35,758 nucleotides of DNA from a virus. How positions within the stretch are numbered: position 1 is the first letter of the stretch; each line of letters begins with the position of its first letter. The DNA is taken from positions 1 through 35,758 of the IMG/VR virus record IMGVR_UViG_3300021130_000009; one strand, given 5' to 3'. The notes beneath the pieces were generated by a model, which saw nothing but the letters and a program-made list of their open reading frames with translations, was not told the origin of the DNA and did no database searches. The translations under genes were made by a program, and so were the position numbers. This document shows, piece after piece, positions 1 to 35,758 of this stretch.

Positions 1-322
1 TAGCCGTACCGCGGTCCGCGGCAATCCGTCCAGTTTGTTTGGAATCTAACATTACTCTTTCAAGCCATGAGTTTTCCGATTCCTCAATGCCTTTAGGTAA
101 TGTCAGCGCACTTAATAAAACTTGTTGTTGTTTCCACAAATCAAGACCTGGCTTTGCGGCCACGCCCAAAATTGTAGTCACACTAGGACAAAGATTTAAG
201 GAACGTGCATCACGTAGCGTAGTTCCTCTTTCTTTGCCATTTTTACCGACCACGGTATAGGCTGGATTACCTTGCCGGTCATACCAATGGCCACTTTCCG
301 ATTGACGTTCCTTAACTAGCAT
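1..322 (-). CDS. Phage exonuclease, PD-(D/E)XK type, N-terminal part (cut by window edge)
   Basis: This is the first 107 codons plus one base of a leftward gene that leaves the window at base 1. The start is the ATG at 322, which overlaps the upstream gene by 11 bases; GGAAG lies upstream of it. The visible protein has a WYDRQG stretch near residues 13-18, a PSVTTILG segment near 46-53 and ends in AADRGTA. In RecB/Cas4-like phage nucleases this ending normally continues as a 'RGTAIH' helix. The right edge of the window contains a headless leftward frame that starts IQAFFEGN and carries the catalytic motifs, so I read the two as one gene of about 260 residues. The joined reading frame needs 3n+2 more bases. 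The enzyme should resect DNA ends in phage recombination with the nearby SSB-like protein. The family is well supported; exact substrate polarity is not. Confidence 0.75.
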   Translation of the reverse strand, partial: MLVKERQSESGHWYDRQGNPAYTVVGKNGKERGTTLRDARSLNLCPSVTTILGVAAKPGLDLWKQQQVLLSALTLPKGIEESENSWLERVMLDSKQTGRIAADRGTA

Positions 323-554
323 TTTTTGGTTTTCTTCCACGTTTAGGTTTAAATTCGTCAGTTGTAATGTCATACGTTACATTACCGGTTGGAGCATTAA
401 TAGTTATGCTAGATACATCCGATATAACAAATTTGTTACTAAATTCACCGCACCAATCTTGCTGGGTTTTGTTTTGTGGAATGGGGTAACGTTTACATAA
501 GCCATACGGGTCACTTATTTGACCAGCATAGAACTTACAATCAATACATTTCAT
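312..554 (-). CDS. Small cysteine-rich hypothetical protein
   Basis: An 80-residue protein of unknown function. The N-terminal half has CIDC at residues 3-6, a third Cys in LCKRYP and a fourth in DWCGEF, a four-Cys pattern that could bind one zinc ion. The C-terminus is basic (KPKRGRKPKN) and could contact nucleic acid. It follows the 67-residue gene directly, with AGGTGA five bases before its ATG, and its 3' end overlaps the exonuclease start by 11 bases, so the two are probably translationally coupled. Its position between an SSB-like gene and an exonuclease suggests a role in DNA metabolism, which is inference from context only. Confidence 0.7.
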   Translation of the reverse strand: MKCIDCKFYAGQISDPYGLCKRYPIPQNKTQQDWCGEFSNKFVISDVSSITINAPTGNVTYDITTDEFKPKRGRKPKNAS

Positions 555-758
555 TTATTCACCTAGTTGTTGAAGGATTAAATTCCTATCAGTCGAATCA
601 CGAACCATGCAAGCACATTCGCTTACGATGGCACGTGTATATTTCGACAAATCTTCAATGCTGAAGCCGATTATTTCTCGTTCTTCATCGTGGCCAATTT
701 CCTGATGTGTTTTCAGGGTATATGTGTCAGTCAAAATACATTTAACAAGCGGCTTCAT
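555..758 (-). CDS. Small hypothetical protein
   Basis: A 67-residue acidic protein that I do not recognise. It has a mixed beta-then-helix look: KCILTDTYTL reads as a strand, and FSIEDLSKYTRAIV and DRNLILQQLGE as helices. AGGAAA sits five bases before the ATG. It starts 11 bases after the stop of the SSB-like gene and ends one base before the next start, inside the leftward recombination block. Confidence 0.65.
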   Translation of the reverse strand: MKPLVKCILTDTYTLKTHQEIGHDEEREIIGFSIEDLSKYTRAIVSECACMVRDSTDRNLILQQLGE

Positions 759-769
759 ACATTTCCTTT

Positions 770-1444
770 CTAGAACGGAATATCATCCAATTCTGATTCG
801 TGGGGTACTGAACTTGATTCACTTGGTGTATCAAAAGTGTTTCTGTATTCAGCGGATTTTTTAATCAGGTTTTGCAACCCTTCAGACAACTTTTCAAACT
901 TTTCTTTATCCCATGGGTCCATAGAGAACATCATGGCTTCATTGATACCTTGTGGCTCGCCAAGCTTTTTCAATACGGCTGGCACCTGGCTAATGCTAGA
1001 AATGTTGGCGTAAGTTTTATCCTGGTATTCGCTATGAGTAATAGCAACCATGCAAAACTTACCAAGCAATACTTCTAGGCTAAAACCATCTAATTCTTCT
1101 TGTGTAAAGTCTTTGCCACGCCATGCTTGTAAATCCTTAAGCAATGTGGCTTTCTCGTCTAGGGATAGCGTATAACGCTTTGAAACGACCAATGGCTTAC
1201 CATCGTCCATTGTTAATGGATTGCCGTCATTATCTTCACCGTGCAATTCAAACATACAGATGATTTTGCGTTGCATCTTCTTTTTGCCCATCCATTCTGT
1301 TGTTTGGGTGCCAATATCAATAATGCGATATAGACGTGCCAAATAACTGCCGGCTGGGGCAATCTTAAATTCTGTTGTACCGCTACTGTTTCTTTTAGCA
1401 ACTATCATTTTTTCTTCACTTTCCAAAAATTGTTCCAAATTCAT
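770..1444 (-). CDS. Single-stranded DNA-binding-like phage protein
   Basis: A 224-residue protein whose last seven residues are ELDDIPF, which matches the acidic DDDIPF-type tail that bacterial SSB uses to dock replication and repair partners. Before the tail lies a Ser/Pro-rich linker (SESSSVPHE), again the SSB plan. The first 150 residues are rich in alternating hydrophobic residues (FKIAPAGSYLARLYRIIDIG, KIICMFELHG, GKFCMVAITHSEY) compatible with a beta-barrel. It resembles a class of phage proteins encoded beside exonucleases rather than classical SSB, so I call it by analogy. It should coat single strands made by the downstream exonuclease. The start overlaps the preceding gene by 29 bases. 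Confidence 0.65.
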   Translation of the reverse strand: MNLEQFLESEEKMIVAKRNSSGTTEFKIAPAGSYLARLYRIIDIGTQTTEWMGKKKMQRKIICMFELHGEDNDGNPLTMDDGKPLVVSKRYTLSLDEKATLLKDLQAWRGKDFTQEELDGFSLEVLLGKFCMVAITHSEYQDKTYANISSISQVPAVLKKLGEPQGINEAMMFSMDPWDKEKFEKLSEGLQNLIKKSAEYRNTFDTPSESSSVPHESELDDIPF

Positions 1445-1619
1445 TAATCACGTCACGTAACAATGGATTAACGTGGCTATTACGAGGTTTTCCACAAGCT
1501 TGACGGATGCAATCAACTTGTTCTTGGGTTAAATACTCGGTACTAAATTCCATGTCATCCAAAGCTTTTTCTAGGAATTCTTCATGTTCCAACATTAACT
1601 GGCTTAATTCATCAACCAT
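1416..1619 (-). CDS. Small acidic hypothetical protein, first gene of leftward operon
   Basis: I place the start at the ATG at 1619 (MVDELSQ, 67 residues) because AAGGAAAT lies just upstream; an in-frame TTG at 1637 would put that ribosome-binding site inside the gene. The protein is acidic and helical (LMLEHEEFLEKALDDMEF), with two cysteines near the C-terminus. Function is unknown. It is the first gene behind the leftward promoter and its leader hairpin, and its end overlaps the SSB-like gene, so it is co-expressed with the recombination genes. Confidence 0.65.
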   Translation of the reverse strand: MVDELSQLMLEHEEFLEKALDDMEFSTEYLTQEQVDCIRQACGKPRNSHVNPLLRDVINEFGTIFGK

Positions 1620-1639
1620 TTTTATTTCCTTATTCAATC

Positions 1640-1691
1640 ACGGCACCATTGCCGTACTTACAAATTTAAAGTAAACTTTAGTAAAAGTAAA
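1640..1691 (-). promoter_or_regulatory. Leftward early promoter/operator region with leader hairpin (copy B)
   Basis: Read leftward, ACTAAAG TTTA CTTTAAA (1682-1665) is an imperfect copy of the operator found perfectly at 2388-2405. On the plus strand a further TAAAG half-site at 1687-1691 gives the series TAAAG, CTTTA, TAAAG, so two dimers could bind here. The hairpin 1640-1655 (ACGGCA-N4-TGCCGT) lies 9 bases past the operator, where the leftward transcript should begin. The -35 and -10 are poor matches, so this copy may be weak or activator-dependent. The region also lies directly before the divergent repressor gene, as expected for autoregulation. Confidence 0.55.
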
Positions 1692-1719
1692 GCAATATTT
1701 AGCAAAAAAAGGAAAATAA

Positions 1720-1950
1720 ATGAATGATGCTCAAATCATTGACCTATTGGGCAAACCAGCAAAAGTAGCAAAGTTATGCGGTGTAACAGTTCAAGCGGTA
1801 TGTCAATGGCGCAATAACAATGCAATTCCACACGGTCATTTAACAATAATGGCCGCGACCATTGAACGTGAAAGCCATGGATTAGTAACTAGAAAAACGT
1901 TGTTTCCAAACAACTGGTGGATTGTGTGGCCTGAATTAAAAAATATGTGA
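1720..1950 (+). CDS. Cro/YdaS-like HTH transcriptional regulator
   Basis: A 76-residue protein with one helix-turn-helix: IIDLLGKPAKVAKLCGVTVQ, then AVCQWRNNNAIPHGH. The pattern 'replicon scanning helix, G-V-T/S, A-V-xx-W, I-P' is that of Cro and YdaS-type phage regulators. There is no peptidase or dimerisation domain, so it is Cro-like rather than CI-like. AAGGAAAA precedes the ATG. It lies divergently next to the leftward operon and immediately beside the TAAAG/CTTTA operator cluster, so it is the obvious candidate to bind the three related operators in this genome; that is inference. No CI-type partner or integrase is visible, so lysogeny cannot be claimed. Confidence 0.75.
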   Translation: MNDAQIIDLLGKPAKVAKLCGVTVQAVCQWRNNNAIPHGHLTIMAATIERESHGLVTRKTLFPNNWWIVWPELKNM

Positions 1951-1987
1951 TATAGTTTTGCCTATCAAGGACTGAAACACTTGGATT

Positions 1988-2076
1988 AGGGCTTTAGGGG
2001 TGGTTTTGTGGGTTTAGGAAATGAGATTAGAGGCATTTCTTAAGCCGTTTCAGCACAAAGCTACCCCTAAAGCCCT
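1988..2076 (+). ncRNA. Long stem-loop, candidate structured RNA
   Basis: AGGGCTTTAGGGGT (1988-2001) pairs perfectly over 14 bases with 2063-2076. A second inner helix TTTGTG (2005-2010) / CACAAA (2054-2059) and a possible AAATG/CATTT helix continue inward. The downstream arm is followed by TTGTGTTTTTG, so the element could also end the repressor transcript, although the loop is long for a terminator. The whole 1951-2452 stretch has no convincing gene. Strand is assigned plus because the flanking genes read that way. Confidence 0.45.
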
Positions 2077-2092
2077 TTGTGTTTTTGTCCCT

Positions 2093-2209
2093 GTCGTTCT
2101 GATTGGGGATTCACCACCACCAGCGGTCAGAATAGAAGCGCTACTGGGGGATAAGGAATGTAATAGCGCAAATGCCGGTGGCGAAGTTAGTGCCGGTTTC
2201 CTGAACGAC
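2093..2209 (+). ncRNA. Second nested-stem element in noncoding region
   Basis: Three nested pairings can be drawn without conflict: GTCGTTC (2093-2099) with GAACGAC (2203-2209), CCACC (2117-2121) with GGTGG (2177-2181), and GCGCTA (2138-2143) with TAGCGC (2164-2169). It is more GC-rich than the surroundings and lacks a credible reading frame. It may form one RNA with the stem-loop at 1988-2076. Function unknown; covariation has not been tested. Confidence 0.35.
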
Positions 2210-2249
2210 TGACGGGTTAAGTGGCTCCGAAAAGCAAACTTATTAAGGC

Positions 2250-2268
2250 AACCTAGGTGGGCTAGGTT
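2250..2268. repeat. Perfect 7-bp inverted repeat
   Basis: AACCTAG-GTGGG-CTAGGTT, a tight hairpin with a five-base loop, at the boundary between the structured GC-richer region and the AT-rich stretch. An alternative pairing GGTGG (2256-2260) with CCACC further right overlaps it. No T-run follows, so I do not call it a terminator. Confidence 0.4.
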
Positions 2269-2280
2269 TGTCCACCAAAA

Positions 2281-2381
2281 AGCAATAATTTATATATATC
2301 AATATCTATATGTATAAAAATCCAGTAAATCTATACATATTGCATAAAAACAACATTAGGGAAAGTCCTAATAAAAAAGAT
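2281..2381. other. AT-rich stretch with inverted repeats, possible replication origin
   Basis: This gene-free segment is almost pure A/T over long runs. It contains a perfect 9-bp inverted repeat ATATGTATA (2308-2316) / TATACATAT (2332-2340) and a 6-bp one, ATTAGG-GAAAGT-CCTAAT (2355-2372). It directly precedes the early promoter that drives a short replication-type gene. Easily melted DNA with inverted repeats beside replication genes is a common origin layout, but there are no recognisable iterons, so the call is tentative. Confidence 0.3.
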
Positions 2382-2410
2382 TTGACAACTAAAGAAAACT
2401 TTAGTAAATT
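2382..2410 (+). promoter_or_regulatory. Rightward early promoter with embedded operator (copy A)
   Basis: TTGACA (2382-2387) is a perfect -35. After 17 bases comes TAAATT (2405-2410), a fair -10. The spacer is almost exactly the 18-bp perfect inverted repeat ACTAAAGAAAACTTTAGT (2388-2405), so a bound repressor would block polymerase. The same layout with identical -10 and spacing occurs leftward at 35070-35042. This promoter should drive the block from 2453 to 5445. Confidence 0.7.
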
Positions 2411-2416
2411 ACTTAT

Positions 2417-2431
2417 ACGGTGATTGACCGT
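2417..2431 (+). promoter_or_regulatory. Leader hairpin at expected transcript start (copy A)
   Basis: ACGGT-GATTG-ACCGT begins 6 bases after the -10, so it should form at or very near the 5' end of the mRNA. The following GATAGATAAAAGGAA leads to the ribosome-binding site of the gene at 2453. Related hairpins stand at the same place in front of the genes at 34998 and 1619. A stabilising 5' stem or a protein-binding leader is plausible. Confidence 0.5.
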
Positions 2432-2452
2432 GATAGATAAAAGGAAAGAAAA

Positions 2453-2674
2453 ATGAAAGTTACAAACATCCAATCAGTTACAAAACCTGACTACAAAGAA
2501 GAATATTTAACAATGTCAACTGGCCACGTAGCAACATTGGTTCAGTTCAATGACGGTACAGAAGAAATGCACCTTCATTCCAAAACCGGCAAACGTGTTC
2601 AAGTTGGCAACACTAGCTGGCAAGCCGCTGAACGTGCTATTTGGAATACAAACCCAACACGTAGCAAATTTTAA
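2453..2674 (+). CDS. Small hypothetical protein, first gene of rightward early operon
   Basis: A 73-residue protein that I do not recognise. It has a two-strand look (HVATLVQFNDG, EEMHLHSKTGKRVQVG) followed by a short helix (SWQAAERAIW). AAGGAAAG lies upstream of the ATG. Being the first gene behind the strong, operator-controlled promoter, it is probably made early and in quantity, which would fit a host take-over or regulatory role; no motif confirms this. Confidence 0.65.
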   Translation: MKVTNIQSVTKPDYKEEYLTMSTGHVATLVQFNDGTEEMHLHSKTGKRVQVGNTSWQAAERAIWNTNPTRSKF

Positions 2675-2685
2675 TTGGGGGCGTT

Positions 2686-2865
2686 ATGAGTGAATGGAAA
2701 AAAATTACAGTTTATGTTGTTAAAGCTGACGGCAAGTTTATTGACCAAGTTCACACCAAAGAACGAGCCGAGCAAATAGCGGCAAAACACAAAGCCAAGG
2801 GTTGCAAAGTAACAATTAAAAAATCTATTGCCGAAACAATGGCAGTTAGCTTTGGAGTTATTTGA
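2686..2865 (+). CDS. Small basic hypothetical protein (59 aa)
   Basis: The reading frame runs from ATG 2686 to TGA 2863-2865, with GGGGG just upstream as ribosome-binding site. The product starts MSEWKKITVYVVKADGKFID and is lysine-rich, with a strand-helix-strand pattern (ITVYVVKADG, TKERAEQIAAKHKAKG, CKVTIKKSI) that resembles a small ferredoxin-like or double-psi fold, though I cannot name a family. Its stop overlaps the next start as TGATG, so the two are likely translated together. Confidence 0.6.
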   Translation: MSEWKKITVYVVKADGKFIDQVHTKERAEQIAAKHKAKGCKVTIKKSIAETMAVSFGVI

Positions 2866-3239
2866 TGTTTGACACCTTTTGGAAACTATATCCCCGGAAG
2901 GTGGCCAAGCGCGCCGCCCAAGGGGCATTTAATCGCCTGACTAAAGACGAACAAGCCCAGGCCGTAGAAGCCATTGAACAACACGTGGCTTACTGGAAAC
3001 TTAAAGGTACTGAATCAGACTTTATCCCCCATGCAAGTACCTGGCTTAATCAGGGCCGTTGGGAAGATGAATTAGACATGACCCCAAAAGAAGTAAAGCG
3101 CCCAGCATTACCTTGGTATAGTACCGATGAATTGACTATGGCCAAAGGCCGAGAATTGGGACTAAATGCTTATGCCGGCGAATCTATGGGACAGTACCGA
3201 CAAAGAATCCAACAACACATTGGAAAGATGGCGGTATGA
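2865..3239 (+). CDS. Phage replication-type protein (short, lacks N-terminal DNA-binding domain)
   Basis: A 124-residue protein starting at ATG 2865, in TGATG overlap with the preceding stop; an in-frame TTG at 2862 is less likely. The stretch FDTFWKLYPRKVAKRAAQ near the start and FIPHASTWLNQGRWEDEL near residues 54-71 are the pattern seen at the C-terminus of many phage replication-initiation (replisome organiser) proteins. The usual N-terminal winged-helix DNA-binding domain is absent, so this is either a stand-alone loader-binding module or a relative with a different role. It lies just right of the AT-rich region that may be an origin. Moderate confidence in the family, low in the precise function. 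Confidence 0.6.
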   Translation: MFDTFWKLYPRKVAKRAAQGAFNRLTKDEQAQAVEAIEQHVAYWKLKGTESDFIPHASTWLNQGRWEDELDMTPKEVKRPALPWYSTDELTMAKGRELGLNAYAGESMGQYRQRIQQHIGKMAV

Positions 3240-3408
3240 GTGCGAAGTTAGACAACTGCTCAAATACCGTGCCCAACTTGGGCTGGTGGGTTTCAGGGCA
3301 TATTTTGAAAACAAAAGTTTTGACAACCGCAGACAAAAACTTGCTGGGGACTTTTATGACCAATGGAAAAAAGGCAATCGTGGAAACATTTCAGGACAAT
3401 GGCTATGA
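3220..3408 (+). CDS. Small phage protein of the 'CEVRQLL ... QWKKGNRG' type
   Basis: This frame contains CEVRQLLKYRAQLG near the start and FYDQWKKGNRG near the end, a spacing I know from small conserved phage proteins next to replication genes (DUF7696-like, from memory). No ATG lies near the right place; the best start is TTG at 3220, inside the end of the replication-type gene, giving 62 residues. The 3' part overlaps the sigma-like gene by 53 bases in another frame. The protein is basic and helical. The frame is probably genuine because the motif is coherent, but the start is uncertain. Confidence 0.5.
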   Translation: MERWRYECEVRQLLKYRAQLGLVGFRAYFENKSFDNRRQKLAGDFYDQWKKGNRGNISGQWL

Positions 3409-3544
3409 GCCAATGACACTTGACCAAATAGCATTAATTGAAGGTGTAAGCCATCAAAGAGTAGCTCAAATATTAAATAGCGCATTGCGTAAATTTCATA
3501 AAGCAATGTATGACAAAGGTATAAAAAAAGAGGATTTGTTATGA
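3356..3544 (+). CDS. Sigma-70 region 4-like HTH protein
   Basis: Residues 21-48, beginning TLDQIALIEG and continuing VSHQRVAQILNSALRKFHKA, match the pattern of sigma-70 region 4 ('eIa...gvS..RV.QI...AlrKlr'), the part that contacts the -35 element. I place the start at ATG 3356 because GGGGA lies six bases upstream, giving 62 residues; an upstream in-frame ATG at 3236 would add 40 residues that are the other-frame shadow of the CEVRQ gene. There is no sigma region 2, so it cannot be a full sigma factor; it may redirect host polymerase or act as an activator of late genes. The stop overlaps the next start as ATGA. Confidence 0.6.
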   Translation: MTNGKKAIVETFQDNGYEPMTLDQIALIEGVSHQRVAQILNSALRKFHKAMYDKGIKKEDLL

Positions 3545-3798
3545 ATAATGAACCAGTAGCGTGGATGGTAGATGGAGTGCTTTTTAATAGCTTGGGTGCG
3601 GCATTAAACATATCTTTTGATATTGAACAGCCTTGTATTCCACTCTACACCCACCCAGCAAAGGCACTAACAGAACAAGACTTGGATAAATTGGTTAAAG
3701 ATGCTGAAGAAAGCGGTTATATGGATATGTATATAACAGGTCTTATTGATGGATTTAATAATGCTAGAGAAATACTAAAAAAGGCACAAGAGAAATGA
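3541..3798 (+). CDS. Small phage hypothetical protein ('EPVAW ... PLYTHP')
   Basis: An 85-residue acidic protein. EPVAWMVDG at the N-terminus and IPLYTHPAKALTEQDL in the middle are a pattern repeated in many phage early-region proteins of unknown role. The C-terminal 40 residues should be helical. ATGA overlap on the left and an overlap of four bases on the right place it inside the early operon. Confidence 0.65.
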   Translation: MNNEPVAWMVDGVLFNSLGAALNISFDIEQPCIPLYTHPAKALTEQDLDKLVKDAEESGYMDMYITGLIDGFNNAREILKKAQEK

Positions 3799-4136
3799 AA
3801 CCTGATACCAGGGTTGTTGACCCTAATGATTGTGTAGATTACCTTTATGAATACGCACCGGAATACGCTAAAGCTAAAGGTGAACTTGCTGAACTTGAAG
3901 CATATAAAAGTTCATTAAAAGCGATTAAAATGAAACAATCGTCCGAACAATCTTTGGGCGCACAAGAACGTGAAGCATACGCCAGCCAAGAATATCAAGA
4001 CTTGTGCAAAGCTATTGGCGCCGCAACGTATAAAACAGAAATGTGGAAATACCGTTTGGAAAGTGCAAAATTACGTTTTGAAGCGTGGCGCACTCAAGAA
4101 GCAAGCAACCGTAATTTAGAAAGATTAACTAAATGA
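3795..4136 (+). CDS. Coiled-coil phage hypothetical protein
   Basis: A 113-residue charged helical protein with heptad-like spacing, containing AQEREAYASQEYQDL and, near the end, FEAWRTQEASNRN. I recognise this as a common phage early protein without assigned function. It overlaps its neighbours on both sides by ATGA junctions. The helices (residues about 25-45 and 65-105) could form an antiparallel hairpin. Confidence 0.65.
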   Translation: MKPDTRVVDPNDCVDYLYEYAPEYAKAKGELAELEAYKSSLKAIKMKQSSEQSLGAQEREAYASQEYQDLCKAIGAATYKTEMWKYRLESAKLRFEAWRTQEASNRNLERLTK

Positions 4137-4318
4137 ACAACATTCCGCATATTGTTGATACTGGAGCAAGTATTAGCAAAATTGATGAAGCGTTTGAAGA
4201 ATGGAAACCTATTTTAAAACACATAATGGAATACAAATTGCTTCAACAAGAAAACGAAACATTAAGAAGTCAGATTAGATTTTTAGAACAACAAGTGTAC
4301 GGCGGAACAACCAAATGA
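4133..4318 (+). CDS. Small coiled-coil hypothetical protein
   Basis: A 61-residue acidic protein. Residues about 30-54 (MEYKLLQQENETLRSQIRFL) have clear leucine-spaced heptads, so it probably dimerises. No catalytic motif is seen. ATGA overlaps join it to both neighbours. Confidence 0.6.
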   Translation: MNNIPHIVDTGASISKIDEAFEEWKPILKHIMEYKLLQQENETLRSQIRFLEQQVYGGTTK

Positions 4319-4500
4319 ACGATTACTGCGAACCTTACTTAAACATACAAAAATTAATTAAAAAATATCACAATGCACAACTTAAAGGCAAAGCAGAATT
4401 AGCAACAAAAATAGCGCATGAAATAGCTGACGAAAGTATTAAATTAGAAATTGCCAGCATTAAACAATTACGTAATCATTGGGTAAATAGTGGCGTTTAG
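4315..4500 (+). CDS. Small helical hypothetical protein
   Basis: A 61-residue protein that I do not recognise, predicted to be nearly all helix (IQKLIKKYHNAQLKGKAELA and onwards). It overlaps the preceding gene by four bases and the following GTG-start gene by 11. Nothing in the sequence gives a function. Confidence 0.55.
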   Translation: MNDYCEPYLNIQKLIKKYHNAQLKGKAELATKIAHEIADESIKLEIASIKQLRNHWVNSGV

Positions 4501-5050
4501 CGTACAAGTTCCCCAAGAAGTTATTGATGCAAGCAAAGAATTTGTAGAACATAACAATTTGGGACATAGGCCTGATAACTCCAATGGCACAAAAGACCAG
4601 CAATTAGTTGGTGTTATTGGTCAAAATATGATGGCTTATGCTTTAGGTCAACCATTTATGCAACCATCCACAACACATGATGGCGGCGTAGATTTTGTAA
4701 TTGGCCGCAAAAAGATTGACATTAAAACCATGGGCCGGACTGTTACGCCAAAATTAGATTACGTTAATAACTTAATTGCATCACAAATTAAATTTAATGT
4801 AGATGGATATGTATTTGCTAGTTTAAACACCACAAACAATAAATTCACTATCTGCGGATGGTTGCCAAAAGCAACTTTTTTGTTTTATGCAAAACATTAC
4901 CCAAAAGGTACCATAAGGGAACGTAATAACAATACGTCATTTGAATTAAAAGCTGATACTTATGAGATACAAAACGAAGATTTGATTCACAAAATTTACA
5001 ATTGGAATGACTTGTTTACAAGTATTCAAAAACATGACAACAAAAAATGA
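4490..5050 (+). CDS. Putative PD-(D/E)XK nuclease
   Basis: A 186-residue protein starting at GTG 4490. The central block GGVDFVIGRKKIDIKTMGRT contains an Asp at the end of one strand and D-I-K on the next, the signature of the PD-(D/E)XK nuclease fold; GVIGQNMMAYALG before it could supply the first helix with the conserved acidic/amide position. The C-terminal half (DGYVFASLNTTNNKFTICGW) looks like further core strands. Known relatives of this fold cut DNA as restriction, repair or junction enzymes. It is followed by a Ref-like nuclease, so two nucleases are adjacent. Fold call is fairly confident, role open. Confidence 0.6.
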   Translation: MAFSVQVPQEVIDASKEFVEHNNLGHRPDNSNGTKDQQLVGVIGQNMMAYALGQPFMQPSTTHDGGVDFVIGRKKIDIKTMGRTVTPKLDYVNNLIASQIKFNVDGYVFASLNTTNNKFTICGWLPKATFLFYAKHYPKGTIRERNNNTSFELKADTYEIQNEDLIHKIYNWNDLFTSIQKHDNKK

Positions 5051-5312
5051 AAAAGAACGTTACAGAAAAATTGCTGAATTGGGATGCTCATTATGTAGGC
5101 ATCAAGGCAACGAAGGAACGCCAGCAGAACTCCATCACATTAGACGAACTGGCGTTAGAAGCCGCTCGCCTATTATTCCGCTCTGTCCCTTTCACCATAG
5201 AGGAACAAGTGCCGGTATTCACGGAGTCGGCCGCAAATTTTGGGAAAAACAACACCAAATTACAGAAGAAGAACTTTTGGTACAAACCAAGGAATTGCTA
5301 AATGAGTTCTAA
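5034..5312 (+). CDS. Ref-like RecA-dependent HNH nuclease
   Basis: I take ATG 5034 as start (92 residues); an upstream ATG at 5007 is possible, and neither has a good ribosome-binding site. The protein carries CSLC (18-21), HH (34-35) followed by IRRTG, then IPLCPFHH (48-55) and a GIHG motif. This matches the Ref family, first known from phage P1, in which a zinc-supported HNH site cuts DNA where RecA has formed a filament. It could promote recombination or D-loop cleavage during infection with host RecA. It overlaps the PD-(D/E)XK gene by 17 bases and lies upstream of a small membrane protein. Confidence 0.75.
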   Translation: MTTKNEKERYRKIAELGCSLCRHQGNEGTPAELHHIRRTGVRSRSPIIPLCPFHHRGTSAGIHGVGRKFWEKQHQITEEELLVQTKELLNEF

Positions 5313-5445
5313 TTTAATAATTGTTACAGGGCTTATTTATGCTTATATCTGTATTGAACAGTTTGCTAAAGGAAATACTGGATTGGCTTATATGTACGCT
5401 GGATATGCTTTTGCGAATTATGGGGCTTATTTAATGGCCAAATAA
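5302..5445 (+). CDS. Small membrane protein (47 aa)
   Basis: Frame from ATG 5302 to TAA 5443-5445, with AGGA eight bases upstream. The product begins MSSNLIIVTGLIYAYICIEQ and continues KGNTGLAYMYAGYAFANYG, giving two hydrophobic stretches that may span the inner membrane. Short proteins with this 'GNTG...YAGYAFxN' look recur in phages. It overlaps the Ref-like gene by 11 bases and is the last gene of the rightward early block; a convergent gene ends at 5470. Confidence 0.65.
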   Translation: MSSNLIIVTGLIYAYICIEQFAKGNTGLAYMYAGYAFANYGAYLMAK

Positions 5446-5469
5446 CTTTACAATCGTATAGTGATAACT

Positions 5470-5823
5470 TTACAATTCCAGCCCATCAAATCCCATTTCA
5501 AAAGCTACCATTTTGCAACGGGTACGAAATTGCTTGGAATGATGTAACCATTTGTCACCTTTTTGCCGGTGAAAACTCATGTGAACCATTTCATGCGATA
5601 GCGTAGTAAGCATTGTGTAATAGTGACCACAACGGGCTGAACTAATAGTAATGGTATGTTCGTAATCGCCGCCTGTATCTAGCTGGTACGTTCCCATTGT
5701 TTCCGTATCGGGCACAATTAAAAACTCTACTTCTTCAGGTAACGGCATTTTCCATTTAGTAAATGGGTACAAGGTACTTAAACTTGCATAAGCATGACGT
5801 ATCACTTCAGGCGTAAGTTTCAT
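5470..5823 (-). CDS. SprT-like zinc metalloprotein
   Basis: I choose ATG 5823, which overlaps the stop of the upstream phosphoesterase gene as ATGA, giving 117 residues. HEMVH at 77-81 is a zinc-binding HExxH helix, and KWLHHSKQF (92-99) supplies the third histidine in the position seen in SprT/Spartan proteases. SprT proteins cleave proteins crosslinked to or bound on DNA; related phage proteins may process virion or DNA-bound host proteins. There is no C-terminal zinc ribbon, so this is the core domain only. Paired with a phosphoesterase in a leftward two-gene unit within otherwise rightward DNA. Confidence 0.75.
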   Translation of the reverse strand: MKLTPEVIRHAYASLSTLYPFTKWKMPLPEEVEFLIVPDTETMGTYQLDTGGDYEHTITISSARCGHYYTMLTTLSHEMVHMSFHRQKGDKWLHHSKQFRTRCKMVAFEMGFDGLEL

Positions 5824-7040
5824 TTCCAGGTAATCCAATCTTTGTTATGTTGCTTTTGTTTTCTTTCAACATATACCGGCATACTAAATGTCAAACCATG
5901 TTCAGGATGAGTAAGCCATAAAGCTTGACGTGGTGGTTCAAATCCAAAGTTGTTGCTATAAGCGTACTCATCGTAGCCTTTAAGGCTACCGTTAACAATT
6001 AAACGTTCTAGCTGAATAAGCTGGTGCCAATGGCCCAACAACATGGTGTCATATTCCATGTCAATTTGGGCGTTCCTAGACCGTTTACGATGGTCGCCAC
6101 GAATGATTGGACCTAAAGCGCCAATAACACCGTCACCCCCACGAAATTGGTCGCCATGTGTAAGTAAATACTTGTGTCCGTAGATTGAATAATAGGCATC
6201 AGGGCCATCGGGTATATGAAATTGAACACGGTTATCTTTCTCAAATCGTTTGGATAGGAATTGATACAATAACCAATCAAACGAAGTGAAATTACGGCCC
6301 TTTGCCCTGATTTTGTGCGTATTGCGCCCATGATTACCACTTACGCACGGAATAAAGACATTTCCAAACTCATTAGCCAAAGTTTCAATACACCAAGTCA
6401 ATACACCAAACAAATCTATAACGGTTGGCATAATTTCCATGGAGTTTGTAGCCATTAATTCTTCATGAATATCGCCTGATACCATGTCGCCACCCAGCAC
6501 AAACACAATGCCAGGGTAATCTGAATGGGCCACATGATTTTTAAGCAAATCAATGGTTTTTTCAATCATGACACGGGCGCGGTCCTGGGCAATAGCCACA
6601 TTAAATTCATTTACATTATTAATTTGATTTGGGTCAACAACTTCACCCCAATGCCAATCTGAAGCAAAAAGAGTAGGAACACCGGCAACTGCTTTCTTTT
6701 TAGGCGTTTTTGTCATCCAGTTAGGGACAGACACCTTTGCCTTTGACATTTTTAAAATGACATTTTTAATGTATTCCGCAGTCAACTTATTTTCTTCTTG
6801 TGCGTTGATGCTAGATTCTAATTGCCTAATCTTATCTAAAGCTTCAAACAAAGCCGTTTTATCTTTGCTAATTGATTCAATTGTTGGCTTAATTCCGGCA
6901 CTCATAGCAGACTTGTACCGGCTATGATAAGTATTTGCATTGATGCCAATTAATTTGGCCGCTTCTACTTTATTGCCCGTTTTAGCATAAGCATTGACGG
7001 CTTCTTGCATTTGTTGTTTATTCAACCCTGGGTTTGCCAT
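5820..7040 (-). CDS. Calcineurin-like metallophosphoesterase with N-terminal HTH
   Basis: A 406-residue protein. The five metal-binding motifs are all present: DWH (128-130), GGD (183-185), GNH (235-237), THGD (294-297) and GHWH (336-339), so it should be an active two-metal phosphoesterase. The first 45 residues (MQEAVNAYAK ... GINANTYHSRY) resemble a homeodomain-like HTH, which would bring it to DNA. Phage proteins of this build are often annotated as SbcD-like or DNA repair phosphoesterases; nuclease activity is likely but not proven. AAGGT precedes the ATG. It is the first gene of a leftward pair with the SprT-like gene. Confidence 0.8.
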   Translation of the reverse strand: MANPGLNKQQMQEAVNAYAKTGNKVEAAKLIGINANTYHSRYKSAMSAGIKPTIESISKDKTALFEALDKIRQLESSINAQEENKLTAEYIKNVILKMSKAKVSVPNWMTKTPKKKAVAGVPTLFASDWHWGEVVDPNQINNVNEFNVAIAQDRARVMIEKTIDLLKNHVAHSDYPGIVFVLGGDMVSGDIHEELMATNSMEIMPTVIDLFGVLTWCIETLANEFGNVFIPCVSGNHGRNTHKIRAKGRNFTSFDWLLYQFLSKRFEKDNRVQFHIPDGPDAYYSIYGHKYLLTHGDQFRGGDGVIGALGPIIRGDHRKRSRNAQIDMEYDTMLLGHWHQLIQLERLIVNGSLKGYDEYAYSNNFGFEPPRQALWLTHPEHGLTFSMPVYVERKQKQHNKDWITWK

Positions 7041-7105
7041 GACTTACCTTTTTAAGAAGTTTGTGCAATACTAACAAAACTTTATTAATAATCAAATACT
7101 TGTAA
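7041..7105. promoter_or_regulatory. Divergent promoter region with operator-like sequence
   Basis: These 65 bases separate the leftward phosphoesterase unit from the rightward late block. The stretch 7070-7086, ACTAAC-AAAA-CTTTATT, resembles the early operator ACTAAAG-N4-CTTTAGT. Leftward, TTGATT followed 16 bases later by TAGTAT is a possible promoter; rightward, TTGTGC with TAATAA about 17-19 bases on is another. The leader hairpin of the three early promoters is missing here. Confidence 0.35.
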
Positions 7106-7453
7106 ATGACAACCATTAAACTGCCTTATCCACCATCGGTCAATACATATTGGCGGAACTTTAGGGGCAATACAGTTTTAAGTAAAGCTGGGCGCGAATT
7201 TAAAACCGCAGTAGCAGAATGTGTTGTTGCTCAAAACATACCTAAATTTGGCGATAAACGGCTTGAGGTGACGTTATGGTTATATCCACGGTCAAAAATA
7301 GTAACTGACCTAGATAATCGCTTAAAAGCGGTTTTAGACGGTTTAGAAGATGCCGGCGTTTATGACAATGACGGACAAATTGATGTGTTAATGATTCAAC
7401 GTGGCGAAATCCGAAAGGGCGGCGGCGTTGATGTAATGATAGAAGTCCTTTAA
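7106..7453 (+). CDS. rusA: RusA-type Holliday junction resolvase
   Basis: A 115-residue protein with the RusA hallmarks: LPYPPSVNTYWR at the N-terminus, DLDNRLKAVLDGLEDAGVY (68-86) and DNDGQID (87-93). The aspartates in DLDN and the second motif correspond to the metal-binding triad of E. coli RusA (120 aa). As a dimer it cuts four-way junctions, resolving branched DNA before packaging. It lies at the left end of the late block. No good ribosome-binding site is seen before the ATG. A second resolvase, endonuclease VII, is encoded 3 kb downstream. Confidence 0.9.
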   Translation: MTTIKLPYPPSVNTYWRNFRGNTVLSKAGREFKTAVAECVVAQNIPKFGDKRLEVTLWLYPRSKIVTDLDNRLKAVLDGLEDAGVYDNDGQIDVLMIQRGEIRKGGGVDVMIEVL

Positions 7454-7461
7454 AATAAGCC

Positions 7462-9129
7462 ATGGCTAATCTTTCTGATTTTTTTGACATTGGACTTAAT
7501 GAAGGTTCAGATACTTTGCAAAGCATTGCAAATGCAGTTACCAAGTTACCTGAAAATATTCAGCGATTTGTTACCAATCCCCAGGCATTTAATGAGTTAT
7601 TTGGTTATAACCCTATGCCAAAGCAAACAGGGTTTGCCGCTGGTGCCACAGGATTGCCGCCCCAAAGCCCATTTGGCGGTGGAATATTAAACCCTAAAAA
7701 TGAAGGTTACGAAGAAGGTTATCAGCAAGGCGAACCAGTAGCAATTGCCGCTATGGCCGCACCTGGATATGGTTCAGCGGCTAAATTTGCCGCCCCAAAA
7801 GCTTACCAAAAGCTTGAAAATTACATGATTAAATCAGGCGGTATGTTGCCAATGATGGCTGGTCCTGAATCAGCTATTTGGGAGCCTGAAAAACAATTTA
7901 AAGCTTCATTGATGGAATCTAAAGGTGTATCGCCACAAGAAATACGTAGCAAAACTGGATTAGTTCGTGGTTTGGACCAACAATGGCGTACTGAAATTAG
8001 TGATTTATGGTCACACATGAAGGACGAAACGCCTGGCGGTAGTAAAACATTTGGCGAATTGTATGATTCTGCCAAACAAAAAGTAGGCGACAAACAATCT
8101 TATGTTGGATTACAAGATGTATTAAGCCATGATGAACTTGAAAAAGCTTATCCAGGATTGTTTAGTAAAGATTTAGCAAGTGATATTTTTATTAAAACCC
8201 ATGAAGGTCCTTTATCGGATAAAGGCGCCTATAAACAATCTACAAACACTATTAGTATTAATAAAGATTTAACGCCTGAACAAGCAAAATCAACCTTATT
8301 ACATGAACTTCAACACGTAATTCAAGGTAAAGAAGGGTGGAACCGTGGCGCCAATTACGGTATGGAAGTGCGTAAATATGTAAAAGAACAAGAAAACATT
8401 ATGTCCAATATTGAAGATTTGAATGGACAAATGAAAGAAGCATTAAAAGCTGATAATATGGACAAATATCGTCAATTAATGACGTCACGTGATGTATTAA
8501 GCAGAAAATACACAAATATTAATCCTGAACAAATGGGTTATGAAGATTATGTTCATCATGCTGGAGAAGCTGAAGCTAGGTTAGTTCAAAGACGTATGCA
8601 CCTTGGAGAACAAGGTAGAGAACAACATTTTCCGTATGAACACACCGGTGAATTTGGTTATGGTTTAGACATTCATCCTGATGAAGCTATTGTTACTACA
8701 AAACATCCAAGTTCAATCAATACACAAGAATATGATTATCGCGGCGAACATACTGCGCCCCATAAAACCGAAGATAATGCCCCTGGCCATCAATTAGATA
8801 AAATATTTCCTGATGACATATATGGTCCTAATGCCCATAGATATTATGGTCACGGCAATACAACAATGGATAAGGACACAATGTCCATTATGCAATCAGT
8901 TAAGGGTAAACCCGAACAAGAATTAAAAGTGTATCGTGCCGTTCCTAAAGAACACGCTGGTGAGGATATATACCCTGGCGATTGGGTTACACCAAATTTA
9001 GACTATGCTGAACAACATGGCCAACGATTTGAGAATGGTTATCATATACTTGAAAAAACCGTGCCGGCAAAGCACATTTGGACCGATGCTAACTCTATTC
9101 ATGAATTTGGATATGACCCTTCAGAATAG
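7462..9129 (+). CDS. Polyvalent protein: metallopeptidase plus ADP-ribosyltransferase-like C-terminus
   Basis: A 555-residue multidomain protein. Residues 1-110 are Gly/Ala-rich with little regular structure. HELQH at 281-285, preceded by TNTISINKDLTPEQAKSTLL, is a zinc peptidase helix; E369 in GEAEAR is a good third ligand, as in peptidase domains of large polyvalent phage proteins. The last 70 residues begin VYRAVP (490-495), continue PGDWVTPNLDYAEQHG and end with HEFGYDP (547-553), the order of Arg, W-V-T/S and Glu motifs in ADP-ribosyltransferase-like domains. Such proteins are often carried in the virion and injected. It sits between RusA and small genes. Peptidase call is firm, transferase call is moderate. 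Confidence 0.65.
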   Translation: MANLSDFFDIGLNEGSDTLQSIANAVTKLPENIQRFVTNPQAFNELFGYNPMPKQTGFAAGATGLPPQSPFGGGILNPKNEGYEEGYQQGEPVAIAAMAAPGYGSAAKFAAPKAYQKLENYMIKSGGMLPMMAGPESAIWEPEKQFKASLMESKGVSPQEIRSKTGLVRGLDQQWRTEISDLWSHMKDETPGGSKTFGELYDSAKQKVGDKQSYVGLQDVLSHDELEKAYPGLFSKDLASDIFIKTHEGPLSDKGAYKQSTNTISINKDLTPEQAKSTLLHELQHVIQGKEGWNRGANYGMEVRKYVKEQENIMSNIEDLNGQMKEALKADNMDKYRQLMTSRDVLSRKYTNINPEQMGYEDYVHHAGEAEARLVQRRMHLGEQGREQHFPYEHTGEFGYGLDIHPDEAIVTTKHPSSINTQEYDYRGEHTAPHKTEDNAPGHQLDKIFPDDIYGPNAHRYYGHGNTTMDKDTMSIMQSVKGKPEQELKVYRAVPKEHAGEDIYPGDWVTPNLDYAEQHGQRFENGYHILEKTVPAKHIWTDANSIHEFGYDPSE

Positions 9130-9131
9130 AC

Positions 9132-9196
9132 TTGACATAGTAGTAAAATAGACGAAAATAACGAAACTAGGCTTTTCTAGTTCTTTTTGCAAAAAG
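9132..9196 (+). promoter_or_regulatory. Possible promoter, leader hairpin and palindrome before 9205
   Basis: TTGACA (9132-9137) is a perfect -35, but the 17-base-spaced AAAATA is a poor -10. AACTAG-GCTTTT-CTAGTT (9165-9182) forms a 6-bp stem followed by CTTTTT, so it could be a weak terminator of the upstream gene or a leader hairpin. CTTTTTGCAAAAAG (9183-9196) is a perfect palindrome that hides part of the ribosome-binding site AAAAAGG of the gene at 9205, which could limit its translation. Confidence 0.4.
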
Positions 9197-9204
9197 GAAA
9201 TATT

Positions 9205-9555
9205 ATGGGTTATGGATTAAAAGGCGAAAGCGGCGAACGCTTTCCAAAAGGTGTTAAAGCAAACGACCGTACTGGCGAAAAAAAGGGTTCTGAAAAGGGT
9301 GTAAATTCCACCAAATTCATGCCTGGTGCTACCGGTGAAAAAGTTCCTAAAGGTGCAACATCAAGCGATTCTACTGGCGAACGTCATGAGAAGCTCAATG
9401 GTGGTGTAGCTATGGGCCTAGAAGATGGTATGGGCGCACGTCCAGCCGCACACATGGGCAAGCATGATGGCCGCCTAGGTGAGTTCAAGGGTCACATGGG
9501 TGAATCAGTTGTTTATGACCATAAGCGTGTAGGTCACGACCAAGACGATATGTAA
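9205..9555 (+). CDS. Glycine-rich low-complexity protein with repeated TGE motif
   Basis: The ATG at 9205 with AAGGAAA upstream gives 116 residues. The first 60 residues repeat a short unit: SGERFPKG, RTGEKKG, ATGEKVPKG and STGERHEK, spaced 14-20 residues. Gly, Lys and Asp dominate and no folded domain is apparent. A disordered, repeat-bearing small protein between an injected-type enzyme and a chaperonin could be a virion or scaffold component; that is a guess from position. Confidence 0.6.
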   Translation: MGYGLKGESGERFPKGVKANDRTGEKKGSEKGVNSTKFMPGATGEKVPKGATSSDSTGERHEKLNGGVAMGLEDGMGARPAAHMGKHDGRLGEFKGHMGESVVYDHKRVGHDQDDM

Positions 9556-9557
9556 TC

Positions 9558-9788
9558 ATGGCTGACTTTACTGCTAATCTAAATCCAACGTCTAATCAGA
9601 GCAGTTTGACTGATTTGCTTAAGACAAAGGATTATATGAGCCGTGTAAAAGCCGTTAAAACTAAACCACAAGCAGTAACATCAACCCCAGCCGCAGATGC
9701 AGTAATGGCTAAACCGCCAATTGCAGATAGCTGGATGACAAATGGTGATGATATGCCATTTACATTCGGGGCTGGGTACCAAAAGTAA
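9558..9788 (+). CDS. Small hypothetical protein sharing an N-terminal motif with an ejection protein
   Basis: A 76-residue protein. Its first 30 residues (MADFTANLNPTSNQSSLTDL) align with those of the 475-residue candidate ejection protein at 27438 (MAEFNADLNPKQNAMSLGDM). The rest is Ala/Pro/Thr-rich. The shared start suggests a common recruitment tag or a duplicated gene fragment. It begins two bases after the preceding stop. Confidence 0.6.
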   Translation: MADFTANLNPTSNQSSLTDLLKTKDYMSRVKAVKTKPQAVTSTPAADAVMAKPPIADSWMTNGDDMPFTFGAGYQK

Positions 9789-9794
9789 TAAAGC

Positions 9795-9831
9795 GAAGGG
9801 CCTACAAGCACGTGAAACTTGTAAGCCCTTC
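9795..9831 (+). terminator. Strong stem-loop before the GroES gene
   Basis: GAAGGGC-C-TACAAG pairs with CTTGTA-A-GCCCTTC across a nine-base loop, a 13-bp stem with one mismatch. It is not followed by a run of T, so it is not a standard intrinsic terminator. It may stabilise or process the message, or act as a partial terminator that sets the level of GroES relative to upstream genes. Confidence 0.4.
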
Positions 9832-9857
9832 TAACCAAATAGTAATCGGAGAACTAA

Positions 9858-10184
9858 ATGGCTGATGTAGATTTTATATTGAAACCGATGAATGACAAAA
9901 TTGTTGTTCGTCCGGATAAACGTGTTTTAAGCACGGTAATTATTGTAGATAACAAAGAAGTAGATAATATGGGCACCGTTGTTGCCGTAGGACCAGGCAA
10001 AAAGGTTAACGGGCGCCGTGAAGCAATGCCGGTAAAAGTCGGTGATTATATTCGTTTTGGGACCATGAATGACGACCCAAAAGAAGAATACTTAAAATTT
10101 CAAGAGTTTTACGATAAAGGCGAACGCTATTTAATTATGTCTTGGCAAGACGTATGCTTTACTACTGATAAGGAATTAGCATGA
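9858..10184 (+). CDS. GroES-like co-chaperonin
   Basis: A 108-residue Cpn10 homologue (E. coli GroES has 97). FILKPMNDKIVVRPD at the start, MGTVVAVGPGKK in the middle, VKVGDYIRFG and YLIMSWQDV at the end are the conserved GroES strands. The mobile loop reads LSTVIIVDNKEV (24-35), with IIV in place of the host I-V-L that docks into GroEL. An extra DPKEEYLKFQEFY segment before the last strands is not in standard GroES. It probably replaces host GroES on host GroEL to fold phage proteins such as the coat protein, as gp31 does in T4. CGGAG lies before the ATG, and its stop overlaps the next start as ATGA. Confidence 0.85.
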   Translation: MADVDFILKPMNDKIVVRPDKRVLSTVIIVDNKEVDNMGTVVAVGPGKKVNGRREAMPVKVGDYIRFGTMNDDPKEEYLKFQEFYDKGERYLIMSWQDVCFTTDKELA

Positions 10185-10426
10185 ATATTGATATTTTTGA
10201 TTCAAAAGAACCATTAATTGAAAAGATTATGGCCCATTTTGGTTGGTATAAGGTCAAAAAGGTAGAAATGCAAGTTGAAAATCTAGAAATCAACCACATA
10301 TTTACTGTAAAGTCGCCGAAAGAGGAATTACCACCATTTCCGGCCCCTAAAAAGAAACCAGCATTGAAAAAAGCTACAACTAGAAAGGTAACAAAAAATG
10401 CCGCTAAAAAAATCAGCAAGTCCTAA
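10181..10426 (+). CDS. Small hypothetical protein with basic tail
   Basis: An 81-residue protein. The first half is a mixed alpha/beta segment (KEPLIEKIMAHFGWYKVKKV, ENLEINHIF); the last 30 residues are Lys/Ala/Pro-rich (FPAPKKKPALKKATTRKVTK), like a histone-type nucleic-acid-binding tail. Function unknown. It overlaps the GroES gene by four bases and the next gene by 29. Confidence 0.6.
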   Translation: MNIDIFDSKEPLIEKIMAHFGWYKVKKVEMQVENLEINHIFTVKSPKEELPPFPAPKKKPALKKATTRKVTKNAAKKISKS

Positions 10427-10541
10427 AGCATTCAAAGAGAACATTAAAACAGAAATAAAGGCCGGTAAGCCAGTTAAACAAAGCGTAGCTATTGCATATG
10501 CAGTTAAGCGTGAAGTAAAAAACAAATCCAAAAAAAAATGA
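10398..10541 (+). CDS. Small lysine-rich protein (47 aa, DUF6496-like)
   Basis: Frame from ATG 10398 to TGA 10539-10541. The product has the order MPLKKSASPKAFKENIKTEI, then KAGKPVKQSVAIAYAVKR and a poly-Lys end. The pattern 'NIKTEIKAGKPxKQxVAIAY' is a very common small phage protein whose role is unknown. It overlaps both neighbours (29 bases before, ATGA after). Highly basic, so DNA or RNA binding is likely. Confidence 0.7.
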   Translation: MPLKKSASPKAFKENIKTEIKAGKPVKQSVAIAYAVKREVKNKSKKK

Positions 10542-10819
10542 ATAAGTTTGCAAACAATGGTACTTTGCCGGCTAATTTAAGATTAAACCAACGAAGATAT
10601 GATGCAAAAAAGAAATATGGCATTACATTAGAAAAAGCGGATAAATTAAGACAAGAAAATTGTGAAATTTGCGGTAAAAAAGAAGCAAAAATGTGCATTG
10701 ACCATAAAGAACCACAAACTTATCGTGGTGTTTTATGTCAACAATGTAATACCAGGCTAGGATGGCTGGAAAAAAACTTAAATGTAATTTTAGAATATTT
10801 AAAAAAAGGACCTCAATAA
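10538..10819 (+). CDS. Recombination endonuclease VII
   Basis: A 93-residue protein with the endonuclease VII core: CEIC (42-45), IDH (54-56), RGVLCQQCN (63-71) and RLGWLE. The four cysteines bind zinc and the D-H-N set forms the His-Me-finger nuclease site known from T4 gp49. T4 gp49 has 157 residues; this is the short form common in smaller phages, lacking the long dimerisation helix. It resolves branched DNA and mismatches before packaging. It lies six hundred bases before the terminase genes, which fits that role. Confidence 0.85.
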   Translation: MNKFANNGTLPANLRLNQRRYDAKKKYGITLEKADKLRQENCEICGKKEAKMCIDHKEPQTYRGVLCQQCNTRLGWLEKNLNVILEYLKKGPQ

Positions 10820-11034
10820 TGGATTTAACTAAATTAGAACTCCAATTCACCCATTCCGTACAAGAAATGGAAATCATCCTTGCTGGATTGCGTAAGCTTC
10901 CAATGGAAGCCGTATTGGATTTGTATAATAAATTACACATTTCTGCTAAAGCCCAAGTTGACCAGCATATTGCAGAGCAACAACCAGCCGCCGAAGTTCC
11001 AGCGGAAGTAACTATTGAAAAGCCAGCAGAATGA
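10819..11034 (+). CDS. Small acidic hypothetical protein
   Basis: The start is ATG 10819, overlapping the TAA of the endonuclease gene by one base, with AGGA ten bases upstream; it gives 71 residues. Residues 1-45 look helical (TKLELQFTHSVQEMEIILAG), then comes an Ala/Pro/Glu-rich tail (QQPAAEVPAEVTIEKPAE). I do not recognise it. ATGA overlap with the next gene. Confidence 0.6.
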   Translation: MDLTKLELQFTHSVQEMEIILAGLRKLPMEAVLDLYNKLHISAKAQVDQHIAEQQPAAEVPAEVTIEKPAE

Positions 11035-11231
11035 CAACTCCAAACGTATATCTTCCCTATCCTATTCCCCAAGACCAAAATGAACTGGTAGCGGATATAA
11101 ATGCTTTAATAAGCCAACCAGGAGTTCCAACAGAACTTTATAATGAGGTTATGGCAATAGAAGATAGCCCAACAACACAGGAAGATATAAACGAAGCAGA
11201 AGCCAATTCTGACAGTATGGCGGATGAGTGA
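11031..11231 (+). CDS. Small acidic hypothetical protein
   Basis: A 66-residue, strongly acidic protein with a proline-rich start (VYLPYPIPQDQNELVADINA) and a disordered Glu/Asp/Ser end. It overlaps the preceding gene by four bases. Position just before the small terminase suggests a packaging-region accessory gene; no family recognised. Confidence 0.55.
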   Translation: MTTPNVYLPYPIPQDQNELVADINALISQPGVPTELYNEVMAIEDSPTTQEDINEAEANSDSMADE

Positions 11232-11248
11232 AGAAATCTTTATAAAAC

Positions 11249-11566
11249 ATGAGTTTAGACGTTAATTCAACAGTTGACAAAGGCGGAGCCCCAATTGGTA
11301 ATCAAAATGCCAAGAAGGGCAAGCTTTTTACTGAAGCATTGCGTAAGGTCCTTATACAGAATGACCATCTAAAGCTACGCCAAGTCACAGAGAAATTGGT
11401 AGATGCGGCTATTGAAGGCGAACCATGGGCAGTAAAGGAAGTAATTGACCGTATGGACGGTAAAGCGGTTGCTATTCAAGAACTGCAAGGTCCTAATGGT
11501 GCAGAACTCAAAACTGCCGTACAAATAACATTTGTGGAACCTGATGGAACCATCACCACAGATTAA
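11249..11566 (+). CDS. Putative small terminase subunit
   Basis: A 105-residue protein. GGAPIGNQNAKKGK (residues 11-24) followed by a helical region (TEALRKVLIQND ... AIEGEPWAVKEVIDRMDGKA) is a pattern seen in small terminase or terminase-associated phage proteins. The last 25 residues (ELKTAVQITFVEPDGT) look like a beta hairpin. It overlaps the large terminase gene by 23 bases, the usual neighbour. DNA recognition at the packaging start would be its role. The ribosome-binding site is weak. Confidence 0.6.
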   Translation: MSLDVNSTVDKGGAPIGNQNAKKGKLFTEALRKVLIQNDHLKLRQVTEKLVDAAIEGEPWAVKEVIDRMDGKAVAIQELQGPNGAELKTAVQITFVEPDGTITTD

Positions 11567-12830
11567 AGATGCCATCGCCAGAGAACGGTTTCCGGCTAAA
11601 TTAAAGTGTTTATTTGAACCTAAAAGTAGCCGGTATAGAATCCTGTACGGTGGGCGCGGCGGCTCAAAATCTTGGGGAATCTCAAGGGCTTTGCTTATTA
11701 AAGGCATTAAATCTACCATTAGGGTGCTATGCGCCCGTGAGTTCCAAACCAGTATTAAGGATTCGGTACATAAGCTATTAAGCGACCAAATCTATGCCAT
11801 GGGATTAGAAGCCCATTATGAGATAACTCAAACCACGATTAGGGGCATAAACGGTACGGAATTCATTTTTGCCGGCATTAAGAACAACATTAATGGCCTT
11901 AAATCTATCGAAGGTATTGATATTTGCTGGGTAGAGGAAGCCAACAACGTTACGGCCCATTCTTGGGATATTCTTATTCCTACTATCCGTAAAGAAGGTT
12001 CAGAGATATGGGTGTCATTTAACCCTGAACTGCCGACAGATGAAACTTATAAGCGGTTTGTCCTAAATCCGCCTGAAAATGCAATAGTCACCAAACTTAA
12101 CTGGAACGACAACCCATATTTCCCTGAAGTATTGGATTTGGAACGCAGAACACTACAAGCACGTGATATAGAGGCATATAACAACGTATGGGAAGGTATT
12201 CCACGTCAGACGATAGATGGTGCCATCTTTGCAAAAGAAATGACTATGGCTGAATTACAGGGCCGTATATGCAATGTGCCATACGATGCAACCAAAGGGG
12301 TACATATTGTGTTCGACCTTGGTTGGAATGACCATACGGCCGTGTGGTTTGTGCAACTGTTCCCAACTGAAACCAGGCTGATACGGTATTTAGAAGATAG
12401 GCAACAGACAATTAGCTATTGGATGGCAAAAATTTCATCATACGGTTACATGATAGATACCATATGGTTGCCGCACGATGCCAAAGCAAAGTCCCTAGGA
12501 ACTGGTCGTTCCATAGAGGAAATTGTACGACAAACTGGCCACATGACAAAAGTTTTAGATAGAGTACCGATTACAGATTCAATTAATGCGGCACGAACAA
12601 TCTTCAGTAAATGCTATTTTGATAGGCAAAATACTGAAGAAGGCTTACAATGCTTAAGACATTACCGATACGAAGTTGACCCTGAAACCAAGCAATTTAG
12701 CCAAAAGCCATTGCATGACCATTATTCAAACGGGGCCGATGCGTTTAGGTACATAGGTTTAATGATTAACGAACCAAGGAAAACGGTTAAAAGGACCATT
12801 CCCCACGTTCAATCTAGCTGGATGGGATAA
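11544..12830 (+). CDS. Terminase large subunit (PBSX/Terminase_3 type)
   Basis: ATG 11544 with GGAA upstream gives 428 residues. Walker A is GGRGGSKS (36-43), Walker B IDICWVEE (125-132) with the catalytic Glu, and a coupling motif SFNPE (158-162). The C-terminal nuclease domain shows FDLGWNDHTAVWF with D258, then LPHDAKAKS and NGADAFRY carrying further acidic ligands. It pumps DNA into the prohead and cuts it; with a P22-like head this is likely headful packaging, which agrees with the circularly permuted ends of this sequence. It is followed after three bases by the portal gene. Confidence 0.9.
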   Translation: MEPSPQIKDAIARERFPAKLKCLFEPKSSRYRILYGGRGGSKSWGISRALLIKGIKSTIRVLCAREFQTSIKDSVHKLLSDQIYAMGLEAHYEITQTTIRGINGTEFIFAGIKNNINGLKSIEGIDICWVEEANNVTAHSWDILIPTIRKEGSEIWVSFNPELPTDETYKRFVLNPPENAIVTKLNWNDNPYFPEVLDLERRTLQARDIEAYNNVWEGIPRQTIDGAIFAKEMTMAELQGRICNVPYDATKGVHIVFDLGWNDHTAVWFVQLFPTETRLIRYLEDRQQTISYWMAKISSYGYMIDTIWLPHDAKAKSLGTGRSIEEIVRQTGHMTKVLDRVPITDSINAARTIFSKCYFDRQNTEEGLQCLRHYRYEVDPETKQFSQKPLHDHYSNGADAFRYIGLMINEPRKTVKRTIPHVQSSWMG

Positions 12831-12833
12831 ATT

Positions 12834-14927
12834 ATGGCTGAAATGGTTGAGTACGAATACGACCCAAGAATTGAAGATGCAAAAGAGTTTTTGCGCTTTG
12901 CGGCTGATGCCGATACTAACAACCGTTCAGAAGCATTAGATGACCTTAAGTTTGCCGGTGGCGACCAATGGCCAGTAGAAATTCAAAATAGCCGTAGCGT
13001 GGAATCGCGCCCATGCTTAACCATTAATAAAGTTGATGCGTATATCCGTCAACTATGTAACCAGCAACGTCAGCAACGCCCAAGGATGAAAGCCCATGGG
13101 ATGAACAATGAAACTGACGAACGAATGGCAGACATTATTACTGGTATTTGCCGTCATATTGAGAATCAATCTAATGCTGACCATGCTTACGATACTGCGT
13201 ATGAATCAGCGGTACGTATGGGATGGGGTTTTTGGCGTGTAAACACACGTTACGTCAACGAAAAGTCATTTGACCAAGAAATCTACATTGATACGATTGA
13301 CAACCCTTTTACCGTATATTTTGACCCCAATTCGGTGCTACCTGACGGTTCAGATGCTGAAAAAGTGTTAATCACAACGGTAATCCCTAAAGTTAATTTC
13401 AGGGCAATGTACCCTGATGCAGAAGATGGAAGCGGATTTACCCAGCGTGGTACAGGCGATTCTGATGCCGAATGGGTAATGAAAGAAGATATTCGTCTTG
13501 CTGAATATTTTTACACAAAGATAGTAAACGCTGACTTAATCCTATTGTCCGATGGCTCCCATGTATATGAAGATGAGATGCCAAGCGAAAAGGTATTAGA
13601 AGCTAATGGCATTTATGAGGTTAGCCGCCGTAGTTCTTGGCGCAAAGAAATCCATTGGTGCAAGCTAACTGGTATGCAAATCCTTGAAGAAGGCCGTTGG
13701 GTAGGCAAACACATTCCTGTTATTCCTACTTATGGCCAGCAATTAGTCATTGAAGGCAAGCGTAAGAAGTTTGGCCTTGTCCGTATGGCTAAAGACCCAC
13801 AAAGAATGTATAACTTTTGGGTTACATCCATTACTGAATCCGTGGCACTTGCTCCAAAAGCAAAGTGGATTATGGCTGAAGGACAGGATGAAGGACACGA
13901 AAATGAATGGGCGCAAGCAAATACCAAAACAATGTCCTATTTGCGTTACAAGCAAACCGATACCGATGGCCAACCGGCACCACCCCCCATCCGCCAAGCA
14001 CCTGAACAACCGCCGGCTGGAATTATGGCGGCGGCGAGTGGAATTAATGCAGATTTACAGGCCGTAGTAGGTATTTTTGACCCTAATCAATTGCCACAAG
14101 GCAACATTAGCGGTAAGGCATTACAAGGTCAACAGATGCAAGTTGACATGACTAATTACCATTATTACGACAATCTGACACGTTCTATTGCCCATACTGG
14201 CCGTATCATTCTTGACCTTATCCCCAAGATTTACGACAAAGAACGGGTAATGCGAATCATTGGCGATGATGGAAAGCCAAAGATTGTAACCATTAATCAA
14301 AAAACAACTGGTGAAAATGGCGTTGATAGGGTGTTAAATGACGTAACCATTGGTGAATATGACATTGTTATGGACACCGGCCCTGGTTATAGCACCAAGC
14401 GCCAAGAAGCCGTTGAATCTATGATGGCCGCTTTGACTGCTAATCCAAACCTATTTGGACAGATTGGTGACTTGGTATTCCGTAATATGGACTTCCCAGG
14501 CGCTGAAATCATTGCTGACCGTCTTGCTTCTATTAATCCATTGGCTAATATTGACGAAGATAGCAAGGTTCCGCCACAAGCCCAAATGCAAATCCAGCAA
14601 ATGCAACAAGCATTACAACAAATGGCCCAACAGAACCAGCAATTGCAGATGGCTATTAAACAACGTCAGGACGTTGAGCAAGTTAAACAAGCCCATGAGG
14701 ACCAAAGAGCCATGCTCAATGCCCAAGTTAAAGTTCATGACCAAAATACTAGGTCAATTACTAGCCAAAACAAGATGGAAATTGAAGCTTTGACTGACTT
14801 AATCTTGCATCACATGGACACAAGACGTTTAGAGAAAGAAATAGCGGCAAGAAACGAAGAACAATACGGTTTTGCTAAAGAAGCAAATGCCGAATTAGGA
14901 CAAGGAAATCTTGCACAACCGCAATAA
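12834..14927 (+). CDS. Portal protein, P22-like
   Basis: A 697-residue protein close in size to P22 gp1 (725). AKEFLRFAADADTNNRSEAL, DLKFAGGDQWP and CLTINKVDAYIRQLCNQQRQ near the N-terminus, then ESAVRMGWGFWRV and DPNSVLPDGSDAEKV, are characteristic of the P22 portal family. The C-terminus from about residue 575 is a Gln/Met-rich coiled coil (QMQIQQMQQALQQMAQQNQQ), corresponding to the barrel of P22 portal. Twelve copies form the DNA channel at one capsid vertex and bind the terminase and then gp4. Confidence 0.92.
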   Translation: MAEMVEYEYDPRIEDAKEFLRFAADADTNNRSEALDDLKFAGGDQWPVEIQNSRSVESRPCLTINKVDAYIRQLCNQQRQQRPRMKAHGMNNETDERMADIITGICRHIENQSNADHAYDTAYESAVRMGWGFWRVNTRYVNEKSFDQEIYIDTIDNPFTVYFDPNSVLPDGSDAEKVLITTVIPKVNFRAMYPDAEDGSGFTQRGTGDSDAEWVMKEDIRLAEYFYTKIVNADLILLSDGSHVYEDEMPSEKVLEANGIYEVSRRSSWRKEIHWCKLTGMQILEEGRWVGKHIPVIPTYGQQLVIEGKRKKFGLVRMAKDPQRMYNFWVTSITESVALAPKAKWIMAEGQDEGHENEWAQANTKTMSYLRYKQTDTDGQPAPPPIRQAPEQPPAGIMAAASGINADLQAVVGIFDPNQLPQGNISGKALQGQQMQVDMTNYHYYDNLTRSIAHTGRIILDLIPKIYDKERVMRIIGDDGKPKIVTINQKTTGENGVDRVLNDVTIGEYDIVMDTGPGYSTKRQEAVESMMAALTANPNLFGQIGDLVFRNMDFPGAEIIADRLASINPLANIDEDSKVPPQAQMQIQQMQQALQQMAQQNQQLQMAIKQRQDVEQVKQAHEDQRAMLNAQVKVHDQNTRSITSQNKMEIEALTDLILHHMDTRRLEKEIAARNEEQYGFAKEANAELGQGNLAQPQ

Positions 14928-14988
14928 ACTGTTGTAATATAGTAACAACCTACCGTTGGGTTCAGCGGGTTAAATCTTGGAGTTATCC

Positions 14989-15912
14989 ATGGCAGAAGCA
15001 AATGTAGCAGAACGTTTGGCAACGAACGTAGTAACAAGTGAAAATTTAGTTGAATGGAACGTTAATAAGTTAGGTTTAGCTACCGAACCGGCCAATACTG
15101 CGGCTGAAACTGTTGAGGAAACTCCAGTAACAGAGCCAGTAGCCGAAGAAGGTGAGAGTGAACCAGCCGTAACTGAACAGGAAACGACCGAAACAGAGGA
15201 ACGGAAACCCAACCCAAAGTTGGAAAAGCGGTTTTCAGAGTTAACCAAGGCACGTAAAGCGGCAGAGGAATCAGCCGCACAAGAACGTCAAGCCAGGGAA
15301 GCTTTGGAAGCTAGATTAGCGGCATTAGAAGGACAAAGCGCGCCCCAAAGGGCACAAAATGTCAATTTAAAGCCAAGTCCTGATGACTATGCTGATGCGT
15401 TTAAATACGCTGAAGCGTTAGCAGAATGGTCAGCTAATGAAGCAGTAGCAAGACGTGAACAGGAAATTAAGCAACAAGCCGAACAGGCCAAGCAACAAGA
15501 AGTATTAAAGACTTGGCAACAAAAGCTTGATGCGGTTAAAAGCGAATTACCTGATTACGAAGATATGGTTGCAAGTAGCACAGTTTCAGTAAATGATGCG
15601 GTGCGTGATGCAATCTTGGAAAGTGATGTAGGTCCTAGGATTCTGTATGAACTAGCTTCAGACGATGAATTAGGCGCCAAAATTGCTAACCTATCTACTG
15701 CCCAAGCTTTGAAAATGATTGGTAAGTTGGAAGCGAAGTTTGAGGTGCAAGCCGAAGAACCAGCTAAAAGTAAGCCTGTTGCGGTGAAGTCAAATGCACC
15801 AAAACCTATTAATCCTATTCGTGGGACCGGCAGTCAAAGCGTATATACAGATGGTGAACAACTGGAATATCAAGCTTACAGAGCCGCCCGCAAAGCTGGA
15901 AAGATTCGTTAA
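14989..15912 (+). CDS. Scaffolding protein, P22-like
   Basis: ATG 14989 with GGAG eight bases upstream gives 307 residues (P22 scaffold has 303). The N-terminal 75 residues are very acidic (EETPVTEPVAEEGESEPAVT), the middle is a long charged coiled coil (KARKAAEESAAQERQAREAL), and the C-terminus ends basic (YQAYRAARKAGKIR), the coat-binding helix layout of P22 scaffold. It lies between portal and coat, its normal place. It directs coat assembly and leaves the prohead before packaging. Confidence 0.85.
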   Translation: MAEANVAERLATNVVTSENLVEWNVNKLGLATEPANTAAETVEETPVTEPVAEEGESEPAVTEQETTETEERKPNPKLEKRFSELTKARKAAEESAAQERQAREALEARLAALEGQSAPQRAQNVNLKPSPDDYADAFKYAEALAEWSANEAVARREQEIKQQAEQAKQQEVLKTWQQKLDAVKSELPDYEDMVASSTVSVNDAVRDAILESDVGPRILYELASDDELGAKIANLSTAQALKMIGKLEAKFEVQAEEPAKSKPVAVKSNAPKPINPIRGTGSQSVYTDGEQLEYQAYRAARKAGKIR

Positions 15913-15950
15913 GGTAACAATTTAATTTAATCCTAAAAGGAACTTGCATC

Positions 15951-17195
15951 ATGCCAAATAATTTATTAACCATTAGCAAAATCACTAACGAAGCGTTAAT
16001 GGTTTTGGAAAACGAACTAACATTTACTTCTGAAGTTGACCGTAACTATGACGACCAATTTGCAGTTGTTGGCGGCAAAATCGGTGCTACTGTAAACGTA
16101 CGCCGTCCTGGTCGTTTCATCGGTACAACTGGCCCAGCATTGAACGTTGAAGATTTTAACGAAACTTCTGTACCAGTAACATTGTCAACACAGTTCCACG
16201 TTGACACACAGTTCACTACACAAGATTTGGCATTATCTTTAGATATGTTCTCTGACCGTGTATTGAAGCCAGCCGTTGCCGCTATTGCCAACAAAATCGA
16301 CCGTGATGGTTTGTTTATGGCTAAAAACAATACTGCAAACATCGTTGGTACTGCCGGTACACCCCCAACTGGTTTGATTACTTATCTGACTGCCGCCGCT
16401 TACCTTGATTCTGAAGGTGCACCACGTGACGGTCGCCGTTCTTGCATCGTTGAGCCATTTACATCTGCAACTATCGTTGATAGCTTAAAAGGTTTGTTCG
16501 TTCCACAAGAAGCAATTGGCGAACAGTACCGTAAGGGCTTGATGGGTCGTGATTCAGGTGGTATGAACTGGAAGATGGACCAAAACGTTCAAGCACAAAC
16601 ATTCGGTAGCTACTCCGGTGCTACATTGTCTTGCAACTTGACAACTACTACTGGTATTTTGACTTCCGGTTGGGCTCAAACTTCCACAATCGTTGTTGGT
16701 GCTACTTCTGCCGCCGCTACATTGAACCAAGGTGATACATTCACTATTAATGGTGTGTATGCAGTTAACCCACAAAACCGTCAAGCTTATGGTTCAGGTA
16801 AACTCCGTTCATTCGTTGTTACTTCTACTACTGCTATCGGTTCCGGTAGTACTGCTTCTGTTACTGTTTCCCCAGCATTGATTTCTGCTGGTCAGTTCCA
16901 AAACGTAAGCATTACTGCTACTGGTTCACAAACTGTTAACCCATTTAACAACACCGGTATTCTTTCCCCACAAAACATCATCATGCACCGCAATGCCTTT
17001 ACTTTGGCAGTAGCGGACCTTGAATTGCCTGAAGGCGTTCATTTTGCTGGTCGTGCAAGTGACAAAGAAATTGGCTTGTCAATGCGTGTTGTTCGTCAAT
17101 ACACAATTAACAACGATAGTATTCCTACTCGTTTGGACGTTCTGTATGGTTGGGCACCACTCTATCCTGAACTCGCTTGCCGTGTAGCCGCCTAA
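15951..17195 (+). CDS. Major capsid protein, P22 coat type
   Basis: A 414-residue protein (P22 gp5: 430). EVDRNYDDQFAVVGGKIGAT, VNVRRPGRF and the inserted beta domain with GDTFTINGVYAVNPQNRQAY followed by FVVTSTTA match P22 coat, including its I-domain. LPEGVHFAGRA and RLDVLYGWAPLYPELACRV close the HK97 core. AAAAGGAAC precedes the ATG. A strong intrinsic terminator follows the gene, which would limit read-through and set a high coat-to-tail ratio. Confidence 0.92.
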   Translation: MPNNLLTISKITNEALMVLENELTFTSEVDRNYDDQFAVVGGKIGATVNVRRPGRFIGTTGPALNVEDFNETSVPVTLSTQFHVDTQFTTQDLALSLDMFSDRVLKPAVAAIANKIDRDGLFMAKNNTANIVGTAGTPPTGLITYLTAAAYLDSEGAPRDGRRSCIVEPFTSATIVDSLKGLFVPQEAIGEQYRKGLMGRDSGGMNWKMDQNVQAQTFGSYSGATLSCNLTTTTGILTSGWAQTSTIVVGATSAAATLNQGDTFTINGVYAVNPQNRQAYGSGKLRSFVVTSTTAIGSGSTASVTVSPALISAGQFQNVSITATGSQTVNPFNNTGILSPQNIIMHRNAFTLAVADLELPEGVHFAGRASDKEIGLSMRVVRQYTINNDSIPTRLDVLYGWAPLYPELACRVAA

Positions 17196-17204
17196 TAGGT
17201 AATC

Positions 17205-17229
17205 GTGGGGCCTAAAAACCCCACTTTTT
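17205..17229 (+). terminator. Intrinsic terminator after coat gene
   Basis: GTGGGG-CCTAAAAA-CCCCAC followed by TTTTT: six G-C rich pairs, an eight-base loop and a T-run. It lies nine bases after the coat stop codon. Confidence 0.85.
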
Positions 17230-17252
17230 AAACAATTTTTAAGGAATAAATC

Positions 17253-17678
17253 ATGAGCAATCCAGGACCAGCATCAACCCAAACGATTCACCCATCAAAT
17301 CTAGCTTCTAATCAAGCTATCCGTTTGATTGCAGTATTAGTCGGCGCCAATTTGGGCCAAGGCAACAATACTGATTTGGTAATCCCTGTTCAAAACACAA
17401 CTAACTTTTCAGTTAGCAACGTTATCGTTACAAACGCATCTACAAGCTTGTCATCGGCTACTATTGGCCTATATCCAGCCGCTAATGCTCAAGGTACCGC
17501 TATTGTTGCTGGCGCTACTGCACTATCAGCTAATACTGGTGCCACAGTAGTTAACCAATTGACTGTTGCTTCTACTGCTACCCAAGCTGAACAGTATTTA
17601 TATGTTCGTATTGGTACTGCACAAGCCGCTACCGCAGATATTTATGTTTACGGTTACGACTTTAGCAACTACTCGTAA
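17253..17678 (+). CDS. Small beta-rich structural protein, candidate decoration protein
   Basis: A 141-residue protein rich in Ala, Thr, Ser and Asn with alternating hydrophobic residues (FSVSNVIVTNASTSLSSATI, QYLYVRIGTAQAATADIYVY), as in beta-sandwich capsid decoration proteins. It lies between two terminators, so it is expressed as a separate unit or by read-through from the coat gene. AAGGAA precedes the ATG. No family is recognised; role inferred from position and composition. Confidence 0.6.
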   Translation: MSNPGPASTQTIHPSNLASNQAIRLIAVLVGANLGQGNNTDLVIPVQNTTNFSVSNVIVTNASTSLSSATIGLYPAANAQGTAIVAGATALSANTGATVVNQLTVASTATQAEQYLYVRIGTAQAATADIYVYGYDFSNYS

Positions 17679-17699
17679 TACCATGCAGTAAAAGGATGG

Positions 17700-17728
17700 A
17701 AGCCGCCCCCAAAAAGGGTGGCTTTTTT
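17700..17728 (+). terminator. Intrinsic terminator
   Basis: AAGCC-G-CCC pairs with GGG-T-GGCTT across CCAAAAA (one G-U pair), followed by a run of T. It lies 21 bases after the stop of the 141-residue gene. No clear promoter for the genes to the right is visible, so some read-through is expected. Confidence 0.85.
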
Positions 17729-17773
17729 CCTATTTACGAATATAATTAATCATCCTAATTTAAAGGAAAAATC

Positions 17774-18097
17774 ATGTCATCTACTACCGTTACACGTGGC
17801 AATGCTCACGAAACTTTTTACATTTCTGTACCTTTAACGCCTACCGCAGTTGCAACCGCTGGCGCATCACAAACTTATGCTTTGCCTGGCTTACAAACAA
17901 CTGACCTAGTATTTGTTCAAGGCGTTGTTGGTTCACAAACTGCTGGTGTTGTTGCCGCTGAAGCTGATTGTTTGGCCGCTAACGTATTGACTGTTCAATG
18001 GGTTAATGCAACTGGTTCTAGTGCAACTCCAGCAACCGGTAATTACATTATTCAAATTACACGTGCTGAAGGCCCATTGCCAGCAACGGCGGTGTAA
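17774..18097 (+). CDS. Small beta-rich virion protein
   Basis: A 107-residue protein of Ala/Thr/Val-rich strands (YISVPLTPTAVATAGASQTY, DLVFVQGVVGSQTAGVV, GNYIIQITRAEGPLP). AAAGGAAAA lies before the ATG. The composition and place just after the coat suggest a capsid surface protein. I cannot assign a family. Confidence 0.6.
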   Translation: MSSTTVTRGNAHETFYISVPLTPTAVATAGASQTYALPGLQTTDLVFVQGVVGSQTAGVVAAEADCLAANVLTVQWVNATGSSATPATGNYIIQITRAEGPLPATAV

Positions 18098-18099
18098 TC

Positions 18100-18453
18100 A
18101 TGGCTAATACATCAGTATATCGGTTCGTAGGCCCTACAACGGCTATTACCGTTACTGGTACGGCTTCAACCGCGGTTACGATTACCCCAGCCGGTAATGA
18201 CCAAATTAACTATTGTGGTTTTCTAAACACTTCAGCTAATCCGGTTGCAGTTACCATTGCCCCAGTTGTTCAGGGTACTGGTACTGCCGCGGCCGCAGTT
18301 TTGCCTACTGGCGGAAATAGCAGTCAATCATTTGTGCTTGGTGTAACCATGTCACAACCAACAGTAATCGCAGTTCCACCATTGTTTTCTATTACTGCAA
18401 TCGGTACTTCAGGTACTACTTTGTATGTAATGCCAATGGCTGACCAATCGTAA
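18100..18453 (+). CDS. Small beta-rich virion protein
   Basis: A 117-residue protein starting two bases after the previous stop. Strand-like repeats of V/T (TAITVTGTASTAVTITPAG, NPVAVTIAPVVQGTG, PTVIAVPPLFSITAIG) point to an all-beta fold. Likely a head or fibre accessory, translated together with its neighbours. Unrecognised family. Confidence 0.6.
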   Translation: MANTSVYRFVGPTTAITVTGTASTAVTITPAGNDQINYCGFLNTSANPVAVTIAPVVQGTGTAAAAVLPTGGNSSQSFVLGVTMSQPTVIAVPPLFSITAIGTSGTTLYVMPMADQS

Positions 18454-18463
18454 GGAAATAACC

Positions 18464-18952
18464 ATGTCCAGTACCAATCAAGTCGCAAACACTTCAACAA
18501 CTCAAATCGTACCCGTACAGGCTACATTTAATTCTGCTGGTGTGTGTACCGGTTTGATTGGTCCTGGCGGTCAAGTATTTTCACCACCATTAAGCGGTAA
18601 TGCAGAAAACCCATCTACATTGTCTATGGGTGGCAATTTAATCGCTACTACTACATTACCTACGATTTCTTCAGGATTTGGTACAAGCCCTACAATTTCT
18701 GCCGTTAACACATTTGTATTTAAAATTGTTGTTGGTACTGGTGGCGCCGCAAACGGAACAATTACATTACCAACTGCAACTAATGGTTGGTTAGCTTTTG
18801 CCGCTGATGTTACAAGTGGAAGCACATTATTTTTACAGTTAACAGGAAGCACAACAACTTCTGTAACATTTACTAGCTTTTCAGTAACAACTGGTGCCGC
18901 TTCACCAATGTCCGCCGGTGACGTTATTTTAGTTAACGCTTTAGCTTATTAA
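18464..18952 (+). CDS. Beta-rich virion protein sharing an N-terminal module with the large fibre
   Basis: A 162-residue protein. Residues about 17-40, IVPVQATFNSAGVCTGLIGP, align with LLPVQAYFNADGSFNTFIGQ at the start of the 1041-residue fibre encoded next. The remainder is a Gly/Thr-rich beta segment (TPTISAVNTFVFKIVVGTGG is typical of its texture). A shared short start in adjacent structural genes suggests a common attachment site on the virion, or a partial duplication of the fibre gene. AAGGAAA is upstream. Confidence 0.6.
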   Translation: MSSTNQVANTSTTQIVPVQATFNSAGVCTGLIGPGGQVFSPPLSGNAENPSTLSMGGNLIATTTLPTISSGFGTSPTISAVNTFVFKIVVGTGGAANGTITLPTATNGWLAFAADVTSGSTLFLQLTGSTTTSVTFTSFSVTTGAASPMSAGDVILVNALAY

Positions 18953-18960
18953 GGTCAGTT

Positions 18961-21900
18961 ATGACTAGTCCATCAAATTCTGCGGTACAGAATTTACTGC
19001 CAGTTCAAGCGTATTTCAACGCTGACGGCAGTTTTAATACTTTTATTGGTCAAGGTAAGCCGTTTTATGCGACTTCCAATCCTGTTCAATCAGGGTTAAC
19101 CATAACAAATTCCACATTGGATTCAAGTCCAATTGGAGCAACTACACCGTCAACTGGTGCATTTACTAGCTTTAGCACAACGACCGGAACCATTAGCACT
19201 AATGCTTCAGGTGCAACTGACATTGTTAACTTGTTAACTTTGCAATCTTATGCCGCTGGAATTAGCTGGAAAAACCCAGTAACCGCCGCTACAACTGCAA
19301 ACATTACATTGTCAGGCCCACAAACCATTGATGGCGTGGCCGTAGTTGCTGGCAATACAGTATTGGTTAAAAACCAAACTACATCTTCACAAAACGGTAT
19401 TTATCAAGTAAATGCTGGCGCCTGGACTTATGCAACTGGTTGCACAACATGGGCTCAATATGTAAGCGCTTTAGTATTTGTTGAATACGGTGGACAAGCC
19501 GGTTCAGCATGGTATTGCACGGCACAACCAGGTGGAACACTTGGCACAACTGCAATGACATGGAGCAACTTTAGCGTTTCTTCAACATATACCGCTGGTA
19601 CTGGATTAACTTTATCCGGCTATCAATTTAGCATTACCCCAGTAGGAACTGCTGGAACTTATGGTTCTGCTTCTAGCGTTCCTGTAATTACTACTAATGC
19701 AAGCGGTCAAGTATCAAGCGTTACAAATACTTCTATTGCTATTAACGGCAATCAAATTACTAGTGGAACTGTTGGTTCTAGCTATATTAGCGGTTCATAC
19801 ACAGGAATTACAGGCGTTGGTACTCTAACTGCTGGTACATGGAACGCAAGCGTTATTAGCGCTTTATATGGCGGTACAGGCGTTGCTGGAACATTAACTG
19901 GCGTTCTTTATGGTAATGGAACAAGCGCCCATACAGTAGCAACTGCCGCACAATTGGTATCTGCAATCGGTACAACTGCCGTTACTAATTCTACAAACAC
20001 AACAAATCTGTTGGGTGGTGCGGCTGGCTCATTGCCTTATCAAAGTTCAGCTAATACAACAACTTTCTTGGCCGCTGGTACAAATGGTCAATACTTAACA
20101 TTGTCATCCGGTGTACCAACATGGACTACATTGCCAACTATTGTTTCTTCATTTAGTGCTGGTACAACTGGATTTACACCTTCAACTGCTACTACTGGTG
20201 CAGTCACTTTAAGCGGAACATTGAATGTAGCTAATGGTGGTACAGGAGTTACTACTTCAACTGGTTCAGGTAGCAATGTATTAAATACAAGCCCTACACT
20301 TGTGACCCCAATTTTGGGTTCTGCAACTGCAACTAACTTAAATATTGGTACTCTTACCTATACACCAGCTAATGCGCTTATTTCTTCACAAAGTTCAGTA
20401 TCTACTTACAACCAAATTATTCTTCAAAATAGCAACACAGGAGCTACTGCTTCTGCTGACTTTATTGTAAATAATTCAAATTCTACTGATTCCACCTATT
20501 ATGGTGATTTTGGTATGAACAGTAGTGGATTTACTGGTTCAGGTGCATTTAACCAAGCTAATAATGTCTATTTAACTTCTACTACTGCTGATTTAGCTAT
20601 TGGAACTACAACTTCTAATGCTATTCACTTTGTAGTAAATGGTGGTGCTACTGATGCCGCAACAATTACAAGTGGCGGACAATTCCAAACAACTGCCGAT
20701 GCTTCTATATCAGGTCTTACTGTTGGTAAGGGTGGTGGTAATACTTCTACAAATACTGCTTTGGGTGTAAGTGCATTAGCAACTTCGCCTTATGGAAATA
20801 CAACTGGGGTTGGTTATCAAACTTTATTCGGTGGCGGCGGTGGAAATGAAACAGGACTAGGTTATCAAGTTTTATACAACGCAACATCATCAAGTGGTGG
20901 TAATGTCGGTGTTGGCGCTAGAGCATTATATTCAAACACTAATGGGACATCATCAGTCGGAGTTGGTTATCAAGCCCTTTACTCAAACACCACCTTATCT
21001 AACAACACTGCAGTTGGCTATCAAGCTGGATATAGCAATACCGCTGGGGTAATAAACGCATTTGGTAGTGGAGCTTTATATTCCAATACAAGTGGAACAG
21101 ATATTTCTGCTTTTGGTGTAAATACGCTTTATGCTAATACTACTGGTAGTGAAAATTCTGCTTTTGGTGTTGCTTCATTGCGCTACAACACTACTGGTTC
21201 TAACAATACTGCCGTAGGAACAACAGCTTTATATAACAACACCACCGCTTCTAACAACACAGCAGTAGGTTATCAGGCAGGTTATACAAATACTACTGCA
21301 ACAGGTCAAACATTTATTGGCTATCAAGCTGGATATACTTCTAATGGAAACTACAATACTTGTATTGGTGAAGCGGCTGGCTATAGCTTAACAACTGGTG
21401 TAGGTAACTGTTTTGTTAGTTCAGGATATAGTGCTGCTGGTTATACAGTAACAACTGGTTCATACAATACTGTTCTTGGTGGCTATAATGGCAATCAAGG
21501 CGGTCTAAACATCAGTACATCAAGTAACTACATTGTGTTATCTGATGGTGCTGGCAATCCTAGAGGTATTTTTGATAATAATGGTGCCTTCTTTGTTAAT
21601 GGTGTTTTTGGTAGTGGTGCTGGCATTTCTTCAACATCAGCAACATCAGCAATTCAATGTTTTACAGCATGGAATCAAGGAACATCTGGAACAAGATATT
21701 TGCATTATTTTGGTTCAGGAGCAACATTTAGTGCTGTTGGTTCTATTACTTACAACGGAACAAATACACTTTACAACGCAACTTCTGACCAACGATTAAA
21801 AGAAAATATTGTTGATGCTGGTTCAGGCTTGGCAAAATTAGCAAATGTAAAAATTCGCAGTTTTGACTGGATTTCAAATAAACAACAAGTTGATTTTGGA

Positions 21901-22086
21901 CTTATTGCTCAAGAATTAAATGATGTTGCACCTGAAGCTGTAACACAAGGAATTGATAATGAAGATGGTTCTATTGATAAACCTTGGCAAGTGGATGCGT
22001 CAGCTTTAGTTCCAGCAATGATTAAAGCTATTCAAGAACTCAACGCAAAAGTAACCGCACTAGAATCACAATTAGGAACAAAATAA
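18961..22086 (+). CDS. Tail fibre with YadA-like head repeats and C-terminal S74 chaperone/peptidase
   Basis: A 1041-residue protein. Residues 1-40 are the likely virion anchor. Residues about 95-215 hold a conserved fibre module (NITLSGPQTIDGVAVVAGNT, then VLVKNQTTSSQNGIYQV). Residues about 600-835 are repeats of 'NTAVGYQAGYSNT' and 'GALYSNTSG' type, like the left-handed beta-roll of YadA-type adhesin heads. The last 100 residues begin SDQRLKENI at S942 and contain DFGLIAQELNDVAPEAV and ALVPAMIKAIQEL, the peptidase S74 domain that aids trimer folding and cuts itself off before that Ser. Expected mature length is about 941 residues. It is the probable receptor-binding fibre. Confidence 0.88.
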   Translation: MTSPSNSAVQNLLPVQAYFNADGSFNTFIGQGKPFYATSNPVQSGLTITNSTLDSSPIGATTPSTGAFTSFSTTTGTISTNASGATDIVNLLTLQSYAAGISWKNPVTAATTANITLSGPQTIDGVAVVAGNTVLVKNQTTSSQNGIYQVNAGAWTYATGCTTWAQYVSALVFVEYGGQAGSAWYCTAQPGGTLGTTAMTWSNFSVSSTYTAGTGLTLSGYQFSITPVGTAGTYGSASSVPVITTNASGQVSSVTNTSIAINGNQITSGTVGSSYISGSYTGITGVGTLTAGTWNASVISALYGGTGVAGTLTGVLYGNGTSAHTVATAAQLVSAIGTTAVTNSTNTTNLLGGAAGSLPYQSSANTTTFLAAGTNGQYLTLSSGVPTWTTLPTIVSSFSAGTTGFTPSTATTGAVTLSGTLNVANGGTGVTTSTGSGSNVLNTSPTLVTPILGSATATNLNIGTLTYTPANALISSQSSVSTYNQIILQNSNTGATASADFIVNNSNSTDSTYYGDFGMNSSGFTGSGAFNQANNVYLTSTTADLAIGTTTSNAIHFVVNGGATDAATITSGGQFQTTADASISGLTVGKGGGNTSTNTALGVSALATSPYGNTTGVGYQTLFGGGGGNETGLGYQVLYNATSSSGGNVGVGARALYSNTNGTSSVGVGYQALYSNTTLSNNTAVGYQAGYSNTAGVINAFGSGALYSNTSGTDISAFGVNTLYANTTGSENSAFGVASLRYNTTGSNNTAVGTTALYNNTTASNNTAVGYQAGYTNTTATGQTFIGYQAGYTSNGNYNTCIGEAAGYSLTTGVGNCFVSSGYSAAGYTVTTGSYNTVLGGYNGNQGGLNISTSSNYIVLSDGAGNPRGIFDNNGAFFVNGVFGSGAGISSTSATSAIQCFTAWNQGTSGTRYLHYFGSGATFSAVGSITYNGTNTLYNATSDQRLKENIVDAGSGLAKLANVKIRSFDWISNKQQVDFGLIAQELNDVAPEAVTQGIDNEDGSIDKPWQVDASALVPAMIKAIQELNAKVTALESQLGTK

Positions 22087-22430
22087 TGCCTAATACATAC
22101 ACTACAACTATAAATTCATTAACCACTATTGATAATGGATATGTAGTCAATGTCTTATTTACTGTTAGCGGAACAGATGGTACTCATACTGCAACTATTG
22201 ATGGTAATTGCCAATTTTCACCAAAAGAAGGTGAAACAGTTATTCCTTATGCAAATCTGACACAAGAAATAATTTTGCAATGGATAAATGAAGCAACCAA
22301 CAATTTAGAAAATTACTATGCCAATATTAATGGGCAAATAAATTCTATTGTCAATCCACCAGTTACACCGCAAAATACAGAATTGCCATGGGTTACTGCG
22401 CTAAACTCTAAAACATTCACGGTAGAATAA
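22086..22430 (+). CDS. Hypothetical protein after fibre, possible fibre assembly factor
   Basis: A 114-residue protein whose ATG shares one base with the fibre stop (TAATG). The first half is beta-rich ([20 protein letters not shown]), the middle helical ([20 protein letters not shown]). DUF7936-like small proteins of this build follow fibre genes in other phages. A chaperone or fibre-tip role is possible; no decisive motif. Confidence 0.55.
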
Positions 22431-22431
22431 T

Positions 22432-23403
22432 ATGACCCAGCCTATTGATATTATTAGCGGTGCATTAAAGGATATTGGCGCTTTAGCTGGTGGTGAAGTA
22501 CCAACCGCAGAAGCCGTACAAGATGCTTTAACTATGATGAATGGCATGATTGACCAATGGTCAAATGAATCCATGATGGTCAGCTACAAGACTGAAATCA
22601 TATTTCCTGTAACACCAGGTCAAGTTCAATACACAATCGGCCCAGGCGGCACAATTGGCGCTAATTTTACTGGTTCTATTAGCGGAAATGTATTAACTGT
22701 TACTGGTATTACTCAAGGAGCATTGGCATTAGGTCAAACTCTAGCTGGAACAGGAATTGCAAGTGGCACAACTATTACTGCGTTTGGTTCAGGCGCCGGC
22801 GGAAACGTTAATGACAATGGTACATATACCGTTAATATTTCTCAAACAGTTAGTTCAACGGCCATTAATGCTTACTATCAGCGCCCACTTGCTATTCAGT
22901 CTAGCTTTGTGCGTATTAATACTAATAGTAACGGTACTCCTATTGTTAACGGGGGCCTTGACTACCCAGTTGCCATTCTCAATTTAGAAAACTATGAAAT
23001 GATTGGTTTAAAGACTTTAAACGGCCCATGGCCAAAGTCTTTGTATTACCAACCTTCTGACCCATTAGGTAACATTTTTGTATGGCCAAACCCTTCACAG
23101 GGCGAAATGCACATATTTGCTGATACTTTGTTTACTCGCTATGCAACTCCTTATGACAACATTGTTTTGCCACAAGGTTATGAGTTATGTTTGCGTTGGT
23201 GCCTTGCTGAACGCTTATTGCCAATGTACGGCAAAAATGACCCAGCTACTATGGCTTTAATTAGCAAATATTCAGCACAAGCAAAAGCGACATTAAAACG
23301 CACTAATATGCGCCCAATTCAAGCTTCTACATTTAGCGATGCTTTGTTGGTTGGTCGTCAAAAAGATGCTGGATGGATATTAACCGGCGGTTTCTTAAGA
23401 TAA
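22432..23403 (+). CDS. P22 gp4-like head-tail adaptor with inserted beta-repeat
   Basis: A 323-residue protein. [35 protein letters not shown] and [20 protein letters not shown] at the N-terminus, then [31 protein letters not shown] and [20 protein letters not shown], match the gp4 tail-accessory family that plugs onto the portal. Residues about 80-146 interrupt the family pattern right after YTIGPGG and carry [16 protein letters not shown] and [13 protein letters not shown], a beta-repeat also inserted in the gp10-like protein. Without it the protein is about 256 residues. The insertion probably decorates the outer surface of the tail. Confidence 0.82.
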
Positions 23404-23413
23404 AAGGGGCTAT

Positions 23414-25531
23414 ATGCCGGATTTTGGATTTGTAGGCCCATCATACGAAGCCCCGTCCATCTATCAAGATGCACAGGAATGTATTAATTTTCGTCCTGAA
23501 ATTGACCCATTAAAGCAACCTGGCCAAAATGGAGTAGTTGCTTTATACCCTACGCCTGGATTAACAACTGTTGCTCAAATGTTCAATTCTGCGGAAGTTC
23601 GTGGGATGCGTACTGTTTCCGGCGGAAACTATTGCGTAGTTGTTTGTGGTCAATATGTTTATGCGTTAAATTCAAGCTTAACTCCAAACCTGATTGGAAC
23701 ATTAAACACTAGTTCCGGTATTGTTGGAATTGCAGATAACGGCACAAACGTTTACATTGTTGACGGCTCTTATCGTTACACATGGCGCATTTCTAACCCA
23801 TCTTCTGCTCAATTTGTAGGCTCAATATCAGGGACAACTCTTACAGTTAGTTTAATGAAGTCAGGTACTATTGCCGCTGGACAATCATTATTTGGTATTG
23901 GCGTAACTCCTGAAACTATTATTACTGCCCTTGGAACTGGTACAGGCGGTGTTGGTACTTATACAGTCAATATTAGCCAAACAGAAGCTTCTGAAGTATT
24001 TAATTCTTCTGCCGTAGCCGCTAAAGTAACTGGTTCTATTTCAGGCAATATTTTGACTGTAACTGCCGTTGCAAATGGAACTTTATACCCAGGCCAAACC
24101 ATTCAAGGTACTGGAGTAACCGCTGGAACGATTATTACGGCTCTAGGCGGTTCTGCGGCTATTACTTATAGCATTACTGCCGCTGGTACAGGATATGCCG
24201 TTGGTGACACGATTACGGTTACTGGCGGTATATATAGTCAACAAGCTACTTATACCGTTGCTTCTATTGGTGGTAGCGGTGCGGTTACTGGTTTAACTGC
24301 CGTAAGTTATGGCGTTTATACCGTGCAACCAGGAACACCGGCCACAACAACAACTAGCGGTAATGGTACAGGGTTAACCCTAACATTAACATTTGGTACT
24401 GGTACTGGCGGTACTGGCTCTTATGTTGTTAACGGAACTCAAACCGTAGGTTCGGAAACTTTATATGCGCTTAACTTTAGTGTTTTGCCATCTAGCGATG
24501 GTGGTTTTAGTGGTGCGGATGTTGTTGACATTGTTGATAACTATTTTGTTTATAACCGCCCCAATACCCAGCAATGGGGAAGTTCCAATATTCTTTCCCC
24601 AATTTCTTCACAATTAAGCTTTAGTTCTAAAGATGGTTCGCCTGACAATTTAGTGTCAATGGTTGTTTCCAACCGTGAAGTTTTCTTATTGGGTGAAGCT
24701 TCTTCAGAAGTTTGGATTGATGCTGGATTATTCCCATTCCCATTCCAACGTATTCCAGGCACAAACACTCAACATGGTATTTTGGCCAAATTTAGCGTTG
24801 CAAGACTTGGCAATTCATTTGCTTATGTAAGCCGTAATATTCGCGGTCAAGCCCAAATTATGATGATGAATGGCTATATTCCCACAAGAATTAGCACTCA
24901 TGCCGTAGAAAACACATTAGTTGACCAATATATTTCAGATGCACGTGCCTATACTTATCAGATGGAAGGCCATGAAGTCTATGTTGTAAGCTTTCCAACC
25001 CTAGATTTAACTTGGGCTTATGACGTTTCTACTCAAATGTGGCATAAATGGCTATCCGTTGACAATCAAAACGTATTCCATAGACATCGTTCTAATTGCC
25101 ATGCAAACTTCCAAAACATGAATTTGGTAGGCGATTATCAAAATGGCCTTATTTATCAATTGGACCCACAAAATTACACCGATAATGGCAATGAAATTCG
25201 CCGTATTCGCCGTGCGCCGCATATGGTTAGTGACTACCAACGTCAATATTTTGATGAATTGCAAATTTATTTCCAACCAGGCGTAGGGCTTTCTAATGGT
25301 TTAACCGCTAATGAAAATCCACAAGCTATGCTTCGTTGGTCAGATGATGGCGGCTCTACATGGTCAAATGAACATTGGGTATCTATTGGTACTCAAGGCG
25401 CCTATAAAAACCGTTCTATTTGGCGCAGAATGGGCTGGGCAAGGGATAGAGTATTTGAAGTAGTAGTAACTGACCCTATTAATGCCGTAATCATTGCCGC
25501 AAACCTTAAAGCAAGCGCTGGGAGCAACTAA
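23414..25531 (+). CDS. P22 gp10-like tail hub/DNA stabilisation protein with inserted beta-repeats
   Basis: A 705-residue protein; P22 gp10 has 472. FVGPSYEAPSIYQDAQECIN and LYPTPGLTTVAQM at the start, DIVDNYFVYNRPNTQQW, and WIDAGLFPFPFQRIPG in the second half are the gp10 pattern. About 220 residues (roughly 135-352) are extra: they hold two copies of the GSISG-LTVT ... GQxxxGxG ... YTVNISQT unit and a more divergent third (TYSITAAGTGYAVGDTITVT and on). The excess length equals the insertion. gp10 closes the portal channel and links gp4 to fibres. It overlaps the next gene by one base (TAATG). Confidence 0.82.
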   Translation: MPDFGFVGPSYEAPSIYQDAQECINFRPEIDPLKQPGQNGVVALYPTPGLTTVAQMFNSAEVRGMRTVSGGNYCVVVCGQYVYALNSSLTPNLIGTLNTSSGIVGIADNGTNVYIVDGSYRYTWRISNPSSAQFVGSISGTTLTVSLMKSGTIAAGQSLFGIGVTPETIITALGTGTGGVGTYTVNISQTEASEVFNSSAVAAKVTGSISGNILTVTAVANGTLYPGQTIQGTGVTAGTIITALGGSAAITYSITAAGTGYAVGDTITVTGGIYSQQATYTVASIGGSGAVTGLTAVSYGVYTVQPGTPATTTTSGNGTGLTLTLTFGTGTGGTGSYVVNGTQTVGSETLYALNFSVLPSSDGGFSGADVVDIVDNYFVYNRPNTQQWGSSNILSPISSQLSFSSKDGSPDNLVSMVVSNREVFLLGEASSEVWIDAGLFPFPFQRIPGTNTQHGILAKFSVARLGNSFAYVSRNIRGQAQIMMMNGYIPTRISTHAVENTLVDQYISDARAYTYQMEGHEVYVVSFPTLDLTWAYDVSTQMWHKWLSVDNQNVFHRHRSNCHANFQNMNLVGDYQNGLIYQLDPQNYTDNGNEIRRIRRAPHMVSDYQRQYFDELQIYFQPGVGLSNGLTANENPQAMLRWSDDGGSTWSNEHWVSIGTQGAYKNRSIWRRMGWARDRVFEVVVTDPINAVIIAANLKASAGSN

Positions 25532-25770
25532 TGGCTAATAATGGAATTTGGACAAGTAGTCAAAATAACCCTTATCCACAATCCCCAATTATGGATGAGC
25601 AAACCAAACGCCCAACAAGGGCTTGGCAACAATACTTTTTGAATCTGCTAAACTTTTCTTCAGCTACTACTGCTACAAAAGGTTCCCAAACGCTACCTTC
25701 TAATCCAGTAGGTTTTATTAACGTAACCGTTAATGGTCAACCATTTAAAGTGCCTTATTACAACCCATGA
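25531..25770 (+). CDS. Small tail-region hypothetical protein
   Basis: A 79-residue protein. MDEQTKRPTRAWQQYFLNLL in the middle is a pattern I have seen in short virion proteins near fibre genes ('...GRPTR.W..Y...L'). The rest is Pro/Ser/Asn-rich. It overlaps gp10-like by one base and the cupin gene by four. A small tail-knob component is likely. Confidence 0.55.
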   Translation: MANNGIWTSSQNNPYPQSPIMDEQTKRPTRAWQQYFLNLLNFSSATTATKGSQTLPSNPVGFINVTVNGQPFKVPYYNP

Positions 25771-26114
25771 AACCTAGTGAACAATTCCAGCAAAATGAAG
25801 GCATTTTTGAAATTGATTTGGGTACCCAACATCATTTTTCAGATGGGCTTTATGCTAAAGAAATGCACATTCCCAAAGGATATGCCGCTGGTATGCACAA
25901 GCATGAATATTCCCATTTAAGTATTTTGTCAAAAGGACGTGTTTTTGTGCGTACTGACGAATATAATAGGGAATATGTTGCACCGGCCTGTATAAATATT
26001 CAGGCTGGGATTAATCACACCATTGAAGCGTTGGAAGATGCTACATGGTTTTGTATTCACGCAACAGAAGAAACTGATATTAACAAAATTGACGAAGTTT
26101 TGATAGAAAAATGA
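25767..26114 (+). CDS. Cupin-fold protein
   Basis: A 115-residue single-domain protein. GMHKHEYSHLSILSKGRVFV (42-61) is cupin motif 1, with H44, H46 and H50; INHTIEALEDATWFCIHA (82-99) is motif 2, with H84. The histidines could hold one metal ion. Cupins of this size act as isomerases, dioxygenases or sensors, and nothing shows which. It overlaps the tail gene before it and the oxygenase gene after it by ATGA junctions, so it is made with the structural proteins and may work with the oxygenase. Confidence 0.7.
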   Translation: MKPSEQFQQNEGIFEIDLGTQHHFSDGLYAKEMHIPKGYAAGMHKHEYSHLSILSKGRVFVRTDEYNREYVAPACINIQAGINHTIEALEDATWFCIHATEETDINKIDEVLIEK

Positions 26115-26731
26115 ACAATTTTACGCAATTGGCCGCTAACGTTAATGTATTTCCATTATTAATGGATTTACAACGCCAGCCATTTTTGTGGAATAAAAAC
26201 CCATGCAGACTATCAAAACGTGGTCCGCACTATGAAACATCCGATATATTTTTGCGATACAAAGACGAAACAAAGAATTTTGAAACAGGCGACTTTAGTG
26301 ATTTTAGTGACGAACACATTCCTGTTTGGTACAAAGCCGTTGACCACCTTCCTTATGCCAAAAAGCTTTCATTAGATTTAATGGCCGCAGTTGGTGGTGA
26401 AATTTTGGGTGGTGTATTACTTTATCGTGTACGCCCAGGAGAAAAAATACATTCTCATATTGACCAAGGGTGGCACGCTGAAACTTTTGAAAAATACAAT
26501 ATTTGCCTAGAAAGCAATCAAAAAGCCGCTTTTTGTTATGAAAATGAAAAGATGGTGCAAAAAGCCGGTGATGTTCATTGGTTTTGCAATACCGTGCCAC
26601 ATTGGGTAATTAATGAAGGCGATACAGACCATATTGTTTTAACTATTTGTATTAGATTAGATAATGGCCATAGAGTACCGTTTTCACCTGAAGGCTGGAC
26701 GATGGACAAACATTTAGAAAAAAGGAATTAA
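26111..26731 (+). CDS. Aspartyl/asparaginyl beta-hydroxylase-like 2-oxoglutarate oxygenase
   Basis: A 206-residue protein. EKIHSHIDQGWHAETFEKYN contains the iron-binding H-x-D (H116, D118); GDVHWFCNTVPHWVINEGDT supplies the distal His (H164). In typical family members an Arg follows about ten residues later to bind 2-oxoglutarate; here the equivalent position appears to be H174 (DHIVLTI), with R182 nearby as an alternative. The fold is a double-stranded beta helix. Family enzymes hydroxylate Asp/Asn side chains or lipid chains. Together with the cupin it may modify a virion protein or a host surface molecule. Fold is confident, substrate unknown. Confidence 0.72.
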   Translation: MNNFTQLAANVNVFPLLMDLQRQPFLWNKNPCRLSKRGPHYETSDIFLRYKDETKNFETGDFSDFSDEHIPVWYKAVDHLPYAKKLSLDLMAAVGGEILGGVLLYRVRPGEKIHSHIDQGWHAETFEKYNICLESNQKAAFCYENEKMVQKAGDVHWFCNTVPHWVINEGDTDHIVLTICIRLDNGHRVPFSPEGWTMDKHLEKRN

Positions 26732-26733
26732 TC

Positions 26734-27435
26734 ATGCCAATGGGATGGGTAGCGGCCGCAGTCGCCGCATCAAGCGTAGCTAGTTCAGTTATTGGGGGAA
26801 ATGCCGCCCAAAGCGCCGCTAATACTTACGCAAATGCCGCACAAAACGGTATTAATTATAGCCAAGGCGTTTATAACCAAATTCAAAATTTAGCCCAGCC
26901 ATATACAGGAACAGGAATACAAGCTAACAATGCAATACAGTCTATGCTTCCTGGTACTTATACTAATGCTCAAGGCGGTACATCAACTGGTAACGGCTAT
27001 TTAACTGCCCAGCCAACAATGAATGATTTGACTACATTAATGCCAAATTATCAATTTGGATTAACTCAAGGTTTAGGTCAATTTAATTCACAATTAAATG
27101 CTAGTGGTGGCGCAGTAAGCGGTAACGCTATTCAGGGCGGACAACAATTTGCCCAAGATTATGCTGGCAATCAATTGCAAAACGCATTTAACAATTACCA
27201 AGCAAACCGTCAAAACGTTGCAAGTAACGTATTTAATGCCAACAACGTAGGCATGAACGCACTTGGAACTGTTTCAAACGCTGGTACCGGTACTGCTTCT
27301 AACGTTTCAAATATGCTTTCAAGTATTGGTAATGCACAAGCTTCAGGAATTATGGGCGCCGCAAATGCACAAACAGGCGCATTAAACAATATCAGTAACT
27401 ATGCTATGTTGTATGGCATGAATAAGATGGGTTAA
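26734..27435 (+). CDS. Candidate ejection (internal virion) protein, P22 gp7-like
   Basis: A 233-residue protein very rich in Ala, Asn and Gln. The start WVAAAVAASSVASSVIGGNA is hydrophobic; QGVYNQIQNLAQPYTGTGIQ (about 45-64) and GLGQFNSQLNASGG are typical of small podovirus ejection proteins that precede a gp20/gp16 pair. These leave the virion with the DNA and form a channel through the envelope. Role inferred from composition and gene order. Confidence 0.65.
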   Translation: MPMGWVAAAVAASSVASSVIGGNAAQSAANTYANAAQNGINYSQGVYNQIQNLAQPYTGTGIQANNAIQSMLPGTYTNAQGGTSTGNGYLTAQPTMNDLTTLMPNYQFGLTQGLGQFNSQLNASGGAVSGNAIQGGQQFAQDYAGNQLQNAFNNYQANRQNVASNVFNANNVGMNALGTVSNAGTGTASNVSNMLSSIGNAQASGIMGAANAQTGALNNISNYAMLYGMNKMG

Positions 27436-27437
27436 TT

Positions 27438-28865
27438 ATGGCTGAATTTAATGCGGATTTGAATCCAAAACAAAATGCTATGTCCCTTGGGGACATGATG
27501 AAGATGGGCCTTTATTCGGCTGAAGCTAATATTGCCCGTGTTCAAGCAAATCAAGCACAACAAGAATTAAAAGAATTAGGCCCTGTTCGTAATTTGCTTG
27601 CTAATACAGATAATTACACAACCGATGGAAAGCTTGACCCTGATAAGGTAGCGCCAGCATTAATGGCCGTTGCTCCTTTAACTGGTCCAAAACATCTTGA
27701 AAAGCTTCAAGCTTTGGCTAAAAACCAAACAGATATTCAAAGCGCCAAATTGGGTTTAACTAATGATGAACGCAAAGTATTTGCACAAGTTGATGGCGCA
27801 TTAGGTCAAGCTAAAGTTTCTGACCCAAAAGCGTATCTTGATGCTTACAAAACAATTGCAACACAATATAAAGGCAATCCTGACATTATTAAAATGGCAG
27901 AAGCAAAAATGGGCAACGTTATGTTAGCTGGCCCTGGCGACCATCAATGGCAACAAGCTTTACGTTCAAGCAATCAGATGATGACATTACCTGAACAACA
28001 AGCCGCATTTGCACCTAAAGCCAATATTAGAACTATTGGTGGCGCAGAAAGACCTACTGTTGAACAACCTTCAATTGAAGGCCGTCAACCTTCTATTACG
28101 CCTACTGAATTTGGTAATGGTGCAAACGCAGTTGGTGGTGGCGGCACAACTGAAGCGCCTAAACCAAACGCCAAAGACCGTGATTTGGTTAAATATGACC
28201 AATATCTTGAATATAAGGGCAATCCAGCGCTTGCTAACTATACTGAAGAACAAAAAGATGCTTTGGCTAATGGTAAGAAATTACTTCAAGAAAGCAATCG
28301 TTTGGCTATGGGCGCCAAAGAACAAGAAGCCAATACACGTGGCGTATATGAAAACATTGCCGCTAGTGCCGGTAGCCGTCCTGGTCAGTTAGTTCGTCAA
28401 GGCAACAAATGGTTATTGGGCAATTCAACACTTGAAATGCTTAATAAGAACATTGAACGTATGGCGGCCGCTTCTGAAGTTATGGGAACTGCCAAAACTG
28501 ATGCTTCTAGAGAAACTGCCAAGATTATTAACGGTAGCACCGATTTGACTGAAAAAGCATTGGCCGATATTGTTTCACGTGCTGATGCCACAGTTCAAGC
28601 CGCTACTATGTTTAATAGCGCTTATAACAAACTGATTGAAAAGCGTGGTGTCAATGGTTACATTCAAGCAGAAAAACTTAAATCTGCTTGGGCTGACAAT
28701 TATGACGTTCGCATGGCTCAAATTGATGCTTTATCCAAATCCAATGCGCCTGATGCAAAAACTAAAGCAAACGAAATTTATGCTACTGTACCAAAAGACC
28801 AGCGCGAAGATTTCAATCGCAAATGGTCCAATCTTCATGCTTTGGAACAAGGAAAGTTTAGATAA
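27438..28865 (+). CDS. Candidate ejection protein, P22 gp20-like position
   Basis: A 475-residue mostly helical protein. It starts with MAEFNADLNPKQNAMSLGDM, shared with the small protein encoded at 9558, followed by a coiled coil (ANIARVQANQAQQELKELG). Residues about 205-245 are a Pro/Gly-rich linker (QPSIEGRQPSITPTEFG). The C-terminal half is Ala-rich helix (LADIVSRADATVQAATMFNS). It has no enzymatic motif. Place between the gp7-like and peptidase-bearing genes suggests the middle ejection protein. Its stop overlaps the next start (TAATG). Confidence 0.6.
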   Translation: MAEFNADLNPKQNAMSLGDMMKMGLYSAEANIARVQANQAQQELKELGPVRNLLANTDNYTTDGKLDPDKVAPALMAVAPLTGPKHLEKLQALAKNQTDIQSAKLGLTNDERKVFAQVDGALGQAKVSDPKAYLDAYKTIATQYKGNPDIIKMAEAKMGNVMLAGPGDHQWQQALRSSNQMMTLPEQQAAFAPKANIRTIGGAERPTVEQPSIEGRQPSITPTEFGNGANAVGGGGTTEAPKPNAKDRDLVKYDQYLEYKGNPALANYTEEQKDALANGKKLLQESNRLAMGAKEQEANTRGVYENIAASAGSRPGQLVRQGNKWLLGNSTLEMLNKNIERMAAASEVMGTAKTDASRETAKIINGSTDLTEKALADIVSRADATVQAATMFNSAYNKLIEKRGVNGYIQAEKLKSAWADNYDVRMAQIDALSKSNAPDAKTKANEIYATVPKDQREDFNRKWSNLHALEQGKFR

Positions 28866-30817
28866 TGTCAGACGATATTGAAGTCCCTGGACTAAAATTC
28901 CTAGGTGATTCTAATGTCACCATTGCACCGGCACCTGATAAATATAAGGATATGCCTACACCGGCATTTGCTCCTAAATCTGCGCCGGATGTAGCTGACC
29001 TTCAGCCTGACCTTCTTGACCGTGTAACAAAGCTTAAAGACCTTTGGAAAAACAATAAAGAACTAAACCCTAAAGGCGAAGATTTGCCTATTACTAGCGG
29101 TTATAGAACCCTAGAACAACAACGTGCAGAATACAAGAACCGTTTAAGCAATCCTAATTTAGTAGCTGAACCTGGTAAAAGCCGACACGAAAAAGGCGAT
29201 GCAATTGACATTCATCCACGTGTTCCTGATTCATTACTTGCACAAGTAGGTTTGCATCGTCCATTTGGCGCTAAAGACCCAGTTCACGTACAAATCAATC
29301 CTGATTTACCGTACGAATCTAAAGTAGAACCTAATACTGGTGATGACATTGAAATTCCAGGATTAAAGTTTGTTGACCAAAATTACGAAAAACCTAAAAA
29401 TTGGTTTGAAGAATTTAAAAAACCATTGCATGAAATGTCAATGGAAGATTGGAAAAAGAATAGTTTAGCCGCACCAATAATAGCTTACACCGCTGGCAGT
29501 ATGCCGATAATTGGCGATGAAGCAATGAAAAAAGAAGCAGAAGCTAATCTTATTGGAAAATATGAAGCCGCCAAACAAGGGGTTAAATCATTTGCAGAAC
29601 ATCCTAGTGAATCTATTTCTAATGTTGCAAAAGCTATTTATGAAAATCCAGGACGTTTTGCTGGTGAAACTCTTAAAGGCGCAATTTATGACCCTGAATT
29701 TGCAGTTAGAACACCATTAGGCGGTATGATTGCAAAAACGGCAGAAAAAACAGGAAATGCACTTTCCGAAATTGATAAAACAATTGGTCGCAATGTTAAA
29801 GCTGGAACGATTGGAAACATTGCAACTGACATAATGGGTATTCCTATTGATAAAAGCGGTGAAGTATTACGCGAAGCCGCACGTTCAGGTTACGCCAATC
29901 CACGTAGTGTTTCTGAACTTGCTGAAAATATGCGTGGCAATGTATCACCAGCAGATTTGGTTGAAAAATTCCGTTCTGCATTAGAAAACACACGTCATGC
30001 ACGTAGCGAAGCTTATAAAGAAGGAATTGCTACAACCAAAGGCAATCAAGTATTTTTGGATTTCAAACCTATTCGTGAAGAATTTAATAAGACACTTGAA
30101 ACTCTCAAATCTAGGGGTGTTGGTGGCGTAGAAGCTTCTAAAGTTGGTCCTGAAACAATGTCCAAAGTTAACGAAATTAAAGGCATTTTGGACGAATGGG
30201 AAAATAAACCTGAACTTCATACTGCTGGCGGATTAGATGACCTTAAACAACGTATTGATGACGTTTACACACAGGGCATGACAAATCAAGCAAAACGTGT
30301 TCTTACCAATACTCGTAACAAAGTAAAAGACACCATTGTTAAGCAAGACAAAAATTATGAAAAAACAATGGCCGAATATGAAGAAGCTTTGGCTACTGAA
30401 CGTGAAATTGAAAAATCTTTAGGCCTTGGTTCAAAAGCTTCTGTTGACCTTACATTGCGCCGTCTTAAAACAATGATGGGTCCAACATCCACCATGGGTA
30501 ATGAATTTAGACGTGAATTAACACGTCAATTGGAAGAATCCGGCGGTAAGAATTTAATGGAAGCATTGGCTGGTCAATCATTAAAAGAATGGCACCCATC
30601 CGGTTTAGCTGGTCCAGCCATGGGAATGAACGCTTTATATACTACTGGACGTGTTTTATCAGGCGATTTAACACCATTGTCAGGGTTAGCTATTCCATTC
30701 CAAAGCCCAAGAGTAATGGGCGAATTAATGTATAAAGGTGGCCAAGTTGCTAGAAAAGCAGTTGAAGCCAAACAAGCCGCAAAAACAAAATTAAGTGAAT
30801 TAACTTCTAGGAAATAA
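28865..30817 (+). CDS. Ejection protein with M15 (VanY-like) peptidase domain, P22 gp16 position
   Basis: A 650-residue protein. LPITSGYRTLEQQRAEYKNR, then SRHEKGDAIDIH and PVHVQI give the zinc site of M15 D-Ala-D-Ala peptidases: H108, D115 and H141. The domain should cut peptidoglycan cross-links during DNA entry. The decapeptide DDIEVPGLKF occurs at residues 3-12 and again as DDIEIPGLKF just after the peptidase, so the domain is bracketed by a repeat. Residues about 200-650 are helical and Ala/Lys/Glu-rich, as in large ejected proteins. It is the third of three consecutive candidate ejection genes. Confidence 0.75.
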   Translation: MSDDIEVPGLKFLGDSNVTIAPAPDKYKDMPTPAFAPKSAPDVADLQPDLLDRVTKLKDLWKNNKELNPKGEDLPITSGYRTLEQQRAEYKNRLSNPNLVAEPGKSRHEKGDAIDIHPRVPDSLLAQVGLHRPFGAKDPVHVQINPDLPYESKVEPNTGDDIEIPGLKFVDQNYEKPKNWFEEFKKPLHEMSMEDWKKNSLAAPIIAYTAGSMPIIGDEAMKKEAEANLIGKYEAAKQGVKSFAEHPSESISNVAKAIYENPGRFAGETLKGAIYDPEFAVRTPLGGMIAKTAEKTGNALSEIDKTIGRNVKAGTIGNIATDIMGIPIDKSGEVLREAARSGYANPRSVSELAENMRGNVSPADLVEKFRSALENTRHARSEAYKEGIATTKGNQVFLDFKPIREEFNKTLETLKSRGVGGVEASKVGPETMSKVNEIKGILDEWENKPELHTAGGLDDLKQRIDDVYTQGMTNQAKRVLTNTRNKVKDTIVKQDKNYEKTMAEYEEALATEREIEKSLGLGSKASVDLTLRRLKTMMGPTSTMGNEFRRELTRQLEESGGKNLMEALAGQSLKEWHPSGLAGPAMGMNALYTTGRVLSGDLTPLSGLAIPFQSPRVMGELMYKGGQVARKAVEAKQAAKTKLSELTSRK

Positions 30818-30819
30818 TT

Positions 30820-31569
30820 ATGGCAAGTGTACTTTTATCCCCAGTTGGTAACGGCCAACAATTTTTTGATAACAATGGCGTACCCTTGTCCGGTGGATTA
30901 ATTTACACCTACCAAGCTGGTTCTAGCACTTTGTTGACTACTTATACAACTGTTAACGGTAATATTGCTAACGCTAACCCTATTGTTCTAGATGCAAGCG
31001 GTCGTCCAGCAAATGAAATTTGGATGCAATCAGGATATAGCTATAAGTTTGTTATTCAAACTTCAGGCGGTTCTACATTGCAAACTTTGGACAATTTATA
31101 CCCAATTTTGCAAAATGCTCCAGCTACATCACCAGCATTGCCAAGTGGTGCTATTTTGTTATGGTCAGGCTCAATTGGTTCTATTCCTTCAGGCTATGTA
31201 ATTTGTGACGGTACAAACTCAACCCCTGACTTACGTGACCGTTTTGTGGTTGCCGCTGGTAATCTTTATTCAGTAGGACAAACAGGCGGTAGTGCGGATG
31301 CTATTGTTGTAAGCCATACCCATACTGCAACTTCTACTTCTACTGTTACAGACCCAGGACACTTCCATAATTCTTATGGTAATGGAGCACCTAATGGTGG
31401 TGGCGCTGGTAGCGCATTAACAAGCGGTGGAAATAGTCCATTGGCAACTCAATCCGCAGTAACTGGCATTACAGTAGCAACATCTACAACCAATGCTTCT
31501 GCTGGTGTAAGCGGTACTGGTGCAAATAATCCACTTTATTACGCATTAGCGTACATCATGAAAACTTAA
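30820..31569 (+). CDS. Tail fibre with head-binding N-terminus and collar-like C-terminus
   Basis: A 249-residue protein. Residues 1-95 (GQQFFDNNGVPLSGGLIYTY, NPIVLDASGRPANEIWM) match the N-terminal attachment domain of podovirus fibres. PSGAILLWSGSIGSIPSGYV followed by CDGTNSTPDLRDRFVVAAG is the phage tail-collar domain, and HTHTATS and HFHN provide HxH pairs that bind metal in the trimeric shaft of related fibres. It is the second fibre in this genome and lies between ejection genes and the lysis cassette. Confidence 0.8.
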   Translation: MASVLLSPVGNGQQFFDNNGVPLSGGLIYTYQAGSSTLLTTYTTVNGNIANANPIVLDASGRPANEIWMQSGYSYKFVIQTSGGSTLQTLDNLYPILQNAPATSPALPSGAILLWSGSIGSIPSGYVICDGTNSTPDLRDRFVVAAGNLYSVGQTGGSADAIVVSHTHTATSTSTVTDPGHFHNSYGNGAPNGGGAGSALTSGGNSPLATQSAVTGITVATSTTNASAGVSGTGANNPLYYALAYIMKT

Positions 31570-31787
31570 TGGGTAAAATTATGGTTGAAATTGACCCAGT
31601 TAAAGTCGGTGTAATGTGGCAAAAAGTAGAAGCCATGGAACGAGAAATGACAGAAATGCGTTCCGATGTAAAAGAATTGCTTGCTATGGCTAATAAAGGC
31701 CGTGGTGGCTTTTGGGTAGGAATGATGGTGGTATCAGGTATCAGTTCTTTAATTGGCTTTATTGCTCATTATTTCACTTCAAAATGA
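31569..31787 (+). CDS. Membrane-anchored coiled-coil protein, lysis region
   Basis: A 72-residue protein: a charged helix (WQKVEAMEREMTEMRSDVKE) followed by a single C-terminal transmembrane segment (FWVGMMVVSGISSLIGFIAH). This layout is common in proteins next to holins. It overlaps the fibre stop by one base and the next gene by four. Haemolysin-XhlA-type lysis helper is the closest guess. Confidence 0.6.
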   Translation: MGKIMVEIDPVKVGVMWQKVEAMEREMTEMRSDVKELLAMANKGRGGFWVGMMVVSGISSLIGFIAHYFTSK

Positions 31788-32014
31788 ACGAAATATTAAC
31801 GCATATTCTTACTGGCAAAGATAATCAAACTCATGACATTGCAAGATGGGCATGGGCTTTGGGATTCTTTGTAGTAGCTAGTGCCGCTATATACCTTATT
31901 TATGCCGGCCATGAAATAAGTCTTACAGAATTGGCTGGTGCATTAGGTATTGTATCGGGTTCAGGTGCGGCTTCTGTTGCCGCTAAACAAATGTCGGGGT
32001 CAGAGCCGCAATGA
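31784..32014 (+). CDS. Putative holin-like membrane protein
   Basis: ATG 31784 (ATGA overlap with the preceding stop) gives 76 residues. One strong transmembrane segment (WALGFFVVASAAIYLIYAG) is followed by an amphipathic Ala/Gly stretch (AGALGIVSGSGAASVAAK) that could be a second. The N-terminus is hydrophilic. The size and placement fit a holin or antiholin, but two other membrane proteins compete for that role in this cassette. Confidence 0.55.
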   Translation: MNEILTHILTGKDNQTHDIARWAWALGFFVVASAAIYLIYAGHEISLTELAGALGIVSGSGAASVAAKQMSGSEPQ

Positions 32015-32559
32015 TTTATTTAATCTATTTGATACTTGTTCCTATTAGTCTATTAATAACGTTTATAGGGGTTGTTTTAGCACCTTTAATGGTTTTATTT
32101 AAAAAAAACAAATTATGGTGGTGCGACAATCATTCATACCAAGCTATTGGTCCTGTTTTGCCAAGTTGGCTTAATTGGTTTAATACACCTGACAATACGT
32201 TAAACGGTGATGCTACTTTTCAAAGTCAAAACCCACCTAGCTATTGGTCAAAAGTTAAATGGTTATGGCGCAACCCTGCGTATAGCTTTGCATTACGGTA
32301 TTTAGCAATGCCATATACCACTAGCGTAGCTGGCGACCCTACTATTAAGGACAATGACAATGCAAAAGCGGGCTGGTGTTTGGTTCACGCTAATGGACTA
32401 TTTCAATTTGTGTTTATTGCCCCTATTGGGTTTAGCCGTTGTATTTATGTTAATTTGGGGTGGAATGTACGTGGTTTGGTTGATGTTAATGTCAATCCTA
32501 AACCGCAAACATGGCAAGCTACTTTTGTTTTTTCACCAAGAATATCGGGGTTTAGATGA
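32011..32559 (+). CDS. DUF7338-like phage membrane protein
   Basis: A 182-residue protein. Two closely spaced hydrophobic stretches make up the first 33 residues (LIYLILVPISLLITFIGVVL). The rest contains WFNTPDNTLNGDATFQ, WRNPAYSFALRYLA and a Trp/Tyr-rich soluble part, which I recognise from a conserved protein in the lysis region of betaproteobacterial phages (DUF7338, from memory). Function unknown. ATGA overlaps on both sides. Confidence 0.65.
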   Translation: MIYLIYLILVPISLLITFIGVVLAPLMVLFKKNKLWWCDNHSYQAIGPVLPSWLNWFNTPDNTLNGDATFQSQNPPSYWSKVKWLWRNPAYSFALRYLAMPYTTSVAGDPTIKDNDNAKAGWCLVHANGLFQFVFIAPIGFSRCIYVNLGWNVRGLVDVNVNPKPQTWQATFVFSPRISGFR

Positions 32560-32954
32560 TTGATTATGTCAAAATTAGCATACTTGGCGCTATTTGCGTT
32601 GTTATTTTTGGGTCCGGTTATTGGATGGGGTATTCACGATATATTGAGTACAAAAAGTCGGTTGAAATTGCCGCCAAGGAACAAGAAGCAAAAGTCGAAT
32701 CAATCCAAAAGCAACACGAATTAGTCACAAAAGGAATACAAGATGAATATGATGCGAAATTGGCTTTGCTCCGTCAGTATTATTCTAACGGGGTGCGCCA
32801 GCCCAATACCAGCAACGTGTCCGGCATTTCCAACACCGCCAAGTTCTTTGATGCAACAACCGCCTACAATCAACTTGTTACAGATTGCTCCCAAACAACC
32901 CTAATGTTGGTGGAATTGCAAAAATGGCTTATTGAAAGCGCAGAAACAAAATGA
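32556..32954 (+). CDS. Rz: Rz-like inner-membrane spanin
   Basis: A 132-residue protein with an N-terminal anchor (ISILGAICVVIFGSGYWMGY), a long periplasmic coiled coil (EIAAKEQEAKVESIQKQHEL) and the Rz-type end (LVTDCSQTTLMLVELQKWLI). i-Spanins of this plan reach across the periplasm to an outer-membrane lipoprotein and fuse the two membranes in the last step of lysis. The partner gene, Rz1, lies wholly inside this one in another frame at 32743-32904. It overlaps the neighbours by ATGA junctions. Confidence 0.85.
   Translation: MIDYVKISILGAICVVIFGSGYWMGYSRYIEYKKSVEIAAKEQEAKVESIQKQHELVTKGIQDEYDAKLALLRQYYSNGVRQPNTSNVSGISNTAKFFDATTAYNQLVTDCSQTTLMLVELQKWLIESAETK
32743..32904 (+). CDS. Rz1: Rz1-like outer-membrane lipoprotein spanin, embedded in Rz
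   Basis: Frame from ATG 32743 to TAA 32902-32904, 53 residues, wholly nested in Rz in the +1 frame. The sequence starts MNMMRNWLCSVSIILTGCAS: positive start, hydrophobic core and a perfect lipobox LTGC with lipidation expected at Cys18. The mature 36 residues are proline-rich (CPAFPTPPSS and onward), as in lambda Rz1. AAGGAA lies seven bases before the ATG. Two further in-frame ATGs (32749, 32752) are possible starts. Size, lipobox, Pro content and nesting all fit. Confidence 0.88.
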   Translation: MNMMRNWLCSVSIILTGCASPIPATCPAFPTPPSSLMQQPPTINLLQIAPKQP

Positions 32955-33163
32955 ATCATAAAGAACACGTTATTAAAGTAGCCACTTATTCATTAGTGAC
33001 CATTATTTTGGCCATGGTTTTTATGTTTGTTTATGCCGTAATTGACCCAAATACTGATGACAAAATTGTATTTTCTATTGTTGGACCTAGTTTTCAAACA
33101 ATTGTAGGTGGGTTTATTGGTTTAATTACCGGCATCAAAATAGGCGAAATTGATGAACGTTGA
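32951..33163 (+). CDS. Two-transmembrane protein, candidate holin
   Basis: A 70-residue protein with two hydrophobic helices (YSLVTIILAMVFMFVYAVID and QTIVGGFIGLITGIKIG) joined by a charged turn, the topology of class II holins. It lies directly between the spanins and the endolysin, overlapping both. This makes it the best holin candidate on position, with the 76-residue protein at 31784 as alternative or antiholin. Confidence 0.6.
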   Translation: MNHKEHVIKVATYSLVTIILAMVFMFVYAVIDPNTDDKIVFSIVGPSFQTIVGGFIGLITGIKIGEIDER

Positions 33164-33743
33164 GCAATTGACTGTCCTTGGAATTGACCAAAAGTGGCTT
33201 GAACCATTAAATGCGGTGTTTCAAAAATACGATATTAGTACGCCAAAACGCCAGGCTGGATTTATAGGACAATGCCAACATGAATCAAACAACTTTCGAA
33301 CTTTGGAAGAGAACCTTCATTACTCTGCCGCTGGACTTATGGGTACATGGCCCTCAAGATTTCCTAGTCTTGATGTGGCTGAACAATATGCTCAAAATCC
33401 ACAAAAAATTGCTGACAAAGTGTATGCCGGAAGAATGGGCAACAATGAAGATGGGGACGGCTGGAAATACCACGGTAGGGGCGTTATTCAGTTAACCGGC
33501 AAGGATAACTATGCTTTTTGCGGACAAGCGCTTAAACTACCATTATTGGACAATCCTGACCTATTGTTAGAGCCAATGAACGCCGCAATGTCGGCTGGAT
33601 GGTTTTGGAATAAAAAAGGATTAAATTCTGCCGCTGACGTGTCAGGTTGGGAAGAAGTTACTAGAAAAATTAACGGCGGAGTGTTGGGTTTAAACGACAG
33701 AATTGCTAAAATTAATCAAGCATTACAAATCTTGGAAGGATAA
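33153..33743 (+). CDS. Endolysin, glycoside hydrolase family 19
   Basis: ATG 33153 gives 196 residues; an in-frame TTG three bases earlier is unlikely. CQHESNNFRTLEENLHYSAA (41-60) holds the two catalytic glutamates of GH19 lysozymes (E44, and E52 or E53). YAGRMGNNEDGDGWKYHGRG and VIQLTGKDNY form the substrate groove. There is no signal peptide, so it needs the holin to reach the wall, where it cuts the glycan strands. The start lies within the last 11 bases of the membrane-protein gene. Confidence 0.9.
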   Translation: MNVEQLTVLGIDQKWLEPLNAVFQKYDISTPKRQAGFIGQCQHESNNFRTLEENLHYSAAGLMGTWPSRFPSLDVAEQYAQNPQKIADKVYAGRMGNNEDGDGWKYHGRGVIQLTGKDNYAFCGQALKLPLLDNPDLLLEPMNAAMSAGWFWNKKGLNSAADVSGWEEVTRKINGGVLGLNDRIAKINQALQILEG

Positions 33744-33746
33744 AAA

Positions 33747-33950
33747 ATGGCTACAAATTTTAAAGTTACCGGCAAATTGGGTAATTCACCAAAAGAACAT
33801 TACATTGTTTTGCGTGAACATGAAAAATCTACTGAAAACGAATTGCATCGTTTAGAAGATAAGCTTAAAAAACACGAATCATTGCCAGCAAGCAAGGCAC
33901 ATGGGAAATCCCAAAAGGAAGCCCCATTGCCTAATATGCGTAAATATTAA
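33747..33950 (+). CDS. Small basic hypothetical protein, last rightward gene
   Basis: A 67-residue protein starting three bases after the endolysin stop. A helical charged middle (HEKSTENELHRLEDKLKKHE) is followed by a Lys/Pro end. Its stop overlaps the stop of the convergent gene by four bases, so no room remains for a bidirectional terminator. Function unknown. Confidence 0.6.
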   Translation: MATNFKVTGKLGNSPKEHYIVLREHEKSTENELHRLEDKLKKHESLPASKAHGKSQKEAPLPNMRKY

Positions 33951-34150
33951 CGAATACGGGCGACTTTAGCACGGCGCAATACTTGTTCGTATTGCTCTTT
34001 TGCGTGGTCGTCCAATTGACGTAATGGAAGGTTTTGATAGTATTTCCATTTGTCACGATATTCTTGAAGTTCTGACGGTGGCACCCAGCCAAGTAAACGC
34101 CAGCGAATAGTAATATCAGTTCCAGCGGCCGTCCAAATATGTTCGTTCAT
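33947..34150 (-). CDS. Small phage hypothetical protein
   Basis: A 67-residue protein. WVPPSELQEYRDKWKYYQNL and the basic end YEQVLRRAKVARIR are a pattern I have met in many early-region phage proteins with no known function. It is the last gene of the leftward block and overlaps its upstream neighbour by four bases. Confidence 0.6.
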   Translation of the reverse strand: MNEHIWTAAGTDITIRWRLLGWVPPSELQEYRDKWKYYQNLPLRQLDDHAKEQYEQVLRRAKVARIR

Positions 34151-34344
34151 AATATTTCCTCAAGTTCGTCAGTAATATTAATTGCATAAGCCCTGGCCGT
34201 TGGTTCATGGCCGTTTGAATAATCATCAATCTTTTTAATTGCTTCATGTATAGCCGTATTCCAGGCTAATTCCCAAAGCTTTTGAGCCGTACCCCCTTTT
34301 GGAGCATTAGGAAACTGTTTTTTAAATTCTTCAATTCGTTTCAT
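34147..34344 (-). CDS. Small helical hypothetical protein
   Basis: A 65-residue protein, mostly helical (AQKLWELAWNTAIHEAIKKI). No recognised family. It starts 14 bases before the end of the upstream gene and ends in an ATGA overlap with the downstream one, so it is co-translated in the leftward block. Confidence 0.55.
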   Translation of the reverse strand: MKRIEEFKKQFPNAPKGGTAQKLWELAWNTAIHEAIKKIDDYSNGHEPTARAYAINITDELEEIL

Positions 34345-34534
34345 TTTTTCTCGCTTCCATCATTGCATCAGCCATTGCATAACAAGCTTTAGCCATTTCA
34401 TCGCTATCTTTGCAAACTTCATTCCAAGTAAATCCTTGAAGCAAAGTAGGTGCTACTGATGCTGCAAAATAATCACGCAAATCCATTCCATATTCATAAG
34501 GTTTCATGCCATTGCCACAAGGAAATGCTTTCAT
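34331..34534 (-). CDS. Small phage protein ('GMDLRDYFAA ... MADAMMEAR')
   Basis: A 67-residue protein. GMDLRDYFAASVAPTLLQGF and the end KACYAMADAMMEAR are a widely shared pattern in phage early regions, usually listed as hypothetical. It overlaps the tiny membrane protein gene upstream as ATGA. Function unknown. Confidence 0.65.
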   Translation of the reverse strand: MKAFPCGNGMKPYEYGMDLRDYFAASVAPTLLQGFTWNEVCKDSDEMAKACYAMADAMMEARKNETN

Positions 34535-34626
34535 AAATGGTACACCCCTATTTCAAAGCCATAAACAACCACTAAAAATACGGCAATTGCCGCGCCCAAT
34601 AAACCACCTAATAAAAATTCTTTCAT
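34531..34626 (-). CDS. Tiny single-pass membrane protein (31 aa)
   Basis: Leftward frame from ATG 34626 to TGA 34533-34531, with AAGGAAAA six bases before the start. The product MKEFLLGGLLGAAIAVFLVV continues VYGFEIGVYHL: one transmembrane helix and almost nothing else. ATGA overlap with the next gene supports translation. It could be an early membrane effector; no family known. Confidence 0.55.
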   Translation of the reverse strand: MKEFLLGGLLGAAIAVFLVVVYGFEIGVYHL

Positions 34627-34643
34627 TTGTTTTCCTTGTTGGG

Positions 34644-34715
34644 TGACGGGCCAAAGTCTTTTTGTATAACAGTCGCTTCGTATAGCCGTTGCCGAATAGT
34701 GTCAATGGCCCGTCA
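34644..34715 (-). ncRNA. 72-base element closed by a perfect 10-bp inverted repeat
   Basis: TGACGGGCCA (34644-34653) pairs with TGGCCCGTCA (34706-34715). Inside, TTCG/CGAA can pair. The element fills the gap between the 92-residue gene and the tiny membrane gene in the leftward block. The length recalls a tRNA, but no T-loop or D-loop sequence is present on either strand. On the leftward strand a TTGACA lies inside the element. Attenuator, processing site or small RNA are all possible. Confidence 0.45.
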
Positions 34716-34719
34716 TTGA

Positions 34720-34998
34720 TTATTTTGCAGTTACTTTAAGAGTAATAACTGCGGTTGTTTTTGTGTATTTAGCAATAAGTTCTGCTGGTACATTTGCTTC
34801 AGCAAATACGGCTTTATTGTCAACGGTCGCACGTTGTGAAAGGGTAACGCAAGCTTTGAACAAATTGCCTTCAATGTGGCCTTCTTGTTGCTTAAGTTCA
34901 TTTTTGATTGCATCTGCTTGTTTTTCCAAGTCAGCAATTTGGGCCATTAACATACCCAATTGGTCAACTTTGCTTAACTGAATGTCAATTGCTTTCAT
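34720..34998 (-). CDS. Coiled-coil phage protein, first gene of second leftward block
   Basis: A 92-residue protein. The first half is a coiled coil (LGMLMAQIADLEKQADAIKN), the second a small alpha/beta part (EGNLFKACVTLSQRATVDNK, ending AVITLKVTAK). I recognise the layout from small phage proteins near recombination genes, sometimes likened to the Gam nuclease inhibitor, but without proof. AAAGGAATAAATC leads into the ATG. It is directly behind the operator-controlled promoter at 35042-35070. Confidence 0.65.
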   Translation of the reverse strand: MKAIDIQLSKVDQLGMLMAQIADLEKQADAIKNELKQQEGHIEGNLFKACVTLSQRATVDNKAVFAEANVPAELIAKYTKTTAVITLKVTAK

Positions 34999-35019
34999 GA
35001 TTTATTCCTTTATCTAATC

Positions 35020-35070
35020 ACGGCACCGTTGCCGTATTAGTAATTTACTAAAGAAATCTTTACCATGCAA
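35020..35070 (-). promoter_or_regulatory. Leftward early promoter with operator and leader hairpin (copy C)
   Basis: Leftward, TTGCAT (35070-35065) is the -35; the operator GGTAAAG-ATTT-CTTTAGT (35064-35047) fills the spacer; TAAATT (35047-35042) is the -10 at 17 bases. ACTAAT follows, then the hairpin ACGGCA-ACGG-TGCCGT (35035-35020). Every distance equals that of copy A at 2382-2431, and -10 is identical. It should drive the block from 34998 to 33947. Confidence 0.65.
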
Positions 35071-35097
35071 CAACTTTTTTACTAGGATTTATACCTA

Positions 35098-35302
35098 GTT
35101 GCAAAAAAGCAACAAGGCCGTATTTGGCAGTTGCTATCAATGGGTCAGAAAGCCGCAAAATTACCCAATTACTGCATCCTACGTTGGCGGCTTAACGCCC
35201 TAATAGGGGTGAGGTACTTGCAATCATGTATGTGAAGCATGAAAACACTCGCTTTCCCTCATGTAAGGTGGGCTACTAGTTTCTTTACACGTTCGCCCAA
35301 TG
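35098..35302. other. Noncoding region with nested stems and a possible pseudoknot
   Basis: No credible gene lies between the exonuclease stop and the promoter. CCTAGTTGC/GCAACAAGG (one mismatch, around 35093-35116) forms a hairpin. GCAGT (35127-35131) pairs with ACTGC (35171-35175) around TGGGT (35141-35145) / ACCCA (35163-35167). AGCCGC in that loop (35151-35156) can pair with GCGGCT downstream (35187-35192), making an H-type pseudoknot. CCCT/AGGG follows at 35198-35208. From about 35210 to 35302 I see no further structure. Strand and function are open. Confidence 0.4.
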
Positions 35303-35758
35303 TTACTTGTGATTGTTTTTCAACTGCCAAAATTCTAACAGTTTTGTAAACATTAGCCAGTAACGGTCCATGTCGGCTGGGTCATGCTCAATAACTTTGG
35401 CGCCAGTAAAGCAAATAACGCCATCAACCATTTTGTAACCAACAAATACATTGGCGGCCCTGGCAGTAGGCATATTGAAACCCTGGCGGTAAGCGGCTAA
35501 TTGCATACCGTGTTCGGGATAAACATCAACTTTGCTAATGTCGGTAGTTTCTTTAGTTTTTACATCAAGTACGATTCCAGCAAAATCATGCCGCGATTTA
35601 GCAATCAAATCAGATTTACCGCCAAATCCCATAGGGTGAGCAAAAGACAATTCCGGCAACCATAATTGTTCGCCAAAGAAGTCTTTAATAGCCTGTTCTA
35701 CTGGCCTACACATTGGCATAGCTTCAGGTATCAAGTTACCTTCAAAGAACGCCTGTAT
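35303..35758 (-). CDS. Phage exonuclease, PD-(D/E)XK type, C-terminal part (cut by window edge)
   Basis: An open frame enters from the right edge as IQAFFEGNLIPEAMPM and runs 151 residues to the stop at 35303. The internal ATGs are not needed as starts. It carries the nuclease core: GFGGKSDLIA with the first Asp, GIVLDVKTKE with D-x-K, and GMQLAAYRQG, the Q-xxx-Y motif of RecB/Cas4-like enzymes. It completes the N-terminal part at 1-322: helix AADRGTA at that edge should lead through a few missing residues into IQAFFEGN. The full enzyme would be about 260 residues. Gene order (SSB-like, two small genes, exonuclease) is that of a phage recombination module. Confidence 0.8.
   Translation of the reverse strand: MQAFFEGNLIPEAMPMCRPVEQAIKDFFGEQLWLPELSFAHPMGFGGKSDLIAKSRHDFAGIVLDVKTKETTDISKVDVYPEHGMQLAAYRQGFNMPTARAANVFVGYKMVDGVICFTGAKVIEHDPADMDRYWLMFTKLLEFWQLKNNHK

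Follow-up and report, generated by a model that had tools for sequence, protein, structure and literature searches.

In phage P22, the proteins Cro and c2 bind the same operators. The annotated P22 record NC_002371 supplies OR1–3 and OL1–3, and one of these sites, OR2 (ACTAAAGATTCCTTTAGT), lies within the spacer of P22 PR (TTGACTAAAGATTCCTTTAGTAGATAAT). The footprinted region of YdaS contains palindromes with the half-site GTTTAGTAA (PMC8630535). At the level of the message, RppH and RNase E depend on a single-stranded 5′ end, and the ompA and papA mRNAs are stabilised by 5′ stem-loops (PMC3997798). The mRNA of T4 gene 32 is also stabilised by a 5′ hairpin (PMC8948821). The early control circuit described here is found in a freshwater phage and in dozens of uncultured relatives. 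Its repressor site is of a known type, and the new part is the +1 hairpin attached to the promoter.

Results

The window, that is, the whole stretch of 35,758 nt that was analysed, is the nearly complete genome of a tailed phage, in circularly permuted form. Its ends are joined by contig L005, with 11 bp that are absent from the window between positions 1 and 35758. A PD-(D/E)XK nuclease gene spans this junction, and the ends are adjacent in relatives. The order of the early region is kept among relatives, with PL2 followed after about 2.1–2.4 kb by PL1 and cro, and then after about 0.55–1.8 kb by PR.

Three early promoters are predicted. The rightward promoter PR (2382–2410, plus strand) has TTGACA at 2382–2387, a 17-bp spacer, and TAAATT at 2405–2410. 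Its hexamers match the consensus at 10 of 12 positions, and its geometry recurs in relatives. The leftward promoter PL1 (1663–1691, minus strand), which aligns across relatives, has TTTACT at 1691–1686, N17, and TAAATT at 1668–1663. The second leftward promoter, PL2 (35042–35070, minus strand), is also conserved among relatives and has TTGCAT at 35070–35065, a 17-bp spacer, and TAAATT at 35047–35042. Common to all three are the spacer length, the −10 hexamer, and a perfect TAAAG-N4-CTTTA between or overlapping the hexamers. Each promoter continues into a 5–6 bp hairpin that starts 6–7 nt past the −10, and then into an A-rich leader with a Shine–Dalgarno sequence. The initial annotation had described one promoter–operator design at three early units, and this is confirmed, and extended by its conservation in relatives. 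Its statement that the copies are the same to the base holds for the spacer length, the core repeat, and the −10; the −35 hexamers and the outer palindrome bases differ. The third copy, said to be degenerate, is indeed present and is accompanied by a second, degenerate operator, but its own core is perfect and belongs to the minus-strand promoter PL1. The conserved 5′ hairpin at all three promoters was absent from that annotation.

The rightward early operon begins with a gene (2453–2674, plus strand; Shine–Dalgarno AAGGA, 2441–2445) for a 73-aa product that gave no family match. The first gene of the PL2 operon (34720–34998, minus strand) encodes a 92-aa protein with distant, weak matches to RecE-like exonuclease and Mu Gam-like families (E = 2e-4 and 0.04). 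A generic promoter-plus-hairpin detector gave 10 matches in the window and 2–9 in resamples, and it was dropped as evidence. Since this detector is unspecific alone, no claim is built on its matches.

The PR operator (2388–2405) is the perfect 18-bp palindrome ACTAAAGAAAACTTTAGT, as had been claimed for this copy. It lies inside the PR spacer, and its last T is the first T of the PR −10. The PL2 operator core, TAAAGAAATCTTTA (35049–35062), is located in the PL2 spacer, and the operator region read on the minus strand is TAAAGATTTCTTTA. Two operators are found in the cro–PL1 region. Operator 1, TAAAGTAAACTTTA (1667–1680), overlaps the PL1 −10 and is placed 3 bp nearer to it than the PR and PL2 operators are to theirs. 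Operator 2, TAAAGCAATATTTA (1688–1701), which is the degenerate one, is 21 bp from operator 1 and overlaps the presumed cro −10, CAATAT at 1693–1698. This box is TAATAT in many relatives, and the presumed cro promoter is without a good −35.

In the whole window, there are only three perfect copies of TAAAG-N4-CTTTA, those at PR, PL2, and PL1. With at most one mismatch there are eight, compared with 2.6 expected, and 1 of 100 shuffles reaches eight. For the P22-type operator we used the 18-bp string ANTNAAGNNNNCTTNANT, which we take to be the P22 consensus. This string was not found in the literature searched; the P22 operators were taken from the annotated record, and four sites were recovered in its OR and OL regions with 0 mismatches as a control. 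The full consensus occurs without mismatch once in the window (0.075 expected per Markov resample), and in the 18-bp frame the mismatches are 0 for PR, 1 for PL1, and 1 for PL2. Judged by sequence, the operators at the three early promoters are of the classical P22 type, a kind that is already known. Their placement between −35 and −10 had been called unusually uniform; it is not unusual, as OR2 is placed alike in P22 PR. A site at 11227–11244 with one mismatch has no promoter and was set aside as a chance match. The decisive support for the reality of the predicted operators is their conservation in relatives, beyond the chance statistics of the window.

A search of IMG/VR with the 76-aa protein encoded by cro gave 80 loci. 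In most of those with enough flank, PL1 is found together with PR or PL2, and operator, −10, and hairpin are the same. Many of the loci are close relatives, and the site counts are not independent. Because a protein search selects for cro, a separate scan of IMG/VR was made with the pattern TAAAGN4CTTTAGTAAATTA, which contains zero protein information. This cro-blind scan gave 70 stretches, comprising 64 full cassettes and 6 chance matches. The cro gene is present in the fetched stretch for 57 of the cassettes and elsewhere on the contig for 3 more, while the other 4 contigs end before the cro position. Thus, the check that had been proposed, whether operator and −10 co-occur with the repressor in relatives, places 60 of 64 cassettes on contigs with cro. 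The six chance matches (L096, L106, L112, L115, L134, and L137) have no −35, hairpin, or cro.

The 18 whole records examined contain few perfect sites, almost all of them at PL2 and PR. Occasional additional cassettes of promoter, operator, and hairpin precede further early genes, at L128:5631, L101:11399, L047:3885, L080:6674, and L082:4012 (all plus strand). Some of these have the −10 TAAAGT and the stem ACCGAA/TTCGGT. The extra copies look as though the cassette moves together with added genes. An operator-bearing promoter with −10 TAAAGT, no +1 hairpin, and the conserved leader CTTTGTTAGAYAAGCCATTGACACTATTCAGC is seen at L120:4379 (plus strand) and L125:1237 (minus strand). A one-mismatch site, TAAAGAAAACTTTAGAA, also recurs in whole records at about 11–12 kb from PR. 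We considered it as a late operator and rejected it; it falls within the region that codes for the portal protein (AKENFRKMYPD) and tracks protein conservation, and is thus a coding coincidence.

What protein reads these operators? The cro gene (1720–1950, plus strand), the start of which adjoins operator 2, encodes a 76-aa HTH regulator of the P22_Cro type. It passes the Pfam P22_Cro profile (PF14549) at 32.4 bits, for a gathering cut-off of 30.2, and its score with the YdaS_toxin profile, 29.5, is just below the cut-off of 30. The predicted structure is all helical, with a pLDDT of 87. In Foldseek, the best matches of the model are to the Cro proteins of Xfaso1, N15, and P22 and to YdaS, and they are modest, with E values of 0.004 or weaker. 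Comparison of the model with P22 Cro gives Z = 5.4 over 55 residues (rmsd 2.8), and with N15 Cro Z = 5.5 over 60 residues (rmsd 3.2), both of which are middling. The predicted model therefore has a helical HTH fold like that of P22, N15, or Xfaso1 Cro.

Distant relatives, with Cro proteins 42–53% identical, keep the 17-bp spacer and have TTAAG or TTTAG with CTTAA, overlapping the −10. Loci with the Cro recognition helix AVCQW have TAAAG/CTTTA operators, and those with AVSQW, the helix as in P22 Cro, have TTWAG/CTTAA. The operator half-site thus appears to change together with the recognition helix between clades, as direct recognition predicts. This correlation is only suggestive, since the two groups differ by about one evolutionary change.

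The conserved sites, the cro-blind co-occurrence, the P22 operator type, and the joint change of helix and half-site give good support to a single regulator common to PR, PL1, and PL2, with the 76-aa Cro as the candidate. The operators beside cro suggest that it would regulate its own gene as well. It is conceivable that TAAAG-N4-CTTTA is read instead by a host transcription factor or another phage protein, as Cro binding is itself a prediction here and c2, which is a different protein, shares the operators of Cro in P22. We consider such a reader improbable, because the operator strictly co-occurs with cro in the cro-blind scan, additional operators are located directly beside cro, and the operators match those of the same Cro family in P22. 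Furthermore, no HTH_3 repressor was detected in 12 records. Cro remains our preferred regulator.

The hairpins were located relative to a +1 inferred from the −10 position. The PR leader hairpin (2417–2431, plus strand), ACGGT-GATTG-ACCGT, starts at the predicted +1 and has a folding energy of −6.1 kcal/mol (z = −2.9). The PL2 hairpin (35020–35035, minus strand), ACGGCA-ACGG-TGCCGT, and the PL1 hairpin (1640–1655, minus strand), ACGGCA-ATGG-TGCCGT, both have −8.3 kcal/mol, with z = −2.2 and −2.65, respectively. The cro transcript, if begun at the TAATAT box, is without such a hairpin. Nearly every cassette among the relatives runs into a hairpin at the predicted +1, including those with about 45% identical Cro, and the hairpin mostly starts 5–8 nt past the −10. 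A stem of at least 5 Watson–Crick pairs follows the −10 in 45 of 48, 33 of 33, and 33 of 42 distinct leaders in three groups, the second being the PL1 leaders; when the same groups are shuffled, 3.2, 2.8, and 4.2 leaders have one. The stem arms vary and the pairing is kept, with arms such as ACGGCA, ACCGCA, ACGGTC, ACTAAC, ACTGCA, ATGGC, CTAGC, CTGAC, CTGGC, and TAGGC.

In 17 distinct hairpins with 6 bp and a 4-nt loop, all cells pair, a percentage that is partly by construction as the rows were picked for folding, and 4 of the 6 pairs have changes on both sides. The covariation score is 0.582, compared with 0.227 for shuffled rows, and in a second group of 14 hairpins it is 0.516, compared with 0.174. 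In neither set do any of 500 shuffles reach the observed score, and slid registers fail. The variety of stems and the stem counts in distinct leaders are free of the bias from selection for folding.

The +1 element is palindromic in DNA too, and operators are common in the first transcribed region. Such an element could in principle act as DNA, either as a second operator or as a structure, and not as RNA. A DNA palindrome of loose specificity would also account for part of the covariation, although the stems differ between the promoters of one genome. However, the arms vary widely with pairing kept, and they do so with G-U intermediates, which fit RNA and not a DNA palindrome. A role in DNA is thus very unlikely, and we treat the element as an RNA hairpin. 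An intrinsic terminator was looked for directly after the PR and PL1 hairpins and not found, and for this reason they were rejected as terminator-type attenuators.

The conserved stem lies within a few nt of the inferred +1, as in a 5′-terminal mRNA-stabilising stem-loop. Such a hairpin would hinder RppH and RNase E, for which the 5′ end must be single-stranded, and so probably lengthens the life of the early mRNA; shielding from 5′-end-dependent decay is its most likely function. Alternatively, the hairpin may be an RNA signal for a phage or host protein, similar to nut boxB or HK022 put, in antitermination or translational control. It is present in all three early leaders, as are nutL/nutR or putL/putR, and most of the 4-nt loops in the clade of the window fit A-N-R-N. 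However, it starts at +1, its stem and loop letters differ between the promoters of one genome, and no boxA-like sequence is present in the 260 nt that follow each of the three −10 boxes, where the best match has mismatches at 3 of 8 positions. Intrinsic terminator-like sites in the early region are also few, 3 compared with 7.1 in shuffles. We find a signal of this kind unlikely, and favour protection of the 5′ end.

Several other elements were observed in the early region. The Rfam family RF02932, Betaproteobacteria-1 RNA, is matched at 2096–2217 (plus strand; 92.9 bits), between cro and PR. Of 20 relatives scanned, 11 have it at the equivalent position, as does L169. The match points to a host among the betaproteobacteria or to an RNA family carried by phages; our literature search found no paper on this RNA. 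Just 3′ of cro, at 1960–2095 (plus strand), is a long GC-rich inverted repeat (GGGCTTTAGGGGTGG ... CTACCCCTAAAGCCC), possibly a structured RNA, and in the relatives L153–L157 a different structured element replaces it. Upstream of PL2, at 35080–35300, about 220 bp of non-coding DNA contains several GC-rich inverted repeats and is possibly a second structured RNA. After the replication-protein gene, at 3236–3541 (plus strand), a 102-aa protein has a sigma70 region-4-like HTH (PF04545, 26.0 bits, cut-off 24.1) and is a candidate late-gene regulator.

Discussion

We propose, as the probable mechanism, that one cassette at three early promoters serves for a one-way early shut-off by Cro, with a hairpin that slows decay from the 5′ end. 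The cassette consists, in order, of a sigma70-type −35, a P22-type operator in the spacer, the −10, the hairpin at the putative +1, a Shine–Dalgarno sequence, and the gene. After infection, host RNA polymerase would start at PL1, PL2, and PR at once. Next to PL1, cro would be expressed from its own promoter, and the 76-aa Cro would accumulate and occupy the TAAAG-N4-CTTTA operators. Since these lie between or over the promoter hexamers, bound Cro would block polymerase, and the early operons, and probably cro too, would be shut off. The hairpin would bury the 5′ end of the early mRNA and slow its decay by RppH and RNase E; a short pulse of transcription may then suffice. The binding of Cro, the start sites, the order of these events, and the effect of the hairpin are what we infer from the conserved anatomy of the cassette, its association with cro, and the covariation of the stems.

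The initial annotation had spoken of a single-regulator switch. One regulator, with the 76-aa protein as candidate, stands, but "switch" does not. Neither a tyrosine or serine recombinase (PF00589, PF00239) nor a prophage repressor with an HTH_3 or S24 domain was detected in any of 12 records, while in control genomes these families were detected in 10 to 14 of 14. As no integrase or prophage repressor was detected, one-way Cro timing in a virulent phage is likelier than a lysis–lysogeny switch, and a prophage state appears unlikely for these phages. Cro is classically one half of such a switch, and among the distant relatives of Cro are proteins of Acinetobacter phages, several of which were described from strains that carry prophages, so the present phages might be temperate, with an unrecognised prophage repressor acting at the operators. 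In addition to the negative searches above, a host search with Cro in about 85,000 species genomes gave just one weak, partial match, and we regard a temperate life style as quite improbable. One-way timing by Cro is the reading that we retain.

More broadly, the operator in the promoter and the protective 5′ hairpin may together be the unit by which a large group of uncultured freshwater phages generally expresses its early genes, with copies placed before further early genes. Selection would keep the pairing and the +1 position of the hairpin while its letters drift, the transcription factor would set the early timing, and the stem would set the lifetime of the message. We give this generalisation an even chance. 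The circuit of this widespread uncultured phage group has a Cro without a detected prophage-repressor partner, a defined operator, and at least three target promoters. The covariation of the +1 hairpin suggests that protection of the mRNA 5′ end is a standard part of phage early promoters, and this would couple the timing of the phage to RNA decay in the host. A natural set for the study of operator specificity and 5′-hairpin function is offered by the clades that differ in Cro helix, operator, and stem.

How does this circuit compare with known systems? It shares with the P22 immunity region (Cro, c2, OR1–3/OL1–3) the operator class ANTNAAGNNNNCTTNANT, the Pfam Cro family, the operator inside the PR spacer (OR2), and the joint control of leftward and rightward early promoters. 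It differs in that P22 has three operators per promoter, whereas here there is one each at PR and PL2; cro is outside the PR operon, beside PL1, and no c2 was found. At the P22 PR transcript start, no comparable +1 hairpin is seen by eye. YdaS of the cryptic prophage CP-933P of E. coli O157:H7 is likewise Cro-like, and its half-site is close to the CTTTAGTAA of this phage; YdaS works with the CI-like PaaR2 and the CII-like YdaT, neither of which was identified in this phage. As with lambda nut and HK022 put, RNA structure is present in the leaders of both early transcripts, but here the hairpin is at +1, with no boxA and no conserved recognition sequence. The stabilising stem-loops of E. coli ompA and papA and of T4 gene 32 belong to individual genes, whereas across this phage group a single hairpin design is built into a repressor-controlled cassette that recurs at no fewer than three early operons.
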